In this document: positions 1 through 64,000 of the stretch, piece by piece
How positions within the stretch are numbered: the stretch's first letter is position 1
Layout: the number at the start of each line of letters is the position of its first letter
DNA from: Sphaerotilus uruguayifluvii
GTDB lineage: Bacteria > Pseudomonadota > Gammaproteobacteria > Burkholderiales > Burkholderiaceae_C
Direction of reading: 5' to 3'
NCBI RefSeq assembly: GCF_013294065.1
Contig: NZ_JABSNM010000003.1
Span: 159,351-223,350, forward strand
DNA length: 64,000 bases
The notes under the pieces: model-generated
Database searches by the model: none
Seen by the model: the letters and a program-made list of their open reading frames with translations, nothing else
What the model was told of the DNA's origin: nothing
Made by a program: the position numbers and the translations under genes

Positions 1-683
1 GACGACGGGCGGGAGGCGACCAGCTCGATGCAGTCGTTCTGCCGTCCGCCGAAGAAGACATCGGCGCAGTGCGCCAGCCGGCCCGGCACATGCCAGGAGG
101 CCGGCGTGTCGATCTCGGCGCTCATCAGCATGTCGTGCTCGCGCCAGCCCAGCTCGGTGGCGAGCCACTTCAGCGCGCCGTAGGCATGGGTCAGCGCCTC
201 GGCGCGCTCGCCGCACAGCACCAGCGGCCGCGGGCGGCTCAGGCCGCGCTCGCCGCGGCCGAGCAGCCGCGCCAGCTCGGCCGCGCTGCCATGCAGCAGC
301 ACCGCCTGCGACAGCGGCGCGGCATCGATCAGCGCATGCAGGAAGCCGGTCGTGCCGCCATGGCGCTCGGCCCAGTGCAGCGGCAGGTCGCGCGCGGCAA
401 GGTAGGCGATGCGGTCCGAGCGGGTCTCGATGCCGCGCGCCAGGTCGCAGGCCACGCCGTCGCGGGCCCTCGGCGCCCGCTCGGAGGCATCGACCAGCAG
501 CGTGTACAGGCCCAGGCTCTCGAGCGCGGCGCTCATGCGGCGCAGCAGCTCGTCGCTGACCGGAACGAAGGGATTGGACACCACCGGGACAAAGCGGACG
601 GCCCGGACCGAGAAGAGCCGGCGCAGGCCGTCGGCCTGATCGGCGGGCTGGGCCTGCTGGCGGAAATCGGTCTGGAAGGCCAT
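1..683 (-). CDS. FlhG-like flagellar number/placement protein, cut by the window edge
   Basis: The reading frame begins at ATG 683 and stays open to the window edge, giving 227 residues without the C-terminus. It lies 46 nt downstream of flhF on the same strand, where the MinD-like ATPase FlhG (FleN/YlxH) normally sits. The N-terminus (VVSNPFVPVSDELLRRMSA, then LYTLLVDASERAP) lines up with the opening strand, P-loop helix and VLLLDAD strand of MinD-type proteins. However, the KGGVGKT Walker A sequence is absent, being replaced by SNPFVPVSD. If the assignment is right, this is a non-ATP-binding FlhG relative that would modulate the FlhF GTPase or flagellar regulators. The assignment rests on position and fold-level resemblance only. 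Confidence 0.6.
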   Translation of the reverse strand, partial: MAFQTDFRQQAQPADQADGLRRLFSVRAVRFVPVVSNPFVPVSDELLRRMSAALESLGLYTLLVDASERAPRARDGVACDLARGIETRSDRIAYLAARDLPLHWAERHGGTTGFLHALIDAAPLSQAVLLHGSAAELARLLGRGERGLSRPRPLVLCGERAEALTHAYGALKWLATELGWREHDMLMSAEIDTPASWHVPGRLAHCADVFFGGRQNDCIELVASRPS

Positions 684-729
684 CGGGGAAGCTCCGTCGC
701 CGTCGTCGTGATCGTCGCTGCGGCCGGGC

Positions 730-2541
730 TCAGGCGCCGAGCTCGCGCGAGCCCGCGGCTGCACCGCGTCGGGGGGCCGCGGCCTGCACCGGCGCCGCCG
801 GCATCGCGGCCACGGGCTGGGCCGCGCCCTGGACCGGGGCCGGCGCGTTCGGACGCGAGAAGATCAGGTCGACATCGCCGGTGTTCAGGCGCCAGGCCTG
901 GGGGCCGCCGCTGCGCAGCGCGCGGGTGACCAGCGACTGCGCCGACAGGCGATGCCAGTCCTCGGGCACACGCTGGCCGTTCGACACCGCGAGCACCTTC
1001 AGGTGCTGGCGGATCAGCGCGTCGAGCGCCGGGCCGAGCTTGACCGCCTCGTCGAGCTTGGACAGGATGATGCCGCGCGCCTGGCTGGCCGAGTAGGCGC
1101 TGAGCACGTCCTCGATCGTCTCGCCCTGCTGCGCGGCATTGACCACCAGCAGCCGCTTGATGCTGCGGTGCGAGAGCATGTCGAGCAGGTCGCGGGTGCG
1201 CGCGTCGCGCTGCGCCAGGCCAGCGGTGTCGATCAGCACCATTCTCTTGCCCGACAGCAGGTCGAGCAGGTCCTCCAGCGCCGCACGGTCATGCGCGGTG
1301 TGCACCGGCACGCCGAGAATGCGGCCATAGGCGCGCAGCTGCTCGTGCGCGCCGACCCGGTAGGCGTCGAGCGTGATCAGGCCGAGGTTGGCCGCGCCGT
1401 GGCGGGTCGCGAACGAGGTCGCCAGCTTGGCGGTCGAGGTGGTCTTGCCGACGCCGGTCGAGCCGATCATCGCGTAGACGCCGCCCTGGTCCTCGATGTC
1501 GGGCTCGTTCTCGCCGGTCAGCACGTTGCGCTGCAGCACGTCGGCGGCCCAGACCATCTCGTCGGTCACGTCGTCCCCCAGGCTGTCGCAGAGCTTGCGG
1601 ATCAGGCCGGGCGAGAAGCCGGCGTCGAGCAGGCGCATCGTCAGCTGCGAATGGCGCGGGCTGTTGTGCAGCCGGTCCATGAAGGCCATCGTGTTGAAGC
1701 GCTCCTCGATCATGCCCTTCATGGCACGGATCTCGTTGAGCATCTCCGTCGAGGACGGCAGGATCGAGTCGCCCGGATCGACGCCGCGCGGTGCGGCGGC
1801 CATGCGTGCCGGCGCCATCTCGCCGGGCTCGGGCATGTCCAGACGCGGCATGCGGCTGGTGTCGTACAGGTCGCCGTCGGAGGTCGAGAGCTGCTCGTCG
1901 TCGTGCAGGCTCATGACCGGGGGATAGGGGCGCTGCCCGACCGCGGGCAGGGCCTCCTCGCGGTCGCGCAGCTCCTGCTGGCGCATCCAGTCCGCATAGG
2001 TCGCCGGCAGCCCCGGGGCAGACGGCGCGGCGGCAGGAGCCGGCGCCTCGGCCGCGGCGCGCGACGGCGCGGCGGCCTCGCGGCGTGCCGGCTCGCCGGC
2101 ACGCGCCGGCGTCGCCGGGCGCGGCTGCGGCGCGCGCACCGGCTCGGGCTCGACCTCGTCGCCCGGGTTCTGCTGGGCCTTCAGCTCGGCCTGGCGCTTC
2201 TTCAGCATGCGCTCGCGCACATAGTCCTGGAAGGACAGCGTGCTCATCGCCAGCGTGCCCACGTCCTCCTGGACCTGGTCGCCGGCATCGGTGGCGCCGA
2301 TGTCGATCTCCTCGGGTGCCGCGGACTCGTGCATCGGCTCGTCGAAGCCGGTGTCGGCCAGACCGGCCGGCGCGCTCTCGAAGCGCTCGATCGCGTCGAT
2401 GCTCTCGGCAGGCATGGCCACGATCTCGATGCCGGAGCTGCTGGGCTTGGTCGACAGCACGACGGCGTTGTCACCGAAGGCCTGGCGAACCTTCTGCATC
2501 GCCTCGCGCGAGTTGCGCCCGAAAAAGCGCTTCACATTCAT
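730..2541 (-). CDS. flhF: Flagellar biosynthesis GTPase FlhF
   Basis: FlhF is an SRP-type GTPase that marks the site, usually polar, where the flagellum is assembled. The 603-residue protein opens with the typical MNVKRFFGRNSREAMQKVR and then has a long, low-complexity Pro/Ala-rich linker (about residues 90-260), a helical N domain, and a GTPase G domain. The P-loop GSTGVGKTT begins at about residue 360; the DTAG motif (LIDTAGLAQRD) and the guanine-specificity motif (SKLDEA) follow. The start overlaps the flhA stop by 4 nt, so translation is probably coupled. The disordered linker makes it longer than the roughly 400-450 residues of many homologues. Confidence 0.95.
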   Translation of the reverse strand: MNVKRFFGRNSREAMQKVRQAFGDNAVVLSTKPSSSGIEIVAMPAESIDAIERFESAPAGLADTGFDEPMHESAAPEEIDIGATDAGDQVQEDVGTLAMSTLSFQDYVRERMLKKRQAELKAQQNPGDEVEPEPVRAPQPRPATPARAGEPARREAAAPSRAAAEAPAPAAAPSAPGLPATYADWMRQQELRDREEALPAVGQRPYPPVMSLHDDEQLSTSDGDLYDTSRMPRLDMPEPGEMAPARMAAAPRGVDPGDSILPSSTEMLNEIRAMKGMIEERFNTMAFMDRLHNSPRHSQLTMRLLDAGFSPGLIRKLCDSLGDDVTDEMVWAADVLQRNVLTGENEPDIEDQGGVYAMIGSTGVGKTTSTAKLATSFATRHGAANLGLITLDAYRVGAHEQLRAYGRILGVPVHTAHDRAALEDLLDLLSGKRMVLIDTAGLAQRDARTRDLLDMLSHRSIKRLLVVNAAQQGETIEDVLSAYSASQARGIILSKLDEAVKLGPALDALIRQHLKVLAVSNGQRVPEDWHRLSAQSLVTRALRSGGPQAWRLNTGDVDLIFSRPNAPAPVQGAAQPVAAMPAAPVQAAAPRRGAAAGSRELGA

Positions 2542-4640
2542 GAGTGGGCTCCAATGATCGAACCGATGCGGATCGAGTGGGTATCAGGGATCTCGCTGTG
2601 CGCCAGCACCTTCAGGCGCGGAGCCGCCCGGCGCAGCAGCCGCGCCAGGGACGGACGCAGCGGATCCGGCACCAGCAGGCAGGCCGGCTGGCCCAGGTCC
2701 TCCTGCCGGCGCACGGCGTCGATCGCGCCGCGGGTCAGCTGCTCGGCCACGCCGGGGTCGAGGGCGGGGCCGTTGTTCGAGGTCAGGGCATGCGTCAGCA
2801 GGCGCTCGAGCTCGGGCTCGAGCGCGATCACGTCGAGCTCGCGCACCGTGCCGAAGATCTGCTGCACCACCGCCGGGGCCAGCGCCACGCGCAGGCGGCG
2901 CGTCAGCTCGTGCGGATCGGTGACACCGGCGGTCGCATGCTCGGCCAGCGTCTCGATGATCGAGCGCATGTCCCGGATGTGGACGCCCTCCTCCAGCAAC
3001 ATCTGGAGGATCTTCTGCAATGGAGCGATGCCGATCATCTTGGGAACCACGTCTTCGATGAGTTTCGGGGCCAGCTTGGTCACATGGTCTACCAGTGCCT
3101 GGGTCTCGGTGCGGCCCAGAAGGCGGGCCGCGTGTTGTTGCATCAAGTGTGAAAGATGGGTGGCCACCACGGTCGAGCAATCAACAACTGTGTACCCGGC
3201 CATTTGGGCTGTTTCGCGCTGGCGCTCGTCGACCCACACCGCCGGCAGCCCGAAGGCCGGATCGACCGCGCCCTGCCCCTGCAGCGGGATCTGCACATGG
3301 CCCGGGTTGATCGCCAGGAACATGCCGGGATAGGCCTCGCCCTCGCCGATGACCGCACCGCGCAGCGTCAGCCGGTACATGCTGGGCTTGAGCTCGAGGT
3401 TGTCGCGGATGTGCACCACCGGCGGCAGGAAGCCGACCTCCTGGGCGAACTTGCGCCGCACGCCCTTGATGCGGCCGAGCAGGTCGCCGCCGCGCTCCTT
3501 GTCGACCAGCGCGATCAGCCGGTAGCCGACCTCCATGCCCAGCGCGTCGACCGGCTGCAGGTCCTCCCAGCTCGCCTCGTCGCCGGGCTGGGAGCGCGCC
3601 TGCGCGTCGGCCTCGCCCTCGGCCGGCTCGGCAGCGCGCCGCTCGGCCTGGCGCGTCACCTGGCGCGCCAGCCAGGCCAGCCCGCCCGCGCAGCCCAGGA
3701 AGACCAGATGCGGCATGCCCGGCACCAGCCCGAGCAGGCCGATCACCGCCGCGACCATGCCCAGCGCCTGCGGCGAGCGGAACATCTGGCCGGCGATCTG
3801 CGAGCCGACGTCCTGCTCCTTGCCGACGCGCGACACCACCATCGCCGCGGCCACCGAGATCAGCAGGCCCGGGATCTGCGCGACCAGCGCGTCGCCGACG
3901 GCCAGGATGATGTAGGAGTTGGCGGCATCGGCCACGCCCAGGCCGTGCTGGGCCACGCCGATGACGAAGCCGCCGATGATGTTGATGAACAGGATCAGGA
4001 TGCCGGCGATGGCGTCGCCGCGCACGAACTTCGACGCGCCGTCCATCGAGCCGAAGAACTCCGCCTCGTTGCCGACCTCGACGCGGCGGCGCTTGGCCTC
4101 CTTCTCGTCGATCAGGCCGGCACTGAGGTCGGCGTCGATCGCCATCTGCTTGCCGGGCATCGCGTCGAGCGTGAAGCGCGCGCCGACCTCGGCGATGCGC
4201 TCGGCGCCCTTGGTCACGACGACGAAGTTGATGACCACCAGGATCGCGAACACGATCAGGCCGACGGCGAAGTTGCCGCCGATCAGGAAATGGCCGAAGG
4301 ACTCGATGACCGCGCCGGCGGCGCCGGGGCCGTTGTGGCCCTCCATCAGCACGACGCGGCTGGAGGCGACGTTCAGCGACAGCCGCAGCAGCGTCGTCAG
4401 CAGCAGCACCGACGGAAAGGCGGCGAAGTCCAGCGGCCGCACCATGAAGGACGCCACCACCATCACCATCAGCGCGGTGGCGATGTTGAAGGTGAACAGC
4501 ACGTCGAGCAGCAGCGGCGGCAGCGGCAGCACCATCATCGCCAGCACCAGCACGATGACCAGCGGCGCCCCCAGGCCGTTGAGCCGGGCGCTGTCCGGGA
4601 TGCCGGCCAGGCGCCGGAACTTCAGGATCGATTCGTTCAT
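2538..4640 (-). CDS. flhA: Flagellar type III export gate protein FlhA
   Basis: FlhA forms the nonameric export gate in the inner membrane at the base of the flagellum and docks chaperone-substrate complexes. The 700-residue length is normal. About eight hydrophobic segments fill residues 20-320, followed by a soluble cytoplasmic domain to the end. The FHIPEP family signature is clear: GARFTLDAMPGKQMAIDAD at about residues 152-170, followed by the charged EKEAKRRR loop. Its start overlaps the flhB stop by 4 nt and its stop overlaps the flhF start by 4 nt, so flhB-flhA-flhF form one operon. Confidence 0.97.
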   Translation of the reverse strand: MNESILKFRRLAGIPDSARLNGLGAPLVIVLVLAMMVLPLPPLLLDVLFTFNIATALMVMVVASFMVRPLDFAAFPSVLLLTTLLRLSLNVASSRVVLMEGHNGPGAAGAVIESFGHFLIGGNFAVGLIVFAILVVINFVVVTKGAERIAEVGARFTLDAMPGKQMAIDADLSAGLIDEKEAKRRRVEVGNEAEFFGSMDGASKFVRGDAIAGILILFINIIGGFVIGVAQHGLGVADAANSYIILAVGDALVAQIPGLLISVAAAMVVSRVGKEQDVGSQIAGQMFRSPQALGMVAAVIGLLGLVPGMPHLVFLGCAGGLAWLARQVTRQAERRAAEPAEGEADAQARSQPGDEASWEDLQPVDALGMEVGYRLIALVDKERGGDLLGRIKGVRRKFAQEVGFLPPVVHIRDNLELKPSMYRLTLRGAVIGEGEAYPGMFLAINPGHVQIPLQGQGAVDPAFGLPAVWVDERQRETAQMAGYTVVDCSTVVATHLSHLMQQHAARLLGRTETQALVDHVTKLAPKLIEDVVPKMIGIAPLQKILQMLLEEGVHIRDMRSIIETLAEHATAGVTDPHELTRRLRVALAPAVVQQIFGTVRELDVIALEPELERLLTHALTSNNGPALDPGVAEQLTRGAIDAVRRQEDLGQPACLLVPDPLRPSLARLLRRAAPRLKVLAHSEIPDTHSIRIGSIIGAHS

Positions 4641-5815
4641 GGGGTCGCGGTGCCGCGGCGGGCAGCCGTCCGGGAATGACGGGGGTCGTCAGGATCGAGT
4701 TCGGGCGGCACCGGCACGTCGGCCAGCGTGCCGGGATAGGGCGCGCGCCCGGCCATCGCCTCGCGCAGCCGGTAGACATGGGCGAGCACCTGCGCGACGG
4801 CGCTGTACAGCGCCATCGGGATCTCGTGCTCGAGCTCGGTGGTGGCATAGAGCGCACGCGCCAGCGGCGGCGCCTGCAGCACCGGCACGCGCGCCTCGGC
4901 GGCCAGGTCGCGGATGCGCATCGCCAGCGCATCGGTGCCCTTGGCGACGACCTTCGGCGCGCCGGGGCCGTCGGGGTCGTACTTCAGCGCCACCGCATAG
5001 TGGGTCGGGTTCATCACCACCAGGTCGGCCTTCGGCACCGCGGCCATCATCCGGCGCCGCGCCACCTCGCGCATGCGCGCCTTGATGCGGCCCTTGACCT
5101 CCTGGTTGCCCTCCTGCTGCTTGAACTCCTCCTTGACCTCCTGGTGGCTCATCTTCAGCCGCGAGGCGTGCAGGAAGCGCTGCAGCGGCACGTCGACCGC
5201 GGCGAACAGCGCCAGCACCAGCACCAGCAGCCACAGCCCCGACAGCATCAGCTCGCCGGCCTCCTCGAAGGCCTGCACCAGTCCGCCGGCGGACTGCAGC
5301 CGCACGAACTCCTCGTGGTGCGACCACAGGTAGGTCGCGCCGACGATGCCCAGCACCAGCGCCAGCACGCAGGCCTTGAGCATGTCGCCGAGCTGCGCCT
5401 TCGAGACGATGTTGCCGAGCCCGGCGATCGGATTGAGCTTCTCGAACTTCGGCTCGAGCACCTTGGTGGTGAACACCCAGCCGCCCGAGGCCACCGCCGC
5501 CGCCAGCACCGCGACCGCGCCGACCAGGCCGAAGACGATCACCATCGGCAGCACCGACAGCCCCATGTCATGCAGCCGCTCGAGCATGCGCTCGGGCGAC
5601 TTGAGCGTCACGACATCGAAGCGCAGCGCCGCGGCGGTCAGGTCGCGCAGATGCTCGATCGCCGGCCGGGCCGAGGCCGCCAGCACGCCCAGCGAGACCG
5701 CCACCAGCGCGAAGTGGCCCAGGTCGCGCGAGCGCGCGATCTGGCCTTCCTCGCGAGCGGTCTTCAGCCGTTTCGCTGTCGCTGGCAGTTGCTTGTCGTC
5801 GGAGCTGTCGGACAT
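4637..5815 (-). CDS. flhB: Flagellar export switch protein FlhB
   Basis: FlhB switches the flagellar type III apparatus from rod/hook to filament substrates by autocleavage. The 392-residue protein starts [31 protein letters not shown]-like, with four hydrophobic segments between about residues 30 and 210 and a cytoplasmic domain. The autocleavage motif Asn-Pro-Thr-His starts at residue 269, the same number as in Salmonella FlhB, which supports the chosen ATG. It is the first gene of the minus-strand flhB-flhA-flhF block. The 269 nt upstream are shared with the divergent copper ATPase gene and hold no convincing sigma-28 promoter. Confidence 0.96.
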
Positions 5816-6084
5816 CGTCTCGGGCGTCGGGCATCGGGCTTCGTGAAGGCGGGCAGGCGCGGCCCGCCCCTGTGCCCATTCTTGCCAGCCGCCGCGCGGG
5901 CTTGAGTCCGATAAGCGACCCGAAGCGACAGGTTTTCACGCCGGTCGCCGCGGCACCGGCGCGCTGCCACGAGCACCCCGAACTGAAACAAGCGAGAAGC
6001 CGCCGGATCGCCCGCCAGTCCGGCGGATCGGCCGGATTGACAATCCTCAAGCGCGCCCCGCCCCCACAAGGCACAGTAGCGGCC

Positions 6085-8337
6085 ATGGACACCGCCCCTG
6101 CCCTCGCCGCCGCGCCCGATGCTGCGCTGACCGAATGCACGCTGCCAATCGACGGCATGACCTGCGCCTCCTGCGTGGCCCGGGTCGAGCGGGCCCTGAA
6201 GAAGGTGCCCGGCGTGACCGAGGCCGAGGTCAACCTGGCCACCGAGCAGGCCACCGTGCGCGCCACCGGCCCCATCGCGCGCGAGACGCTGGCCGCGGCG
6301 ATCCGGCGCACCGGCTTCGGCGTGCCCGACGAGGCCGCGCCCGACGCGCCGGCCGGCACCGATGCGCCGCGCGAGCCGCTCCTGGGCGAAGGCCGGCGGG
6401 TGCTGCTGGCGGCGCTGCTGTCGCTGCCGCTGGTGGCGCCGATGCTGCTCGAGCCGCTCGGCGTGCAGGCGATGCTGCCCGGCGGCTGGCAGTGGCTGCT
6501 GGCCACGCCGGTGCAGTTCTGGCTCGGCGCGCGCTTCTACCGCGCCGGCTGGCATGCGCTGCGCGCCGGCAGCGGCAACATGGATCTGCTGGTCGCGCTG
6601 GGCACCAGCGCGGCCTATGCGCTGTCGCTGTGGCTGCTGATGACGGGCCACGGCCACCATCTCTACTTCGAGAGCGCGGCCGTCGTCATCACGCTGGTGA
6701 TGCTGGGCAAGTGGCTGGAATCGCGCGCCAAGCACCGCACCGTCGAGGCGATCCGCGCGCTGCGGGCGCTCGCGCCGGAGACCGCGCGGGTGATCGCGCC
6801 CGACGGCTCCGAGCAGGAGCGGCCGCTGGCGCGGGTGCGCGTCGGCGACCGGGTGGTGATCCGGCCGGGCGAGCGGGTGCCGGTCGACGGCGAGATCGTC
6901 GAGGGCGCCAGCCATCTGGACGAGTCGCTGCTGACCGGCGAGAGCCTGCCGGTGGCGCGCGAGCCCGGCCAGCACGTCACCGGCGGCGCGGTCAACGGCG
7001 AGGGCCGGCTGGTGGTGCGCACGCGGGCGACGGGTGCCGAGACCACGCTGGCGCGCATCGTTCGCCTCGTCGAGTCGGCGCAGGCGAGGAAGGCGCCGAT
7101 CCAGCGCCTGGTCGATCAGGTCAGCGCAGTCTTCGTGCCGGTGGTCGTCGCGCTGGCGCTGCTGACGCTGCTGGGCTGGGGCTGGATCGGCGGCGACTGG
7201 GAGCTCGCGCTGCTGCGCGCGGTGGCGGTGCTGGTGATCGCCTGCCCCTGCGCGCTCGGCCTGGCCACGCCGGCGGCGATCATGGTCGGCACCGGCGCGG
7301 CGGCGCGCCACGGCATCCTGATCAAGGACGCGCAGGCGCTGGAGGTGGCGCAGGCGGTGCGCGTCATCGCCTTCGACAAGACCGGCACGCTGACGGCGGG
7401 CAAGCCCTCGCTGACCGGGCTGGCGGCCGCGCCCGGCCTGGCCGAGCACGAGGTGCTGCGCCTGGCCGCGGCGCTGCAGTCGGGCAGCGAGCACCCGTTG
7501 GCACGCGCGGTGAACGAGGCGGCGCGCGCGCAGGCCTCGGCCGCCGACACCGTGGCCGCCGCGGCCGCCCTGCGCGCCGAGCCCGGCCGCGGCGTCTCCG
7601 GCACGGTCGAGGGCCGCGCGCTGCGGCTGGGCAGCCAGCGCTGGATGGACGAGCTCGGCGTCGCCACCGCGCCGCTGCACGCGCAGGCCCGGGCCTGGCT
7701 GGGCGAGGGCCGCACGCTGTCCTGGCTGGCCGAGATCGTGCCGGACAGCCCGCCGCGCCTGCTCGGCGCGCTGGCCTTCGGCGACACGCTCAAGCCCGGC
7801 GCCATCGAGGCCATCGGCCGGCTGCGCGCGATGGGCCTGCGCACGCTGCTGGTCAGCGGCGACAACCGCAGCGCGGTCGAGGCGGCCGGCCGGCTGCTGG
7901 GCATCGACGAGGTGCGCGCCGAGGTGCTGCCCGGCGACAAGGCCGGCGTGATCCAGGACCTGCGCGAGGGCAACCGCAAGGTGGCGATGGTCGGCGACGG
8001 CCTGAACGACGCGCCGGCGCTGGCCGCGGCCGACGTCGGCCTGGCGATCACCCACAGCGACGGCACCGGCACCGACGTGGCGATGCATGCGGCCGGCGTC
8101 ACGCTGATGCGCGGCGACCCCGGCGCGGTGGCCGACGCGATCGACATCTCGCGGCGCACCACGCGCAAGATCCGCCAGAACCTGTTCTGGGCCTTCGTCT
8201 ACAACATCATCGGCATTCCGCTGGCGGCGGCCGGGCTGCTGAACCCGGTGGTGGCCGGCGCGGCGATGGCCGCCAGCAGCGTCAGCGTCATCAGCAACGC
8301 GCTGCTGCTGTCGCGCTGGCGCCCGGGCGGGCGCTGA
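6085..8337 (+). CDS. copA: Copper-type P1B ATPase (CopA-like exporter)
   Basis: This is a heavy-metal P-type ATPase that exports Cu(I) (or Ag+) from the cytoplasm. With the chosen ATG it has 750 residues: one N-terminal HMA metal-binding domain with GMTCASC (Cys27/Cys30), membrane segments, the CPC ion-binding triad at residues 387-389, the phosphorylated Asp431 in DKTGTLT, the SEHPLA nucleotide-binding motif, and [10 protein letters not shown] at about 636-645. A longer in-frame extension to 5872 exists but is low-complexity. The chosen ATG directly precedes the conserved HMA domain and follows a -10-like CACAGT by only 7 nt. No CopZ or CueR gene is adjacent. Confidence 0.93.
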
Positions 8338-8349
8338 GCGCGGCCCGGA

Positions 8350-9006
8350 TCAGCGGAAGCGGCTGTTGCCCACCGTCTGCAGGTCGCCCGGCAGCGAGGC
8401 GATGTAGGTCGCCAGCTCCCTGAGCTCCGCGTGCGTGAAGGGCTTGGCCATGCCGCCCATGATCGCGTTGCCGCGACCGACGGTCGGGCTGCTGCCGACC
8501 TGGTAGGCCTTCAGCGCGACATAGAGGTAGTCGCCATGCTGGCCGGCAAGCTTCGGGTAGCCGCCATCGATCGGCTTGTTGAAGTTGTCGCCGTGGCAGG
8601 ACGCGCAGTTGCCCTTCTTCAGCAGCTCGGCCACCTGCGGATTCGGCGCCGGCACCGCCGGCGCCGCCGCCGCGGCCGGCGCATGGCTGGCGTAGTAGGC
8701 GGAGAGATCGGCGATGTCCTGGTCGCTCAGCGAGCCGGCGATGCCGCGCATCGTCGGATGGCGCCGCTCGCCGCTGCGGTAGGCATTCAGCGCCGCACCG
8801 ATGTATCTGGCCCCCTGGCCGGAAATCATCGGCACCTGATGCACCTCGGGAAAGCTGGCCCGGTAGTTCGGGATGCCGTGGCAGCCGATGCACATCGCCG
8901 CCTTTCTCTGGCCGGCCGCCGGGTCGCCGGCCCCGTCCTGCGCGCGCGCGCCGGGGCTCATCATCACAAGGGCAAGTGCCGACACGGCGAGAAACGATGG
9001 GATCAT
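8350..9006 (-). CDS. Diheme cytochrome c4-like protein
   Basis: This is a periplasmic, two-domain c-type cytochrome of the c4 family, which passes electrons to terminal oxidases. The 218-residue product has a signal peptide (MIPSFLAVSALALVMM, likely cleavage after Ala-Arg-Ala) and two heme attachment sites, CIGCH at 39-43 and CASCH at 134-138. They are about 95 residues apart, as expected for two tandem class I domains joined by an Ala/Pro linker. Downstream Met residues in the MGG and MPM segments are candidate axial ligands. It converges on copA with a 12-nt gap and is divergent from oxyR. The upstream region carries a perfect FNR-type box and a TATAAT hexamer. Confidence 0.92.
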   Translation of the reverse strand: MIPSFLAVSALALVMMSPGARAQDGAGDPAAGQRKAAMCIGCHGIPNYRASFPEVHQVPMISGQGARYIGAALNAYRSGERRHPTMRGIAGSLSDQDIADLSAYYASHAPAAAAAPAVPAPNPQVAELLKKGNCASCHGDNFNKPIDGGYPKLAGQHGDYLYVALKAYQVGSSPTVGRGNAIMGGMAKPFTHAELRELATYIASLPGDLQTVGNSRFR

Positions 9007-9026
9007 GGCAGCGGACCTGAAATGGA

Positions 9027-9040
9027 TTGATGCCGATCAA
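9027..9040. promoter_or_regulatory. Perfect FNR/ANR-type box
   Basis: The sequence TTGAT-GCCG-ATCAA matches the FNR/ANR consensus TTGATNNNNATCAA at every defined position. Its centre lies about 27 nt upstream of the cytochrome c4 start codon. It lies downstream of the TATAAT on the minus strand, which suits repression of that gene under low oxygen better than activation. Further GATCAAT copies at 9035 and 9066 make the segment rich in dyads. Confidence 0.65.
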
Positions 9041-9053
9041 TGGATTTTGATCG

Positions 9054-9059
9054 ATTATA
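9054..9059 (-). promoter_or_regulatory. Candidate -10 hexamer of the cytochrome c4 gene
   Basis: On the minus strand this reads TATAAT, a perfect -10, in the only AT-rich patch between the cytochrome gene and oxyR. No good -35 is present at 16-18 nt, so activity may need an activator. The predicted transcript start near 9047 leaves about 40 nt of leader containing the FNR box. Confidence 0.5.
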
Positions 9060-9258
9060 GATACGGATCAATGCAACATGCGCTCGGCATGAATAGTGGA
9101 AACCCTCCGCCATCCGGATCGCGGGCTTGTGGTAGACACGCCGCGAACCAGCCGAATGGGGGCCATGACACCGACGCGGGTTTTCCGGACAATCGGACCC
9201 GACAGTACCCATGGCGGCATCGACGTCCGCCACCCTCGTCCACCCGGCAGGCTCACGC

Positions 9259-10194
9259 ATGACCCTCACCGAACTGCGCTACATCGTCGCGGTCGCACGC
9301 GAAAGACATTTCGGTCGCGCCGCCGAGGCCTGCTTCGTCTCCCAGCCGACGCTGTCGGTCGCGATCAAGAAACTCGAGGAGGAACTCGAGGTCAAGCTGT
9401 TCGAGCGCGGCGGCAGCGAGGTCTCGGTGACGCCGCTGGGCGAGGAGATCGTCCGCCAGGCCCAGGTCACGCTCGAGAACGCCGCATCGATCAAGGAGAT
9501 CGCGCGGCGCGGCAAGGATCCGCTGGCCGGCCCGATCCGGCTCGGCGTGATCTACACCATCGGCCCCTACCTGCTGCCGGACCTGGTGCGCAACGCCATC
9601 GCCCAGGTGCCGCAGATGCCGCTGATGCTGCAGGAGAACTTCACCGTGCGCCTGCTCGAGATGCTGCGCACCGGCGAGCTCGACTGCACCATCCTGGCCG
9701 AGCCCTTTCCCGACACCGGCCTGGCGATCGCGCCGCTGTACGACGAGCCCTTCCTCGTCGCGGTGCCGCGCCAGCATCCGCTGGCCTCGCGCAAGTCGAT
9801 CTCGTCGGCCGAGCTGAAGCAGGAGACGATGCTGCTGCTGGGCACCGGCCACTGCTTCCGCGACCATGTGCTCGAGGTCTGCCCGGAGTTCGCGCGCTTC
9901 GCCAGCGATGCCGAGGGCATCCGCAAGAGCTTCGAGGGCTCGTCGCTGGAGACCATCCGCCACATGGTGGCCTCCGGGATGGGCATCACCGTGGTGCCGC
10001 GGCTGTCGATCCCGCGCGAGGCGCTGGCCGACGCCGGCGCGCTGGTGCGCTACGTGCCCTTCGCCGACCCGGTGCCGACCCGCCGGGTCGTGCTGGCGTG
10101 GCGGCGCTCCTTCACCCGCTACGAGGCGATCGCGGCGCTGCGCGACGCGATCCTGGACTGCCCGCTCGAGGGCGTGAGACGCATCACCGGCTGA
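9259..10194 (+). CDS. oxyR: Hydrogen-peroxide-sensing LysR regulator OxyR
   Basis: OxyR senses H2O2 through a reversible disulfide and activates catalase, peroxiredoxin and related genes. The 311-residue product has the LysR winged helix at residues 1-60 (LTELRYIVAVARERHFGRAA) and a substrate-binding-like domain. With the ATG at 9259 the two redox cysteines in GTGHCFRDHVLEVC fall at residues 199 and 208, the same numbers as in E. coli OxyR. This separates it from other LysR proteins and favours this start over the in-frame ATG at 9211. It is divergent from the cytochrome c4 gene. Confidence 0.95.
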   Translation: MTLTELRYIVAVARERHFGRAAEACFVSQPTLSVAIKKLEEELEVKLFERGGSEVSVTPLGEEIVRQAQVTLENAASIKEIARRGKDPLAGPIRLGVIYTIGPYLLPDLVRNAIAQVPQMPLMLQENFTVRLLEMLRTGELDCTILAEPFPDTGLAIAPLYDEPFLVAVPRQHPLASRKSISSAELKQETMLLLGTGHCFRDHVLEVCPEFARFASDAEGIRKSFEGSSLETIRHMVASGMGITVVPRLSIPREALADAGALVRYVPFADPVPTRRVVLAWRRSFTRYEAIAALRDAILDCPLEGVRRITG

Positions 10195-10311
10195 CGCGGC
10201 CGGACGGGGCGGTGCGGGCCGCCCGTCGTCCGCCACCGCTCAAGGCACGGCACGGCGCTGCCGAAAGCTGCGGCGAGGACCTGCCCCGCGGGTCCGTGCC
10301 GCCGCCCGCCG

Positions 10312-12786
10312 ATGCCCGATCCGAAGAAAGCCTCCCGACCGCCCGCTCCGTCCGCCCGCTCTTCGCGGAGCCAGGCGTCCGACCGCCGCCGCCAGGACCG
10401 GCGCCGCACGCTGCAGTCCTCCGACGAGGCCGTCGAGGCCCGGGTGCGGCTGCGCCAGCATGCGGCGGTGGTGCGCGCGCTGCCGTGGATGGCGGCGATG
10501 TCGGCGCTGGGCGCGCTGTCGGTGGCCGCCGCGGCACCGGCCACCGTGCCGCAGGCCCCGCTGTGGATCTGGCTGGTCGCGCTGATGGTGCTGACGCTGG
10601 GCCACCTGCAGTTCTGGCACCAGTGCCGCCGCCAGGGCCGGCCGCTGCACATCCACCGGCGCCGCGTCGGCGCCTACGAGCTGCAGGCCGCGCTGACCGG
10701 GCTGCTGTGGAGCGTGCCACCGGTGCTGCTGGCCTTCGGCGGCGACATGACGATGGCCACCGTCAGCGGCGCGACGGCGATGACGGTGCTGTGCGCCGGC
10801 TCGCTGACGCTGCTGTCGATGCCGCGCGCGCTCCATGCCTTTCTCGGCCTGCTGGGCCTGGGGCCGGTCATCGGGGCCGGCCTGCACGGCGGCCTGACCG
10901 GCTGGAGCCTGATGCTGCAGTGGCTGCTGCTGGCGGGCATCGCGGTGGCGAGCAGCCGCGGCGTGCAGCGCAGCCTGCACGCGCGCGTCAGCGCCGAGGT
11001 CAAGTCCGACTACCAGATGCAGCTCGTCGGCCTGCTGCTGCGCGACTTCGAGGAACAGGGCAGCGACGTGATCTGGGAGATCGACGCGGCCGGCCGGCTC
11101 TGCCATGTCTCGCGCCAGCTCGCCGATGCGCTCGGCCGCGAGCCCGCCCAGCTCAACGACCGCTCGCTGATGGGGCTGCTGTCCGAGCTGCAGAAGGACC
11201 TGCCCGAGGCCGACCGCGAATCCGCCGGCCAGCTGCACGAGCGCCTGACCGAGGGCCAGCCCTTCCGCGACGTGATGCTGCCGATGATCGTCGCCGGCCA
11301 GCCGCGCTGGTGGTCGATGACGGCCAAGCCGCTGGTCAACGAGCGCGGCGGTGCGGTCGGCTGGCGTGGCGTGGCGCGCGACGTCACGCAGGTCCGCCAG
11401 GCCGACCGCCGCCTCGCCTGGCTGGCGCACAACGACACGCTGACCGGCCTGACCAACCGGGCGCATTTCCGCGTGCTGCTGGAGAAGGCGCTGGGCGTCG
11501 CGAAGGTGCAGCAGCGCCGCGGCGCGGTCATGTGCCTGGACCTGGACGGCTTCAAGAACGTCAACGACACGCTCGGCCACGCCACCGGCGACGCGCTGCT
11601 GGTCGAGGTCGCGCGCCGGCTGAAGGAGGCGTCGGGACGCGGCCAGGTCGTCGCGCGTCTCGGCGGCGACGAGTTCGCGGTGCTGATGCGCTCGGTGCAC
11701 GAGGAGGGCGAGATCGCCGCGACCGGCCAGCGCATCATCGAGGCGATGCGCCTGCCCTGCGAGGTGATGGGCGCGGCCGTGCCGGTGCGGGTGAGCATCG
11801 GCATCGCGCGATTCCCCGAGGACGGCATGAGCGTCGACGAGATGATGCAGCACGCCGACCTGGCGCTGTACGACGCCAAGAGCCACGCGCCCGGCTCGGT
11901 GCGCTTCTTCGTCGCGAGGCTGGGCGAGCAGGTGCGCCGTCGCCTGGTGCTCGAGCGCGACCTGCGCGAGGCCATCGAGCGCGGCCAGCTCGAGCTGCAC
12001 TTCCAGCCCAAGGTCAGCCTGCGCGACTGGACGGTGACCGGCTTCGAGGCGCTGCTGCGCTGGAACCATCCGGAGCACGGCCCGATCTCGCCGGTCGAGT
12101 TCATCCCGGTGGCCGAGGAAAGCGGCCTGATCCTGCAGATGGGCGAATGGGCGCTGGGCCAGGCCTGCATGGAGGCGGCGCGCTGGCCGCACCCGCTGCA
12201 GGTGGCGGTCAACATCTCGCCGGTGCAGGTGATGGCGCAGAACCTGCCCGACGCGGTGCAGCGCGCGCTGCAGCGCAGCGGCCTGGCGCCGCACCGGCTC
12301 GAGCTGGAGATCACCGAGTCGGTCTTCATCAACGAGACCCGCGGCACGGTGGAGCGGCTGCATGCGCTGGGCCGGCTGGGCGTGCAGATCGCGCTGGACG
12401 ACTTCGGCACCGGCTATTCCTCGCTGGCCTACCTGCGCCGCTTCCCCTTCGACACGCTGAAGATCGACCGCGCCTTCGTGCGCGAGCTGCTGATCAGCCG
12501 CGACGCGCGCTCGATCGTGCGCAACATCCTGGCGCTGGCGCAGTCGCTGCGCATGACCACCGTCGCCGAGGGCGTCGAGGAGCCGATGCAGGTCAGCGTG
12601 CTCGAGGCCGAGGGCTGCGACGTGGTTCAGGGCTACTACGCCTCGCGGCCGATCCCGGCGCGCGAGGTGCTCGAATTCGTGCTGCGCTGGGGCGAGCGCC
12701 ACCGCCCGGACCGCCCGCGCGACTTCGATCTGGCCAACACCGAGACCGCCGCGCTGCTGCCCTCGCAGCCCGAGACGCTGATCTGA
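10312..12786 (+). CDS. Membrane GGDEF-EAL protein with PAS domain (c-di-GMP turnover)
   Basis: The 824-residue protein should make and/or degrade cyclic di-GMP at the inner membrane. After a basic, disordered N-terminus it has several hydrophobic segments (about 50-220), a PAS-like region (about 245-365), a GGDEF domain with intact GGDEF at 451-455, and an EAL domain with EALLR from 579, DDFGTGYSS and a VAEGVE motif. Both catalytic signatures look intact. The position of the RxxD allosteric inhibition site before GGDEF reads GRGQ, so product inhibition at that site is probably lost. It sits between oxyR and ubiA on the same strand, 117 nt after oxyR, with no obvious ribosome binding site. Confidence 0.92.
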
Positions 12787-12810
12787 GACGCGCCGAGCGC
12801 GCACCGGGGC

Positions 12811-12816
12811 GACAAT
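12811..12816 (+). promoter_or_regulatory. Candidate -10 element of ubiA
   Basis: GACAAT, five of six matches to TATAAT-type variants common upstream of genes in this window, lies 40 nt before the chosen ubiA start. No clear -35 is visible. Confidence 0.3.
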
Positions 12817-12856
12817 GGCGGTCCTTCCCGACCGACCGCCTGACGTGCCCCGTGCG

Positions 12857-13723
12857 ATGACCGCCCTCGCCTCCCGCCTGCCGCTCTACCTCGACCTGAT
12901 CCGCTGGAACCGCCCGGCCGGCTGGCTGCTGCTGCTGTGGCCGACGCTCTCGGCGCTGTGGCTGGCCGCCGGCGGCTGGCCGGGGCTGCATCTGCTGCTG
13001 GTGTTCACGCTGGGCACGATCCTGATGCGCAGCGCCGGCTGCTGCATCAACGACGTCGCCGACCGCGACTTCGACCGCCATGTCAAGCGCACCGCGCAGC
13101 GCCCGATCACCTCCGGCGCCATGGGCGTGAAGGAGGCGCTCGGCCTGGGCGCTGCGCTGGCGCTGGTCGCCTTCGCGCTGGTGCTGAGCACCAATGCGCC
13201 CACGATCCTGATCTCGTTCGCCGCGCTGGCGATCACGATGGCCTACCCCTACGCCAAGCGCTTCGTCGCGATGCCGCAGGCGGTGCTGGGCGTGGCCTTC
13301 AGCGTCGGCATCCCGATGGCCTTCACCGCGGTGCGCGGCGCGGTCGACCCGCTGGCCTGGGCGCTGGTGATCGGCAACCTGTTCTGGGTGCTGGCCTACG
13401 ACACCGAGTACGCGATGGTCGACCGCGACGACGACCTGAAGATCGGCATCCGCACCTCGGCGATCACGCTGGGCCGCGCCGATGTGGCCGCGGTCATGCT
13501 GTTCTACGGCCTGTATCTGGCGATCTGGTCCTGGGCGGCGCTGCAGGCGGGTCTGGGCGGCGTCTTCTGGCTGGGCATCGCCGCGGCGGCAGCGCAGGTG
13601 GCCTGGCATTTCACGCTGATCCGGCATCGCAGCCGCGAGGGGTGCTTCCGCGCCTTCCGCGAGAACCACTGGGTGGGCTTCGCGGTCTTCGCGGGCTACG
13701 TGCTGGATCTGGCGCTGCGCTGA
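12857..13723 (+). CDS. ubiA: 4-hydroxybenzoate octaprenyltransferase
   Basis: UbiA attaches the polyprenyl tail to 4-hydroxybenzoate in ubiquinone synthesis, in the inner membrane. The 288-residue product (E. coli 290) has about eight membrane helices and the two Asp-rich Mg-prenyl-diphosphate motifs: NDVADRDFD from residue 65 and [12 protein letters not shown] from residue 182. The ATG at 12857 gives the family N-terminus ([19 protein letters not shown]); an in-frame ATG at 12815 would add 14 residues. It converges on pdxA with no intervening base. Confidence 0.95.
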
Positions 13724-14797
13724 TCAGCCCGCGGCGCCGCCGGCGAGCCGCCGCGCCATCGCCAGCGCTGCCACCAGGCTGTCGGCCTCGGCGCGGCCCT
13801 GGCCGGCGATGTCGAAGGCGGTGCCGTGGTCAGGACTGGTGCGCACGAAGGGCAGCCCCAGCGTGACGTTCACGCCCTGCTCGACGCCCAGGTACTTCAC
13901 CGGGATCAGGCCCTGGTCGTGGTACATCGCCAGCACCAGGTCGAACTCGCCGCGGCGCGCGCGCATGAAGATGGTGTCGGGCGGGAACGGCCCCTGCGCG
14001 TCGATGCCCTCGGCGCGGGCGGCGGCGATCGCCGGCGCGATGATCTCGATCTCCTCGCGGCCGAAGAGCCCGCCCTCGCCCGCATGCGGATTGAGCCCGG
14101 CCACCGCGATGCGCGGCCGCGGCTGGCCCCACAGCGCCGCCGACGCGTGGCTGATGCGCAGCGTCGACAGCACCGCGTCGAACGTCACCCGCTCGATCGC
14201 CTCGCGCAGCGCGCAGTGGATGGTGACCAGCACCGTGCGCAGCTCCTCGTTGGCCAGCATCATGCGCACGTCGGCCGGGCGGCCGTGGCGCGCGCTCTCG
14301 TCGGCCAGCAGCTCGGTGTGACCGGGAAAGGGCTCGCCGGCGGCGGCCAGCGCCTCCTTGTGGATCGGCGCGGTGACCAGCCCGGCGATCTCGCCGCGCA
14401 TCGCCAGCGCGACCGCGTCGCGGATGCAGGCCGCGGCGAGCCGGCCGGCGCGCGCGTCGACCGTGCCCCACGGCGCCTCGGCCAGCGCCGGCTCGCGGTG
14501 GCCGGGCAGCAGCACCGGCAGCGCCCCGGGCGGCACCTCGGCCAGATCCGCGACCGCGTCGATCACCGCGATCGGCACCTCGGGCACATCGTGGATGCGC
14601 CGCAGCGCGCGCGCCGCCCGGCGCAGCACCGCGGGCTCGCCGATCACCACGACGCCCGCGCCGATGCGGCCCTCGCGCCAGGCGCGCACGATGATCTCCG
14701 GGCCGATGCCCAGCGCGTCGCCCAGCGTCAGCGCGAGCGGGCGGCACAGGGCCGGAGAGGAGACAGCAGAGACAGCGGAGCGGGAGTCGGTCGTCAT
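13724..14797 (-). CDS. pdxA: 4-hydroxythreonine-4-phosphate dehydrogenase
   Basis: PdxA oxidises 4-phosphohydroxy-L-threonine in the DXP-dependent pathway to pyridoxal phosphate. The product is 357 residues from the ATG at 14797. Recognisable metal-site blocks are PGHTELLAD, MYHDQGLIPVKYLG and RTSPDHGTAFDIAG. The N-terminal block reads GDALGIGPE instead of the usual GDPAGIGPE or GEPAGIGP. A GTG at 14842 would add 15 residues and overlap the preceding tpsA stop by 4 nt (GTGA). The ATG is preferred because conservation begins after it and a GACAAT hexamer lies just 6 nt before it. Confidence 0.88.
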   Translation of the reverse strand: MTTDSRSAVSAVSSPALCRPLALTLGDALGIGPEIIVRAWREGRIGAGVVVIGEPAVLRRAARALRRIHDVPEVPIAVIDAVADLAEVPPGALPVLLPGHREPALAEAPWGTVDARAGRLAAACIRDAVALAMRGEIAGLVTAPIHKEALAAAGEPFPGHTELLADESARHGRPADVRMMLANEELRTVLVTIHCALREAIERVTFDAVLSTLRISHASAALWGQPRPRIAVAGLNPHAGEGGLFGREEIEIIAPAIAAARAEGIDAQGPFPPDTIFMRARRGEFDLVLAMYHDQGLIPVKYLGVEQGVNVTLGLPFVRTSPDHGTAFDIAGQGRAEADSLVAALAMARRLAGGAAG

Positions 14798-14803
14798 GCC
14801 CCG

Positions 14804-14809
14804 ATTGTC
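14804..14809 (-). promoter_or_regulatory. Candidate -10 element 6 nt before pdxA
   Basis: On the minus strand GACAAT is followed by CGGGGC and the ATG. A transcript starting 7 nt after the hexamer would begin at the start codon, that is, be leaderless. The same arrangement recurs before copA, hisI, the FtsX permease, yadG and ibaG. Confidence 0.4.
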
Positions 14810-14838
14810 GGGGAGACGACCGTGCCTCGCCGCACCGT

Positions 14839-17800
14839 TCACTGCGGCATGCGCAGCTGGACCAGCGAGGTCGCCGACTGGCCGTCCTGCGTCTTGGCCG
14901 TCACCCGGATGTCCAGGCCGTCGACCCGCTCGCCCGCCGGCGCCGCGCTGCGCAGCACGCCGCTGCGGCTGTCGAACGCCACCCAGGACGGCAGCGGCGA
15001 ACCGTCCGCCTGCACCGCCGAGTAGGTCACCGACGCGCCTTCCGGCTTGTTGAACAGCGCATCGCAGGCCACGCCGCTGCCCAGATCGGCCGCGCCGAAC
15101 TGGAAGGCCGGACGCAGCACGCTCAGACTGGTCGACGCGGACCGGTTCGCCGCCGCAGCCGCCGCCGCATCGCCCGCGCCGGAGCCCGCACCTGCCGCCG
15201 TGCTGGTCGCCGGCGCGGCACCGGACGAGAGGCCGCCGCCGACCACGGTCAGTGATCCCGGCACCCCGGCGCCCGCGCCCGTTCCGGCCGGCGAGACCGG
15301 CGGCGTGCGCGGCGCGGCGACGCCGGAACCGACCTGGCCTTGCAGGTTCTCCGCCTTCACCGCCGGAGACGGCTTGACCGTCAGCGTGCCGTCGACCAGC
15401 GTCAGCTCGTAGTTGGCGGCCGAGGCGGACGCGATCCGGATCGGATAGCTGCCCGGCGGCACGCCCGCCCCCTGCGGCGCGTCCAGCACCACGCCGGACA
15501 CGACGCCGGCCGTGTCGGCGTGGCGCAGCTGGCGGCTGTCGACACGCCAGGTCAGCGCGGCCCCCGGCTCGCCGGCCGTCCGGGCCTGGTCGTCGGCGGT
15601 GACGGTCAGCGGCGCACGCGTCACCGTCAGCGTGCCGTCGATCACGCGGATCTCGTAGTTGTCGGCCGAGGCCTGTCCGCTGACGACGTGCGTGCCGGCG
15701 GTGGCCTGCGCTCCGGCGGCCGTCGTCGCCTGCATCCGGACCACGGACGCCCCGTCGGCATGACGCAGCTGGCCGGCCTCCACCGACCAGGTCAGCACCG
15801 GATCCTCGGCGCCATAGACCTTGGAGACCGGATTCATCGACACCGTCAGTGCCGCCTTGTCCACCGTCAGCGTCGCCGGCACGAACGCGGTGATCCGGTA
15901 GTTGGCATCGACCGTCAGGGTGCCCAGCGTGATCGCATGCGTCCCGGCCGTGGCCTCGGCGCCGCGGGCCGTGCCCAGGCTGCCCGACAGCACCGCCGCG
16001 GCCGCATCGCCCTGCGCCAGACCGGCGCCACCGACCGAGAAACCGGGCGCCACGTCCGGATCGCCGTAGACCTTGCGCTGGTCGGCCGCGACGATCGCGA
16101 GTTCGCGCGGCGCGACATCGGCGACCAGCCCGGTCGGCTGGACCAGCGCGTAGTCGCCGGCATCGGCGCCGCCGAGCGTGCTGGTGGAGATCACCGCCTT
16201 GCCCGTGCCCGCATTGCGGTCGGCCAGGTGGCCGCTGCGGGACAGCGTGACCGCGTCGCCCTCGACCACGCCGACCAGCGCGCCGCCGCTCACCGTGATC
16301 GCCGTCGTGCCGTCGTAGGTCTTGCCGGTCGAGATCGCCCCCTGCAGCGTGACCGGCCGGGGCGCGATGTCGGCCGTCACCTGGGTCTGGCCCGCGCCGG
16401 AGACGACATAGTTGCGCGCGTCCGTGCCGGCGAGCGACAGCGTGACCGTCTTGCCGCTGCCGGCATGGCGGTCGGCGAACTGGCCTGCGATGACAACGCT
16501 GTCACCGTCGACCAGCCCCCCGATGCTGCCCCCGCCGAGCGTCGCGGCGCTCGTGCCGTCGTAGGTCTTGCCGACCGCCACCGTGCCACCGAGCGTGACC
16601 GGCCTGGGGGCGATGTCCGCGCTCGTCTGCGTCTGGCCGCTGCCGGAAATGTCGTAGTTGCCCGCATCCGCGCCGTCGAGCGCCAGCGTCACCGTCTTGC
16701 CGCTGCCGGCGTTGCGGTCCGCGAAGCTGCCGGTGATGTTCACCGTGTCGCCACCGATCAGTCCGCCCAGGCTGCCGCCGCTCACCGTAGCGGCGCTCGT
16801 GCCGTCGTAGGTCTTGCCCGCCGCCACCGTGCCGCTGATCGTGATCGCCTTGCGGGTGATGTCCGCGCTCAGCCCGCTCGGCTGCACCAGCGTGTAGTTG
16901 CCGGCGTCCAGACCGCCCAGGCTGTCGCTGGCCGTCACCGCCTTGCCGCTGCCGGCGTTGCGGTCCGCGAAGCTGCCCGCCTGCGTCAGCGTCACCGCGT
17001 CCGACCCGACCACGCCGACCAGCGCGCCCCCGCTCAGCGTCGCCGTCGTCGTGCCGTCGTACACCTTGTTCGCCACGACCGTCCCGCTCACGCTCAGGCT
17101 CTTCGGCGTGATGCTCGCGCTGGTCTGCGTCTGGCCAATGCCGGAGAGGACATAGTTGCCCGCATCCGCGCCGTCGAGCGCCAGCGTCACCGTCTTGCCG
17201 CTGCCGGCGTTGCGGTCGACGAAGCTGCCGATGACGTTCACCGCGTCGCTGCCGACCCGCCCGACCAGACTGCCGCCGCTGACCGCCGCGGCGGTCGTGC
17301 CGTCGTAGACGCGGTCCGCAGCGCTCGCCCCGCCCAGCGTGACCGCCTTCGGCGTGATGTCCGCCACGAGCCCGGTCGGCTGCACCAGCGTGTAGTTGCC
17401 GGCATCAACACCGCCCAGGCTGTCGCTGGCCGTCACCGCCTTGCCGCTGCCGGCGTTGCGGTCCGCGAAGCTGCCCGCCTGCGTCAGCGTCACCACGTCC
17501 GACCCGACCACGCCGACCAGCGTGCCCCCGCTCAGCGTCGCCGCCGTCGTGCCGTCGTACACCTTGTTCGCCGCCGTCGTCCCGCTCACGCTCAGGCTCT
17601 TCGGCGTGATGTCCGCGCTCGTCTGCGTCTGGCCGCTGCCGGAAATGTCGTAGTTGCCCGCATCCGCCCCATCGAGCGCCAGCGTCACCGTCTTGCCGCT
17701 GCCGGCGTTGCGGTCGGCGAAGCTGCCGGTGATGTTCACCGTGTCGCCACCGATCAGTCCGCCCAGGCTGCCGCCGCTCACCGTCGCGGCACTCGTGCCG

Positions 17801-20800
17801 TCATAGGTCTTGCCCGCCGCCACCGTGCCGCTGATCGTGATCGCCTTGCGGGTGATGTCCGCGCTCAGCCCGCTCGGCTGCACCAGCGTGTAGTTGCCGG
17901 CGTCCAGCCCGCCCAGGCTGTCGCTGGCCGTCACCGCCTTGCCGCTGCCGGCGTTGCGGTCCGCGAAGCTGCCCGCCTGCGTCAGCGTCACCGCGTCCGA
18001 ACCGACCACGCCGACCAGCGTGCCCCCGCTCAGCGTCGCCGTCGTCGTGCCGTCGTACACCTTGTTCGCCGCCGTCGTCCCGCTCACGCTCAGGCTCTTC
18101 GGCGTGATGTCCGCCGCCAGCCCGGTCGGCTGCACCAGCGTGTAGTTGCCGGCGTCCAGACCGCCCAGGCTGTCGCTGGCCGTCACCGCCTTGCCGCCGC
18201 CGGCGTTGCGGTCCGCGAAGCTGCCCGCCTGCGTCAGCGTCACCGCGTCCGACCCGACCACGCCGACCAGCGTGCCCCCGCTCAGCGTCGCCGCCGTCGT
18301 GCCGTCGTACACCTTGTTCGCCGCCGTCGTCCCGCTCACGCTCAGGCTCTTCGGCGTGATGTCCGCCACGAGCCCGGTCGGCTGCACCAGCGTGTAGTTG
18401 CCGGCATCAACACCGCCCAGGCTGTCGCTGGCCGTCACCGCCTTGCCGCTGCCGGCGTTGCGGTCCGCGAAGCTGCCCGCCTGCGTCAGCGTCACCGCGT
18501 CCGACCCGACCACGCCGACCAGCGTGCCCCCGCTCAGCGTCGCCGCCGTCGTGCCGTCATACACCTTGTTCGCCGCCGTCGTCCCGCTCACGCTCAGGCT
18601 CTTCGGCGTGATGTCCGCGCTCGTCTGCGTCTGGCCGCTGCCGGAAATGTCGTAGTTGCCCGCATCCGCCCCATCGAGCGCCAGCGTCACCGTCTTGCCG
18701 CTGCCGGCGTTGCGGTCCGCGAAGCTGCCGGTGATGTTCACCGTGTCGCCACCGATCAGTCCGCCCAGGCTGCCGCCGCTCACCGTCGCGGCACTCGTGC
18801 CGTCATAGGTCTTGCCCGCCGCCACCGTGCCGCTGATCGTGATCGCCTTGCGGGTGATGTCCGCGCTCAGCCCGCTCGGCTGCACCAGCGTGTAGTTGCC
18901 GGCGTCCAGACCGCCCAGGCTGTCGCTGGCCGTCACCGTCTTGCCGCTGCCGGCGTTGCGGTCCGCGAAGCTGCCCGCCTGCGTCAGCGTCACCGCGTCC
19001 GACCCGACCACGCCGACCAGCGTGCCCCCGCTCAGCGTCGCCGCCGTCGTGCCGTCGTACACCTTGTTCGCCGCCGTCGTCCCGCTCACGCTCAGGCTCT
19101 TCGGCGTGATGTCCGCGGTCACCGAACCGGCGCTGACGGTGTAGTTGGCCGCATCGGCACCGGACAGGCTGACGCCCGACAGCGTCACGCTCTTGCCGGT
19201 GCCGACATGGCGATCGGCAAAGGCGCCCGCCGCGGTCCCGCCAAAGGCGACCGCATCGCCGCTCATCACCTTGCCATCGCCACTGCTTGCACCGCCACCG
19301 GTCAGCGCACCGCTGCCGCTGACCACGGCCGAGGTGCTGCCGTCATAGACCTTGCTGGCGGCGCTCAGGCCGGAGACGGCGACCGCCTTCGGATTGACGG
19401 TGAAGCTGCTCGAGCCGGAGGTCACCGAGATCTGATAGCCCAGCGACGAGGCCAGCGTGCCCTGGCCGGTCAGCGTGACGGTGTAGGTCCCGACCGGAAT
19501 GAAGCCCGCCCCCGACGCGGTGTAGCTGCTGGTGGTGCTGGCCAGGCTGCCGCTCGTGGCGCTGGCCTGGGTGTCGCCGTCGATGAAGCCGGTCAGGTTC
19601 ACGCCGGGTGCGGCCCCCGGATCGCCGTAGGTGATCGTCGAGCCGGCGCCCACCGAGGCGGTCAGCGTCGGGGCGACGCTGTACAGGAACCAGTTGCCCG
19701 AGCCGGCATAGGCCGGGGTCGAGCCAGCGACGTAGCTCTGGTTGTAGTGCTTGGCGTAGGTGCTCATGCCCTCCGTCGTGCCGGAGGGGCTGCTCGAGTA
19801 GACGAGGTAGCGCCCGCTGCCCGGCTGCAGGCCGGTGTCGGTGGCGTTGTTGTTGACGACATTGCGCCCGGCCGCGATGACCAGCAGGCCCGACGTGGTG
19901 GCGACCGGCTGATCGAGCACCACGTCGCTGCCGGCCCCGGCGGCCTGCAGCGTGCCGCCGCTGACGAAGGCCAACCCGCTCGTCGCGCCCACCGTGCCGA
20001 CGGTGAGCGTGCTGGCCGCGTTCTTCACCGAGGCGGTGCCGATCTGGCCGGCCAGCGTGCCGATGGCGTTGCCGCTGCCGGTCAGCGTCGCGCTGCCGCT
20101 GCCCTGCAGCAGCAGACGGCCGACCGCCAGGGTGCCGCCGGCGCCCTGGGTCACCGCACCGCCGGTGCCGGTGTCGAGCACCAGGTGACCGGTGCCGGCC
20201 GTGACCATGACCGCGCCCAGCGCCAGCGTGCCGCCGTCCGCCTTCAGCGCCAGATGCCGGTCGGTGGCGGCACCGGACACGATCGCGCCACCGGCGCTCA
20301 GGCCGCCGCTGCCGCCCTGAAGCATCAGATCGGCATCCAGCGTGGCGCCGCCACGCTTCATCGCGGCCTGGCTGAAGTCCAGCGCCGCCAGCACGGTCGC
20401 GCCGCTCTGGTCGGCACGGCCGAAGCGCAGGTCGGAGAAGCCGCTCGACTGGCTGACGATCGCGCCCATTTCCGCAGCCGTCATCGCGAAGTCGCCCCCG
20501 GTGGCGCCGAAGCGCGCCTGGCCGGTCGCGTCGGCCGCCGCCGCCTGCAGCGTCGCGCCGCTGGCGCCGACGAGCTGCGTGTCGCCGGCCAGCACGATGC
20601 CGCCGCCGCTCGCGCTCTCGCCACCGGCCTCGAGCCGCAGCGACTGCGTCGTGCCGCTGCCGATGACCGCGCCGGACTGGAAGCGCAGGCCACGCCCGGC
20701 GCCCGAGGCCGACAGACCGGCGTTGATCAGGCTCACCGACTGGCCGTCGACCGAGGCCAGCAGCACGTCGCCGGCGGCGTTGGCGGTCTTGTCGGTCGAT

Positions 20801-23800
20801 TTCGCCAGCGTGACCGAGACCTGGCCGGTGCCGGCGTCCAGCACCGTGCCGGCGCGCTGAACGATCTCGGAGGTGCAGCTGCTGCAGGCGGTGTCGACCA
20901 CGCCGGCGACCACCGACTGGTTGGCGATCAGCGTCAGGTTGCCGTTGTCGGTGGTGATGTCGGCATCGATGCGGATGCTGCGCCCGGCCTCCAGCGTCAG
21001 GTCGCCGCCCTGCCCGCCCGCCGAGGTGCGGATCGCCCGCGCCACCGTGATGTCGTTGCTGGCCTGCAGCGTCACGTCGGTGCCGGCGTCGAGCAGACCG
21101 GTCAGCGTCGCCGGCGTGATGACGATGTCGGTCGAGGCATTGGCGCTGAAGCCCAGCAGCCCGCTCGTGCCGCTGCCGCCGGCGGCGACATAGCCGGCGG
21201 TGCTGCTCGCCAGCAGGCTGCCGCTCCAGTTGCTGGCACCGGCCGCATGGACCGGATCGACGATGCGCCCGCCCGAGGCGCTCTCGTCGACCAGCGTCAT
21301 CGCGTACAGCCGGGTGCTGTTGCTGCCCGAGTTCGCGTTCGGGGCGGCCCAGACCAGGGGCCGGCCGCCGACGCGTTCCGCACTGGTCACCGCACCGGGC
21401 AGCACCAGCGCGCGCAGGTCGCTGCTCATGCTGTTGACCCCGAGGGTCGAGGTGTCCTGCCCGCCGGAGGTCGGCGCCAGGCCCAGCAGGCTGTTGCGCC
21501 AGCCGATCCGGCCGGCCGCGCCCTGCGCGCCCGACAGCAGCGTCACCGCGCCATAGCCGGCCTCGCCGCAATAGGCCAGGTTCGAATAGAAGAGCAGGTC
21601 GCCGGTGGGCGTCGTCGCACTCCCCCAGGGATCCTGCAGCGCGACGTACTGCGCACCGACCTGGTCGCCCGCGACCGAGCCGACCAGGCTGTTGCCCAGG
21701 CCCACCGCCGCACCCGACGAACTCTCGCCGTAGGCCCGGCCGGTCGTGCCGTCCACCCAGGTGATGGCGCCGGCCTGCGCCCCGCCCGAGGCCCGGTCGT
21801 CGGCGTTGGTCCAGCGCCAGGAGCGGACCACGTAGTTCGTCTGCCCGCCGCTGGTGACCGTCACGACGCCGGGACGCACCGTGCTGACCCAGGTGACGGG
21901 ATCGAGCATCGAGTCGGCCATGCCGACATGGTCGCCGCTCGTCGAGCCGACCAGGCTGTTGGCGATCGAGACCTCTCCGGCCACGCCACCGGCCGCACCG
22001 AAGGTCACGGCCCCGGCGCCGGTGGCCGCACCGTCCGACCACCACGGGCTGCTCACCACGTAGCGGCCGCCGGCCAGCGCGGTGATGCCCGCACCGCCGT
22101 AGAAGGAATGGGCACCGCTGCTGTCGTCGACATAGGCCGAGTAGGTCACCGCATCGCCGGCGACGCGACCGACCAGCGAGTTCGCGGCGCTGACCGCGCC
22201 ACCGGACGCGCCGTCGATCAGCCGGCCGGTGCCGCCGTCGATCCAGGTGGCCGCACCCTTCGAGGGCGGCGCATCGGCCATCGTCCAGGCGCCGGTCGAG
22301 CCCCAGAACGGCGAGGCCACGACCGCGTTGCCGTCGGCCAGCGCGGTCACGCCGCCGAAGCCCACCCGGTCGCCGTCCTTCGAGGTGGCGCGGTCGGGCC
22401 AGTCGCTGTTCCAGCCCTTGCCGGCGATGTGGCGATAGACATAGTCCGACGCGGTCGTCATGCCGGCGATCTGCGTGTACGTGGTGCTGACCGTCATGTC
22501 CGACGACGGCGTCGTGCCGACCAGGCTGTTGGCGTCGGAGATCGTGCCGGTCACCCCGGCCGTGCCGCTGCCCCAGGTCACCGCGCCGCGCTCGCTGTGC
22601 CACTGCGGGTTGGCGAGCACGAAGTTGCCGTTGCCCAGCTCGGTGACGCCGTCGACCGGCAGGCGCAGACCGATGTAGTCCGCGGTGTGGCTGCCGACCA
22701 GGCTGTTGCTGGCGGACAGCGTGCCGCCGCGGCTGCCGTCGGCCAGCAGGCCGGTGCTGCCGTTGATCCAGGTCACCGCGCCGGCCTGCGTGGCAGCGCC
22801 GTTGTTCCAGTTCGGGCTGGCCACCAGCAGATTGCCGCCCGACAGCGCCTGGTAGATCGGCGTGACGTTGAGCTGGAAGTCGGTGTAGAGGCCGCCGTAG
22901 CCGTCGTCCTGCAGGTTCAGCGACCGCGGCGCCGTCACGCCGTAGTTGCGGCCGAGCAGGACCTGCGCATTGTTCCTGACCTCGTAGGCCGAGGCCGAGG
23001 CGTAGGGGCCGACAGGGCGGCTCGTCGTCGTGGTCGCGGTCTGCCCGCCGATCGTCGCGGTGGAGACGACCGGCGTCGTCCACTGGCTGCTGGCCAGCGT
23101 GCCCAGGCGGTCGCCGACGGCCGTCAGCGTCGTGTGGCTGGCATTGCCGAAGCTGTCGGCGGTGCTGCCGACCAGGCTGTTGGCGGACGAGACCGTGCCG
23201 GCGGTGTTGCCGCTGCCCAGCCAGGTCACCGCGCCCTTGCCCGAGCCCCAGAACGGGCTGACGACCAGATAGGCGCCCCCGGCGAGCGCGCCGCCCAGCA
23301 GGCCGACATGGTCGCCGGTGGTGGTCAGCGAGGACGTCGTGTCGGTCCAGCTGGAGCCTGCGCGGCTGGCGCTGGAGGTCGTCGTGGCGATCACGTCCGA
23401 CACCGCGCCGACCAGGCTGTTGGCCGCGCCGATGGTTCCCGCCACCCCGGTGCTGCCCGAGCCCAGGGTCGCGGCGCCCTTGCCGCTGTCCCAGCCGGGA
23501 CTGCGCACGACATAGTCGCCGTTCGACAGCACCTCCACGGCCGAGGTCAGCACGGCGTCCCAGGCGGTGGGCTGCAGGTAGTAGCCGTCGCCGCTCCAGC
23601 TGCCGCTGCGGCTGTCGGCGTAGTGGACGCTGCCGACATAGTCGCCGGCGTGGTCGCCGACCAGGCTGTTCGTCGCGGAGACCGCGGCCCCGGTGCCGGC
23701 GGCGCCGGTGATCTGTCCGTCGCTGCCGCGCACCCAGGTCACCGCGCCGTAGGCCACCGTGCTGGCGGAGGCGCCGCCGCGGTTGCCCCACTGCGGACTC

Positions 23801-26800
23801 AGGACGATGTAGCTGGCGCGCAGACCGTCGCTGCCCAGGCTGCCGACCGGCAGCACGCCGCCCGAGCCGACCTGGTCGTAGGCGCCCGAGCCCACCAGGC
23901 TGTTGCCGCTGCCGACGCTGCCGGTGCGCCCGCTGCTGCCGCTGCCCCAGGTGACCGCACCGGCATTGACCGCGGCCCCGTTGTCCCAGTCGGGCGAGGC
24001 GACGACATAGTTGCCGCCGCTCAGCTCGACGACGCTGGCGCCGACCTTGTCCTGCGCGCTGGAGCCCACCAGGCTGTTGCCGGACGCGACCACGCCGGCC
24101 AGACCGGCGGCGCCGGTGCCGAAGCTGACCGCGCCGCGACCGCTGTTCCAGGCGGTGTCGACGACCAGGTAGTTGCCATTGGTCAGCAGCTTCAGCCCGT
24201 TGCTGCCCGCCTGCAGCCGGGACGCATAGGTCCAGGTGCTGACGTAGGACGTGGAGTTGTAATCGTTGGCCGTGGTGACATAGGTGTTGAGCGAGCTCGA
24301 CAGGCTGCCCAGCGTGTCGCCGGCCGAGCCGATCAGGCTGTTGGCGGCGCCGACGGCCGCGCCGGACGATGCGGCGCCGAAGGCATGGCCATTGCTGCCG
24401 TCGACCCAGGTGACCGCGCCGTCGGGGTTGTTGTCGAGGAAGCGGCCGGCCGCCGCATTGCCGTTGCCGCTCCAGTACTGGCTGCCGACCAGGTAGTTGG
24501 CACCACCGCTGCCGACCTTGCTGACGCCGCCGCTGCCGACGAAGTCGTAGGCGCTGCTGCCGACCAGGCTGTTGCCCGTGCCGACCGCGCCGACCGCGCC
24601 GCCGCTGCCGCCCCAGGTGACCGCGCCGGCGTAGGTGGCCGCGCCGTTGCTCCACAGCGGCGAGTTCACCACATAGGCCCCGCCGGGCAGCGCCGTCACC
24701 CACAGGCCGATCATGTCGCCGGCCGCGCCCGGCGGCGTGCTGCGCCGGTTGACGCCGTTGTCGGTCAGGCTCACCGGCGCCGAGGCGTCGAACCGGTCCT
24801 GGTCGACGCCGTAGTAGTCCGGGTTGTACGGCATGCGCTGGCCCAGCACATAGACCTTCTTCGTCGCGTCGCTCGCCGAGGTCGACACCGGCGCGAGCGT
24901 GCGGTTGGGCGTGGTGCCGACCAGTGCCGTGCCGGCCGAGATCGCACCGCCGCCGCTGCCATCGGCCAGCACGCCGGTGCTGGCGTTCATCCAGGCCACC
25001 GCGCCGCGGCCGTTGTACCAGGTGGGCACGGCGATGGCGAGGTTGCCGTCCGCCAGCTCGGTGATGCGCGTGCCCGGGCGCAGGACGGAGGTCAGATTGC
25101 CGTCGAGCGTGTCGGCTGCGCCCAGGCGGTCGTTCGCGGTGACGGTGACGGCAGCCTGGTTCGTGACGGTCTGGCCGCTGTAGCCGTGCGGCACCATGCT
25201 GTCGGTGTTGGCGGTGCTGCCCACCAGGCTGTTCGTCGCGCTCACCAGCGCCGAGCCGCTGCCGGTCCGGCTCTGCCAGGTGATCGCGCCAGCCGAGGCG
25301 CTGGCCCCGCTCTGGAGCGCATAGATGCCGCTCGGCGCGGGCGCCGAGCGATTGCCGGTCGAATCGGTGACCTCGAAGCCGGTGACGGTGCGCCCGGCGA
25401 CGGTGCCGTAGTCCGGGCTCAGCACCAGGTAGTGGCCGCTGCCCAGCAGCCGGATGCCGCCCGAGCCGACCTTGTCGCCGGCGCTGGTGCCGCGCAGGTT
25501 CGACAGCAGCGCGCCGGAGCTGCTGCTGAACAGATAGGCCGCGCCGGTCTGGGCCAGCGCGCCGGTGGCCGCCTGCGGCGCCGTCACCACCACATTGCCG
25601 TTGGACAGCACGCTGACCGTGCTGCCGAAGCCGTTGCCGGCATCCGGCGTCGGATCGCTCATCTCCAGGCTCGCCAGCGCCGTGCCGGCGTTGTCGACGA
25701 GGATGTTGCGCGGGTCGAGAAGCAGCCGCCCCGCCTCGCCCGAGCGGCTCGACAGATCGGCCGATCCCTGGAAGACCAGGGCCTCGTGCCCGGACACCTC
25801 GGCGGTGCCGCCGGCGCCGGAACGCGAGCCGCCGCGCGCGCTGATCGAGCCGGCGAACACGGTGCGGCCGTCCGACCAGGCCACCACCTCGCCGCCCTGC
25901 CCGGCCGCTCCGGTCGCATCGGCACGCAGCACCGTCGAGGCGTTCACGCCCAGCGCGCCGGCGTTGCCCAGATCGGCATCGGCGCCGTGGAAGCCCCCGC
26001 CGGCGCGCACGCGTCCGCCCTGGGCCGTGCCGCTGGCGTCGACGGTGGCGGCACGCAGCTGCACGCTGGCGGCCGTCAGGTCGATGGCACCGCCGCGGGC
26101 GCCCTCGCCGGTGCCGCGCGCGCTCAGCGTCGCCGAGGAATAGAGGATCGAGCCGGCCGCGCCGCCGGTGGGGCCGGCGATCCGCACCGTGCCGCCCGCG
26201 GTCGCGCCCTCGGCGAGCACCTGCGCTCCGGCCGTCTGCACCACCGTGTCGGCCCCGACCTGCACGGTGCCGCCGGCGGCCTGCGACGAGGAGACGTCGA
26301 TCGAGCCGGACTGGCCGACATAGGCCGCCTCGATGCGCACCGTGCCGCCGTCGCGGGCCGCGATGCTTCCGCCCAGGTCGACCTGGCCGCCCTGCACCGT
26401 CACCTGGCCGCCGGCCGCGCCGATGCGGCCGGTGTTGACGACCAGACGCACCACGCCGTCGCGCTCGACCAGCTCGCTGGCACCGCCCGCGCCGGCCACC
26501 GCCTGCTGCTGCAGCTGCCGCGCGGCCCCGGCCGCCAGGATCACCTGGCCGCCCTCGGCCTCGATGGCCTGGCCGTTCTCGACCAGCGTGCGCAGCGTCG
26601 CCGGATCGACGCGCACGCCCAGCAGGCGATCGCCCTGCAGGTCCAGCGTGACCGCGTCGCCGCCGGCCAGCGCCACCGTGCCGAGCCGCGCACGCACCAG
26701 GCCCTGGTTGCGCACCTCGGGCGCCAGCAGCGCGACATAGCCGCCGTCGGCCGCCCTCAGCTCGCCCTCGTTGATCACGCCGGCGCTGCCCGCGCCGCGG

Positions 26801-27357
26801 GTGAAGCGCAGCCGCCCGGCCATGAAGTCGGCGTCGGAGAGATTCAGCGTCGAGGCCACCAGCCCGCCCACGTCGACCTGCGAGCCCTTGCCGAAGACGA
26901 TGCCGTTCGGGTTGACCATCAGCACCTGCCCGTTGGCGCTCAGGCGGCCGAAGATCTGCGAGGGATCGGCGCCGGTCACCCGGTTCAGCATCACCGCCGA
27001 CGACGAGGGCTGGTTGAAGCGCACCTCGGCCTGGCTGCCGATGTCGAAGCGCTGCCAGTCGATCGCCGCGCGCGACGAGCCCTGGTCGACCTGCAGCCGG
27101 CTGCCCGACTGGGTCCACTGCGCCTGACCCTGCACCGTCACCCCGCCCTGCGGCAGCGCCCCCGCGGCGGGCGGCGCAGCCTGCGCCGGCAGCGCCGCCG
27201 CCCCCGTCAGCGTCGCCGCCAGCAGGAGGCGCGCCATGCCCGAGCGCCCCTTGCCGCGACCGCTGCAGTGCTCCGCCACCGCCACATGGGTGCCGGTCGC
27301 CTCGTTCCAGACCAGCCGGTACACGCGATTGATCGCACCAGGTCCGCGGTTCTTCAT
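14839..27357 (-). CDS. Giant filamentous-haemagglutinin-type two-partner secretion exoprotein (TpsA)
   Basis: This 4172-residue secreted or surface adhesin is exported by the TpsB protein encoded 58 nt upstream. The chosen ATG begins an extended signal peptide ([19 protein letters not shown], then a hydrophobic core ending near LPAQA); the longer upstream frame lacks it. The TPS secretion domain follows (about residues 65-300) with the NPNGI motif at 149-153. Next comes a Gly/Ala-rich beta-helix, then at least 14 NSLVG-type repeats (about 700-1960), a second beta-helical region, 13 YDG-type repeats (about 2650-3750), three MBG-like repeats with KVYGD/KVYGAED motifs, a Gly/Ala linker and a C-terminal Ig-like domain ([13 protein letters not shown]). 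No anchoring signal is visible. It probably mediates attachment or aggregation. Confidence 0.93.
16110..19395 (-). repeat. Array of 13 YDG-type repeats within the exoprotein gene
   Basis: Thirteen tandem units each contain K/R-x-YDG near the start and a DAGNY-like motif near the end. Two main types alternate: type A of 252 nt ([17 protein letters not shown]...) and type B of 246 nt ([17 protein letters not shown]...). Unit spacings of 252 and 498 nt show units or A-B pairs copied as blocks. Units in about 16.6-19.1 kb are nearly identical at DNA level; the outer units have diverged. Such an array can shrink or grow by recombination and is hard to assemble from short reads. Confidence 0.93.
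21470..25240 (-). repeat. Array of NSLVG repeats within the exoprotein gene
   Basis: At least 14 degenerate repeats carry the core (A/S)NSLVGS, usually preceded by GAVTWxxGxxGxxG and GNYVV(A/R)SPxW. Spacing varies, mostly 170-260 nt, with some units up to about 480 nt. The units are well diverged in DNA, so this array is older than the YDG array. I do not recognise a named domain for it. Confidence 0.8.
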
Positions 27358-27415
27358 GTTCTCTACCTCTGCACTGCAAGCGGGGAAATGGGGGGAAACG
27401 GGGGAAGCGGAAGAA

Positions 27416-29122
27416 TCAGAAGGCCCGGGCGGCCGTGACCAGCAGTCGCGTGTGGCGGCGCGTGCCGTCGGCGTCCTGGCCGGTGGCCGGGCTGCGGGCC
27501 GGATTGGCGGTGTCGCGCCAGGCCACGCTGGCGCGGACCTGGATGTCTCCCGGCGCATCCCAGGACAGCGACAGGCCGGTGCCGCGCAGGATCAGCCGGT
27601 TCGGCGTGCTGCTCGAGGCGTTCTCGTTCGCGTCGCGCCAGCCGCGGGCCTCGTCATGGAATACGCCCGCGAACCAGCCCGGGCGCAGCTGCAGGCGCCA
27701 GTCCACGCACAGCAGCACGCCCCGGTCCACGCTGGGCTCGGACACGCCATAGGCCCGCACGCCCTGCGGTCCGGTGAGCTGGAGCTTCTCGGAGGAGTCG
27801 AGGTTGCGGCGGGCCGCCTGCGCCGTCGCGGTGACCGTGAGCGTCTGCGTGGCGCTCAGGCGCTGCAGCCGCGACAGCGTCGCCACGAGCTTCGCGAAAT
27901 GCCCGTCGCGGCCGGGGCCGCCGGCGATCTGGTCGGCGGCCAGGTCGGCCGCATTGCCCGACAGGTCCAGGCGGCCGCCATCGATCTGCAGCGAGCCCAT
28001 GAACACGCCACCGCCGCCCCAGGCGTCCTGGCGGTCGCCCTGCAGCGCCAGCGACACCTTGTCGACCGACTTGTCGCTCAGCGGGGTGCCGGCGACCGCA
28101 TTGCGGAAGCGCTTCGTCTCGGCCGTCGCCGACAGCGTCAGGTTGCGGGCCGCGCGCCGCAGCACCGGCCAGGACACGGTGGCCGAGGTCGTGGCGACAT
28201 CGCCGTCATAGCCGACCGCGCCGAGGGTGTAGGCGTAGTCCAGCGCCGAGGCCGCGACGCCGACGCGCAGGCCGTCCGCACCGAGCGGCATCGACGCGCC
28301 CAGCCGGGCATAGCGCGAGTGCTCGCTGAGGTTGCCCGAGAACTGCCACTGGTCGCCCCGGGCCAGCGGTGCGTTGAGCGACAGGTTCAGCGTCGCCCGG
28401 GCCTCGCCGGTGGCCCGCGCGCCGGCGTTGTCGAGCTGCATGCTGCCCGACAGCAGCGGCGCGCCGGTCACCGCCAGGATGATGCGCGACTCGCCCTCGC
28501 GCTCGCCGGGCTCCAGCACCGAGGCCGCGTGCATGCCGGGCATCTCGTCGAGCAGCGCGACGGCGCGCTGCAGATCGTCCGGCCGCACCGGCTCGCCCGG
28601 CTGCTGGCGCGCGAACATCATCGCGCGCAGGGTCTCGTCGGGCAGCGCGCGCTCGGCCTGCGTGCGCTCGATGCGCAGATCCGCCAGCCGCCCCTCCACG
28701 ACGCGCAGGCGCACCACGCCGTCGCGGATCTCCTGCTCGGGCAGCCAGGCGCGGGCCAGGTAGCCGCGCTCGCGGTAGAGCTCGGCCAGCGCATCGGCGG
28801 CGCGGCGCAGCGAGGCCATGCCGGCGCGGGTGCCGATCCAGGGCTGCAGCAGCGCCTGCAGCTCGGCCTCGTCGACCAGCCGGGCGCCCTCGATGCGGAA
28901 CGAGCGCACCAGCACGGCCGCCCCGGCGCCGTCGTCGACCGGGGCCGGCCGGGCCGGCTCGGGCAGCGTCGGCGCCGCCGGACGCGGCGCCGTCTTCTCG
29001 GCTTCCCGCAGCAGTTCCCCGCCGGTCGGCGCCGTCTGCGCATGCGCCCCGGACAGCAGGCCGGCCAGCAGCAGGGCAGGCACGACGGAAAGGGGGGCGG
29101 AAGGAACTCGCGACAGCGTCAT
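27416..29122 (-). CDS. Two-partner secretion outer-membrane transporter (TpsB, ShlB/FhaC family)
   Basis: TpsB is a 16-strand beta-barrel of the Omp85 superfamily that exports the cognate TpsA. The 568-residue product has a signal peptide ([20 protein letters not shown]... ending near AHAQ), a Pro-rich linker, POTRA domains (about residues 55-205, with [11 protein letters not shown] and [14 protein letters not shown]) and a barrel ending in an aromatic residue (TAARAF). The L6-loop motif is present in the VRAY form (GPQGVRAYG), where FhaC has VRGY. The ATG at 29122 was chosen because it starts the signal peptide. It precedes tpsA by 58 nt and is divergent from hisI. Confidence 0.92.
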
Positions 29123-29360
29123 CTGGGCCTCGGGCAATGGCAGTTCATCTCGTGCGGCAGGCCTGCTCGGCCATGCCCAGTCCGCTGCCCCGGATCCGTC
29201 GCTCGGACGGACTGCCGGATAGGAACTGCACACCCCGCCAGGCCTGCACACGGTAGGTGCCCGCGGCCATGGCCGATCGGCCCAATACCGCACCATCGCG
29301 CACCTTTTGTAACAATCGACCGCACCGCGGCGGCCGCCATCGGCGCCGGATCGACGTTGC

Positions 29361-29366
29361 TACACT
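29361..29366 (+). promoter_or_regulatory. Candidate -10 element 8 nt before hisI
   Basis: TACACT is followed by CCACGGCC and the ATG. The predicted start of transcription is 2 nt before the start codon, and no Shine-Dalgarno sequence is present. This separate promoter would be needed now that hisI is detached from the main his operon. Confidence 0.45.
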
Positions 29367-29374
29367 CCACGGCC

Positions 29375-29782
29375 ATGGACTGGCTGGAAAGAATCACCTG
29401 GACTGCCGACGGCCTCGTGCCGGTGATCGCGCAGGAGAAGGACAGCGGCGACGTGCTGATGTTCGCGTGGATGAACCGCGAGGCGCTGGCGCGCACCGCC
29501 GAGCTCGGCGAGGCGGTCTACTGGAGCCGCTCGCGCCAGCGCCTCTGGCACAAGGGCGAGGAATCGGGCCATGTGCAGAAGGTGCATTCGATCCGCATCG
29601 ACTGCGACCAGGACGTGGTGCTGCTGCGCATCACGCAGCTCGGCCACGAGCCAGGCATCGCCTGCCACACCGGCCGCCATTCCTGCTTCTTCGAGGAGCT
29701 GCGCACCGGCGCCGACGGCCAGCCCACCTGGCAGGCCGTCGACCCGGTCCTGAAGGATCCCGCCACCATCTACCGCTCATGA
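29375..29782 (+). CDS. hisI: Phosphoribosyl-AMP cyclohydrolase
   Basis: HisI opens the adenine ring of phosphoribosyl-AMP, the third step of histidine synthesis, with zinc. The 135-residue single-domain protein has the conserved [21 protein letters not shown](E)SGH and zinc-ligand Cys blocks ([19 protein letters not shown]). The open frame extends far upstream, but only the part from the ATG at 29375 is conserved. It overlaps hisE by 4 nt. In related genomes it directly follows hisF; here hisF lies 15 kb away on the other strand. Confidence 0.96.
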
Positions 29783-30153
29783 GCGCCAGCGCCCCCGCCC
29801 CGATGACCGACGCCTCTCCCGCCGCCGCCCTCTCCTCGACCGACAGCCTGGCCCGACTGGCCGAGGTGATCGCCTCGCGCCGCGGCGGCGACCCCGACAG
29901 GAGCTATGTCGCGCGCCTGTTCCACAAGGGCACCGACACCATCCTGAAGAAGGTCGGCGAGGAGGCCACCGAGGTGGTCATCGCCGCCAAGGACGGCGAC
30001 CCGGCCAAGATCGTCTACGAGGTCGCCGACCTGTGGTTCCACAGCATCGTCGCGCTGGCGCAGTTCGGCCTGACGCCCGCGCAGGTGATCGCCGAGCTCG
30101 AGCGCCGCGAGGGCCTGTCGGGCCTGGCCGAGTTCGCCAGCCGGCCGCGCTGA
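29779..30153 (+). CDS. hisE: Phosphoribosyl-ATP pyrophosphatase
   Basis: HisE hydrolyses phosphoribosyl-ATP to phosphoribosyl-AMP, the second step of histidine synthesis. The 124-residue MazG-fold protein carries [20 protein letters not shown] and [13 protein letters not shown], which hold the acidic metal ligands. The ATG at 29779 overlaps the hisI stop (ATGA); an internal ATG at 29803 is possible and closer to the conserved region. It is separate from hisI, as is common in betaproteobacteria. Confidence 0.95.
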
Positions 30154-30205
30154 GCCGCACCGCCCCCTTTCACGCATCGACGCACGCCTAGCCGGAGCTG
30201 CCGCC

Positions 30206-30553
30206 ATGAGCCACGACCCGAACTGCATCTTCTGCCGCATCGCCGCCGGCGAGATCCCCGCCCAGAAGGTCCACGAGGACGACGAGCTGATCGCCTTCAA
30301 GGACATCCGCCCGGCCGCGCCGGTGCACCTGCTGATCATCCCGCGCGAGCACATCGCCACGCTGGCCGACGCCGAGCCGCGCCACCAGGCGCTGCTGGGG
30401 CGCATGGCGCTGCTGGCGCCGAAGCTGGCGCGCGAGCACGGCGCCGACAACGGCTTCCGCACCGTGGTCAACACCGGCCCGGACGGCGGCCAGGAGGTCT
30501 ACCACCTCCACATGCACGTGATGGGCGGCCCGCGCCCCTGGAAACAGGGCTGA
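30206..30553 (+). CDS. hinT: HIT-family nucleotide phosphoramidase (HinT)
   Basis: HinT hydrolyses nucleoside phosphoramidates and AMP-lysine-type adducts. The 115-residue protein has the N-terminal CIFCRIAAGEIPA block, with Cys residues that may bind zinc, and the histidine triad in YHLHMHVMGG near the C-terminus. It stands between hisE and tatA, its usual position in Burkholderiales. A GGAG ribosome binding site precedes the ATG. Confidence 0.94.
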   Translation: MSHDPNCIFCRIAAGEIPAQKVHEDDELIAFKDIRPAAPVHLLIIPREHIATLADAEPRHQALLGRMALLAPKLAREHGADNGFRTVVNTGPDGGQEVYHLHMHVMGGPRPWKQG

Positions 30554-30564
30554 GCGCCCCCACC

Positions 30565-30570
30565 TAGAAT
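30565..30570 (+). promoter_or_regulatory. Candidate -10 element of the tat operon
   Basis: TAGAAT, five of six matches to TATAAT, lies 49 nt before tatA in the hinT-tatA gap. No convincing -35 is visible. Confidence 0.4.
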
Positions 30571-30619
30571 CCGGCCGCATCCGCCGCGCCACCCACCGAA
30601 CCCGACACGGAGCACCCCC

Positions 30620-30847
30620 ATGGGACTGTCCACCACGCACCTGATCATCTTCCTCGTCATCATCGTGCTGATCTTCGGCACGAAGAAGCTCAAGAACATC
30701 GGCTCCGACCTCGGCTCGGCGGTCAAGGGCTTCAAGGATGGCATGAAGGACGGCGACAAGCCGGCCGAAGGCAGCCCGGCCCAGGTCGCCGAGAAGCGCG
30801 TCGACAACAGCCAGGCGATCGACGTCGAGGCCAAGACCAAGCAGTGA
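30620..30847 (+). CDS. tatA: Sec-independent protein translocase TatA
   Basis: TatA assembles the pore-like element that moves folded twin-arginine precursors across the inner membrane. The 75-residue protein has the short N-terminal membrane helix ([17 protein letters not shown]), the hinge FGTKKL and an amphipathic helix ([18 protein letters not shown]), then a polar tail. It is the first gene of tatABC. Confidence 0.96.
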
Positions 30848-30866
30848 TCCCGCAGGGACGCGCCGC

Positions 30867-31361
30867 ATGCTCGACATAGGCATTTCGAAGCTGATGCTGG
30901 TGGCCGGCATCGCGCTGATCGTGATCGGCCCGGAGCGGCTGCCGCGCGTGGCGCGCATGGCGGGCACGCTGCTCGGCCGCGCGCAGCGCTACGTCGCCGA
31001 CGTCAAGGCCGAGGTCAACCGCTCGATCGAGCTCGAGGAGCTGAACAAGGTCCGCCGCGAGTTCGAGACGGCCGCCCGCGACGTCGGCCAGTCCGTCAGC
31101 CGCGGCCTCGACGAGGCCACCGGCCAGGTCAATGCCGCGCTGGGCTCCGGCAGCGACGGCCACGACGAGCCCGCTCCGACCTACGAGCCCTACAGCTGGG
31201 ACAGCAGCCCGGCGGTGCCCGGCCCGGTGCCGGTGCGCAAGAACTGGCGCATCAAGCGCTCGGCCACCCCGCAGTGGTACAAGCAGCGCGAAGGCGTGCG
31301 CCGCCATGTGCAGTCCGGTGCCGCGCGTGTCGCCCGCTTCCGTCCGCCGCGCCGCGGCTGA
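30867..31361 (+). CDS. tatB: Twin-arginine translocase subunit TatB
   Basis: TatB works with TatC in recognising twin-arginine signal peptides. The 164-residue protein begins MLDIGISKLMLVAGIALIVI followed by the family GPERLPR motif, then an amphipathic helix and a coiled, charged tail. It begins 19 nt after tatA, with an AGGGA ribosome binding site. Confidence 0.95.
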   Translation: MLDIGISKLMLVAGIALIVIGPERLPRVARMAGTLLGRAQRYVADVKAEVNRSIELEELNKVRREFETAARDVGQSVSRGLDEATGQVNAALGSGSDGHDEPAPTYEPYSWDSSPAVPGPVPVRKNWRIKRSATPQWYKQREGVRRHVQSGAARVARFRPPRRG

Positions 31362-31418
31362 CCCCGACTCCCGGCCCCGTCGCCGGGATCCTTCCTCCAT
31401 CGCCTCTCCGCCCCCATC

Positions 31419-32222
31419 GTGAGTTCGAGCCCTGATCACCAACCCGACGAGCTCGCCGGGACCGAGGCGCCCTTCGTCAGCCACCTGATCGAGCTGCGCG
31501 ACCGCCTGCTGCACGCCATCTACGGCGTCGCGGCGATCTTCGCGCTGCTGTGCTTCTATCCCGGCCCGTCGCATGTCTACGACCTGCTGGCGATGCCGCT
31601 GGTGAAGTCGCTGCCCGAAGGCTCGAAGATGATCGCCGTCGGCGTCGTCTCGCCCTTCCTGATCCCGATCAAGGTGACGCTGCTGGTGGCGCTCGGCGTG
31701 GCGCTGCCCTGGGTGCTGCACCAGGTCTGGGCCTTCGTCGCGCCCGGCCTGTACCGCCACGAGCGCCGGCTGGTGCTGCCGCTGGTGGCCAGCAGCACGA
31801 TCCTGTTCTACCTCGGCGTGGCCTTCTGCTACTTCTTCGTGTTCGGCCAGGCCTTCCCGGCGATCCAGAAGATGGCGCCGGCCTCGGTGGCCGTCAGCCC
31901 GGACATCGAGGCCTACCTCGACTTCGTGCTGACGATGTTCATCGCCTTCGGCGTGGCCTTCGAGGTGCCGGTGGCGGTGGTCGTGCTGACCCGCCTGGGC
32001 ATCGTCGAGGTGGCACAGCTGCGCGAGTTCCGCCGCTACTTCTGGGTCGCCGCCGCGGCGGTGGCGGGCATGGTCACGCCGCCGGACGCGGTGTCGATGA
32101 TCGCGCTGCTGATCCCGATGGGCATGCTCTACGAGGTCGGCATCTGGGCCTCGGGCTTCTTCATGACGTACTCGGCCGCCCCGGACGAGGACGGCGGCTC
32201 CTCCGGCAGGACCGACGCCTGA
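31419..32222 (+). CDS. tatC: Twin-arginine translocase subunit TatC
   Basis: TatC is the six-helix receptor for twin-arginine signal peptides. The 267-residue protein contains the family blocks HLIELRDRLLHA, the FAVSPDIEAYLDFV-like periplasmic region, and RRYFWVAAAAVAGMVTPPD near the fifth helix. The start is GTG, the only suitable start before the conserved N-terminus. The stop lies 12 nt from the convergent degS-type gene. Confidence 0.96.
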   Translation: MSSSPDHQPDELAGTEAPFVSHLIELRDRLLHAIYGVAAIFALLCFYPGPSHVYDLLAMPLVKSLPEGSKMIAVGVVSPFLIPIKVTLLVALGVALPWVLHQVWAFVAPGLYRHERRLVLPLVASSTILFYLGVAFCYFFVFGQAFPAIQKMAPASVAVSPDIEAYLDFVLTMFIAFGVAFEVPVAVVVLTRLGIVEVAQLREFRRYFWVAAAAVAGMVTPPDAVSMIALLIPMGMLYEVGIWASGFFMTYSAAPDEDGGSSGRTDA

Positions 32223-32234
32223 GCGCCCCGCGCC

Positions 32235-33389
32235 TCACTGCCGGCGCTGCACCTTGGCCTTCGGTCGCTGCGCGACCTTGACGGTCAGGTCCAGCGTCTG
32301 CTCGCCGCGCTGCACCCGCACCACCGCCTGGGTCTGCGGCCGCAGCGAGGCCACCGCGTTGAGCAGCTGCGCGGTGTTGGCCACCTCGGTCTGGCCGACG
32401 CGCAGCACCACGTCGCCGGGCTGCATGCCCGCGGCGCTGGCCGGGCCGTCCTGCAGCACGCCGGTGATCAGCACGCCGTGATCGACGCGGAGCTGGAAGG
32501 ACTCGGCCATGTCCGGCGTCAGGTCGCTGGGCTGCACGCCGATCCAGCCGCGCGTGACGACGCCCTCGGAGATCAGGCCCTCCATCACCTGGCGCGCGGT
32601 CGTGACCGGAATGGCGAAGCCGATGCCCATGCTCCCGCCCGAGCGCGAGTAGATCGCGGTGTTGATGCCCAGCAGCTGGCCGCTGATGTCGACCAGCGCG
32701 CCGCCGGAGTTGCCGGGGTTGATCGCCGCGTCGGTCTGGATGAAGTTCTCGAAGGTGTTGAGCCCGAGCCCGGTGCGGCCGACCGCGCTGACGATGCCCG
32801 AGGTCACCGTCTGGCCGACGTTGAACGGGTTGCCGATCGCCAGCACGATGTCGCCGACCTGCAGCGCGTCGGCGTCGCCGAAGGTGATCGCCGGCAGGCC
32901 GGCCAGCGGCACCTTCAGCACCGCCAGGTCGCTGTCCGGATCGGTGCCGACGACCTTGGCCGCGACGCGGCGGCCGTCGGCCAGGCCGATCTCGATCTGG
33001 CCGGCGCTCTCGACCACATGGTTGTTCGTCAGCAGGTAGCCGTCGGCCGAGACGATGACGGCCGAGCCGCTGCCCGCGCCCCCGCCGCCCTCCTGGTCGC
33101 CGAAGTAGCGGCGCAGGTCGTTGCCCGCACGCGCGCCCTCGCCGTCGGACGCCGCCGACACCATCACGCTGACCACCGACGGCGAGGCCCGGCGCGCCGC
33201 CGGCGCGTAGCTGCCCGGCGTGCCCGAGGCGGAGGCCAGCGGCAGCGGCGCCGCCTGCGTGATGCTGAACTGCACCGGAGCACTGCCCGGACGCCCGCCC
33301 AGCCACTGCGGCTTGAGCGTGGCCAGCACGAAGACGGCGGCCAGCGCCACCGTGACGGCCTGCGAGAATATGAGCCAGAGCCTGCGCAT
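32235..33389 (-). CDS. degS: Membrane-anchored trypsin-like serine protease with one PDZ domain (DegS type)
   Basis: This is an HtrA-family periplasmic protease; the single PDZ domain and uncleaved N-terminal anchor resemble DegS/AlgW, which triggers the RpoE envelope-stress response. The product is 384 residues from MRRLWLIFSQ, with an anchor helix at about 8-26, a protease domain with His124 (TNNHVVE), Asp154 (DSDLAVLK) and Ser228 (GNSGGAL), and a PDZ domain from about 290. The longer frame to 33464 would run past the divergent NIF3 start. DegQ-like house-cleaning activity cannot be excluded. Confidence 0.9.
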   Translation of the reverse strand: MRRLWLIFSQAVTVALAAVFVLATLKPQWLGGRPGSAPVQFSITQAAPLPLASASGTPGSYAPAARRASPSVVSVMVSAASDGEGARAGNDLRRYFGDQEGGGGAGSGSAVIVSADGYLLTNNHVVESAGQIEIGLADGRRVAAKVVGTDPDSDLAVLKVPLAGLPAITFGDADALQVGDIVLAIGNPFNVGQTVTSGIVSAVGRTGLGLNTFENFIQTDAAINPGNSGGALVDISGQLLGINTAIYSRSGGSMGIGFAIPVTTARQVMEGLISEGVVTRGWIGVQPSDLTPDMAESFQLRVDHGVLITGVLQDGPASAAGMQPGDVVLRVGQTEVANTAQLLNAVASLRPQTQAVVRVQRGEQTLDLTVKVAQRPKAKVQRRQ

Positions 33390-33405
33390 GAACGGACAAC
33401 CGGAG

Positions 33406-34200
33406 ATGGAAAGAGTGACTGAGGACCTGAGGACCGACGACGGCGGGGGCGCGGACCGCGACACGCTCGCAGGCTGGATGGACCGGCTGCTCGAGAGCGG
33501 ACGTTTTTCGGATTATGGTCCCAACGGCCTGCAGGTCGAGGGACGCGCGCGCGTGCGCCGCATCGTCAGCGGCGTGACCGCCAGCCTGGCGCTGATCGAG
33601 GCCGCCGCGGCCGACGGCGCCGACGCGATCGTCGTGCACCACGGCCTGTTCTGGCGCGGCCAGGACGGCCGGGTCACCGGCTGGATGAAGCGCCGGCTGG
33701 CGGCGCTGCTGGCGCACGACATCAGCCTCTACGCCTACCACCTGCCGCTGGACGCGCACCCGGAGGTCGGCAACAACGCCCGGCTCGGCGCCGAGCTGGG
33801 CCTGGCGGTCGAGGGCAGCTTCGGCGACAGGGCGCTCGGGCTGATCGGCGTGCCGGCCGACGGACCCTGCACGCTCGAGGCCCTGACGGCACGCGTGCAG
33901 GCCACGCTGGGCCGCGTGCCCGTCGTCGCGCCCGGCGACGGCCGGCCGGTGCGGCGGGTGGCCTGGTGCACCGGCGGCGCCCAGGGCTACTTCGAGGCGG
34001 CGATCGCCGCCGGCGCCGACGTCTACCTGACCGGCGAGATCTCCGAGCCGCAGGCGCACATCGCGCGCGAGACGGGCTGCGCCTTTCTCGCCTGCGGCCA
34101 CCACGCCACCGAGCGCTACGGCGCGCAGGCGCTGGGCGCGCGGCTCGCGGCCGAGTTCGGCCTGCAGCACCGCTTCATCGATCTGGACAACCCGGCCTGA
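33406..34200 (+). CDS. NIF3/YbgI-family dinuclear metal protein
   Basis: NIF3 proteins are widespread, with a dinuclear metal site; a role as GTP cyclohydrolase-like enzyme has been proposed and is unproven here. The 264-residue product carries the family blocks YGPNGLQVEG, IVVHHGLFW, YAYHLPLDAHPEVGNNA, YLTGEISEPQAH and GHHATERYG. Candidate starts are ATG 33388, ATG 33406 and GTG 33415; I chose 33406 by family length. The start lies within 20 nt of the divergent protease start, so its promoter must be inside the protease gene. Confidence 0.88.
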   Translation: MERVTEDLRTDDGGGADRDTLAGWMDRLLESGRFSDYGPNGLQVEGRARVRRIVSGVTASLALIEAAAADGADAIVVHHGLFWRGQDGRVTGWMKRRLAALLAHDISLYAYHLPLDAHPEVGNNARLGAELGLAVEGSFGDRALGLIGVPADGPCTLEALTARVQATLGRVPVVAPGDGRPVRRVAWCTGGAQGYFEAAIAAGADVYLTGEISEPQAHIARETGCAFLACGHHATERYGAQALGARLAAEFGLQHRFIDLDNPA

Positions 34201-34223
34201 TCTGGATCGGGCCGGATCGCCGC

Positions 34224-35060
34224 TCAGGCGGCCTGCAGCGCCTGGTTGAGCCGCTCGGCCTGCGGGCCGAAGGCGTAGCCGTCCATCGCCAGCACGCCGG
34301 CGTCGACGCTGTCGTGGATGCGCACGCCGGCGGTGTCGCCCCCGGCGCCGGCCGCGACATAGAACGGCAGCCAGTGCTCGTCGGTCGGGTGCTGCTGCGC
34401 GGCCGAGGGCGCCTGGCGGCGGTAGTCGAACAGCGCCGGCCAGTCGCGCGCGGCCGCGCGGTCGCGCACCCAGCCCTGGAAGGCGGCGACATCGGGCGCG
34501 GTGCCCTCGGTCTGGCCGCGCAGGCCGAAGAAGCGGTGCAGGTTGTGCGTCATCGCGCCGCTGCCGATCACCAGCACGCCCTCGGCGGCCAGCGGCGCCA
34601 GCGCCGCGCCGACTGCCCACTGCTGCGCCGGCGAGGCCGTCGGCACCAGCGTCAGCGGCACCACCGGCACCTCGGCGCCCGGCCAGGCGCGCTTCATCAC
34701 CGTCCAGATGCCGTGGTCGAGCCCGTCGGCCTCGACCGCCGGCGCGGCGATGCTGGCCTCGGTCAGCAGGCGCGAGGCCTGGCGCGCCAGCGCCGGATCG
34801 CCGGCGACGTCGTAGCGCTGCTCGTACAGCGCCGCGGGAAAGCCGCCGAAGTCGTGGATCGCCTCGTGGCGCGCGCCGGCCAGCACGAAGGGCTGGCGGG
34901 TCGACGAGTGCGGCGAGACCACCAGCGCCGCGCGCGGCCGGCCGAAGGTGCGCTCGATGACCGGGCCGAGCCGGTCGAGAAAGCGCGCCGCCGGCGAGTC
35001 TTCGATCGCGATCATCGGCGAGCCGTGGGACAGGTAGAGGGTGGGCAGCGGGGTGTTCAT
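34224..35060 (-). CDS. DODA-type extradiol ring-cleavage dioxygenase (LigB/YgiD family)
   Basis: The 278-residue protein belongs to the class III extradiol dioxygenase family that includes DOPA 4,5-dioxygenases and E. coli YgiD; the physiological substrate is unknown. Probable metal-binding or catalytic histidines are in LSHGSPM, VSPHSS, GLDHGIW and DEHWLPFYV. The ATG at 35060 begins the conserved MNTPLPTLYLSHGSP; the frame upstream is a shadow. It converges on the NIF3 gene with a 23-nt gap. Confidence 0.88.
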   Translation of the reverse strand: MNTPLPTLYLSHGSPMIAIEDSPAARFLDRLGPVIERTFGRPRAALVVSPHSSTRQPFVLAGARHEAIHDFGGFPAALYEQRYDVAGDPALARQASRLLTEASIAAPAVEADGLDHGIWTVMKRAWPGAEVPVVPLTLVPTASPAQQWAVGAALAPLAAEGVLVIGSGAMTHNLHRFFGLRGQTEGTAPDVAAFQGWVRDRAAARDWPALFDYRRQAPSAAQQHPTDEHWLPFYVAAGAGGDTAGVRIHDSVDAGVLAMDGYAFGPQAERLNQALQAA

Positions 35061-35144
35061 GGTGGATCCATTGAAGCACCTCGGCCGCCCTGGCGCGTTC
35101 TGCGACTTTGCATGCTGCGTTCTGAAGCGCCGACGGCGCTGGTG

Positions 35145-35150
35145 TATGGT
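35145..35150 (+). promoter_or_regulatory. Candidate -10 element 8 nt before the FtsX-type permease gene
   Basis: TATGGT is followed by CGGGCGCC and the ATG, with no Shine-Dalgarno sequence. The spacing equals that before hisI and would give a nearly leaderless transcript. Confidence 0.35.
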
Positions 35151-35158
35151 CGGGCGCC

Positions 35159-37744
35159 ATGAGCGCCACTGCCCTGCCCGCCCGCCCCGGGACCGCCCCG
35201 CCGCCCCGCCCGCCCTCGGTGCTGACGCTGGCCTGGCGCCAGCTGCGGCGCGACCTGCGCGCCGGCGAGCTGCGGCTGATGCTGGTGGCGGTGGCGCTGG
35301 CGGTGGCGGCGATCTGCGCGGTCGGCTTCTTCGCCGACCGGCTCGCCGCCGGCCTGGCACGCGACGCGCAGACGCTGCTCGGCGGCGACGCGGTCATCGC
35401 CAGCGACCAGCCGCTGCCGGCCGAGTTCGGCCAGACCGCGCGGCGCATGGGACTGCGGGTGGCGCGCAGCGCGCGCTTTCCGAGCATGGCGCGCGCGCCC
35501 GACGCGCTGGGCGGCGCGACCCGGCTGGTCTCGGTCAAGGCGGTGTCGTCGGACTATCCGCTGCGCGGCCAGCTGCGCATCGCCCGGCGCGACGGCGAGG
35601 CCGGCCGAGCGGTCGTGCACGGCCCGGCCGCCGGCGAGACCTGGGTCGACGCGGCGGTGCTCGACGCGCTGGGGCTGAAGGTCGGCCAGACGCTGATGCT
35701 GGGCGACGCCGGGCTGCGCATCGGCGCGGTGCTGCTGGCCGAGCCGGACCGCGACGCCGGCTTCATGAGCTTCGCGCCGCGGGTGATGCTGGCCGAGGCC
35801 GACCTGGAGGCCACCGGCCTGATCCAGCCCGCCAGCCGGGTGAGCTGGAGGCTGGCGGTCGCCGCGCCGGCCGGCGAGCGCCGCCAGACCGCCGTGCGCG
35901 GCTTCGTCGCCTGGGCCGAGGAGCGCATCGCCGCCACGCGCCAGCGCGGCGCGCGCATCGAGTCGCTCGACAACGCGCGCCCGGAAATGCGCGAGGCGCT
36001 GGACCGCGCCGGCCGCTTCCTGCAGCTGGTGGCGGTGCTGGCGGCGCTGCTGGCGGCGGTGGCGGTGGGCATCGCCGCGCGCGGCTTCGCCGCCCGGCAT
36101 CTGGACGCCTGCGCGATGCTGCGGGTGCTGGGCCTGTCGCAGCGGCGCATCGCCTCGGTCTACGGGCTGGAGCTGCTGCTCGTCGGCCTGGCGGCCAGCC
36201 TGATCGGCGTGCTGGGCGGCCTGGCGGTGCATGAGGTCTTCGTGCGGCTGCTCGCCGGCCTGGTCGAGGCCGACCTGCCGCCGCCCGGCGCCGGACCCGG
36301 CCTGTTCGGGCTGTCGGTCGGCATGGTGCTGCTGGCCGCCTTCGGCCTGCCGCCGGTGCTGCAGCTGGCGCAGGTGCCGCCGCTGCGGGTGATGCGCCGC
36401 GACCTGGGCGGACTGAAGCCCGCCTCGGTCGGCGTGCTCGGCACCGGGCTGGCCGGCTACGCGGCGCTGCTGGTGCTCGCCGGCGGCGACCTGAAGCTCG
36501 GAGGCATCGCCGTCGGCGGCTTCGCCGCGGCCTGGGCGGTGTTCGCCGCCGCCGCCTGGCTGGCGGTGCGGCTGCTGCGCCGGCTGGTGCCCGACACCGG
36601 CGCGCCGCGCTGGCTGGCGCTGGCGACGCGACAGATCGCCGCGCGGCCGGCGCTGGCGGTGCTGCAGGTGAGCGCGCTGGCGATCGGGCTGATGGCGCTG
36701 ACCGTCCTGGTGCTGCTGCGCACCGATCTGGTCGACAGCTGGCGTGCCGCCACCCCGGCCGATGCGCCCGACCGCTTCGTCATCAACATCCTGCCCGAGC
36801 AGGCCGACGACTTCCGCCGCACGCTCGCCGAGAGCGGCGTGCGCGCCTACGACTGGTACCCGATGATCCGCGGCCGGCTGACCGCGATCAACGGCCGCGA
36901 GGTCACGCCGCAGCAGTACGCCGACGGCCGGGCGCAGCGCCTGGTCGAGCGCGAGTTCAACCTCAGCCATGACGCGCGGCTGCCCGGCCACAACCGCCTG
37001 GTGGCGGGACGCTGGCAGCCCGACGAGGCCGACGGCCTGAGCGTCGAGGAAGGCCTGGCGCGCACGCTCGGCCTGAAGCTCGGCGACCGCCTGCGCTTCG
37101 ACGTCGCCGGCACCGCGGTCGAGGCCCGCATCACCAGCCTGCGCCAGGTCGACTGGGGCTCGATGCGGGTGAACTTCTTCGTGATGTTCCCGCGCGCGGC
37201 GATGCCGGAGCTGCCGGCGACCTACATCTCGGCGCTGCGCGCGCCGGCCACGCCGGGCTTCGACGCACGGCTGGCGCGCGACTTTCCCAGCATCACGTCG
37301 GTCGACGTGTCGGTGCAGATCGCGCAGGTGCAGAAGGTGCTGGGCCAGGTGATCCGCGCGGTCGAGTTCCTGTTCGGCTTCACGCTGGCGGCCGGGCTGC
37401 TGGTGCTGTTCGCCGCGGTCAGCGCGACGCGCGAGTCGCGGGCGCGCGAGTTCGCGCTGCTGCGCGCGATGGGGGCGGGCTCGGCGCTGCTGCGCCGGGT
37501 GCAGCGCGCCGAGCTGCTCGGCGTCGGCGCGCTGGCGGGGCTGCTGGCCGCGCTGGCGGCGGCGATCGTCGCGGCGCTGCTGGCGCGGCAGGTCTTCGGC
37601 TTCGACTGGCGCCCGTCGCCGTGGGTGCCGCTGGCGGGCACGGCCGCCGGCGCGGCGCTGGCACTGCTGGCAGGCTGGTGGGGCCTGCGCGATGTGCTGC
37701 GCCGCCCGGTCAGCGAGACACTGAGGCGGGCGGCGCAGGACTGA
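35159..37744 (+). CDS. Large FtsX-type ABC transporter permease (YbbP-like)
   Basis: The 861-residue inner-membrane protein belongs to the MacB/FtsX permease family and most resembles YbbP, which pairs with the ATPase YbbA. It has an N-terminal membrane helix (about 30-52), a large periplasmic domain, three membrane helices at about 280-405, a second set near 425-510, another periplasmic domain, and three C-terminal helices (740-850); this is two tandem FtsX modules. No ATPase gene is next to it, so its partner must be elsewhere. It converges on the MCP gene with a 15-nt gap. Confidence 0.88.
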   Translation: MSATALPARPGTAPPPRPPSVLTLAWRQLRRDLRAGELRLMLVAVALAVAAICAVGFFADRLAAGLARDAQTLLGGDAVIASDQPLPAEFGQTARRMGLRVARSARFPSMARAPDALGGATRLVSVKAVSSDYPLRGQLRIARRDGEAGRAVVHGPAAGETWVDAAVLDALGLKVGQTLMLGDAGLRIGAVLLAEPDRDAGFMSFAPRVMLAEADLEATGLIQPASRVSWRLAVAAPAGERRQTAVRGFVAWAEERIAATRQRGARIESLDNARPEMREALDRAGRFLQLVAVLAALLAAVAVGIAARGFAARHLDACAMLRVLGLSQRRIASVYGLELLLVGLAASLIGVLGGLAVHEVFVRLLAGLVEADLPPPGAGPGLFGLSVGMVLLAAFGLPPVLQLAQVPPLRVMRRDLGGLKPASVGVLGTGLAGYAALLVLAGGDLKLGGIAVGGFAAAWAVFAAAAWLAVRLLRRLVPDTGAPRWLALATRQIAARPALAVLQVSALAIGLMALTVLVLLRTDLVDSWRAATPADAPDRFVINILPEQADDFRRTLAESGVRAYDWYPMIRGRLTAINGREVTPQQYADGRAQRLVEREFNLSHDARLPGHNRLVAGRWQPDEADGLSVEEGLARTLGLKLGDRLRFDVAGTAVEARITSLRQVDWGSMRVNFFVMFPRAAMPELPATYISALRAPATPGFDARLARDFPSITSVDVSVQIAQVQKVLGQVIRAVEFLFGFTLAAGLLVLFAAVSATRESRAREFALLRAMGAGSALLRRVQRAELLGVGALAGLLAALAAAIVAALLARQVFGFDWRPSPWVPLAGTAAGAALALLAGWWGLRDVLRRPVSETLRRAAQD

Positions 37745-37759
37745 CGGCGGCAGAGCGCG

Positions 37760-39073
37760 TCAGAACGATTCCCACTGCTCGGTCGAGACATTCTCGGCCA
37801 CCGGCGCGGGGGCCGGCGACGGCGAGCGCGTCGACTCGGCCGGAGCCGGGGCCTTGGCGACCGGACGGGGCGCGGGGGCCGGCACAGGCTTCGGCGCGGC
37901 CGGCTTCGGGGCCGCGGCCGCTGCGCTGCCGGAAGACGCCTTGCGCACCGCCGCGCGGGTCGGGCCGGCCAGGCTGGCGCCCGAGCCGACCTGGAAGCTC
38001 TTGATGCCGGAGGCCAGCGCGGCGGCCTGGGTGCGCAGGCTGTCGGCGGCGGCAGCGCTCTCCTCGACCAGCGCGGCGTTCTGCTGCGTCATCTGGTCGA
38101 GCTGGCTGACCGCGGCGCTGACGCGGCCGAGCTCGGTGCTCTGCTCGCTGGTCGAGGCGGTGATCTCGCTGATCAGGTCGCTGACGCGCTGCACGCCGCC
38201 GACGATGTCGTTCATCGCGCGGCCCGCGTCATGGACCAGGTGCGTGCCGGCACCGACCTTGTCGACGCTGGCGCTGATCAGCGCCTTGATCTCCTTGGCC
38301 GCATGCGCGCTGCGCTGCGCGAGGTTGCGCACCTCGCCGGCGACGACCGCGAAGCCGCGGCCCTGCTCGCCGGCCCGTGCGGCCTCGACCGCCGCGTTCA
38401 GCGCCAGGATGTTGGTCTGGAAGGCGATGCCGTCGATCACGCCGATGATCTCGGCGATCTTGCGGCTGGAGGCGCTGATCTCCTCCATGTTGCTGACGAC
38501 CTGGGTCATCACGTCGCCGCCGCGCTGCGCCGCACCGGAGGCCTGGTTGGCCAGGTCGTTGGCGAGCTGGGCGGAGTCGGCGGTCTGGCGCACCGTCTCG
38601 GTGAGCTGCTCCATCGAGCTGGCGGTCTGCTGCAGCGAGCCGGCGGTCTGCTCGGTGCGCATCGACAGCTCCTGGTTGCCGGCGGCGATCTGGGTGCTGG
38701 CGGTGCCGACCGCCTCGGTGGAGTCGCGGATGCGGCTGACGATGGCGCCCACCGCGTCCTGCATGCTCAGCAGCGCGCGCAGCAGCTGCGCGGCCTCGTC
38801 GTCGCCGCGCACCTGCAGGCGGGTTCCGAGGTCGCCCTGGGTGATCGCGTCGGCGAGCTGGCGTGCGCGCGCGATCGGCGCGACGATCGACGCCGAGTTG
38901 ATCAGCGTCAGCGGCACGACCACCGCCAGCATCGCGGCCATCGTGCCGAGGATCACCAGCCGGTCCGCCTCGGCCCAGACCATCGCGCCGATCACGGCGA
39001 ACAGCCCGACCAGCATGGCCACCGCGGCGGCCATGCGCAGCCGGATGGTGAAATTCCAGAACAGGTCCTGCAT
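37760..39073 (-). CDS. Methyl-accepting chemotaxis protein without a periplasmic sensor domain
   Basis: The 437-residue transducer has two N-terminal membrane helices joined by only a short turn (about residues 12-58), a HAMP domain (about 60-115) and a signalling domain with the highly conserved hairpin tip [21 protein letters not shown]. The C-terminus has an Ala/Pro-rich linker and ends EQWESF, resembling the NWETF tether pentapeptide that recruits CheR and CheB. With no ligand domain it may sense membrane or cytoplasmic state, or act through a partner. It follows cheY and cheA on the same strand. Confidence 0.93.
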
Positions 39074-39119
39074 CGCTTGTCCTTCCTGACGTGCTGCGTG
39101 CGTTGGGGTGGCGACGGCC

Positions 39120-41216
39120 TCAGCGGGCCTGCACCAGCGTGGCGATGTCGAGGATCAGCGCGACCCGGCCGTTGCCGAGGATCGTCGCGCCCGAGACATG
39201 CGGGATGCGCTTGTAGTGGGTCTCGAGGTTCTTCACCACGACCTGCTGCTGGCCGATCAGCTCGTCGACGATCAGCGCCGCGCGCGAGCCTTCCGACTCG
39301 ACGATGACCATGATCGGCTGGGCCGCCGGCTCGTCGCGCCAGACGCCGAAGTGCCCGGCCAGGTCGACCACCGGCAGGTATTCCTCGCGCACCTTGGCGA
39401 CGCGGTTGTTGTTGCCCAGCGAGCGGATGCGGTCCGGCCCGATCAGGTCGCTCTCGACCACCGAGCCCAGCGGCAGGATGTAGACCTCGTCGCCGACGGC
39501 CACGCTCATGCCGTCCATGATCGCCAGCGTCAGCGGCAGGCGCACCTTCACGCTCATGCCGCAGCCCGGCGCCGACTCGATGTCGACCCGCCCGCCCAGG
39601 CCGAGAATGTTCTTCTTCACCACGTCCATGCCGACGCCGCGGCCGGACACGTCGGTGACCTGCTCGGCGGTCGAGAAGCCCGGCTCGAAGATCAGGTTCC
39701 AGACCTGGGCGTCCGTCATCGAGTCGGAGGCCTGCAGGCCGCGCTCGAGCGCCTTGGAGATCAGCTTCTCGCGCGACAGGCCCTTGCCGTCGTCGCGCAC
39801 CTCGATCACCACCGAGCCGCCCTGGTGCCAGGCCGACAGCGTGATCGTGCCCACCGCCGGCTTGCCGGCCTGCACCCGCGCCTGCGGCAGCTCGATGCCG
39901 TGGTCGCAGGAGTTGCGCACCAGGTGGGTCAGCGGATCGGTGATCTTCTCGATCAGGCCCTTGTCCAGCTCGGTGGCCTCGCCGTGCGTGACCAGCTCGA
40001 CCTGCTTGCCCAGCTTGCCCGAGAGGTCGCGCAGCATGCGCGGGAAGCGGCTGAAGACCGCCGACATCGGAATCATGCGGATCGACATCACCGCGTCCTG
40101 CAGGTCGCGCGAGTTGCGCTCCATCAGGTTGATCGCGCTGACCAGCGACTGGTGCACCACCGGGTCGAGCGAGCGGCTGCCCTGGATCAGCATCGCCTGC
40201 GTGATGACCAGCTCGCCGACGAGGTTGATCAGCTGGTCGACCTTCTCGACCGAGACGCGCAGCGTCGCCGCATCCGGCGCGGCCGGCGCGCGGTTGCCGC
40301 CGCCGCCCTTGGCCGGCGCGGCCGGGGCCGCCGGTGCCGCCGAGGAGGCCGCCGGCGCCCCGCCGCCCGAGCCGGCCGGAGCGGCCGCCGCGGCCGCCAT
40401 GACGGCCGGCGCCGGTTCCGGCTCGAGGGCCGGCACGCCCGGATTGCCGTCGTAGAAGCCGAAGCCCGGGCCGGACTCCATCAGATGGACCAGCTTGCGG
40501 TCGACATGGAAGCTGAACAGGTCGAGCAGCTCGTTGTCGGTGCAGTTGGTGATGACGGTGAAGCGGCGCATGCCGTCGACCGGCTCGCCGAAGTCCAGCG
40601 GCTTCATCTCGCCGATGCCCGGGATCTCCTCGAAGAGCTCGTGCAGGTGGCTGGCGGTCTGCGGCAGCTCCAGCGGCCCGATGCGCACCTCCAGCTCGCG
40701 CGAGCCCGCCGGCTTCGGCGCGGGCGCCGGAGCGGCGCTGGCCGCCGGGGCCGGCGCCGCGGCCGCCTGCGCCGAGGCGCTGTCCAGGCTGGCGAGCTTG
40801 CGGATCTCCGCCACCAGCGGACCGGTCTCCGGCGCCTCGTCGGTCAGGCCCTGCTGGAAGGACAGCAGCCCCCACAGCGCGTCGCCGCCGCGCAGCAGCA
40901 CGTCGACCATCGGCGGCGTCGGCGACAGCTCGTGGCGACGCAGCCGGTCGAGCAGCGTCTCCATCTCGTGCGCCAGCGTGGCCACCGCGGTGAAGCCGAA
41001 GGTGGCCGCACCGCCCTTGATCGAGTGCGCGACGCGGAAGATCGCGTTGAGCGTCTCGTCGTCGACCGCGGCCGGATCGAGCGCGAGCAGCAGCTGCTCC
41101 ATGCTCTGAAGGTTCTCCGCCGCCTCCTCGAAGAAGGTCTGGTGGAACTGCTGCAGGTCGAGGCCGCCGTCGCTGGAACGCGAGGAGGCGGAGCCTTGGG
41201 AGAGTCGATCGGCCAT
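39120..41216 (-). CDS. cheA: Chemotaxis histidine kinase CheA
   Basis: CheA autophosphorylates and donates phosphate to CheY and CheB. The 698-residue protein shows P1 (HPt) with His64 in [13 protein letters not shown], a P2 region near 190-270, an Ala/Pro linker, the P3 dimerisation helices, a P4 ATPase with [12 protein letters not shown] (N box), RDDGKG and [13 protein letters not shown], and a C-terminal CheW-like P5. It lies 46 nt upstream of the MCP gene. No cheW, cheR, cheB or cheZ lies in the window. Confidence 0.95.
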
Positions 41217-41382
41217 GGTGTCGGGGCTTCCTCGGTGAGCCGGGTCCGGCCGACCGGCGCGACCGCGCGGGGCGGGTCGCTCGGGTCCGGATCGGGCAGG
41301 ACGGAGAGATCGGGGAGATCGGCCCGCGCGGGGCCGTCGGGATCAGGGTCGGGGCGGGGTCAGGCGGCGCACCTGCCCCGGC
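41217..41382 (-). other. cheY-cheA spacer
   Basis: This 166-nt gap is the longest within the che cluster. It is G-rich on the plus strand with GATCGGG-type short repeats. I see no gene, promoter or terminator that can be supported. Confidence 0.5.
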
Positions 41383-41745
41383 TCAGCGGATGACCATGCG
41401 GATCACCTGCAGCAGCTTCATCGAGTCGAAGGGCTTGACCAGCCAGCCGGTCGCGCCGGCATCCTTGCCCGCGAGCTTCATGTCGTCACCGGACTCGGTC
41501 GTCAGGATCAGGATCGGCGTGGTCTTGTACTGGGAGGTCTCGCGCAGCTTTCGCGTCAGCGAGGTCCCGTCCATGCGGGGCATGTTCTGGTCGGTCAGCA
41601 CCAGATCGAAATGCTGGCGTCCCGCCTTCTCCCAGGCGTCGACTCCGTCGACCGCCTCGACGACCTGATAGCCGGCGCTCTTGAGCGTGAACTGGACCAT
41701 CTGGCGCATGGAAGGGGAATCGTCGACAGCGAGGATGGATGGCAT
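41383..41745 (-). CDS. cheY: Chemotaxis response regulator CheY
   Basis: This 120-residue single-domain receiver, when phosphorylated by CheA, binds the flagellar switch. The acidic pocket (LAVDDSPS), phospho-acceptor Asp52 (LVLTDQNMPRMDG), the Thr of LILTTESG and Lys in WLVKPFD are all present. The ATG at 41745 has a GGAGAG ribosome binding site and gives the usual length; the longer frame to 41817 is rejected. It is divergent from the hybrid sensor kinase gene. Confidence 0.94.
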   Translation of the reverse strand: MPSILAVDDSPSMRQMVQFTLKSAGYQVVEAVDGVDAWEKAGRQHFDLVLTDQNMPRMDGTSLTRKLRETSQYKTTPILILTTESGDDMKLAGKDAGATGWLVKPFDSMKLLQVIRMVIR

Positions 41746-41918
41746 GAATCTCTCCGGCAGCGGCTCGGCGCTGTTGATGGACACAGAACGGGTGTCGATT
41801 GCATCAATTTTTCTCAATCGCCCCTGTCACCGGTGCCGGGATCACGCATCAAAATCCGGCTCAGTTCCTCACATGTGAAAAAGCGTTGCCCGCCCCTCCC
41901 GCCTCCGCCCGACCGCCC

Positions 41919-43076
41919 ATGCCCCGCACCGCCCAGCCGCGCCGCCTGCGCCTGCTCCATCTGGAAGATTCGGAGCTGGATCACCAGCTGGTGCTGGCGC
42001 ACCTGCGCCGCGGCGGCATCGAGCCGTCGATGCAGCGCATCGACACCGAGGGCGCCTTCCTGGCCGCGCTGGAGCAGCGCTGGGACGCGGTGATCTCCGA
42101 CTACAACCTGCCGGGCTTCTCCGGCCTGGTGGCGCTGGAGCTGCTGCGCGAGCGCGATCCGCTGCTGCCCTTCATCCTGGTCTCCGGCGAGATCGGCGAG
42201 GACACCGCGGTCGAGGCGATGCGCAACGGCGCCTCCGACTACCTGCTCAAGAGCAACCTGATCCGGCTGGTGCCGGCGCTGCTGCATGCGGTCGAGGTCT
42301 GCGAGGGCCTGCGCGCGCGCAAGCGCAGCGACGAGGAGCTGGCGCGCTCGCGCAAGCGCCTGTCGGAGCTGGCGCAGCATCTGCAGACCTCGATCGAGAT
42401 GGAGCGCGCCGCCATCGCGCGCGAGATCCACGACGACGTCGGCGGCTCGCTGACCGCGGTCAAGTTCGATCTGGCCTGGCTGGCGCGCCACGCGCCCAAC
42501 GGCCCGATGGCCGAGCGCGCGCAGCAGGCGCTGGAGACGGTCAACCACGCGATCGAGGCCAGCCAGCGCATCATGCACAACCTGCGCCCGGCCATTCTCG
42601 AGCAGGGCCTGGTGGCGGCGCTGCAGTGGATGACGCAGCGCTTCGAGCGCCGCAACGGCATCATGACCGCCTTCCGCACCAGCCATGACCACCTGCGCCT
42701 GCCCCCGGGCGTGCCGCTGGTGGCCTATCGCACCGCGCAGGAGGCGCTGACCAACATCTCCAAGCACGCCCGCGCCACCCGGGTGCAGGTCGACCTGACG
42801 GTGGCCGCCGGCGTGCTGTCGCTGGAGATCAGCGACAACGGCCGCGGCCTGTCGAACCAGGACCTCGGCAAGGAACGCTCCTTCGGCATCCGCGGCCTGC
42901 ACGAGCGCGCCGACACCGTCGGCGGCTGGATCGACCTGAGCAGCTCGCCCACCGGCACGACGCTGATCCTGTCGGTGCCGCTCGACGTGGTCGGCACCAG
43001 CTCGCGTCCCGGCGACACCGACATCGACCTGCCCCTGGGCAGTCCGCACGATCCATCCACCTGGGGAGCGCTATGA
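41919..43076 (+). CDS. Receiver-histidine kinase (REC-HisKA_3-HATPase), NarX/DegS type
   Basis: The 385-residue soluble protein begins with a receiver domain (phospho-acceptor Asp61 in VISDYNLPG, then VSGEIGED), followed by a HisKA_3 dimerisation domain with His171 in IAREIHDDVGG and an ATPase domain with ISDNGRG and FGIRGLHERA. It has no membrane segment, so it probably receives input by phosphotransfer or a partner. Its stop overlaps the next response regulator by 4 nt. No Shine-Dalgarno sequence is visible before the chosen ATG, so the start is uncertain. Confidence 0.9.
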   Translation: MPRTAQPRRLRLLHLEDSELDHQLVLAHLRRGGIEPSMQRIDTEGAFLAALEQRWDAVISDYNLPGFSGLVALELLRERDPLLPFILVSGEIGEDTAVEAMRNGASDYLLKSNLIRLVPALLHAVEVCEGLRARKRSDEELARSRKRLSELAQHLQTSIEMERAAIAREIHDDVGGSLTAVKFDLAWLARHAPNGPMAERAQQALETVNHAIEASQRIMHNLRPAILEQGLVAALQWMTQRFERRNGIMTAFRTSHDHLRLPPGVPLVAYRTAQEALTNISKHARATRVQVDLTVAAGVLSLEISDNGRGLSNQDLGKERSFGIRGLHERADTVGGWIDLSSSPTGTTLILSVPLDVVGTSSRPGDTDIDLPLGSPHDPSTWGAL

Positions 43077-43702
43077 CCCGCGTCATCCTGTGCGACGACC
43101 ACGCGCTGATCCGCCGTGGCATCCGCGACACGCTGGCCGAGCAGCCCGACATGCAGATCGTCGGCGAGGCCGGCGAATACGGCGAGCTGCGCACGCTGCT
43201 GCGCAGCACCTCCTGCGACGTGCTGGTGCTCGACATCAGCATGCCCGGGCGCAGCGGCCTGGACGTGCTGCATGTGCTCAAGGACGAAGGCTCGCCGATC
43301 CGGGTGCTGATCGTCTCGATGTACCCGGAGGACCAGTACGCGCTGCGCGCGCTGCGGGCCGGCGCCTACGGCTATGTCAACAAGGGCGCCGACCCGGCGC
43401 AGATCGTGGCCGCCGTGCGCATGGTCGCGCAGGGACGCAAGTACATCACCGCCGAGATGGCGCAGATGCTGGTCGAGAGCCTGACCACGCCCGCGCCCGA
43501 GGCGCCGCACGAGAAGCTCTCCGACCGCGAGCTGCAGACGCTGACGATGATCGCCTCCGGCAAGCGCCTGTCCGACATCGCCGAGGAGCTGTCGCTCAGC
43601 CCCAAGACCGTCAGCGTCTACCGCGCGCGCGTGCTGGAGAAGCTGGGCATGGCCAACAACTCCGAGCTGACGGTCTACGCGATCCGCAACGGCCTGGTCT
43701 GA
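43073..43702 (+). CDS. NarL/FixJ-family response regulator
   Basis: This 209-residue regulator is the probable partner of the overlapping kinase gene. The receiver domain has CDDHALIR and Asp54 (LVLDISMPG), and the C-terminal LuxR-type helix-turn-helix (LSDRELQTLTMIASGKRLSD, then LSLSPKTVSVYRARVLEKL) binds DNA. The targets are unknown. Start by ATGA overlap with the kinase. Confidence 0.94.
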   Translation: MTRVILCDDHALIRRGIRDTLAEQPDMQIVGEAGEYGELRTLLRSTSCDVLVLDISMPGRSGLDVLHVLKDEGSPIRVLIVSMYPEDQYALRALRAGAYGYVNKGADPAQIVAAVRMVAQGRKYITAEMAQMLVESLTTPAPEAPHEKLSDRELQTLTMIASGKRLSDIAEELSLSPKTVSVYRARVLEKLGMANNSELTVYAIRNGLV

Positions 43703-43722
43703 GCGCGGCCAGGACCGCGTGA

Positions 43723-43728
43723 GACAAT
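43723..43728 (+). promoter_or_regulatory. Candidate -10 element of the zeta-like module
   Basis: GACAAT lies 23 nt before the start of the small protein gene, between it and the end of the response regulator. It could give the module its own promoter. No clear -35 is present. Confidence 0.3.
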
Positions 43729-43751
43729 CCGGCGCATCACAGGAGCCCGCG

Positions 43752-44003
43752 ATGACCCCTCCGATCGTTGTTCTCGACGAAGCCGCGATGCAGGCGGCGG
43801 AAGCCCGCATTCCCGAACTGGCCGAGCTGGCGGTCAGGCAGGCCCGCCAGCAGGCGCTGCAGATCTCCGGACGGGTGATCGAGGCGGTCGACGGCCAGCT
43901 GGTCGAGACCCGCGCCAGCGGCGAGCGTCATGTGCTGCGCAGCCTGCCCGCGCGCATCCCGGTCCGGCGAGGCATGACGCTGACGCGCCGGGCACCACGC
44001 TGA
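43752..44003 (+). CDS. Small protein paired with the zeta-like kinase (putative antitoxin)
   Basis: The 83-residue protein matches no family I can name. It has a helical first half (EAAMQAAEARIPELAELAVRQARQQAL) and a basic C-terminus (RIPVRRGMTLTRRAPR). A strong AGGAG ribosome binding site 6 nt before the ATG fixes the start. It ends 2 nt before the zeta-like gene, so the two are translated together; by analogy with zeta-type modules it may be the neutralising partner. This function is inferred from position only. Confidence 0.6.
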   Translation: MTPPIVVLDEAAMQAAEARIPELAELAVRQARQQALQISGRVIEAVDGQLVETRASGERHVLRSLPARIPVRRGMTLTRRAPR

Positions 44004-44005
44004 GC

Positions 44006-44761
44006 ATGGACGTCCCGCGCCTGCGGGTCTTCGCCGGCCCGAACGGCTCGGGCAAGAGCACCATCAAGGAGGCGCTGCGGCCCGAATGGCTGGGCGTCTA
44101 TGTGAACGCCGACGAGATCGAGAAGTCCATCCGCGGCCGCGGCCACCTCGACCTGGCCGACTTCGCGCTGGGGGCGGCCGACCTGGCGGGCCTGCACGCC
44201 TTCATGGCCGCCTCGACCCTGCTGTCGCGCGATCCGGCGCTGCTCGCCGACGCAGCCCGGCTGGGCCTCGACGGCAGCCGCGTGATCTTCGGTGCGGTGC
44301 AGGTCAACTCCTACCACGCCTCGGTGCTGTCGGACTTCATCCGCCACCGGCTGCTGGCGCGCGGCCAGTCCTTCACCTTCGAGACGGTCATGTCCTCGCG
44401 CGACAAGGTGGACTTCATGGCCCGGGCACGCGCGCACGGCTACCGCACCTACCTGTACTTCGTCGCCACCGACGACCCGGAGATCAATGTCGAGCGAGTG
44501 CGCAACCGTGTGCTCGGCGGCGGGCATCCGGTGCCGCAGGACAAGATCCGCGAGCGCTATCACCGCTCGCTGGACCTGCTGCCGCAGGCCATCGACCAGA
44601 GCAGCCGCGCCTATGTCTTCGACAACTCCGGAGAGGACCGGCTGCTGCTGGCCGAGATCACCGACGCGGGCGAGTCGCTGAGCCTGGAGACCGACGCGAT
44701 CCCGCCCTGGTTCCAGCCGGTGCTGGATCGCTACGCGTCCGACGAGGACGCGCCGGACTGA
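44006..44761 (+). CDS. Zeta-toxin-like P-loop kinase (predicted ABC-type ATPase family)
   Basis: The 251-residue protein has a Walker A FAGPNGSGKST (Lys17) at the N-terminus, the acidic NADEIEKS segment expected for the catalytic/sugar-binding region, FETVMSS and the downstream block YFVATDDPEINVERV(R)NRV with Arg residues typical of the zeta/PezT-like kinase family. True zeta toxins phosphorylate UDP-N-acetylglucosamine; whether this relative does is unknown. It follows the small 83-residue gene by 2 nt and converges on hisF with a 4-nt gap. Confidence 0.8.
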   Translation: MDVPRLRVFAGPNGSGKSTIKEALRPEWLGVYVNADEIEKSIRGRGHLDLADFALGAADLAGLHAFMAASTLLSRDPALLADAARLGLDGSRVIFGAVQVNSYHASVLSDFIRHRLLARGQSFTFETVMSSRDKVDFMARARAHGYRTYLYFVATDDPEINVERVRNRVLGGGHPVPQDKIRERYHRSLDLLPQAIDQSSRAYVFDNSGEDRLLLAEITDAGESLSLETDAIPPWFQPVLDRYASDEDAPD

Positions 44762-44765
44762 GCAT

Positions 44766-45551
44766 TCAGAGCCGCACCGGGATCCCGCGCGCGGCCATCA
44801 CCTGCTTGGCTTCGGCCACGGTGTGGTCGCCATAGTGGAAGATGCTGGCGGCCAGCACCGCATCCGCCCCGCCCTGCTGCACGCCGTCGGCCAGGTGGTC
44901 GAGGTTGCCCACGCCGCCCGAGGCGATCACCGGCACCGGCACCGCGTCCGCCACCGCGCGGGTCAGCTCCAGGTCGAAGCCGATCTTGGTGCCGTCGCGG
45001 TCCATGCTGGTCAGCAGGATCTCGCCGGCGCCCATCTGCGCCATCTGCGCCGCCCACGCCACCGCGTCGATGTGCATGTTCTTGCGCCCGCCATGGGTGT
45101 AGACGTCCCAGCCCGGGCCCTTGGCGGCGAGGTCCTCGCCCACCCGGCGCTTGGCGTCGATCGCCACGACGATGCACTGCGAGCCGTACTTGTCGCTGGC
45201 CTCGCGGATCACCTGCGGATTGGCCACCGCCGCCGAGTTGAAGCTCACCTTGTCGGCGCCGGCGTTGAGCAGCCGGCGCACGTCGGCCACCGTGCGCACC
45301 CCCCCGCCCACCGTCAGCGGGATGAAGACCTGCGAGGCCACCGCCTCGATGATGTGCAGGATCAGGTCGCGGCCGTCGCTGGTGGCGGTGATGTCGAGGA
45401 AGGTCAGCTCGTCGGCGCCCTGGTCGTTGTAGCGCGCGGCGATGTCCACCGGATCGCCCGCGTCGCGCAGGCCGACGAAGTTGACGCCCTTGACGACACG
45501 ACCGCCGGTCACGTCCAGGCAGGGAATGATGCGTTTGGCGAGCATGCGCAA
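44766..45551 (-). CDS. hisF: Imidazole glycerol phosphate synthase, cyclase subunit
   Basis: HisF, with HisH, makes imidazole glycerol phosphate and AICAR. The 261-residue (beta/alpha)8 barrel has the catalytic Asp in [15 protein letters not shown] and the second in [10 protein letters not shown], plus the phosphate-binding VGGGVR and ASGGVGN loops. It is the last his gene on this strand, 6 nt after the MntA-like gene. In relatives hisI-hisE follow it directly; here a convergent zeta-like gene does. Confidence 0.96.
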
Positions 45552-45557
45552 AGTCTC

Positions 45558-45902
45558 TCAGCAGGAAGGCGCCTCGGACGGCGCCCACAGCAGACGGCCC
45601 GCGCGATCGATGTGATCGCGCAGCGGTCCGTCCTCGATGTCGGCCAGACGGGACAGGTCCATCTGGTAGGGAAGCAGCAGGTCGTCGATCTCCTGCTCGA
45701 GGCGCAGGAAGTCGGAGAACGACAGGGTCGGCGCGTCGAGCGTCAGGTCGATGTCGGAGCCGGGCCGGTGGGTGCCGAGCGCGCGCGAGCCGTAGATCAG
45801 CGCACGCCGGACCTGCGGATAGCGCGACAGCACCGTGCGCAGCCGCTCCAGCGTGCGTGCGGACAGGCCGAACTCGTCGGCCGGGCCCTCAGGCACCGGC
45901 AC
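45558..45902 (-). CDS. mntA: MntA-like minimal nucleotidyltransferase antitoxin
   Basis: MNT antitoxins neutralise HEPN toxins, in studied cases by attaching AMP to a tyrosine of the toxin. The product is 114 residues from GTG 45902, the size of the family member HI0073. It carries the antitoxin signature GSX10DXD: Gly38-Ser39 (IYGSRALG) and Asp50/Asp52 (GSDIDL). GTG 45902 has AAGGG 7 nt upstream and overlaps the HepT stop by 14 nt; ATG 45950 is an alternative. The stop is 6 nt from hisF. Confidence 0.88.
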   Translation of the reverse strand: MPVPEGPADEFGLSARTLERLRTVLSRYPQVRRALIYGSRALGTHRPGSDIDLTLDAPTLSFSDFLRLEQEIDDLLLPYQMDLSRLADIEDGPLRDHIDRAGRLLWAPSEAPSC

Positions 45903-46317
45903 TGCGCAGCCCTTCCATGCGCCGGGCGAATGCGGCGAACAGGTCGGCATAGCACGAGGTGATGCGCCCGACCAGCAGCTCGGCCGTCACCCGGTTGTAG
46001 GTGTGCGAGGACTGGTTGCGGCTGACGATCATCTCCATCCAGCCTTCGCCGTCCTCGATCAGCTGCACCGCGAAGGCGGCCCGGGTGGCGTCGCGCGAGC
46101 CCATGATCTCGGTCTGCCCCTGGTAGGCGAAGTAGTCCTTCATGACCTTCCAGGACAGCTCGTGCGTGAACTCGAAGGCCTGGATCAGCCCCTGCTGCTC
46201 CAGCTCGCTGAGCGCACGCTCCCGGCTCAGCGCCACCGCCGACTGCAGCTGCCGCAGCGCCCGGACGTAGTTGTCCAGTCGCAGCTGCCAGCGCGGCGGC
46301 ATCGCCTCGGTGCTCAT
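45889..46317 (-). CDS. hepT: HepT-like HEPN ribonuclease toxin
   Basis: The 142-residue all-helical protein belongs to the HEPN/nucleotidyltransferase-substrate-binding family (HI0074 size and pattern). The active-site signature RX4HXY is intact: Arg100-Asn-Gln-Ser-Ser-His105-Thr-Tyr107. In characterised HepT proteins this motif cuts RNA and the tyrosine is polyAMPylated by MntA. It begins 11 nt after hisA and overlaps the MntA gene, so it is transcribed within the his operon. The gene order, toxin then antitoxin, is usual for this system. Confidence 0.88.
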   Translation of the reverse strand: MSTEAMPPRWQLRLDNYVRALRQLQSAVALSRERALSELEQQGLIQAFEFTHELSWKVMKDYFAYQGQTEIMGSRDATRAAFAVQLIEDGEGWMEMIVSRNQSSHTYNRVTAELLVGRITSCYADLFAAFARRMEGLRSAGA

Positions 46318-46328
46318 GGCGCCAGCAA

Positions 46329-47078
46329 TCAGCCCGCCACGCCGCCCAGCGCGTCGGCGCGGGCCTGGCCGGCGGCGAAGTCGAGGTCGCCGGTGTAGAT
46401 CGAGCGGCCGCAGATCACGCCCTCGACGCCTTCCTTCTCGACCGCGCACAGCGCCTCGATGTCCTGGATGTTGGACAGGCCGCCGGAGGCGATCACCGGG
46501 ATCTTCAGCGCCTGCGCCAGGCGCACGGTCGCATCGATGTTGATGCCCGAGAGCATGCCGTCGCGGCCGATGTCGGTGTAGATGACGCTCTCGACGCCGT
46601 AGTCCTCGAACTTCTTGGCCAGATCGACCACCTCGTGGCCGGTCAGCTTGCTCCAGCCGTCGGTGGCGACCTTGCCGTCCTTGGCGTCCAGGCCGACGAT
46701 GATGTGGCCGGGGAAGGCGGCGCAGGCGTCGCGCAGCAGGCCGGGGTTCTTGACCGCGGCGGTGCCGATGATGACGTAGCTGATGCCGGCGTCCAGGTAG
46801 CGCTCGATGGTGTCGAGGTCGCGGATGCCGCCGCCGAGCTGCACCGGGATGCGGCCGCCCACCTCGGCCAGGATGGACTTGATCGCGCCGGCGTTGACCG
46901 GCTTGCCGGCGAAGGCGCCGTTCAGGTCGACCAGGTGCAGGCGGCGGCCGCCGGCGTCGAGCCAGCGCCGCGCGATGACGGACGGATCGTCCCCGAAGGT
47001 GGTGGAGTCGTTCATGTCGCCCTGTTTGAGGCGGACACACTTGCCGTCTTTGAGATCGATCGCCGGGATCAGCAGCAT
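46329..47078 (-). CDS. hisA: Phosphoribosylformimino-AICAR-phosphate isomerase
   Basis: HisA isomerises ProFAR to PRFAR, the fourth step of histidine synthesis. The 249-residue barrel has the catalytic Asp in [15 protein letters not shown] and the second in YTDIGRDGM, and phosphate loops LGGGIRD and ASGGLSN. It lies 66 nt after hisH. The next gene on the strand is the HepT toxin rather than hisF. Confidence 0.96.
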
Positions 47079-47144
47079 GGCTGGAAACGCAGAGGTTGCG
47101 GTTGAATGAGGAAGGGAGGCGCGGGAGTTGCCGGTCGGCGCCGC

Positions 47145-47807
47145 TCAGGGCTTCCAGGACAGGAAGTTGCGGTAGAGCGCCAGGCCGTGGTCGGCGCTCT
47201 TCTCCGGGTGGAACTGGGTCGCGAAAATGTTATCCCGGGCCACCGCGCAGGTAAAGGCGTCGCCGTAGTCGGTCTCGCCGGCGGCGTGGCGCGCATCGGC
47301 CGGGCAGGCGTGATAGCTGTGCACGAAGTAGAACCAGGCGCCGTCGGGCACGCCGGCCCAGACCGGATGGACCGCGCCGTCGTGCGCCACCTGGCGCACC
47401 CGGTTCCAGCCCATCTGCGGCACCTTGAAGCGGCTGCCGTCGGGCTGCAGGCGCCCGTCCAGGCGGAAGCGGATGACCCGGCCCGGAATCAGCCCCAGGC
47501 CCGGCGTGTCCTGCTCCTCCGAGTGGTCGAGCAGCATCTGCATCCCGACGCACACGCCCATCAGCGGCTTGGTCGCGGCGGCTTCGAGCACGGCGTCCTT
47601 CAGGCCCGAGTCGTGCAGCTCGCGCATGCAGTCGCGCATCGCGCCCTGGCCCGGCAGCACCACGCGCTCGGCGGCACGCACCTCCTCGGGGCGCGAGGTG
47701 ACGACCACCTCCAGCCCGGAGCCCTGCGCGACGTGCATCACCGCCTGCGACACCGAGCGCAGGTTGCCCATGCCGTAATCGACGACGGCGACAGTTCTTT
47801 GGCTCAT
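47145..47807 (-). CDS. hisH: Imidazole glycerol phosphate synthase, glutaminase subunit
   Basis: HisH releases ammonia from glutamine and channels it to HisF. The 220-residue class I amidotransferase has the nucleophile Cys86 in GVCVGMQ, an oxyanion-region PGQGAM, and the His/Glu pair in TQFHPEKS near the C-terminus. It is separated from hisB by a single base. Confidence 0.96.
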
Positions 47808-47808
47808 G

Positions 47809-48432
47809 TCAGAGGCATCCCTTGGTCGACGGAATCACGCCGGCCGAGCGCGGATCGGGCGTGATCGCCATGCGGATCGCGCGGCCGAAGGCCTTGAAGA
47901 TCGTCTCGCACTGGTGGTGCGCGTTGTGGCCCTTCAGGTTGTCGACATGCAGGCTGACCAGCGCATGGTTGACGAAACCCTGGAAGAACTCGAACACCAG
48001 CTGCGTGTCGAGCGCGCCGATCATGCCGGCGGTGAACTTCACGTCCATCGCCAGGCCCGGACGGCCCGAGAAGTCGACCACCACGCGCGAGAGCGCCTCG
48101 TCCAGCGGCACGTAGGCGTGGCCGTAGCGGGTCAGGCCCTTCTTGTCGCCGACCGCCCGGGCCACCGCCATGCCCAGCGTGATGCCGACGTCCTCCACCG
48201 TGTGGTGGCCGTCGATGTGCAGGTCGCCGTCGGCCTCGATCTCCAGGTCGATCATGCCGTGACGGGCGATCTGGTCGAGCATGTGGTCGAAGAAGCCGAT
48301 GCCGGTCTTCAGGACCGACTTGCCGCTGCCGTCGAGGTTGACGCGCACGCGGATCTTCGTCTCGTTGGTGTCGCGGCGGATCTCGGCGATGCGGTCCGTT
48401 CCGGCGGCCGGGGTCAGGGTGTCAGTGCTCAT
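47809..48432 (-). CDS. hisB: Imidazoleglycerol-phosphate dehydratase
   Basis: This monofunctional HisB dehydrates imidazole glycerol phosphate. The 207-residue protein contains the manganese-binding repeats [13 protein letters not shown] and [11 protein letters not shown], and their second-half counterparts ([19 protein letters not shown]). The histidinol-phosphatase domain fused in enterobacteria is absent, as usual in betaproteobacteria. Confidence 0.96.
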
Positions 48433-48447
48433 GGGGGGACTCGGGGC

Positions 48448-49551
48448 TCAGAGCGACGCGCGCAGCGCGGCGATCATGCGGTCGTTCTCGTCGGGCGTGC
48501 CGACGGTCAGGCGCAGGCAGTTGGCCAGCAGCGGGTGCAGCGCGGCGACATGCTTGATCAGCACGCCCTGGCGCTTCATGCCCTCGAAGGCGGCCTTCGA
48601 GTCGGCGACCCGCACCAGGATCATGTTGGCCTCGCTCGGCCAGGCCTTGACGCCCGGCATCTCGCGCAGCGCCGCCTGCAGCCGCTCGCGCTCCTGGCGC
48701 AGCACGGCCGCCTGGGTGGCGTACTCGTCGGCGTGCTCCAGCGCGAACAGCGCCGCCTCGGCGTTGAGCACGCTGACGTTGTAGGGCGGGCGCACCTTGT
48801 CGATCTCGCCCACCAGCGCGGCCGGCCCCACCATGTAGCCCAGGCGGATGCCGGCCAGGCCGAACTTGCTCAGCGTGCGCATCACCAGCACATGGTCGAA
48901 CTCGCCGGCGCGCGCCATCCACGAGCGCGACGAGAAGGGCTGGTAGGCCTCGTCGAACACGACCAGGCCGTTCTGGCGGCCGACCGCCGCGACGATCTTC
49001 TCGATCACCGCGTCGTCGAACAGGTTGGCGGTCGGGTTGTTCGGGTAGGCGATGTAGGTGATGGCCGGACGGTGCAGCTCGATGGCCTCGAGCATCGCGA
49101 CCTCGTCGAGCTCGAAGTCGGGCGTCAGCGGCACGCCGACGAACTCCAGCCCCTGCAGCTGCGCCGACATCGCGTACATCACGAAGCCCGGCACCGGCGC
49201 CAGGATGGTCGCACCGGGGCGGTCGCAGGCCATCGCCAGGAGCGAGATCAGCTCGTCCGAGCCGTTGCCCAGCATCAGCGCGCAGCCCTCGGGCAGGCCG
49301 ACGTGCGCGGCCAGCGCGGCCTTCAGCGTGTCGATGCGCTCGCCGGGATAGCGGTTGATCGCCACCGCGCCCAGGCGCCGGCCCAGCTCGGCCTGCAGCT
49401 CGGGCGACAGCGCGAAGGGGTTTTCCATCGCGTCGAGCTTGATGAAGCCGGCGCTGGGCTGCACCGCGTAGGCGTGCATGCCCTGCACATCGTTGCGCAG
49501 GATGGTCTGCAGGCGCTCGGGGAGCAGCGCGGCGGAAGAGGAATCAGTCAT
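48448..49551 (-). CDS. hisC: Histidinol-phosphate aminotransferase
   Basis: HisC is a PLP enzyme that transaminates imidazole acetol phosphate. The 367-residue fold-type I aminotransferase has YPNNPTAN, the VFDEAY(Q)PF aspartate motif and the PLP lysine in TLSKFGLAGIRLGY. It lies 14-15 nt from both hisD and hisB in the operon. Confidence 0.95.
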   Translation of the reverse strand: MTDSSSAALLPERLQTILRNDVQGMHAYAVQPSAGFIKLDAMENPFALSPELQAELGRRLGAVAINRYPGERIDTLKAALAAHVGLPEGCALMLGNGSDELISLLAMACDRPGATILAPVPGFVMYAMSAQLQGLEFVGVPLTPDFELDEVAMLEAIELHRPAITYIAYPNNPTANLFDDAVIEKIVAAVGRQNGLVVFDEAYQPFSSRSWMARAGEFDHVLVMRTLSKFGLAGIRLGYMVGPAALVGEIDKVRPPYNVSVLNAEAALFALEHADEYATQAAVLRQERERLQAALREMPGVKAWPSEANMILVRVADSKAAFEGMKRQGVLIKHVAALHPLLANCLRLTVGTPDENDRMIAALRASL

Positions 49552-49565
49552 CTCGGAACTCCGGT

Positions 49566-50888
49566 TCAGTCGGCGCGCTTCAGGCGGAACTCGGCGGCCT
49601 GCGCATGCGCCTGCAGGCCTTCGCCGTAGGCCAGCTCGGCGGCGATGGGGCCGAGCTGCTGCGCACCCGCCTCGCTCACCTCGATCAGGCTGGAGCGCTT
49701 CTGGAAGTCGTAGACGCCCAGCGGCGAGCTGAAGCGTGCGGTGCCGGAGGTCGGCAGCACATGGTTCGGGCCGGCGCAGTAGTCGCCCAGCGACTCGCTG
49801 GTGTAGGCGCCGAGGAAGATCGCGCCGGCGTGGCGCAGCAGCGGCTCCCAGCGGTGCGGCTCGGCCGAGCTGACCTCGAGGTGCTCCGGCGCGATGCGGT
49901 TGCTGATCGCGCAGGCCTCTTCCATGTCCTTCGTCAGGATCAGCGCGCCGCGGCCCTCCAGCGAAGCGCGGATGACGTCGCGGCGCGGCATGCCGTCGAT
50001 CAGGCGGTCGATCTCAGCCTGCACGCGCTCGATGTAGCCGGCGTCCGGGCACAGCAGGATCGACTGCGCCAGCTCGTCGTGCTCGGCCTGGCTGAAGAGG
50101 TCCATCGCCACCCAGTCCGGCGGCGTGGTGCCGTCGGCCAGCACCAGGATCTCGGAGGGACCGGCGATCATGTCGATGCCGACCTGGCCGAAGACGCGGC
50201 GCTTGGCGCTGGCGACATAGGCGTTGCCCGGGCCGGTGATCTTGTCGACGCGCGGCACGGTGGCGGTGCCGTGCGCCAGCGCGCCCACGGCCTGCGCGCC
50301 ACCGATCGTGAAGGCGCGGCTCACGCCCGCGACATAGGCCGCGGCCAGCACCAGCGCGTTCTTCTCGCCGCGCGGCGTCGGCACGACCATGACGATGTCG
50401 GGCACGCCCGCCACATGGGCGGGAATGGCGTTCATCAGCACCGACGACGGATACGCCGCCTTGCCGCCGGGCACGTAGATGCCGACGCGGTCCAGCGGCG
50501 TGACCTTCTGGCCCAGCAGCGTGCCGTCCTCGTCGCGGTAGGACCAGCTCAGGCCGCAGGCCTGCAGCTGGCGCTCGTGGTAGGCGCGCACGCGCTTCGC
50601 GGCGGATTCGAGCGCGCTGCGCTGCGCCGGCGTGATGGCGTCGAAGGCGGCTTTCAGCTCCTCGCGGGTCAGCTCGAGCGCGGCGACCGAGGGCGCCTCC
50701 AGCGCGTCGAAGCGCGCGGTGTACTCGAGCACCGCCGCGTCGCCACGGGTGCGCACGTCGTCGAGGATCGCGGCGACGCGCTCCTCGATCGCATGGTCCG
50801 TCTCCGCCGACCAGTGCAGCACGCGCTTGAACTCGGTCTCGAAATCGGCGCAGGTGGTGTTCAGGTGACGGACGGCGACGGGAGTCAT
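49566..50888 (-). CDS. hisD: Histidinol dehydrogenase
   Basis: HisD performs the last two oxidations from histidinol to histidine with NAD+ and zinc. The 440-residue protein has the signature [17 protein letters not shown], the zinc-ligand regions ([10 protein letters not shown]) and the C-terminal [16 protein letters not shown]. It lies between hisG and hisC. Confidence 0.96.
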
Positions 50889-50919
50889 GGCGGTTTCCGT
50901 GAGGGTGGAACGGGGGGAA

Positions 50920-51566
50920 TCAGTCTTTCGGTATCGCGGCGGCGAAGGCGTCGATCAGCGGACGCAGCCGGTCGCGCTTGAGCTTCAGCGCTGCCTGGTT
51001 CACCACCAGGCGCGAGGAGATCTCCATGAAGGGCTCGACCTCGACCAGGTGGTTGGCCTTGAGCGTCTTGCCGGTCGAGACCAGGTCGACGATCGCGTCG
51101 GCCAGACCCGTCAGCGGCGCCAGCTCCATCGAGCCGTAGAGCTTGATCAGGTCGACGTGCACGCCCTTGTCGGCGAAGTGCTGGCGCGCGATGGTGGTGT
51201 ACTTGGTGGCCACGCGGATGCGCGAGCCCTGGCGCACCGCGGCCTCGTAGTCGAAGCCCTCGCGCACCGCCACGCTCATGCGGCAGCGCGCGATGTTCAG
51301 GTCCAGCGGCTGGTACAGGCCCTCGCCGCCGTGCTCGATCAGCACGTCCTTGCCGGCCACGCCGAGGTCGGCGCCGCCGTGGCCGACATAGGTCGGCACG
51401 TCGGTGGCACGCACCAGCACCACCTGCACGTCGGCGCGGTTGGTCGGCAGGATGAGCTTGCGCGACTTCTCGGGATCTTCCAGCACCTCGATGCCGGCTG
51501 CGGCCAGCAGCGGCAGCGTCTCCTCGAAGATGCGGCCCTTCGACAGCGCGAGCGTGATCATGTCGC

Positions 51567-51570
<4 letters not shown>
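50920..51570 (-). CDS. hisG: ATP phosphoribosyltransferase, short form
   Basis: HisG commits ATP and PRPP to histidine synthesis. The 216-residue protein is the short form, lacking the C-terminal regulatory domain, and needs the HisRS-like HisZ, which is not in this window. Recognisable blocks are [23 protein letters not shown] and the PRPP loop region [14 protein letters not shown]. Its ATG overlaps the murA stop by 4 nt. Confidence 0.96.
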
Positions 51571-52835
<1,265 letters not shown>

Positions 52836-52967
52836 GGGCAGGCGTGGTGTGAGGGGGAGCGGAGGATGCGTCCGGCAGGGCCCAGGGCGGTGCGGACGAT
52901 CGATCAGACGCCGGAAGGACCGGCCGGCCGGGCGCCCGCGCCGCGGCCTGCCGCCGCGCGCGGGTCG

Positions 52968-53243
52968 TCAGTGATGCGGATGGGAGGCGGCGGCGGTGCC
53001 GGACTGCGCGGCCCATTCGGCCGGCGTGAGCGTCTTCATCGACAGCGCGTGGATCTCCTCGCGCATGCGCTCGCCCAGGGCCTTGTAGACCAGCTGGTGG
53101 CGCGCGACGCGCAGCTTGCCCTCGAAGCTCGGCGAGACGATCGTCGCGAAGAAGTGCCGGCCGTCGCCCTCGACATCGAGGTGCTCGCAGGGGAGGCCCG
53201 CGGCGATGTAGTCGCGGACCTGGGCGGGGGTGGGATCAGCCAT
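52968..53243 (-). CDS. ibaG: BolA/IbaG-family protein
   Basis: The 91-residue BolA-fold protein is the IbaG/YrbA type, which binds monothiol glutaredoxin with an iron-sulfur cluster and commonly sits next to murA. The core reads HLDVEGDGRHFFATIVSPSF, with Cys19 and His residues as candidate ligands, and ends in a His-rich tail. A TACAAT element lies 10 nt before the ATG. Confidence 0.9.
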   Translation of the reverse strand: MADPTPAQVRDYIAAGLPCEHLDVEGDGRHFFATIVSPSFEGKLRVARHQLVYKALGERMREEIHALSMKTLTPAEWAAQSGTAAASHPHH

Positions 53244-53253
53244 GATGGGTCGG

Positions 53254-53259
53254 ATTGTA
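53254..53259 (-). promoter_or_regulatory. Candidate -10 element 10 nt before ibaG
   Basis: On the minus strand TACAAT is followed by CCGACCCATC and the ATG, giving a predicted leader of about 4 nt. Confidence 0.45.
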
Positions 53260-53301
53260 GCGGCAGCGTGAAAAAGGAGCGCCTCGGCGTCGAGCCCGGA
53301 C

Positions 53302-54081
53302 TCAGTGCCGCAGCTTGTAGCCGCTGGCCAGCAGCCGCAGCGCGATCGCCGCGACCAGCACGAAGCTGGTGGCCACCACCGCCAGGCTGGTCCAGGGCGA
53401 CACGTCGCTCACCCCGAAGAAGCCATGCCGGAAGCCGTCGATCATGTAGAAGAACGGGTTGAGGTGGCTCGCCTGCTGCCAGACGCCGGGCAGCGAGTGC
53501 ACCGAGTAGAAGACGCCGGAGAGGAAGGTCATCGGCATGATGATGAAGTTCTGGAAGGCGGCGAGCTGATCGAACTTCTCCGCCCACAGCCCTGCGATCA
53601 GCCCGAGCGTGCCCAGCATCCCGGCGCCCAGCAGCGCGAAGACCAGCACCCACAGCGGCTCGGCCAGGCGCAGATGCGCGAAGCCGGCGGTCACCGCCAG
53701 CACGCCCGCACCCACCACCAGCCCGCGCACCACCGAGGCCCCCGCATAGGCCACGAACCAGGCCCAGTGGCTCAGCGGCGCCACCAGCAGGAAGACCAGG
53801 TTGCCGGTGATCTTGCTCTGGATCAGGCTGGACGAGCTGTTGGCGAAGGCGTTCTGCAGCACGCTCATCATCACCAGGCCCGGCACCAGGAAGCTGGTGT
53901 AGCTGACCGCGTCGTAGACCTTCACATGGTCCTCGAGCACATGGCCGAAGATCAGCAGGTAGAGCAGCGCGGTGAGCACCGGCGCGGCCACCGTCTGGAA
54001 GCTGACCTTCCAGAAGCGCAGCACCTCCTTGCGGAACAGCGTGCCGGCCCCGGCGAAACGCGAACTGGCGACGGCGCTCAT
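53302..54081 (-). CDS. ABC-2 type exporter permease (YadH-like)
   Basis: The 259-residue membrane protein has six helices and the ABC-2 signature region FLSGVFYSVHSLPGVWQQAS. Together with the overlapping ATPase gene it forms a YadG/YadH-like exporter of unknown substrate. The ATG overlaps the ATPase stop by 4 nt. In relatives this pair stands upstream of ibaG-murA-hisG, as here. Confidence 0.92.
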   Translation of the reverse strand: MSAVASSRFAGAGTLFRKEVLRFWKVSFQTVAAPVLTALLYLLIFGHVLEDHVKVYDAVSYTSFLVPGLVMMSVLQNAFANSSSSLIQSKITGNLVFLLVAPLSHWAWFVAYAGASVVRGLVVGAGVLAVTAGFAHLRLAEPLWVLVFALLGAGMLGTLGLIAGLWAEKFDQLAAFQNFIIMPMTFLSGVFYSVHSLPGVWQQASHLNPFFYMIDGFRHGFFGVSDVSPWTSLAVVATSFVLVAAIALRLLASGYKLRH

Positions 54082-54989
54082 GCCCGGCCTCCCTGCATGA
54101 TCTCCAGGAACACGTCCTCGAGGTCGGCGCGGCCGATCTCGAGGTCTTCCACCCGCACGCCGGCGGCGCGCAGCCGGCCGAGCAGCTGCTCGACGTCGGC
54201 TGCGTCGCGCGCCTTGACCTGGGCGATGCGGCCGGTGATGCGCGCCTGCGCGGCCAGGTCGGCCGGCAGCGCGTCGTCGGTCTTGAAGCGCAGCATCGTG
54301 CTGGAGGCCGCGCCCAGCAGCGCGCTGGTGCGGTCGAGCGCGACGATGCGGCCCTGCTTGAGCATGGCGATGCGCCCGCACAGCGCCTCGGCCTCCTCCA
54401 GGTAGTGCGTCGTCAGCAGCACGGTGTGGCCCTCGCGGTTGAGGCGGGCGACGAACTGCCACAGCGTCTGGCGCAGCTCGACGTCGACGCCGGCGGTCGG
54501 CTCGTCGAGCACGATCACCGGCGGGCGGTGCACCAGCGCCTGCGCCACCAGCACCCGGCGCTTCATGCCGCCCGAGAGCTGGCGCATGTTGGCGCCGGCC
54601 TTGTCGGCCAGGCCCAGGCCCTCGAGCAGCTCGTCGATCCAGGCGTCGTTGCCCTTCACGCCGAAGTAGCCGCTCTGGATCTTCAGCGCCTCGCGCACCG
54701 AGAAGAAGGGATCGAACACCAGCTCCTGCGGCACGATGCCCAGCGACCTGCGCGCCGCGGCGTAGTCGGCCACGACCTCGTGGCCCATCACCTCGACCCG
54801 CCCGGAGGTGGCGCGCGCCAGCCCCGCCAGGATGCTGATCAGCGTGGTCTTGCCCGCGCCGTTGGGCCCGAGCAGCCCGAAGAACTCGCCCTGCGCGATG
54901 TCGAGGCTCACGCCGTCGAGCGCCTGCAGCGGGCCGCGCGGGGTCTGGAAGGTCTTGCCGACCTGCTGGAAGGAGATTGCGGGGGTCAT
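54078..54989 (-). CDS. ABC exporter ATPase (YadG-like)
   Basis: The 303-residue ATPase has Walker A GPNGAGKTT, the signature RQLSGGMKRR, Walker B VIVLDEPTAGVD and the switch histidine in LTTHYLEEAE, and a C-terminal extension with RADLEDVFLEIM. It energises the overlapping permease. The ATG at 54989 begins the conserved region and follows a TACAAT by 9 nt. Confidence 0.94.
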   Translation of the reverse strand: MTPAISFQQVGKTFQTPRGPLQALDGVSLDIAQGEFFGLLGPNGAGKTTLISILAGLARATSGRVEVMGHEVVADYAAARRSLGIVPQELVFDPFFSVREALKIQSGYFGVKGNDAWIDELLEGLGLADKAGANMRQLSGGMKRRVLVAQALVHRPPVIVLDEPTAGVDVELRQTLWQFVARLNREGHTVLLTTHYLEEAEALCGRIAMLKQGRIVALDRTSALLGAASSTMLRFKTDDALPADLAAQARITGRIAQVKARDAADVEQLLGRLRAAGVRVEDLEIGRADLEDVFLEIMQGGRA

Positions 54990-54998
54990 CGGGCGGGC

Positions 54999-55004
54999 AT
55001 TGTA
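54999..55004 (-). promoter_or_regulatory. Candidate -10 element 9 nt before the YadG-like gene
   Basis: On the minus strand TACAAT precedes GCCCGCCCG and the ATG. The predicted transcript starts about 3 nt before the ATG, with no Shine-Dalgarno sequence. Confidence 0.45.
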
Positions 55005-55095
55005 GGCAGCCGACCCCGGCCCTGCAGGCCGGACGCACTTCCCGTAGAGTGCCCGGGCACGCCCTCTCCCGCCTTTTTCCTTTCGGAGACCCGCC

Positions 55096-55947
55096 ATGAG
55101 CGACACGCCCTGGACCCCGCCCGCGATCTGGACCTGGAACACAGCGAGCGGCGGCAAGTTCGCCAGCATCAACCGGCCGGTGGCCGGTGCCACGCACGAC
55201 CGGGTGCTGCCGGTCGGTCGCCATCCGCTGCAGCTCTACTCGCTGGGCACGCCCAATGGCGTGAAGGTCACGGTGATGCTGGAGGAGCTGCTCGCGCTGG
55301 GCCACGCCGGCGCGGAATACGACGCCTGGCTGGTGAAGATCGGCGACGGCGAGCAGTTCGGCAGCGGCTTCGTCGAGGTCAATCCGAACTCGAAGATCCC
55401 GGCGCTGCTCGACCGCAGCGGCCCGGAGCCGATCCGGGTCTTCGAGTCCGGCGCGATCCTGGTGCATCTGGCCGAGAAGTTCGGCGCTTTCCTGCCCGCC
55501 GCGCCGGCCGCGCGCGCCGAATGCCTGTCGTGGCTGTTCTGGCAGATGGGCAGCGCGCCCTTCGTCGGCGGCGGCTTCGGGCATTTCTATGCCTACGCGC
55601 CGGAGAAGCTCGAGTACCCGATCAACCGCTACGCGATGGAGACCAAGCGCCAGCTCGACGTGCTCGACCGGCTGCTGGCCACCCGGCGCCACGTCGCCGG
55701 CGACGACTACACGGTGGCCGACATCGCGATCTGGCCCTGGTACGGTCAGATGGCGCAGGGCCTGCTCTACGGCGCGGGCGAGTTCCTGCAGGTCGAGCAG
55801 TACACGCATCTGCGCCGCTGGGCCGACGAGGTGGGCGCGCGGCCCGCGGTGCAGCGCGGCCGGCGCGTCAACCGCACCTTCGGCGATCCGGCCGACCAGT
55901 GCCCGGAGCGCCACGACGCGGCCGATCTGGACCGGCCGGGCGCCTGA
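55096..55947 (+). CDS. yghU: Glutathione S-transferase family protein (YghU-like disulfide reductase)
   Basis: YghU-type proteins are nu-class glutathione transferases with disulfide-bond reductase activity. The 283-residue protein has the family N-terminal extension, a thioredoxin-like domain with GTPNGVKVTVMLEEL and NPNSKIPAL, the FESGAILVHLAEKFG block, and an all-helical C-terminal domain with YTVADIAIWPW. A TAGAGT hexamer at 55045 could be the -10. It is divergent from the ABC exporter. Confidence 0.92.
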   Translation: MSDTPWTPPAIWTWNTASGGKFASINRPVAGATHDRVLPVGRHPLQLYSLGTPNGVKVTVMLEELLALGHAGAEYDAWLVKIGDGEQFGSGFVEVNPNSKIPALLDRSGPEPIRVFESGAILVHLAEKFGAFLPAAPAARAECLSWLFWQMGSAPFVGGGFGHFYAYAPEKLEYPINRYAMETKRQLDVLDRLLATRRHVAGDDYTVADIAIWPWYGQMAQGLLYGAGEFLQVEQYTHLRRWADEVGARPAVQRGRRVNRTFGDPADQCPERHDAADLDRPGA

Positions 55948-56012
55948 CGCCGCCCCCCGCGGTCGGGGCCGTGCAGAGACAAACCCGGGGCGTACCGGCT
56001 TCATGCCGGTGC

Positions 56013-56018
56013 TAGATT
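56013..56018 (+). promoter_or_regulatory. Candidate -10 element of the TetR gene
   Basis: TAGATT lies 26 nt before the chosen start. If used, it excludes the upstream in-frame ATG near 56003 as a start. Confidence 0.35.
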
Positions 56019-56044
56019 CGCGCCCGGAGACTCTGCACGACACC

Positions 56045-56701
56045 ATGACCGACCGCGCCAAGAAGGCCCCGCGGCGCACCGCCGAACGCATCCTCGACCA
56101 CACGCTGGTGCTGTTCAACCGCTATGGCGAGCCCAATGTCTCGACCAATGCGCTCGCCGCCGAGCTGGGCATCAGCCCCGGCAACCTGTACTACCACTAC
56201 CCGGCCAAGGAGGCGCTGGTCAACGCGCTGGTCGGCCGCTACGAGCAGGCGCTGGCCGGGGCGCTGGCCGCCGCCGGCCCGGCCGACGATGCCGAGGGCG
56301 CCTGGCTGCTGGTGCCGGCGCTGCTGCGCCTGGCCTGGGACTACCGCTTCATCTTCCGCGACCTCAACGACCTGCTGACGCGCAACCGCCAGCTCGAGAC
56401 GCGCTGTCAGGCGGCGCTGGCGCTGCAGCAGGCGGCGGTGCGCGAGCGCGTCGCGCGGCTGTGCATTCTCGACGGCGCGCCGATCAGGCCGGAGGACGCC
56501 GACGCGCTGGCCACCTCGATCATCGTGCTGCTGACCTACTGGCTGAGCTACGAGTACGTGCGCGACCCGCGCCGCGCGCTCGAGCCCGACAACGCCGACG
56601 CCGCGGTGCGGCGCGGCACCCGGCAGGCGATGGCGCTGCTGTGGCCCTACCTGAGCGCGGAGCGCCGGCTGCAGCTGCGGCCGGGCAGCCGGGACACCTA
56701 G
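56045..56701 (+). CDS. TetR-family transcriptional regulator
   Basis: The 218-residue protein has the TetR helix-turn-helix at about residues 12-58 (NVSTNALAAELGISPGNLYY, then YPAKEALVNALV) and an all-helical ligand/dimer domain. The inducer and targets are unknown; the adjacent yghU gene is a candidate target. Its TAG stop shares the palindrome CTAG with the stop of the convergent gene. Confidence 0.9.
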   Translation: MTDRAKKAPRRTAERILDHTLVLFNRYGEPNVSTNALAAELGISPGNLYYHYPAKEALVNALVGRYEQALAGALAAAGPADDAEGAWLLVPALLRLAWDYRFIFRDLNDLLTRNRQLETRCQAALALQQAAVRERVARLCILDGAPIRPEDADALATSIIVLLTYWLSYEYVRDPRRALEPDNADAAVRRGTRQAMALLWPYLSAERRLQLRPGSRDT

Positions 56702-57402
56702 GCGGGACAGGCCGCCGGCACCTCGACGGCTTCGGCCGCCACCGGCTGCGCCCGGACCGGCAGCTGCGGCAGCGCCCGCATCACCGCCCGGCCGAGCACC
56801 GAGCCGAAGAAGTCCGGCCACAGGCCGTGGCGGGCCAGCCAGTCCGACGACAGTCCGTCGTGGGCCCTGAGGTCGGCGGCCAGACCGGCGACCGCCTTCG
56901 ACGGCGTGAACAGGCCGGTCGCGCGGTCGAGCGCGGCGATGCGGCGCGCCCAGGCATCGCCCGGGGCGTCGCCGATGTCGGCCCAGCTGCGCGCCAGCGA
57001 GGCGGCGAAGGAGCGCAGCAGCGGCCCGTCCTGTCCGAAGCCGTGCGCATAGCCGGCGAGCAGCTCGGCCCGCCAGCGCGCCGCGGCGGCGGCGTCGCCC
57101 CGCGCCAGCGCCGCCGGCAGCACCTGCTGCCAGTACAGCGCGACCCGCTCGGGCTCGACCAGCGGCAGCGGATCCTCGCCGTCCACCCAGAAGGCCAGCG
57201 GCAGCCGACGCCATTCGGCCCGCGCCAGGCCCCGGCGCGGATCGTCGCCGGCCTGCTTCAGGCGCCGGCGCAGCACCGGCCCGAGCCGCGACGCATCGCC
57301 CGGCACCGGATCGACCGGCGGCGCAGGATCGGGGCCGCGCAGCTGCACGGCCAGCGCCTCGACCGCCGCGGCCACCTGCGGCCAGCCTTCGGCGGCGCTC
57401 AT
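56698..57402 (-). CDS. Unrecognised third protein of the ZorAB-like operon
   Basis: The 234-residue protein has no family I can name with confidence. It is soluble, mostly helical and Ala/Arg/Trp-rich, with no signal peptide or membrane segment and no HNH, helicase or nucleotide-binding motif. The segment ALYWQQVLPAALARG followed by WRAELLAGYAHGF and SFAASLARSW faintly recalls helical EH-signature regions of ZorC, but it is far shorter than ZorC (about 560 residues). Its start overlaps the ZorB-like stop by 4 nt (ATGA), so it is made together with the motor and is the likely effector or regulator. Function is unknown. Confidence 0.75.
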   Translation of the reverse strand: MSAAEGWPQVAAAVEALAVQLRGPDPAPPVDPVPGDASRLGPVLRRRLKQAGDDPRRGLARAEWRRLPLAFWVDGEDPLPLVEPERVALYWQQVLPAALARGDAAAAARWRAELLAGYAHGFGQDGPLLRSFAASLARSWADIGDAPGDAWARRIAALDRATGLFTPSKAVAGLAADLRAHDGLSSDWLARHGLWPDFFGSVLGRAVMRALPQLPVRAQPVAAEAVEVPAACPA

Positions 57403-58181
57403 CGCGAGGCGGCCGCCTCGGCGGCGCGGGCCTTCATCAGCGTGGCCTCCAGCTCGGAAGGCGTGCGGTAGGTCAGCACGATGCGCAGGTCGACGCGGCG
57501 GTTGCGCGCGTCCGTCGGATCGATGCCGGGCAGCAGGCGCTTGTCGCCATAGGCGCTGAAGGAGAACAGCGGCTGCGCCAGCCGGTTGCGGTAGCCGTTC
57601 AGCGGGCTCTGCTCGACCAGCGCCGCATGCACCGCCCGCGCGCGGTCCAGCGACAGGCTGGTGTTGTCGTAGGCGCCGCGCGCCATCGGGCGGCTGTCGG
57701 TGTGGCCCTCGATGTAGATGGTGTCGATCTCGTGGCCGGCGCGGTTGCCGGCGCAGCCGCTGGCCACCTTCTGGTTGGCGACGTAGCAGGGCAGCACCTC
57801 GACCAGCCCGTCGACCGCCGCGCGCAGCGCCGCACGCCCCTGGGCCCCGAGCTCGGCGCGGCCGATCGGGAACAGCACGTCCTCCGGCAGCGAGATCACG
57901 CCGGTGACCGGATCGATGCGCACCGTCGGCATCGCCGCCAGCATCGCCTGGCCGATGGTGCCGGTCACCTTGCCGCGCGGATCGGCCTGGCCGCGCAGCT
58001 CGTTCTTCGCCGCCTCGATCTCGATGGCCTGGCGGCGCTGCTCCAGCGCCAGCACCACCACCAGGATGATGAAGACGAAGAGCAGGCCGATCATCAGGTC
58101 GGAGGCCGAGGCCAGGTAGCTGCCCTCGCCGCGGGCGGCGCCGCCGGGGGCCGCGGGCGCGGCGCGTCGGGTCATCAGCAT
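57399..58181 (-). CDS. zorB: ZorB-like OmpA/MotB-type protein
   Basis: The 260-residue protein matches the ZorB plan: a short cytoplasmic N-terminus, one membrane helix preceded by Asp28 (YLASASDLMIGLLFVFIILV), which corresponds to the proton-pathway aspartate of ZorB and MotB, then a periplasmic OmpA-like domain with IYIEGHTDSRPM, NTSLSLDRARAV and ARNRRVDLRI for peptidoglycan binding. Two Cys residues (LPCYV, ASGCAG) may pair. It starts 16 nt after the ZorA-like gene. A flagellar MotB is unlikely, as its partner has a long coiled tail and no MotA features. Confidence 0.85.
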   Translation of the reverse strand: MLMTRRAAPAAPGGAARGEGSYLASASDLMIGLLFVFIILVVVLALEQRRQAIEIEAAKNELRGQADPRGKVTGTIGQAMLAAMPTVRIDPVTGVISLPEDVLFPIGRAELGAQGRAALRAAVDGLVEVLPCYVANQKVASGCAGNRAGHEIDTIYIEGHTDSRPMARGAYDNTSLSLDRARAVHAALVEQSPLNGYRNRLAQPLFSFSAYGDKRLLPGIDPTDARNRRVDLRIVLTYRTPSELEATLMKARAAEAAASR

Positions 58182-58197
58182 GGTCGTCGCTCCGGGA

Positions 58198-60138
58198 TCA
58201 GGCGGCCGCGACCCGCTCCTCGAGCAGGTCCTCGAGGCTGCGGGTGAAGGTGGCCAGCTCGCGCACCGCGCCGCCGATCTGGCCGACCGCGCGTGCCAGA
58301 TGGCCGTCGAGCTGCTGCTGCTGGGCCAGCGCCTGCGCGGCGCCCTGCTCGATGCCGGTGCGCACCGACTCGACCGCGGCGGCCAGCACCGCGGAGCTGC
58401 CGGTCAGTGCATCGCGGCCGGACTGCATCGCCGCGGCGGTGTCGCGGCCGGACTGCTCCAGCATCGCGCCGACCTGGCGCACCGCCTCGAGCGCCTGCGG
58501 CGCGCTCTGGCCGAGCGTCTCGACCAGCGCCTGCTGCTGCCGGGCCAGCGCCTCGACGCCGGACAGCGCGCGGCCGATCTCCTCGGCGATCTGGCCGAGG
58601 CGGTCGGTGGCGCCGGCCCAGCGCGGCTGCACCTGGTCAAGCTGGGCGAGAGTGTCGCGCAGCTGCTGCGCCACCGCGCGGATCTGGTCGGCGCCCTGGC
58701 GGCCCTGGCTGCTCATGTCGGCGAGCACGTCGCGCATCGCCACCGCGCTGGTGGCGAGCTTGTGCTGCGCCGAGTCCAGGTCCTCGGCGCCACGGCCGAG
58801 CACGCCGCCGATGCGGGTCACGCCGCTCTCCAGCTCGGTGCCGGCCTTGTGCAGCGACTGCGCGGCCTGGCTCGCGCTCTCGCCGAAGGAGGCCACCGCG
58901 CGCTCCATCGCGCCGCTCAGCGTCGTGCCGGCGCGGCCCAGCGCGTCGACCGAGGTGGCGATGCTGCTGCCGAAGGCCGTCGAGGTCGCCTGCGCCGAGT
59001 CGCTCCAGGCGCGCGAGGCGGCGGTGAGCTGCATCTGCAGGTCCTGGCCGGCGCCGCGCAGCACCCCGGCGACATCGTCGGCGCCGTTGACCAGCGTGCC
59101 GGCCGAGGCCTGCAGGCGCTCCGACATCAGCGTCAGCGCCGCGCGCAGCTCGCCCATCTCGTGGCGGGTCGACTGCTGGATCAGGCCGGCGTGGTCGCGC
59201 ATCATCTGCTCGAGCGCCTGCTGGTTCATCGCCGAGATCTGGCCGGTCAGGCCGTCGAGGCTGGCGACGATGCGCCGGCTCATCGCCTCCATCTCGGGCA
59301 CGATGGAGGCGCTGATCGAGCGGCCCAAGTGCTCGGCGACCTGGTCGCGGAACTGCGCGAAGAGCTGGCGCTGCTCGCGCGCGACCGTCAGCAGCTCGCC
59401 GGCGCGCGCGTTGCTCGCGTCGAGCCGGGTGTTGACCGCCTCGCCCTGGCGCAGCTGCTCGACCAGCGCCAGCTCGGTGCCGTTGGGCGGCAGCCGCTCG
59501 GCCAGCGCCTCGAGCAGCAGCTCGCAGCGGTCCTGCACCCGCGCCATCGCCCGGCGCGCCGCCACCGTCCAGCCCACCGAGGCGCCCAGGCCCGCCAGCG
59601 AGGTCAGGAACTTGCCGCCGGCAGTGTCGAGCAGCCCGCGGGTCGCGTCGAGCAGGTCGGTCGAGGCCCCGCCCTTCTGCGACAGCGCCGAGGTCGCGCC
59701 CATCAGCGCGCCGGTCAGGAACAGGAAGGTGAAGAACAGGCCGACGCCGACCAGCAGATTGGGCACCGACTCGGCCAGCTCGACGTTGAGCCGCCCGGCC
59801 AGCAGCCGGTTCGGCGTCCAGAGGTCGCGCGGCGAGCCGAGCATGACCACCCGCAGCCGGCCCGAGACCGGCACCGGCATGATGCGCTGCTCGGTCTCCT
59901 GCCAGGCCTGCTTCAGCGCCGGATGGGCGGCGACGACCTGGCGCACGGTGGTCGAGCGGTCGAGCGTCCACGGCTCGCCGACCGGCCCGAACGCGGCCAG
60001 CGTCTCGGACAGCGCCGCGCCCAGCCGGCGCAGCGGCGGCAGGAACCAGAACAGGAACAGGCCGAGCGCCGACAGCAGGATGCCGGAGAACACCAGCCAG
60101 ATCAGCAGCTCGCCACGAAGGAAGGAAAAGGCATTCAA
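58198..60138 (-). CDS. zorA: ZorA-like MotA/TolQ/ExbB-type motor protein with long tail
   Basis: ZorA and ZorB form a proton-driven membrane motor that signals phage infection in Zorya defence. The 646-residue protein has membrane helices at about 10-35, 127-150 (VPNLLVGVGLFFTFLFLTG) and 172-195 (KFLTSLAGLGASVGWTV), as in ZorA, then about 440 residues of amphipathic, Gln/Ala-rich coiled helix projecting into the cytoplasm. This tail distinguishes it from MotA, TolQ and ExbB. It lies 159 nt downstream of recG on the same strand, with a perfect 18-nt palindrome in the gap. Antiviral function is inferred from homology. Confidence 0.85.
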   Translation of the reverse strand: MNAFSFLRGELLIWLVFSGILLSALGLFLFWFLPPLRRLGAALSETLAAFGPVGEPWTLDRSTTVRQVVAAHPALKQAWQETEQRIMPVPVSGRLRVVMLGSPRDLWTPNRLLAGRLNVELAESVPNLLVGVGLFFTFLFLTGALMGATSALSQKGGASTDLLDATRGLLDTAGGKFLTSLAGLGASVGWTVAARRAMARVQDRCELLLEALAERLPPNGTELALVEQLRQGEAVNTRLDASNARAGELLTVAREQRQLFAQFRDQVAEHLGRSISASIVPEMEAMSRRIVASLDGLTGQISAMNQQALEQMMRDHAGLIQQSTRHEMGELRAALTLMSERLQASAGTLVNGADDVAGVLRGAGQDLQMQLTAASRAWSDSAQATSTAFGSSIATSVDALGRAGTTLSGAMERAVASFGESASQAAQSLHKAGTELESGVTRIGGVLGRGAEDLDSAQHKLATSAVAMRDVLADMSSQGRQGADQIRAVAQQLRDTLAQLDQVQPRWAGATDRLGQIAEEIGRALSGVEALARQQQALVETLGQSAPQALEAVRQVGAMLEQSGRDTAAAMQSGRDALTGSSAVLAAAVESVRTGIEQGAAQALAQQQQLDGHLARAVGQIGGAVRELATFTRSLEDLLEERVAAA

Positions 60139-60180
60139 GTCACGACTCCCGACTCGACCGCAGGCCAGGCTGCAGGACGA

Positions 60181-60198
60181 GCGGATTCTTGAATCCGC
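60181..60198. promoter_or_regulatory. Perfect 18-nt palindrome upstream of the ZorA-like gene
   Basis: GCGGATTC-TT-GAATCCGC has two perfect 8-nt arms and a 2-nt centre. It ends 43 nt before the zorA-like start. The half-site GCGGATTC recurs at 60282-60289. No T-run follows on either strand, so an operator is more likely than a terminator. Confidence 0.5.
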
Positions 60199-60297
60199 CC
60201 GGGGTCGGGAATCACCGGAAAAGAGGGGCTTCTTTCGATCGCGTGAACTTCGCCCTCAAGTTCCGGCGCGGCCGGTTCGTGGCGGATTCGAGCCGCT

Positions 60298-62406
60298 TCA
60301 GGCCTTCAGGAACTCCATGCGCCCGCCCAGCCAGCGCTGGATGTGGGCGGCGGCCGCGGCCGGATGGCGCTCGAGCAGCGCGGGCGCCACCGCGCGGGCG
60401 CGCTCGAGCAGCGCGCCGTCCTGGCCCAGGTCGGCGAAGCGCAGCAGCGCGTCGCCCGACTGGCGCGCGCCCATGAACTCGCCGGGGCCGCGGATCTCCA
60501 GGTCGCGCCGGGCGATCTCGAAGCCGTCGGTGGTCTCGGCCATCGCCTTCAGGCGCTCGCGCCCGGTCGGCGACAGGGGCGAGGTGTAGAGCAGCACGCA
60601 CACGCTGGCCACCGCGCCGCGCCCGACCCGGCCGCGCAGCTGGTGCAGCTGCGCCAGCCCGAAGCGCTCGGCGTGCTCGATCACCATCACGCTGGCGTTG
60701 GGCACGTCCACGCCGACCTCGATCACGGTGGTGGCCACCAGCACGCTCATGCGGCCGGACGAGAACTCGCCCATCACCGCCGCCTTGTCGCCGGCCGGCA
60801 TGCGCCCGTGCAGCAGGCCGACCGCGACGCCGTCGAAGGTGGCGGCCAGCCGCGCGTGCGTCTCGGTGGCGTTCTGCAGGTCGAGCGCCTCGGACTCCTC
60901 GATCAGCGGCACCACCCAGTAGACCTGGCGGCCCTTGGCCACCTCGTCGCGCACCCGCTCGATGATCTCGTCGCGGCGGCCATCGGCGAAGACGCGGGTG
61001 ACGATGGGCGTGCGCCCGGGCGGCAGCTCGTCGAGGGTGCTCACGTCCAGGTCGGCGAAGTAGCTCATCGCCAGCGTGCGCGGGATCGGCGTGGCGCTCA
61101 TCATCAGCAGGTGGGGCTCGAGCGCCTGCGCGGCGAGCTTGCGGCGCAGCTCCAGCCGCTGCGCCACGCCGAAGCGGTGCTGCTCGTCGATCACCGCCAG
61201 CCCCAGCCGCGCGAAGCGCACCTCCTCCTGGATCACCGCGTGCGTGCCGACCACCAGCGCGGCCTCGCCCGAGGCCACGCGCTCGAGCATCGCCGCGCGC
61301 GCCTTGCCCTTGCGGCTGCCGGTCAGCCAGGCCACGCCGATGCCCAGCGGCTCCAGCCACTGCAGCAGCTTGCGGAAGTGCTGCTCGGCCAGGATCTCGG
61401 TGGGCGCCATCAGCGCGCACTGCCAGCCCGCGTCGATCGCCACCGCCGCCGACAGCGCCGCCACCACCGTCTTGCCCGAGCCGACATCGCCCTGCAGCAG
61501 CCGGTGCATCGGCTGCGGCCGCGCCAGGTCGGCGGCGATCTCGGCGCAGACGCGCTGCTGCGCGCCGGTCAGGCCGAAGGGCAGCGCCGCCAGCAGGCGC
61601 GCACGCAGGCTGCCCGGCGCGCCCTGCCCGTCTGCCCCGCCGCCGACGGCAGCCAGCACCGGCGCGCGCAGCCGGGCGCGCTCGCGCTGCGCGGTCAGCT
61701 GCGAGAGCTGCTGCGCCAGCAGCTCGTCGAACTTGATGCGCTGCCAGGCCGGATGGCTGCGCTCCTCGAGCTGCCAGGCCGAGGTGCCGACCGGCGGGTG
61801 ATGCAGCAGCTGCAGCGCCTCGCGCAGCGGCGGCAGGCCGCGCGGCACCACGCCGGCGGGCAGCACCTCGTCGAGCGGCGCGCGGCGCAGGCCCGACTCG
61901 ACCGCCTTTCTCAGGTAGGCCTGCGGCAGCTGCGCGCTGGTCGGGTAGACCGGCGTGAGCGCCTCGGCCAGCGGCGCGCCGCCCTCCGGAACCGCCTTGA
62001 AGACCGGATGCACCATCTCTCGGCCGAAGAAGCCGGCGCGCACCTCGCCGCGTACCCGCACCCGCGCGCCCACCGCCAGCGTCTTCTGGTGCGACGGAAA
62101 GAAATGCACGAAGCGCAGGACCAGCTCGGCCGCGCCCTCGACCAGCCGCACGACCAGCTGGCGGCGGGTGCGCGTCTCGACCACGGCGGAGCGGACCACG
62201 CCCTCGACCTGCGCGCTGTCGCCCTCGCGCAGCGCCGCGATCGGGGTCAGGCGCGTCTCGTCCTCGTAGCGCAGCGGCAGGTGCAGCGCCAGGTCGATGT
62301 CGCGCACCAGGCCGAGCTTGTCCATCGCCCGCTGCGGGGCGGACTTCGCTTCAGGCGTCGGGGACGGTGCCGGGGCGGCAGCGGGGGAAGAAGGCGTCGA
62401 GGGCAC
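60298..62406 (-). CDS. recG: ATP-dependent DNA helicase RecG
   Basis: RecG remodels stalled replication forks and recombination junctions. From GTG 62406 the product has 702 residues: wedge/OB domain at the N-terminus, Walker A GDVGSGKT, the DEQH box ([10 protein letters not shown]), SATPIPRTL, and the C-terminal motifs GRVGRG and [13 protein letters not shown]. The start is uncertain: ATG 62325 lies closer to the conserved [15 protein letters not shown], whereas a minus-strand TATAAC at 62461-62456 favours GTG 62406. It is divergent from queA. Confidence 0.94.
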
Positions 62407-62455
62407 GGACAGGGATCGAGGCAGAGATCGGGCGGCCGCCGGGCCAATGGGAATC

Positions 62456-62463
62456 GTTATATT
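62456..62463. promoter_or_regulatory. Overlapping divergent -10 elements between recG and queA
   Basis: The plus strand reads TATATT at 62458-62463, 36 nt before queA, and the minus strand reads TATAAC at 62461-62456, 49 nt before the recG GTG. This is the only AT-rich spot in the gap. The two promoters would compete. No strong -35 is seen on either strand. Confidence 0.45.
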
Positions 62464-62499
62464 CTGCCCCCCCTTCGCCGCGCCCTTCAAGACGACGCC

Positions 62500-63618
62500 A
62501 TGAGCCACCACACCGTCGCCGACTTCGACTTCGACCTGCCCCAGGAGCTGATCGCCCAGCATCCGGCCCCCGAGCGCAGCGCCTCGCGCCTGCTCGACGG
62601 GCGCACGCTGCCGGCCACCGAGCGGGTGTTCCGCGAGCTGCCCGGCCTGCTCGAGCCCGGCGACCTGCTGGTGTTCAACGACACCCGGGTGATCCGCGCG
62701 CGGCTGCACGGCGCCAAGGACACCGGCGGCAGCGTCGAGGCGCTGGTCGAGCGGGTGCTGCCCGGCACCGAGGACGGCCGCCACGAGGTCTGGGCGCACC
62801 TGCGCGCGAGCAAGTCGCCGCGCGCCGGCCAGACGGTGCACTTCCACAATGCCGCCGGCGAGCGCTTCCCCGCCGAGGTGCTGGGGCGCTGCGGCCCGGA
62901 GAACGGCCTCTTCCACCTGCGCCTGCCCGGCGACGCGCTGGCGCTGCTGGAGCAGTTCGGCCATGTGCCGCTGCCGCCCTACATCACGCATGCCGACGAC
63001 GAGGACGACGCGCGCCGCTACCAGACGGTGTTCGCGCGCGTGCCCGGCGCGGTGGCCGCGCCCACCGCGGCACTGCACTTCGACGAGGGCGTGCTGGCGG
63101 CGCTCGAAGCCCGCGGCGTGCGCCGCGCCAGCGTGACGCTGCATGTGGGCGCGGGCACCTTCCAGCCGGTGCGGGTCGAGTCGATCGCCGACCACCGCAT
63201 GCACAGCGAATGGTTCGAGGTGCCGCAGGCCACCGTCGACGCCATCGCCGAGACCCGCGCGCACGGCGGACGGGTGATCGCGGTGGGCACGACCACGCTG
63301 CGCTCGCTCGAGTCGGCCGCGCTGGGCACGCCCGACCGGCTGCCGCGCGCCGGCGCCCGCGACACCGACATCTTCATCACGCCGGGCTTCGACTTCCGCG
63401 TGGTCGACCGGCTGGTGACCAACTTCCACCTGCCGCGCAGCACGCTGATGATGCTGGTGAGCGCCTTCGCCGGCTTCGACGCGATCCGCACGCTCTACGC
63501 CGACGCGATCGCCCGGAAGATGCGCTTCTTCAGCTACGGCGACGCCATGCTGCTCCAGCGTGCAGCATCCGAGGTGAACAGCGCCGATCCATCCGTCAAC
63601 AACGCTGTCTCACGCTGA
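62500..63618 (+). CDS. queA: S-adenosylmethionine:tRNA ribosyltransferase-isomerase
   Basis: QueA transfers and isomerises the ribosyl moiety of SAM to make epoxyqueuosine in tRNA. The 372-residue product has the family blocks [60 protein letters not shown] and [17 protein letters not shown]. The open frame runs far upstream, but the ATG at 62500 begins the conserved protein. The stop codon lies inside a hairpin. Confidence 0.97.
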
Positions 63619-63635
63619 CAAAAGCAGCGTGAGAC
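63607..63635 (+). terminator. Hairpin at the end of queA, probable terminator
   Basis: GTCTCACGCT and AGCGTGAGAC form a perfect 10-nt stem with a 9-nt loop (GACAAAAGC). The left arm includes the last queA codons and the first base of the stop. The following TTGATCTTG is only weakly T-rich, so efficiency may be modest. Confidence 0.6.
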
Positions 63636-63726
63636 TTGATCTTGCGCAACCGTGCGCCCCGGCGAGACCCTAACTTGGCGGCATCCGATTCAACACGCGG
63701 CCACCGCGCCGCCTCCAGGAGCCACC

Positions 63727-64000
63727 ATGAAGACCCGCACCCAAGCCCTCGCCGCCGCGATCGCCCTGCTCGCCAGCGGCGCCGCCCTGGCCGACAAGGC
63801 GAAGGATGACGCGATGCTGGCGCTCGCCACCAAGAGCGGCTGCATGACCTGCCACCACATCGAGCCGGGCGCCAAGGGCCCGGACGGCCTGCCGCCGATC
63901 GGCCCGGCCTGGAAGGACGTGTCGGCCAAGTACAAGGGCGACAAGAAGGCCGCCGAGACGCTGACGCAGACGGTGCTCAAGGGCTCCAACCCCTACGAGA
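63727..64000 (+). CDS. Class I cytochrome c, cut by the window edge
   Basis: The first 91 residues are visible. A signal peptide (MKTRTQALAAAIALLASGAA, cleavage near ALA-DK) is followed by a heme site CMTCH at about residues 40-44 and PPIGPAWKDVSAKYKGDK, typical of small c551/c552-type cytochromes; the C-terminal methionine ligand lies beyond the window. A clear AGGAG ribosome binding site lies 6 nt before the ATG. It is probably a periplasmic electron carrier. Confidence 0.9.
   Translation, partial: MKTRTQALAAAIALLASGAALADKAKDDAMLALATKSGCMTCHHIEPGAKGPDGLPPIGPAWKDVSAKYKGDKKAAETLTQTVLKGSNPYE

Follow-up and report, generated by a model that had tools for sequence, protein, structure and literature searches.

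The zor Locus Between recG and tetR

The window analyzed here is a stretch of 64,000 nucleotides from Sphaerotilus uruguayifluvii. Between recG and a convergent tetR gene it carries three minus-strand genes, arranged as follows:

56039-56701, plus strand: tetR, convergent neighbor, given with a chosen start; its last codons form the junction with the operon
56698-57402, minus strand: zorC-N, 234 aa; the C-terminal half of ZorC is absent
57399-58181, minus strand: zorB, 260 aa
58098-58100, minus strand: codon of ZorB Asp28, the expected ion-binding aspartate
58198-60138, minus strand: zorA, 646 aa, TTG start
60298-62991, minus strand: recG, upstream neighbor outside the system, start codon not fixed

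An earlier note on this DNA had proposed a three-gene operon at 56698..60138, and the three minus-strand ORFs bear this out; the ATG of zorC-N and the stop codon of zorB overlap by four bases. The recG call is based on an ORF read by eye together with synteny with loci L040, L041, and L043. At 6 of the 11 comparable congeneric loci, recG and tetR are direct neighbors with nothing between them. The GC3 of the zor genes (0.93-0.975) is close to that of the adjoining genes. A promoter scan of the locus found no promoter-like site, while the scan for terminators returned four terminator-like sites, none of them 3′ of zorC-N. A plasmid origin of the operon was considered and rejected, as the plasmid match was a single, weak one.

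Identity of ZorA and ZorB

The ZorA-like and ZorB-like assignments made earlier hold with the PADLOC models (ZorA1, 69.1 bits, E 8e-20; ZorB1, 188.7 bits, E 3e-56). ZorA consists of a MotA/ExbB-type channel region followed by a long cytoplasmic tail, and the ZorA profile A5 recovered the solved ZorA 8QYK (E 1e-19), with Thr137 and Ser180 aligning with a Thr and a Ser of the 8QYK chain. By PADLOC and this profile-to-PDB comparison, the protein has the MotA-like core and long tail of a type I Zorya ZorA. The other half of the type I motor, a ZorB with a conserved Asp and a peptidoglycan-binding domain, is also present: as had been noted from the sequence, Asp28 (unchanged in all 15 rows of the ZorB alignment) is accompanied by an OmpA-type domain (Pfam OmpA, 32.8 bits, above the cut-off of 27.2). 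ZorB additionally matches chain B of PDB 8VVN (E 5.3e-15).

Flagellar MotAB shares with ZorAB a 5:2 motor architecture, expected from homology, and a motor of the MotAB, TolQR, or ExbBD type might be mistaken for Zorya. The Pfam OmpA match is compatible with such a motor, as is a PDB search with ZorA as a single sequence, which matched four other chains and no ZorA chain. NCBIfam scores were low throughout: antiphage_ZorA_1 reached 75.5 bits (cut-off 190) and ZorB1 20.5 bits (cut-off 400), the latter falling below some MotB-family models (38.4 bits), with all models sub-cut-off on ZorB. However, a misidentified motor is highly improbable given the PADLOC scores, the lack of any Pfam MotA_ExbB (PF01618) match in the window ZorA, where a MotAB or TolQR-type protein should exceed the cut-off, and the ZorC homolog next in the operon. 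The long ZorA tail and Zorya-type profiles also set the locus apart from MotAB, and no flagellar genes were noticed among the ORFs read around the operon. In the profile comparison that the earlier note had offered as a check on this point, PADLOC favors ZorA and ZorB, although NCBIfam places ZorB1 below some MotB-family models.

The Third Gene Encodes Half of ZorC

In current models of type I Zorya, ZorC and ZorD are the effectors recruited by the motor. The third protein had been described as unrelated, in an operon without ZorC, and neither description survives: it matches PADLOC ZorC1 (E 5e-5, residues 44-204 on positions 52-200 of 467) as well as full-length ZorC from relatives, with phmmer E values as low as 1.7e-24 and 37% identity, and this rules out a new, unrelated protein. 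By homology, the 234-aa product is the N-terminal half of ZorC and lacks the conserved C-terminal half. Ten full-length ZorC proteins have 62 invariant positions, only 16 of which fall in the retained half, and zorC-N keeps 12 of these 16. The complete ZorC with its EH-signature region that characterizes type I Zorya is thus represented by its N-terminal half only, for which Pfam returned no match. A resemblance to blr2150 (PDB, E 0.0035) was taken as chance because the ZorC profile does not recover blr2150.

The locus shares the ZorAB core with Zorya type II (ZorABE) and type III (ZorABFG), but differs in that its third protein belongs to the ZorC family. This protein had no match to ZorE at E ≤ 1 in PADLOC, so that the reported absence of ZorE stands as far as the third protein is concerned, and none to ZorF (DUF3348) or ZorG (DUF2894) in Pfam or PADLOC.

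Search for ZorD and the Remainder of ZorC

ZorD, which the earlier note had described as absent between recG and tetR, was not found in the window genome either: the search yielded partial SNF2-type matches only. Of 13 congeneric genomes, G301 alone, which encodes a complete ZorABCD, matches ZorD over its full length. Matches in the other 12 are partial and mostly confined to the helicase core, the best of them spanning residues about 433-927 at 35-39% identity; a ZorD encoded elsewhere in the genome was rejected on the grounds of this part-length coverage. The C-terminal half of ZorC was likewise not found elsewhere in the window genome. A downstream relic of either was also rejected, as nothing better than E 0.08 was obtained across nine loci and none was found in the window (4 kb downstream). 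Beyond these partial matches, the type I SNF2-type helicase/nuclease was found neither in the genome nor in the 4 kb downstream. Of the two genes whose presence in the unit had been raised as a check, zorC is there in truncated form and zorD was not found.

The locus resembles type I Zorya (ZorABCD) in its long-tailed ZorA, its ZorB with Asp and OmpA domain, its A-B-C gene order, and its ZorC homology, but differs in having only the N-terminal half of ZorC and no ZorD found in the genome. With a truncated zorC in third place, the locus is better read as a reduced type I Zorya than as a ZorAB pair combined with a novel protein; of the "minimal or new Zorya-like type" suggested earlier, the minimal variant is the part retained.

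Conservation and Selection in Sphaerotilus

The sister species S. sulfidivorans carries the same ZorA-ZorB-truncated ZorC unit without a frameshift, so the three-gene unit is conserved beyond the window, and each of the three genes has kept an intact frame in the two species. Only 2 of 13 congeneric genomes carry the truncated form. In the window, zorC ends exactly at the tetR junction, and S. sulfidivorans has a later breakpoint at the same tetR-side spot. The altered tetR end is common to both species, and the truncation is therefore probably older than their split. Against S. sulfidivorans, omega was 0.30 for zorA, 0.25 for zorB, and 0.40 for zorC-N as a whole (codons 1-213, 0.28, Fisher p 2.4e-6; first half alone, 0.44, p 0.02), in a test limited by the closeness of the two copies (dS about 0.09-0.24). 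Judged by these ratios, their divergence is what purifying selection predicts.

The position of the zorC end, the later breakpoint at the same place, the patchy distribution, and the complete ZorABCD of G301 would also be explained by decay, in which a deletion or rearrangement on the tetR side cut a full ZorABCD, leaving a remainder that is non-functional but not yet eroded. Three intact frames in both species, omega values of 0.25-0.40, and a truncation that probably predates the species split argue against such a remnant, which is considered unlikely. The reading preferred here, and regarded as probable, is that of a reduced type I Zorya that lost the C-terminal half of ZorC and ZorD before the Sphaerotilus split and whose three remaining genes are under purifying selection.

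ZorD-Less Loci in Other Genera

Polynucleobacter has a comparable ZorA-ZorB-short ZorC arrangement without ZorD in 7 of 151 genomes. Its ZorC proteins are 296-299 aa long, with a different cut point and a different ZorB lineage from those of the window, and the one tested scored above the Pfam EH_Signature cut-off, whereas the window protein has no Pfam match. The upstream genes are identical in kind across the seven loci. In genus g80, of the same family, 20 of 61 genomes have ZorA-ZorB-ZorC without an adjacent ZorD; these differ from the window in their full-length ZorC (about 477 aa) and in their site, fixed before acs in 20 of 21 loci. Nine g80 genomes were viewed with wider flanks, and a search for an empty recD-acs site in g80 genomes without zor found recD in 0 of 12 flanks, within a limited flank length. 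Omega in tested pairs of Polynucleobacter and g80 ZorD-less loci was 0.02-0.35.

Order-wide (399 genomes) and class-wide (369 genomes) samples contained no further short ZorC, a point in favor of the decaying remnant; conversely, separate ZorD-less loci in other genera, under stronger constraint, speak against it. In the ZorB tree, a single ZorD-less clade was rejected (p-AU 7e-10), and the ZorD-less reduced type I Zorya is best filed as having arisen more than once. ZorD-less type I loci were absent from titles and abstracts in literature searches. PMC9148166 mentions, and dismisses, a Zorya from a different bacterium that is incomplete and has ZorA and ZorD.

Alternatively, the motor may no longer be defensive and may serve another envelope function, with ZorC-N as a cytoplasmic regulator. 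The chromosomal site between recG and tetR, the lack of defense genes among neighboring ORFs read by eye, the fixed g80 site, the shared upstream genes of the seven Polynucleobacter loci, and an operon without a nuclease are all compatible with this role. However, the patchiness within each genus (2/13, 7/151, and 20/61) fits defense better than housekeeping, and a non-defensive motor is less probable still than a decaying remnant.

Proposed Mechanism and Implications

If the locus is a reduced type I Zorya, ZorA and ZorB would form a peptidoglycan-anchored, ion-driven motor that senses envelope disturbance, as in Zorya I, and the C-terminal half of ZorC and the nuclease-helicase ZorD would have been lost before the two Sphaerotilus species split. 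Most likely, the motor and the ZorA tail would still signal, and ZorC-N would dock on or near that tail. In the published test described in PMC11890865, type I protection was lost whichever component was deleted, ZorD among them; the known output should therefore be missing at the window locus, and ZorD-less loci would use a partner encoded elsewhere or serve another function. For the window, we infer that the output would be a chromosomally encoded partner elsewhere or altered ion flow, and not the ZorD nuclease, with a presumed benefit to the cell.

The intact nuclease-free versions in related bacteria suggest that the motor can work without its known DNA-cutting partner. A broader and more tentative proposal, somewhat short of an even chance, is that Zorya without ZorD has evolved repeatedly in Burkholderiales as a functional class, in which ZorAB with ZorC or its N-terminal half acts via host DNA enzymes or ion flux, the motor and adaptor being a separable module. 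Such operons may escape defense finders that demand all four genes. Conserved operons with the motor and ZorC, or half of it, make the role of ZorAB and ZorC on their own directly testable, and likewise which half of ZorC contacts the motor and which contacts ZorD.

The Operon and Its Motor Genes

ORF reading bore out the three tightly linked genes that the earlier note had described:

56698-60138, minus strand, three-gene zor operon

The zorA gene starts with TTG and encodes a 646-aa product; a 16-base gap separates it from zorB (260 aa), whose stop codon overlaps the ATG of the third gene (ATGA; 234 aa). The operon is flanked by recG upstream and a convergent tetR downstream, with the ends of tetR and the third gene overlapping one another (hisD, murA, recG, and queA were named by eye from ORF translations, without profiles). 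GC3 values of the three genes (0.975, 0.962, and 0.932) are near those of recG, tetR, hisD, and murA (0.948-0.969), and the operon therefore looks host-adapted.

Profile searches upheld the Zorya-like reading of the motor in part. With PADLOC, ZorA matched ZorA1 (69.1 bits, E 8e-20) and ZorB matched ZorB1 (188.7 bits, E 3e-56), whereas with NCBIfam ZorB scored higher against a MotB-family model (38.4 bits) than against ZorB1 (20.5 bits), all far under cut-offs, and ZorA reached 75.5 bits against antiphage_ZorA_1 (cut-off 190). Pfam OmpA was found in ZorB above cut-off (32.8 bits). A PDB search with the window ZorA alone found no ZorA chain; a profile of nine relatives matched the solved ZorA 8QYK (E 1e-19) and 8VVN (E 3.5e-11), and in the profile alignment Thr137 and Ser180 align with Thr and Ser of the solved ZorA chain. 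ZorB matched chain B of 8VVN (E 5.3e-15), described as type I ZorAB from Shewanella (PMC11890865). Judged by sequence, ZorA, ZorB, and the third protein are divergent members of their families.

The Third Gene as Half a ZorC

The third product had been called unrelated, and the operon devoid of ZorC. Pfam gave no match to this protein; PADLOC placed its residues 44-204 on positions 52-200 of the 467-position ZorC1 model (20.7 bits, E 5e-5), and phmmer against ORFs of related loci recovered full-length ZorC (453-477 aa, E down to 1.7e-24). When aligned with these relatives, it tracks the first ~213 ZorC residues and then ends. Since it matches the N-terminal part of full-length ZorC, the first statement is wrong and the second is not confirmed: the gene is the N-terminal half of zorC (zorC-N). 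The 10 full-length rows share 62 invariant columns. Of these, 16 fall within the portion that the window protein retains, and it keeps 12 of them; the remaining 46, the WSH...RA stretch among them, fall after the cut (in the alignment, two of these received the protein's last residues, with one match). A full-length ZorC query over congeneric genomes matched the window's genome and G307 (taken as S. sulfidivorans) across the N-half only. The alignment in the former passed ~11 codons beyond one TAG into the end of tetR, an extension taken as chance.

The three-gene unit is conserved in S. sulfidivorans, with omega (Nei-Gojobori) of 0.25-0.40, a comparison of two sequences only in which strong codon bias lowers precision. 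Values were 0.30 for zorA, 0.25 for zorB, and 0.40 for the whole of zorC-N, falling to 0.28 for codons 1-213 (Fisher p 2.4e-6), or 0.44 (p 0.02) and 0.17 (p 4e-6) for two parts of that stretch. The zorA and zorB alignments are gap-free, and that of zorC-N contains a single short gap, located in the divergent tail.

Locus History and Missing Parts

Among 11 other congeneric tetR loci (leaving out G307 and a paralogue), recG directly adjoins tetR in six (L040, L041, L042, L043, L046, and L048), and the operon therefore looks like an insertion between the two genes; in the remaining five, blastn found no recG within a 1.5 kb flank. In S. sulfidivorans (L015; L037 of G307 is taken to be from the same genome) the same operon lies beside recG, with tetR on a different contig. 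The last tetR codons are alike in both species (GSRD, one residue, stop), unlike those of the empty site in the congener G303. In the simplest reading, a truncated zorC adjoined tetR before the two species split, and S. sulfidivorans rearranged there later. Its breakpoint falls between zorC-N and tetR (L015 from 9473 on; L039:1-1500).

The reported absence of ZorD from the operon was confirmed. Across 13 congeneric genomes, a ZorD query gave full-length matches in G301 only (two places, 57%) and partial ones, mostly to the SNF2 helicase core, in the window's genome and 11 other congeners. The 4 kb that follow the third gene contain nothing similar to the ZorC C-half or ZorD. G301 (6.1 Mb) carries two complete ZorABCD operons (L030 and L031) ~245 kb apart, their ZorC 95% alike.

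Relation to Type I Zorya

The motor of type I Zorya, ZorAB, is described as binding peptidoglycan and sensing infection, with the ZorA tail relaying the signal to the two proteins that attack DNA, ZorC and ZorD (PMC11890865, PMC12904381, PMC12409362). Deleting each component abolished protection (PMC11890865); by this model, which needs every component, the window operon would be without its output. It resembles Zorya in sensing and motor and lacks two defining parts, a complete ZorC and ZorD, which is why it is a reduced variant of type I rather than a strict member. In the preferred reading, ZorC-N would be the motor-facing half and the ZorC C-half the ZorD-facing one, and the effector may now be encoded in trans, or ion flux may have taken its place. 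Near the end of the ZorA tail, Asp611, Ala615, Ala617, and Leu628 are invariant in 9 of 9 aligned rows, ZorD-bearing and ZorD-less alike, as would be predicted for a tail that retains a docking partner.

Recurrence of ZorD-less Loci

The interest is not in the window locus alone but in the fact that ZorD-less loci recur and are conserved. A search yielded 12 related loci, S. sulfidivorans among them: four have ZorD (L016, L017, L018, and L024), four from Polynucleobacter (L020-L023) encode ZorA, ZorB, and a short ZorC without ZorD, L019 is cut off, and L025 and L026 have a ZorB-like gene only. The last two genes (L025:3417-4307; L026:7992-8828) lie on Thiotrichales contigs with no ZorA neighbor recognized, and L019:2452-5385 encodes a 977-aa ZorA-like protein whose tail is far longer than in relatives.

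In the Polynucleobacter genus, the ZorC profile matched 10 of 151 genomes: seven have a short ZorC (296-299 aa), two (G825 and G737) carry the complete ABCD set, and the G747 locus is cut by a contig end. No ZorD adjoined the seven short-ZorC loci, some viewed in wider stretches, and whole-genome searches of four of these genomes found none. In g80, a genus of the window organism's family, 20 of 61 genomes matched at 21 places, one gene being divided between two contigs; apart from that gene, every ZorC is full length, and acs lies downstream in 20 of 21 loci. ZorD was absent from the 1.5 kb flanks of all 21 and from wider stretches in 9 of the 20 genomes; whole-genome searches of three gave no match in two and partial SNF2-type matches in G184. 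In a contrast set of 14 other enlarged ZorC loci, nine have ZorD adjacent, two reach contig ends without a recognized ZorD, and the last three have ZorC but no ZorAB. Long ZorC/EH-signature-like genes at L104:178-1560, L105:5105-6517, and L107:4888-6339 have no ZorA, ZorB, or ZorD recognized alongside, the first two being near contig ends.

Constraint is clear in the ZorD-less pairs tested. Omega was 0.02-0.15 for Polynucleobacter (three of the six pairs that L020-L023 can form) and 0.03-0.35 for g80 (two pairs, zorA being compared in only one); several of the dS values are above 0.8 and rough. In wider samples, with at most four candidates per genome scored, the ZorC profile gave matches in 5 of 399 genomes at the level of the order and in 6 of 369 at that of the class, the window's genome counted in both; the other matches fall in ORFs of 438-627 aa, so these samples showed no additional short ZorC. 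A ZorB query of the family sample matched 6 of 299 genomes (the window's, ABCD-bearing G062 and G276, and three of g80). Among the genomes sampled here, ZorD-less loci were found in three genera only.

On a ZorB tree of 36 rows, the ZorD-less label needs three changes, at least two of them being forced by well-supported branches. A single ZorD-less group was rejected (p-AU 7e-10) in a test run after the first tree had been seen and leaving out five rows (L053, L054, and L064, long branches; L036 and L067, duplicates). The simplest account would be two or three independent ZorD losses, a reading weakened by horizontal transfer and long branches. In two lineages, ZorD loss coincides with loss of the ZorC C-terminal end, at differing cut points. 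Some g80 genomes carry an extra gene of ~190 aa between zorC and acs (L113:6342-6914; L114:3847-4419).
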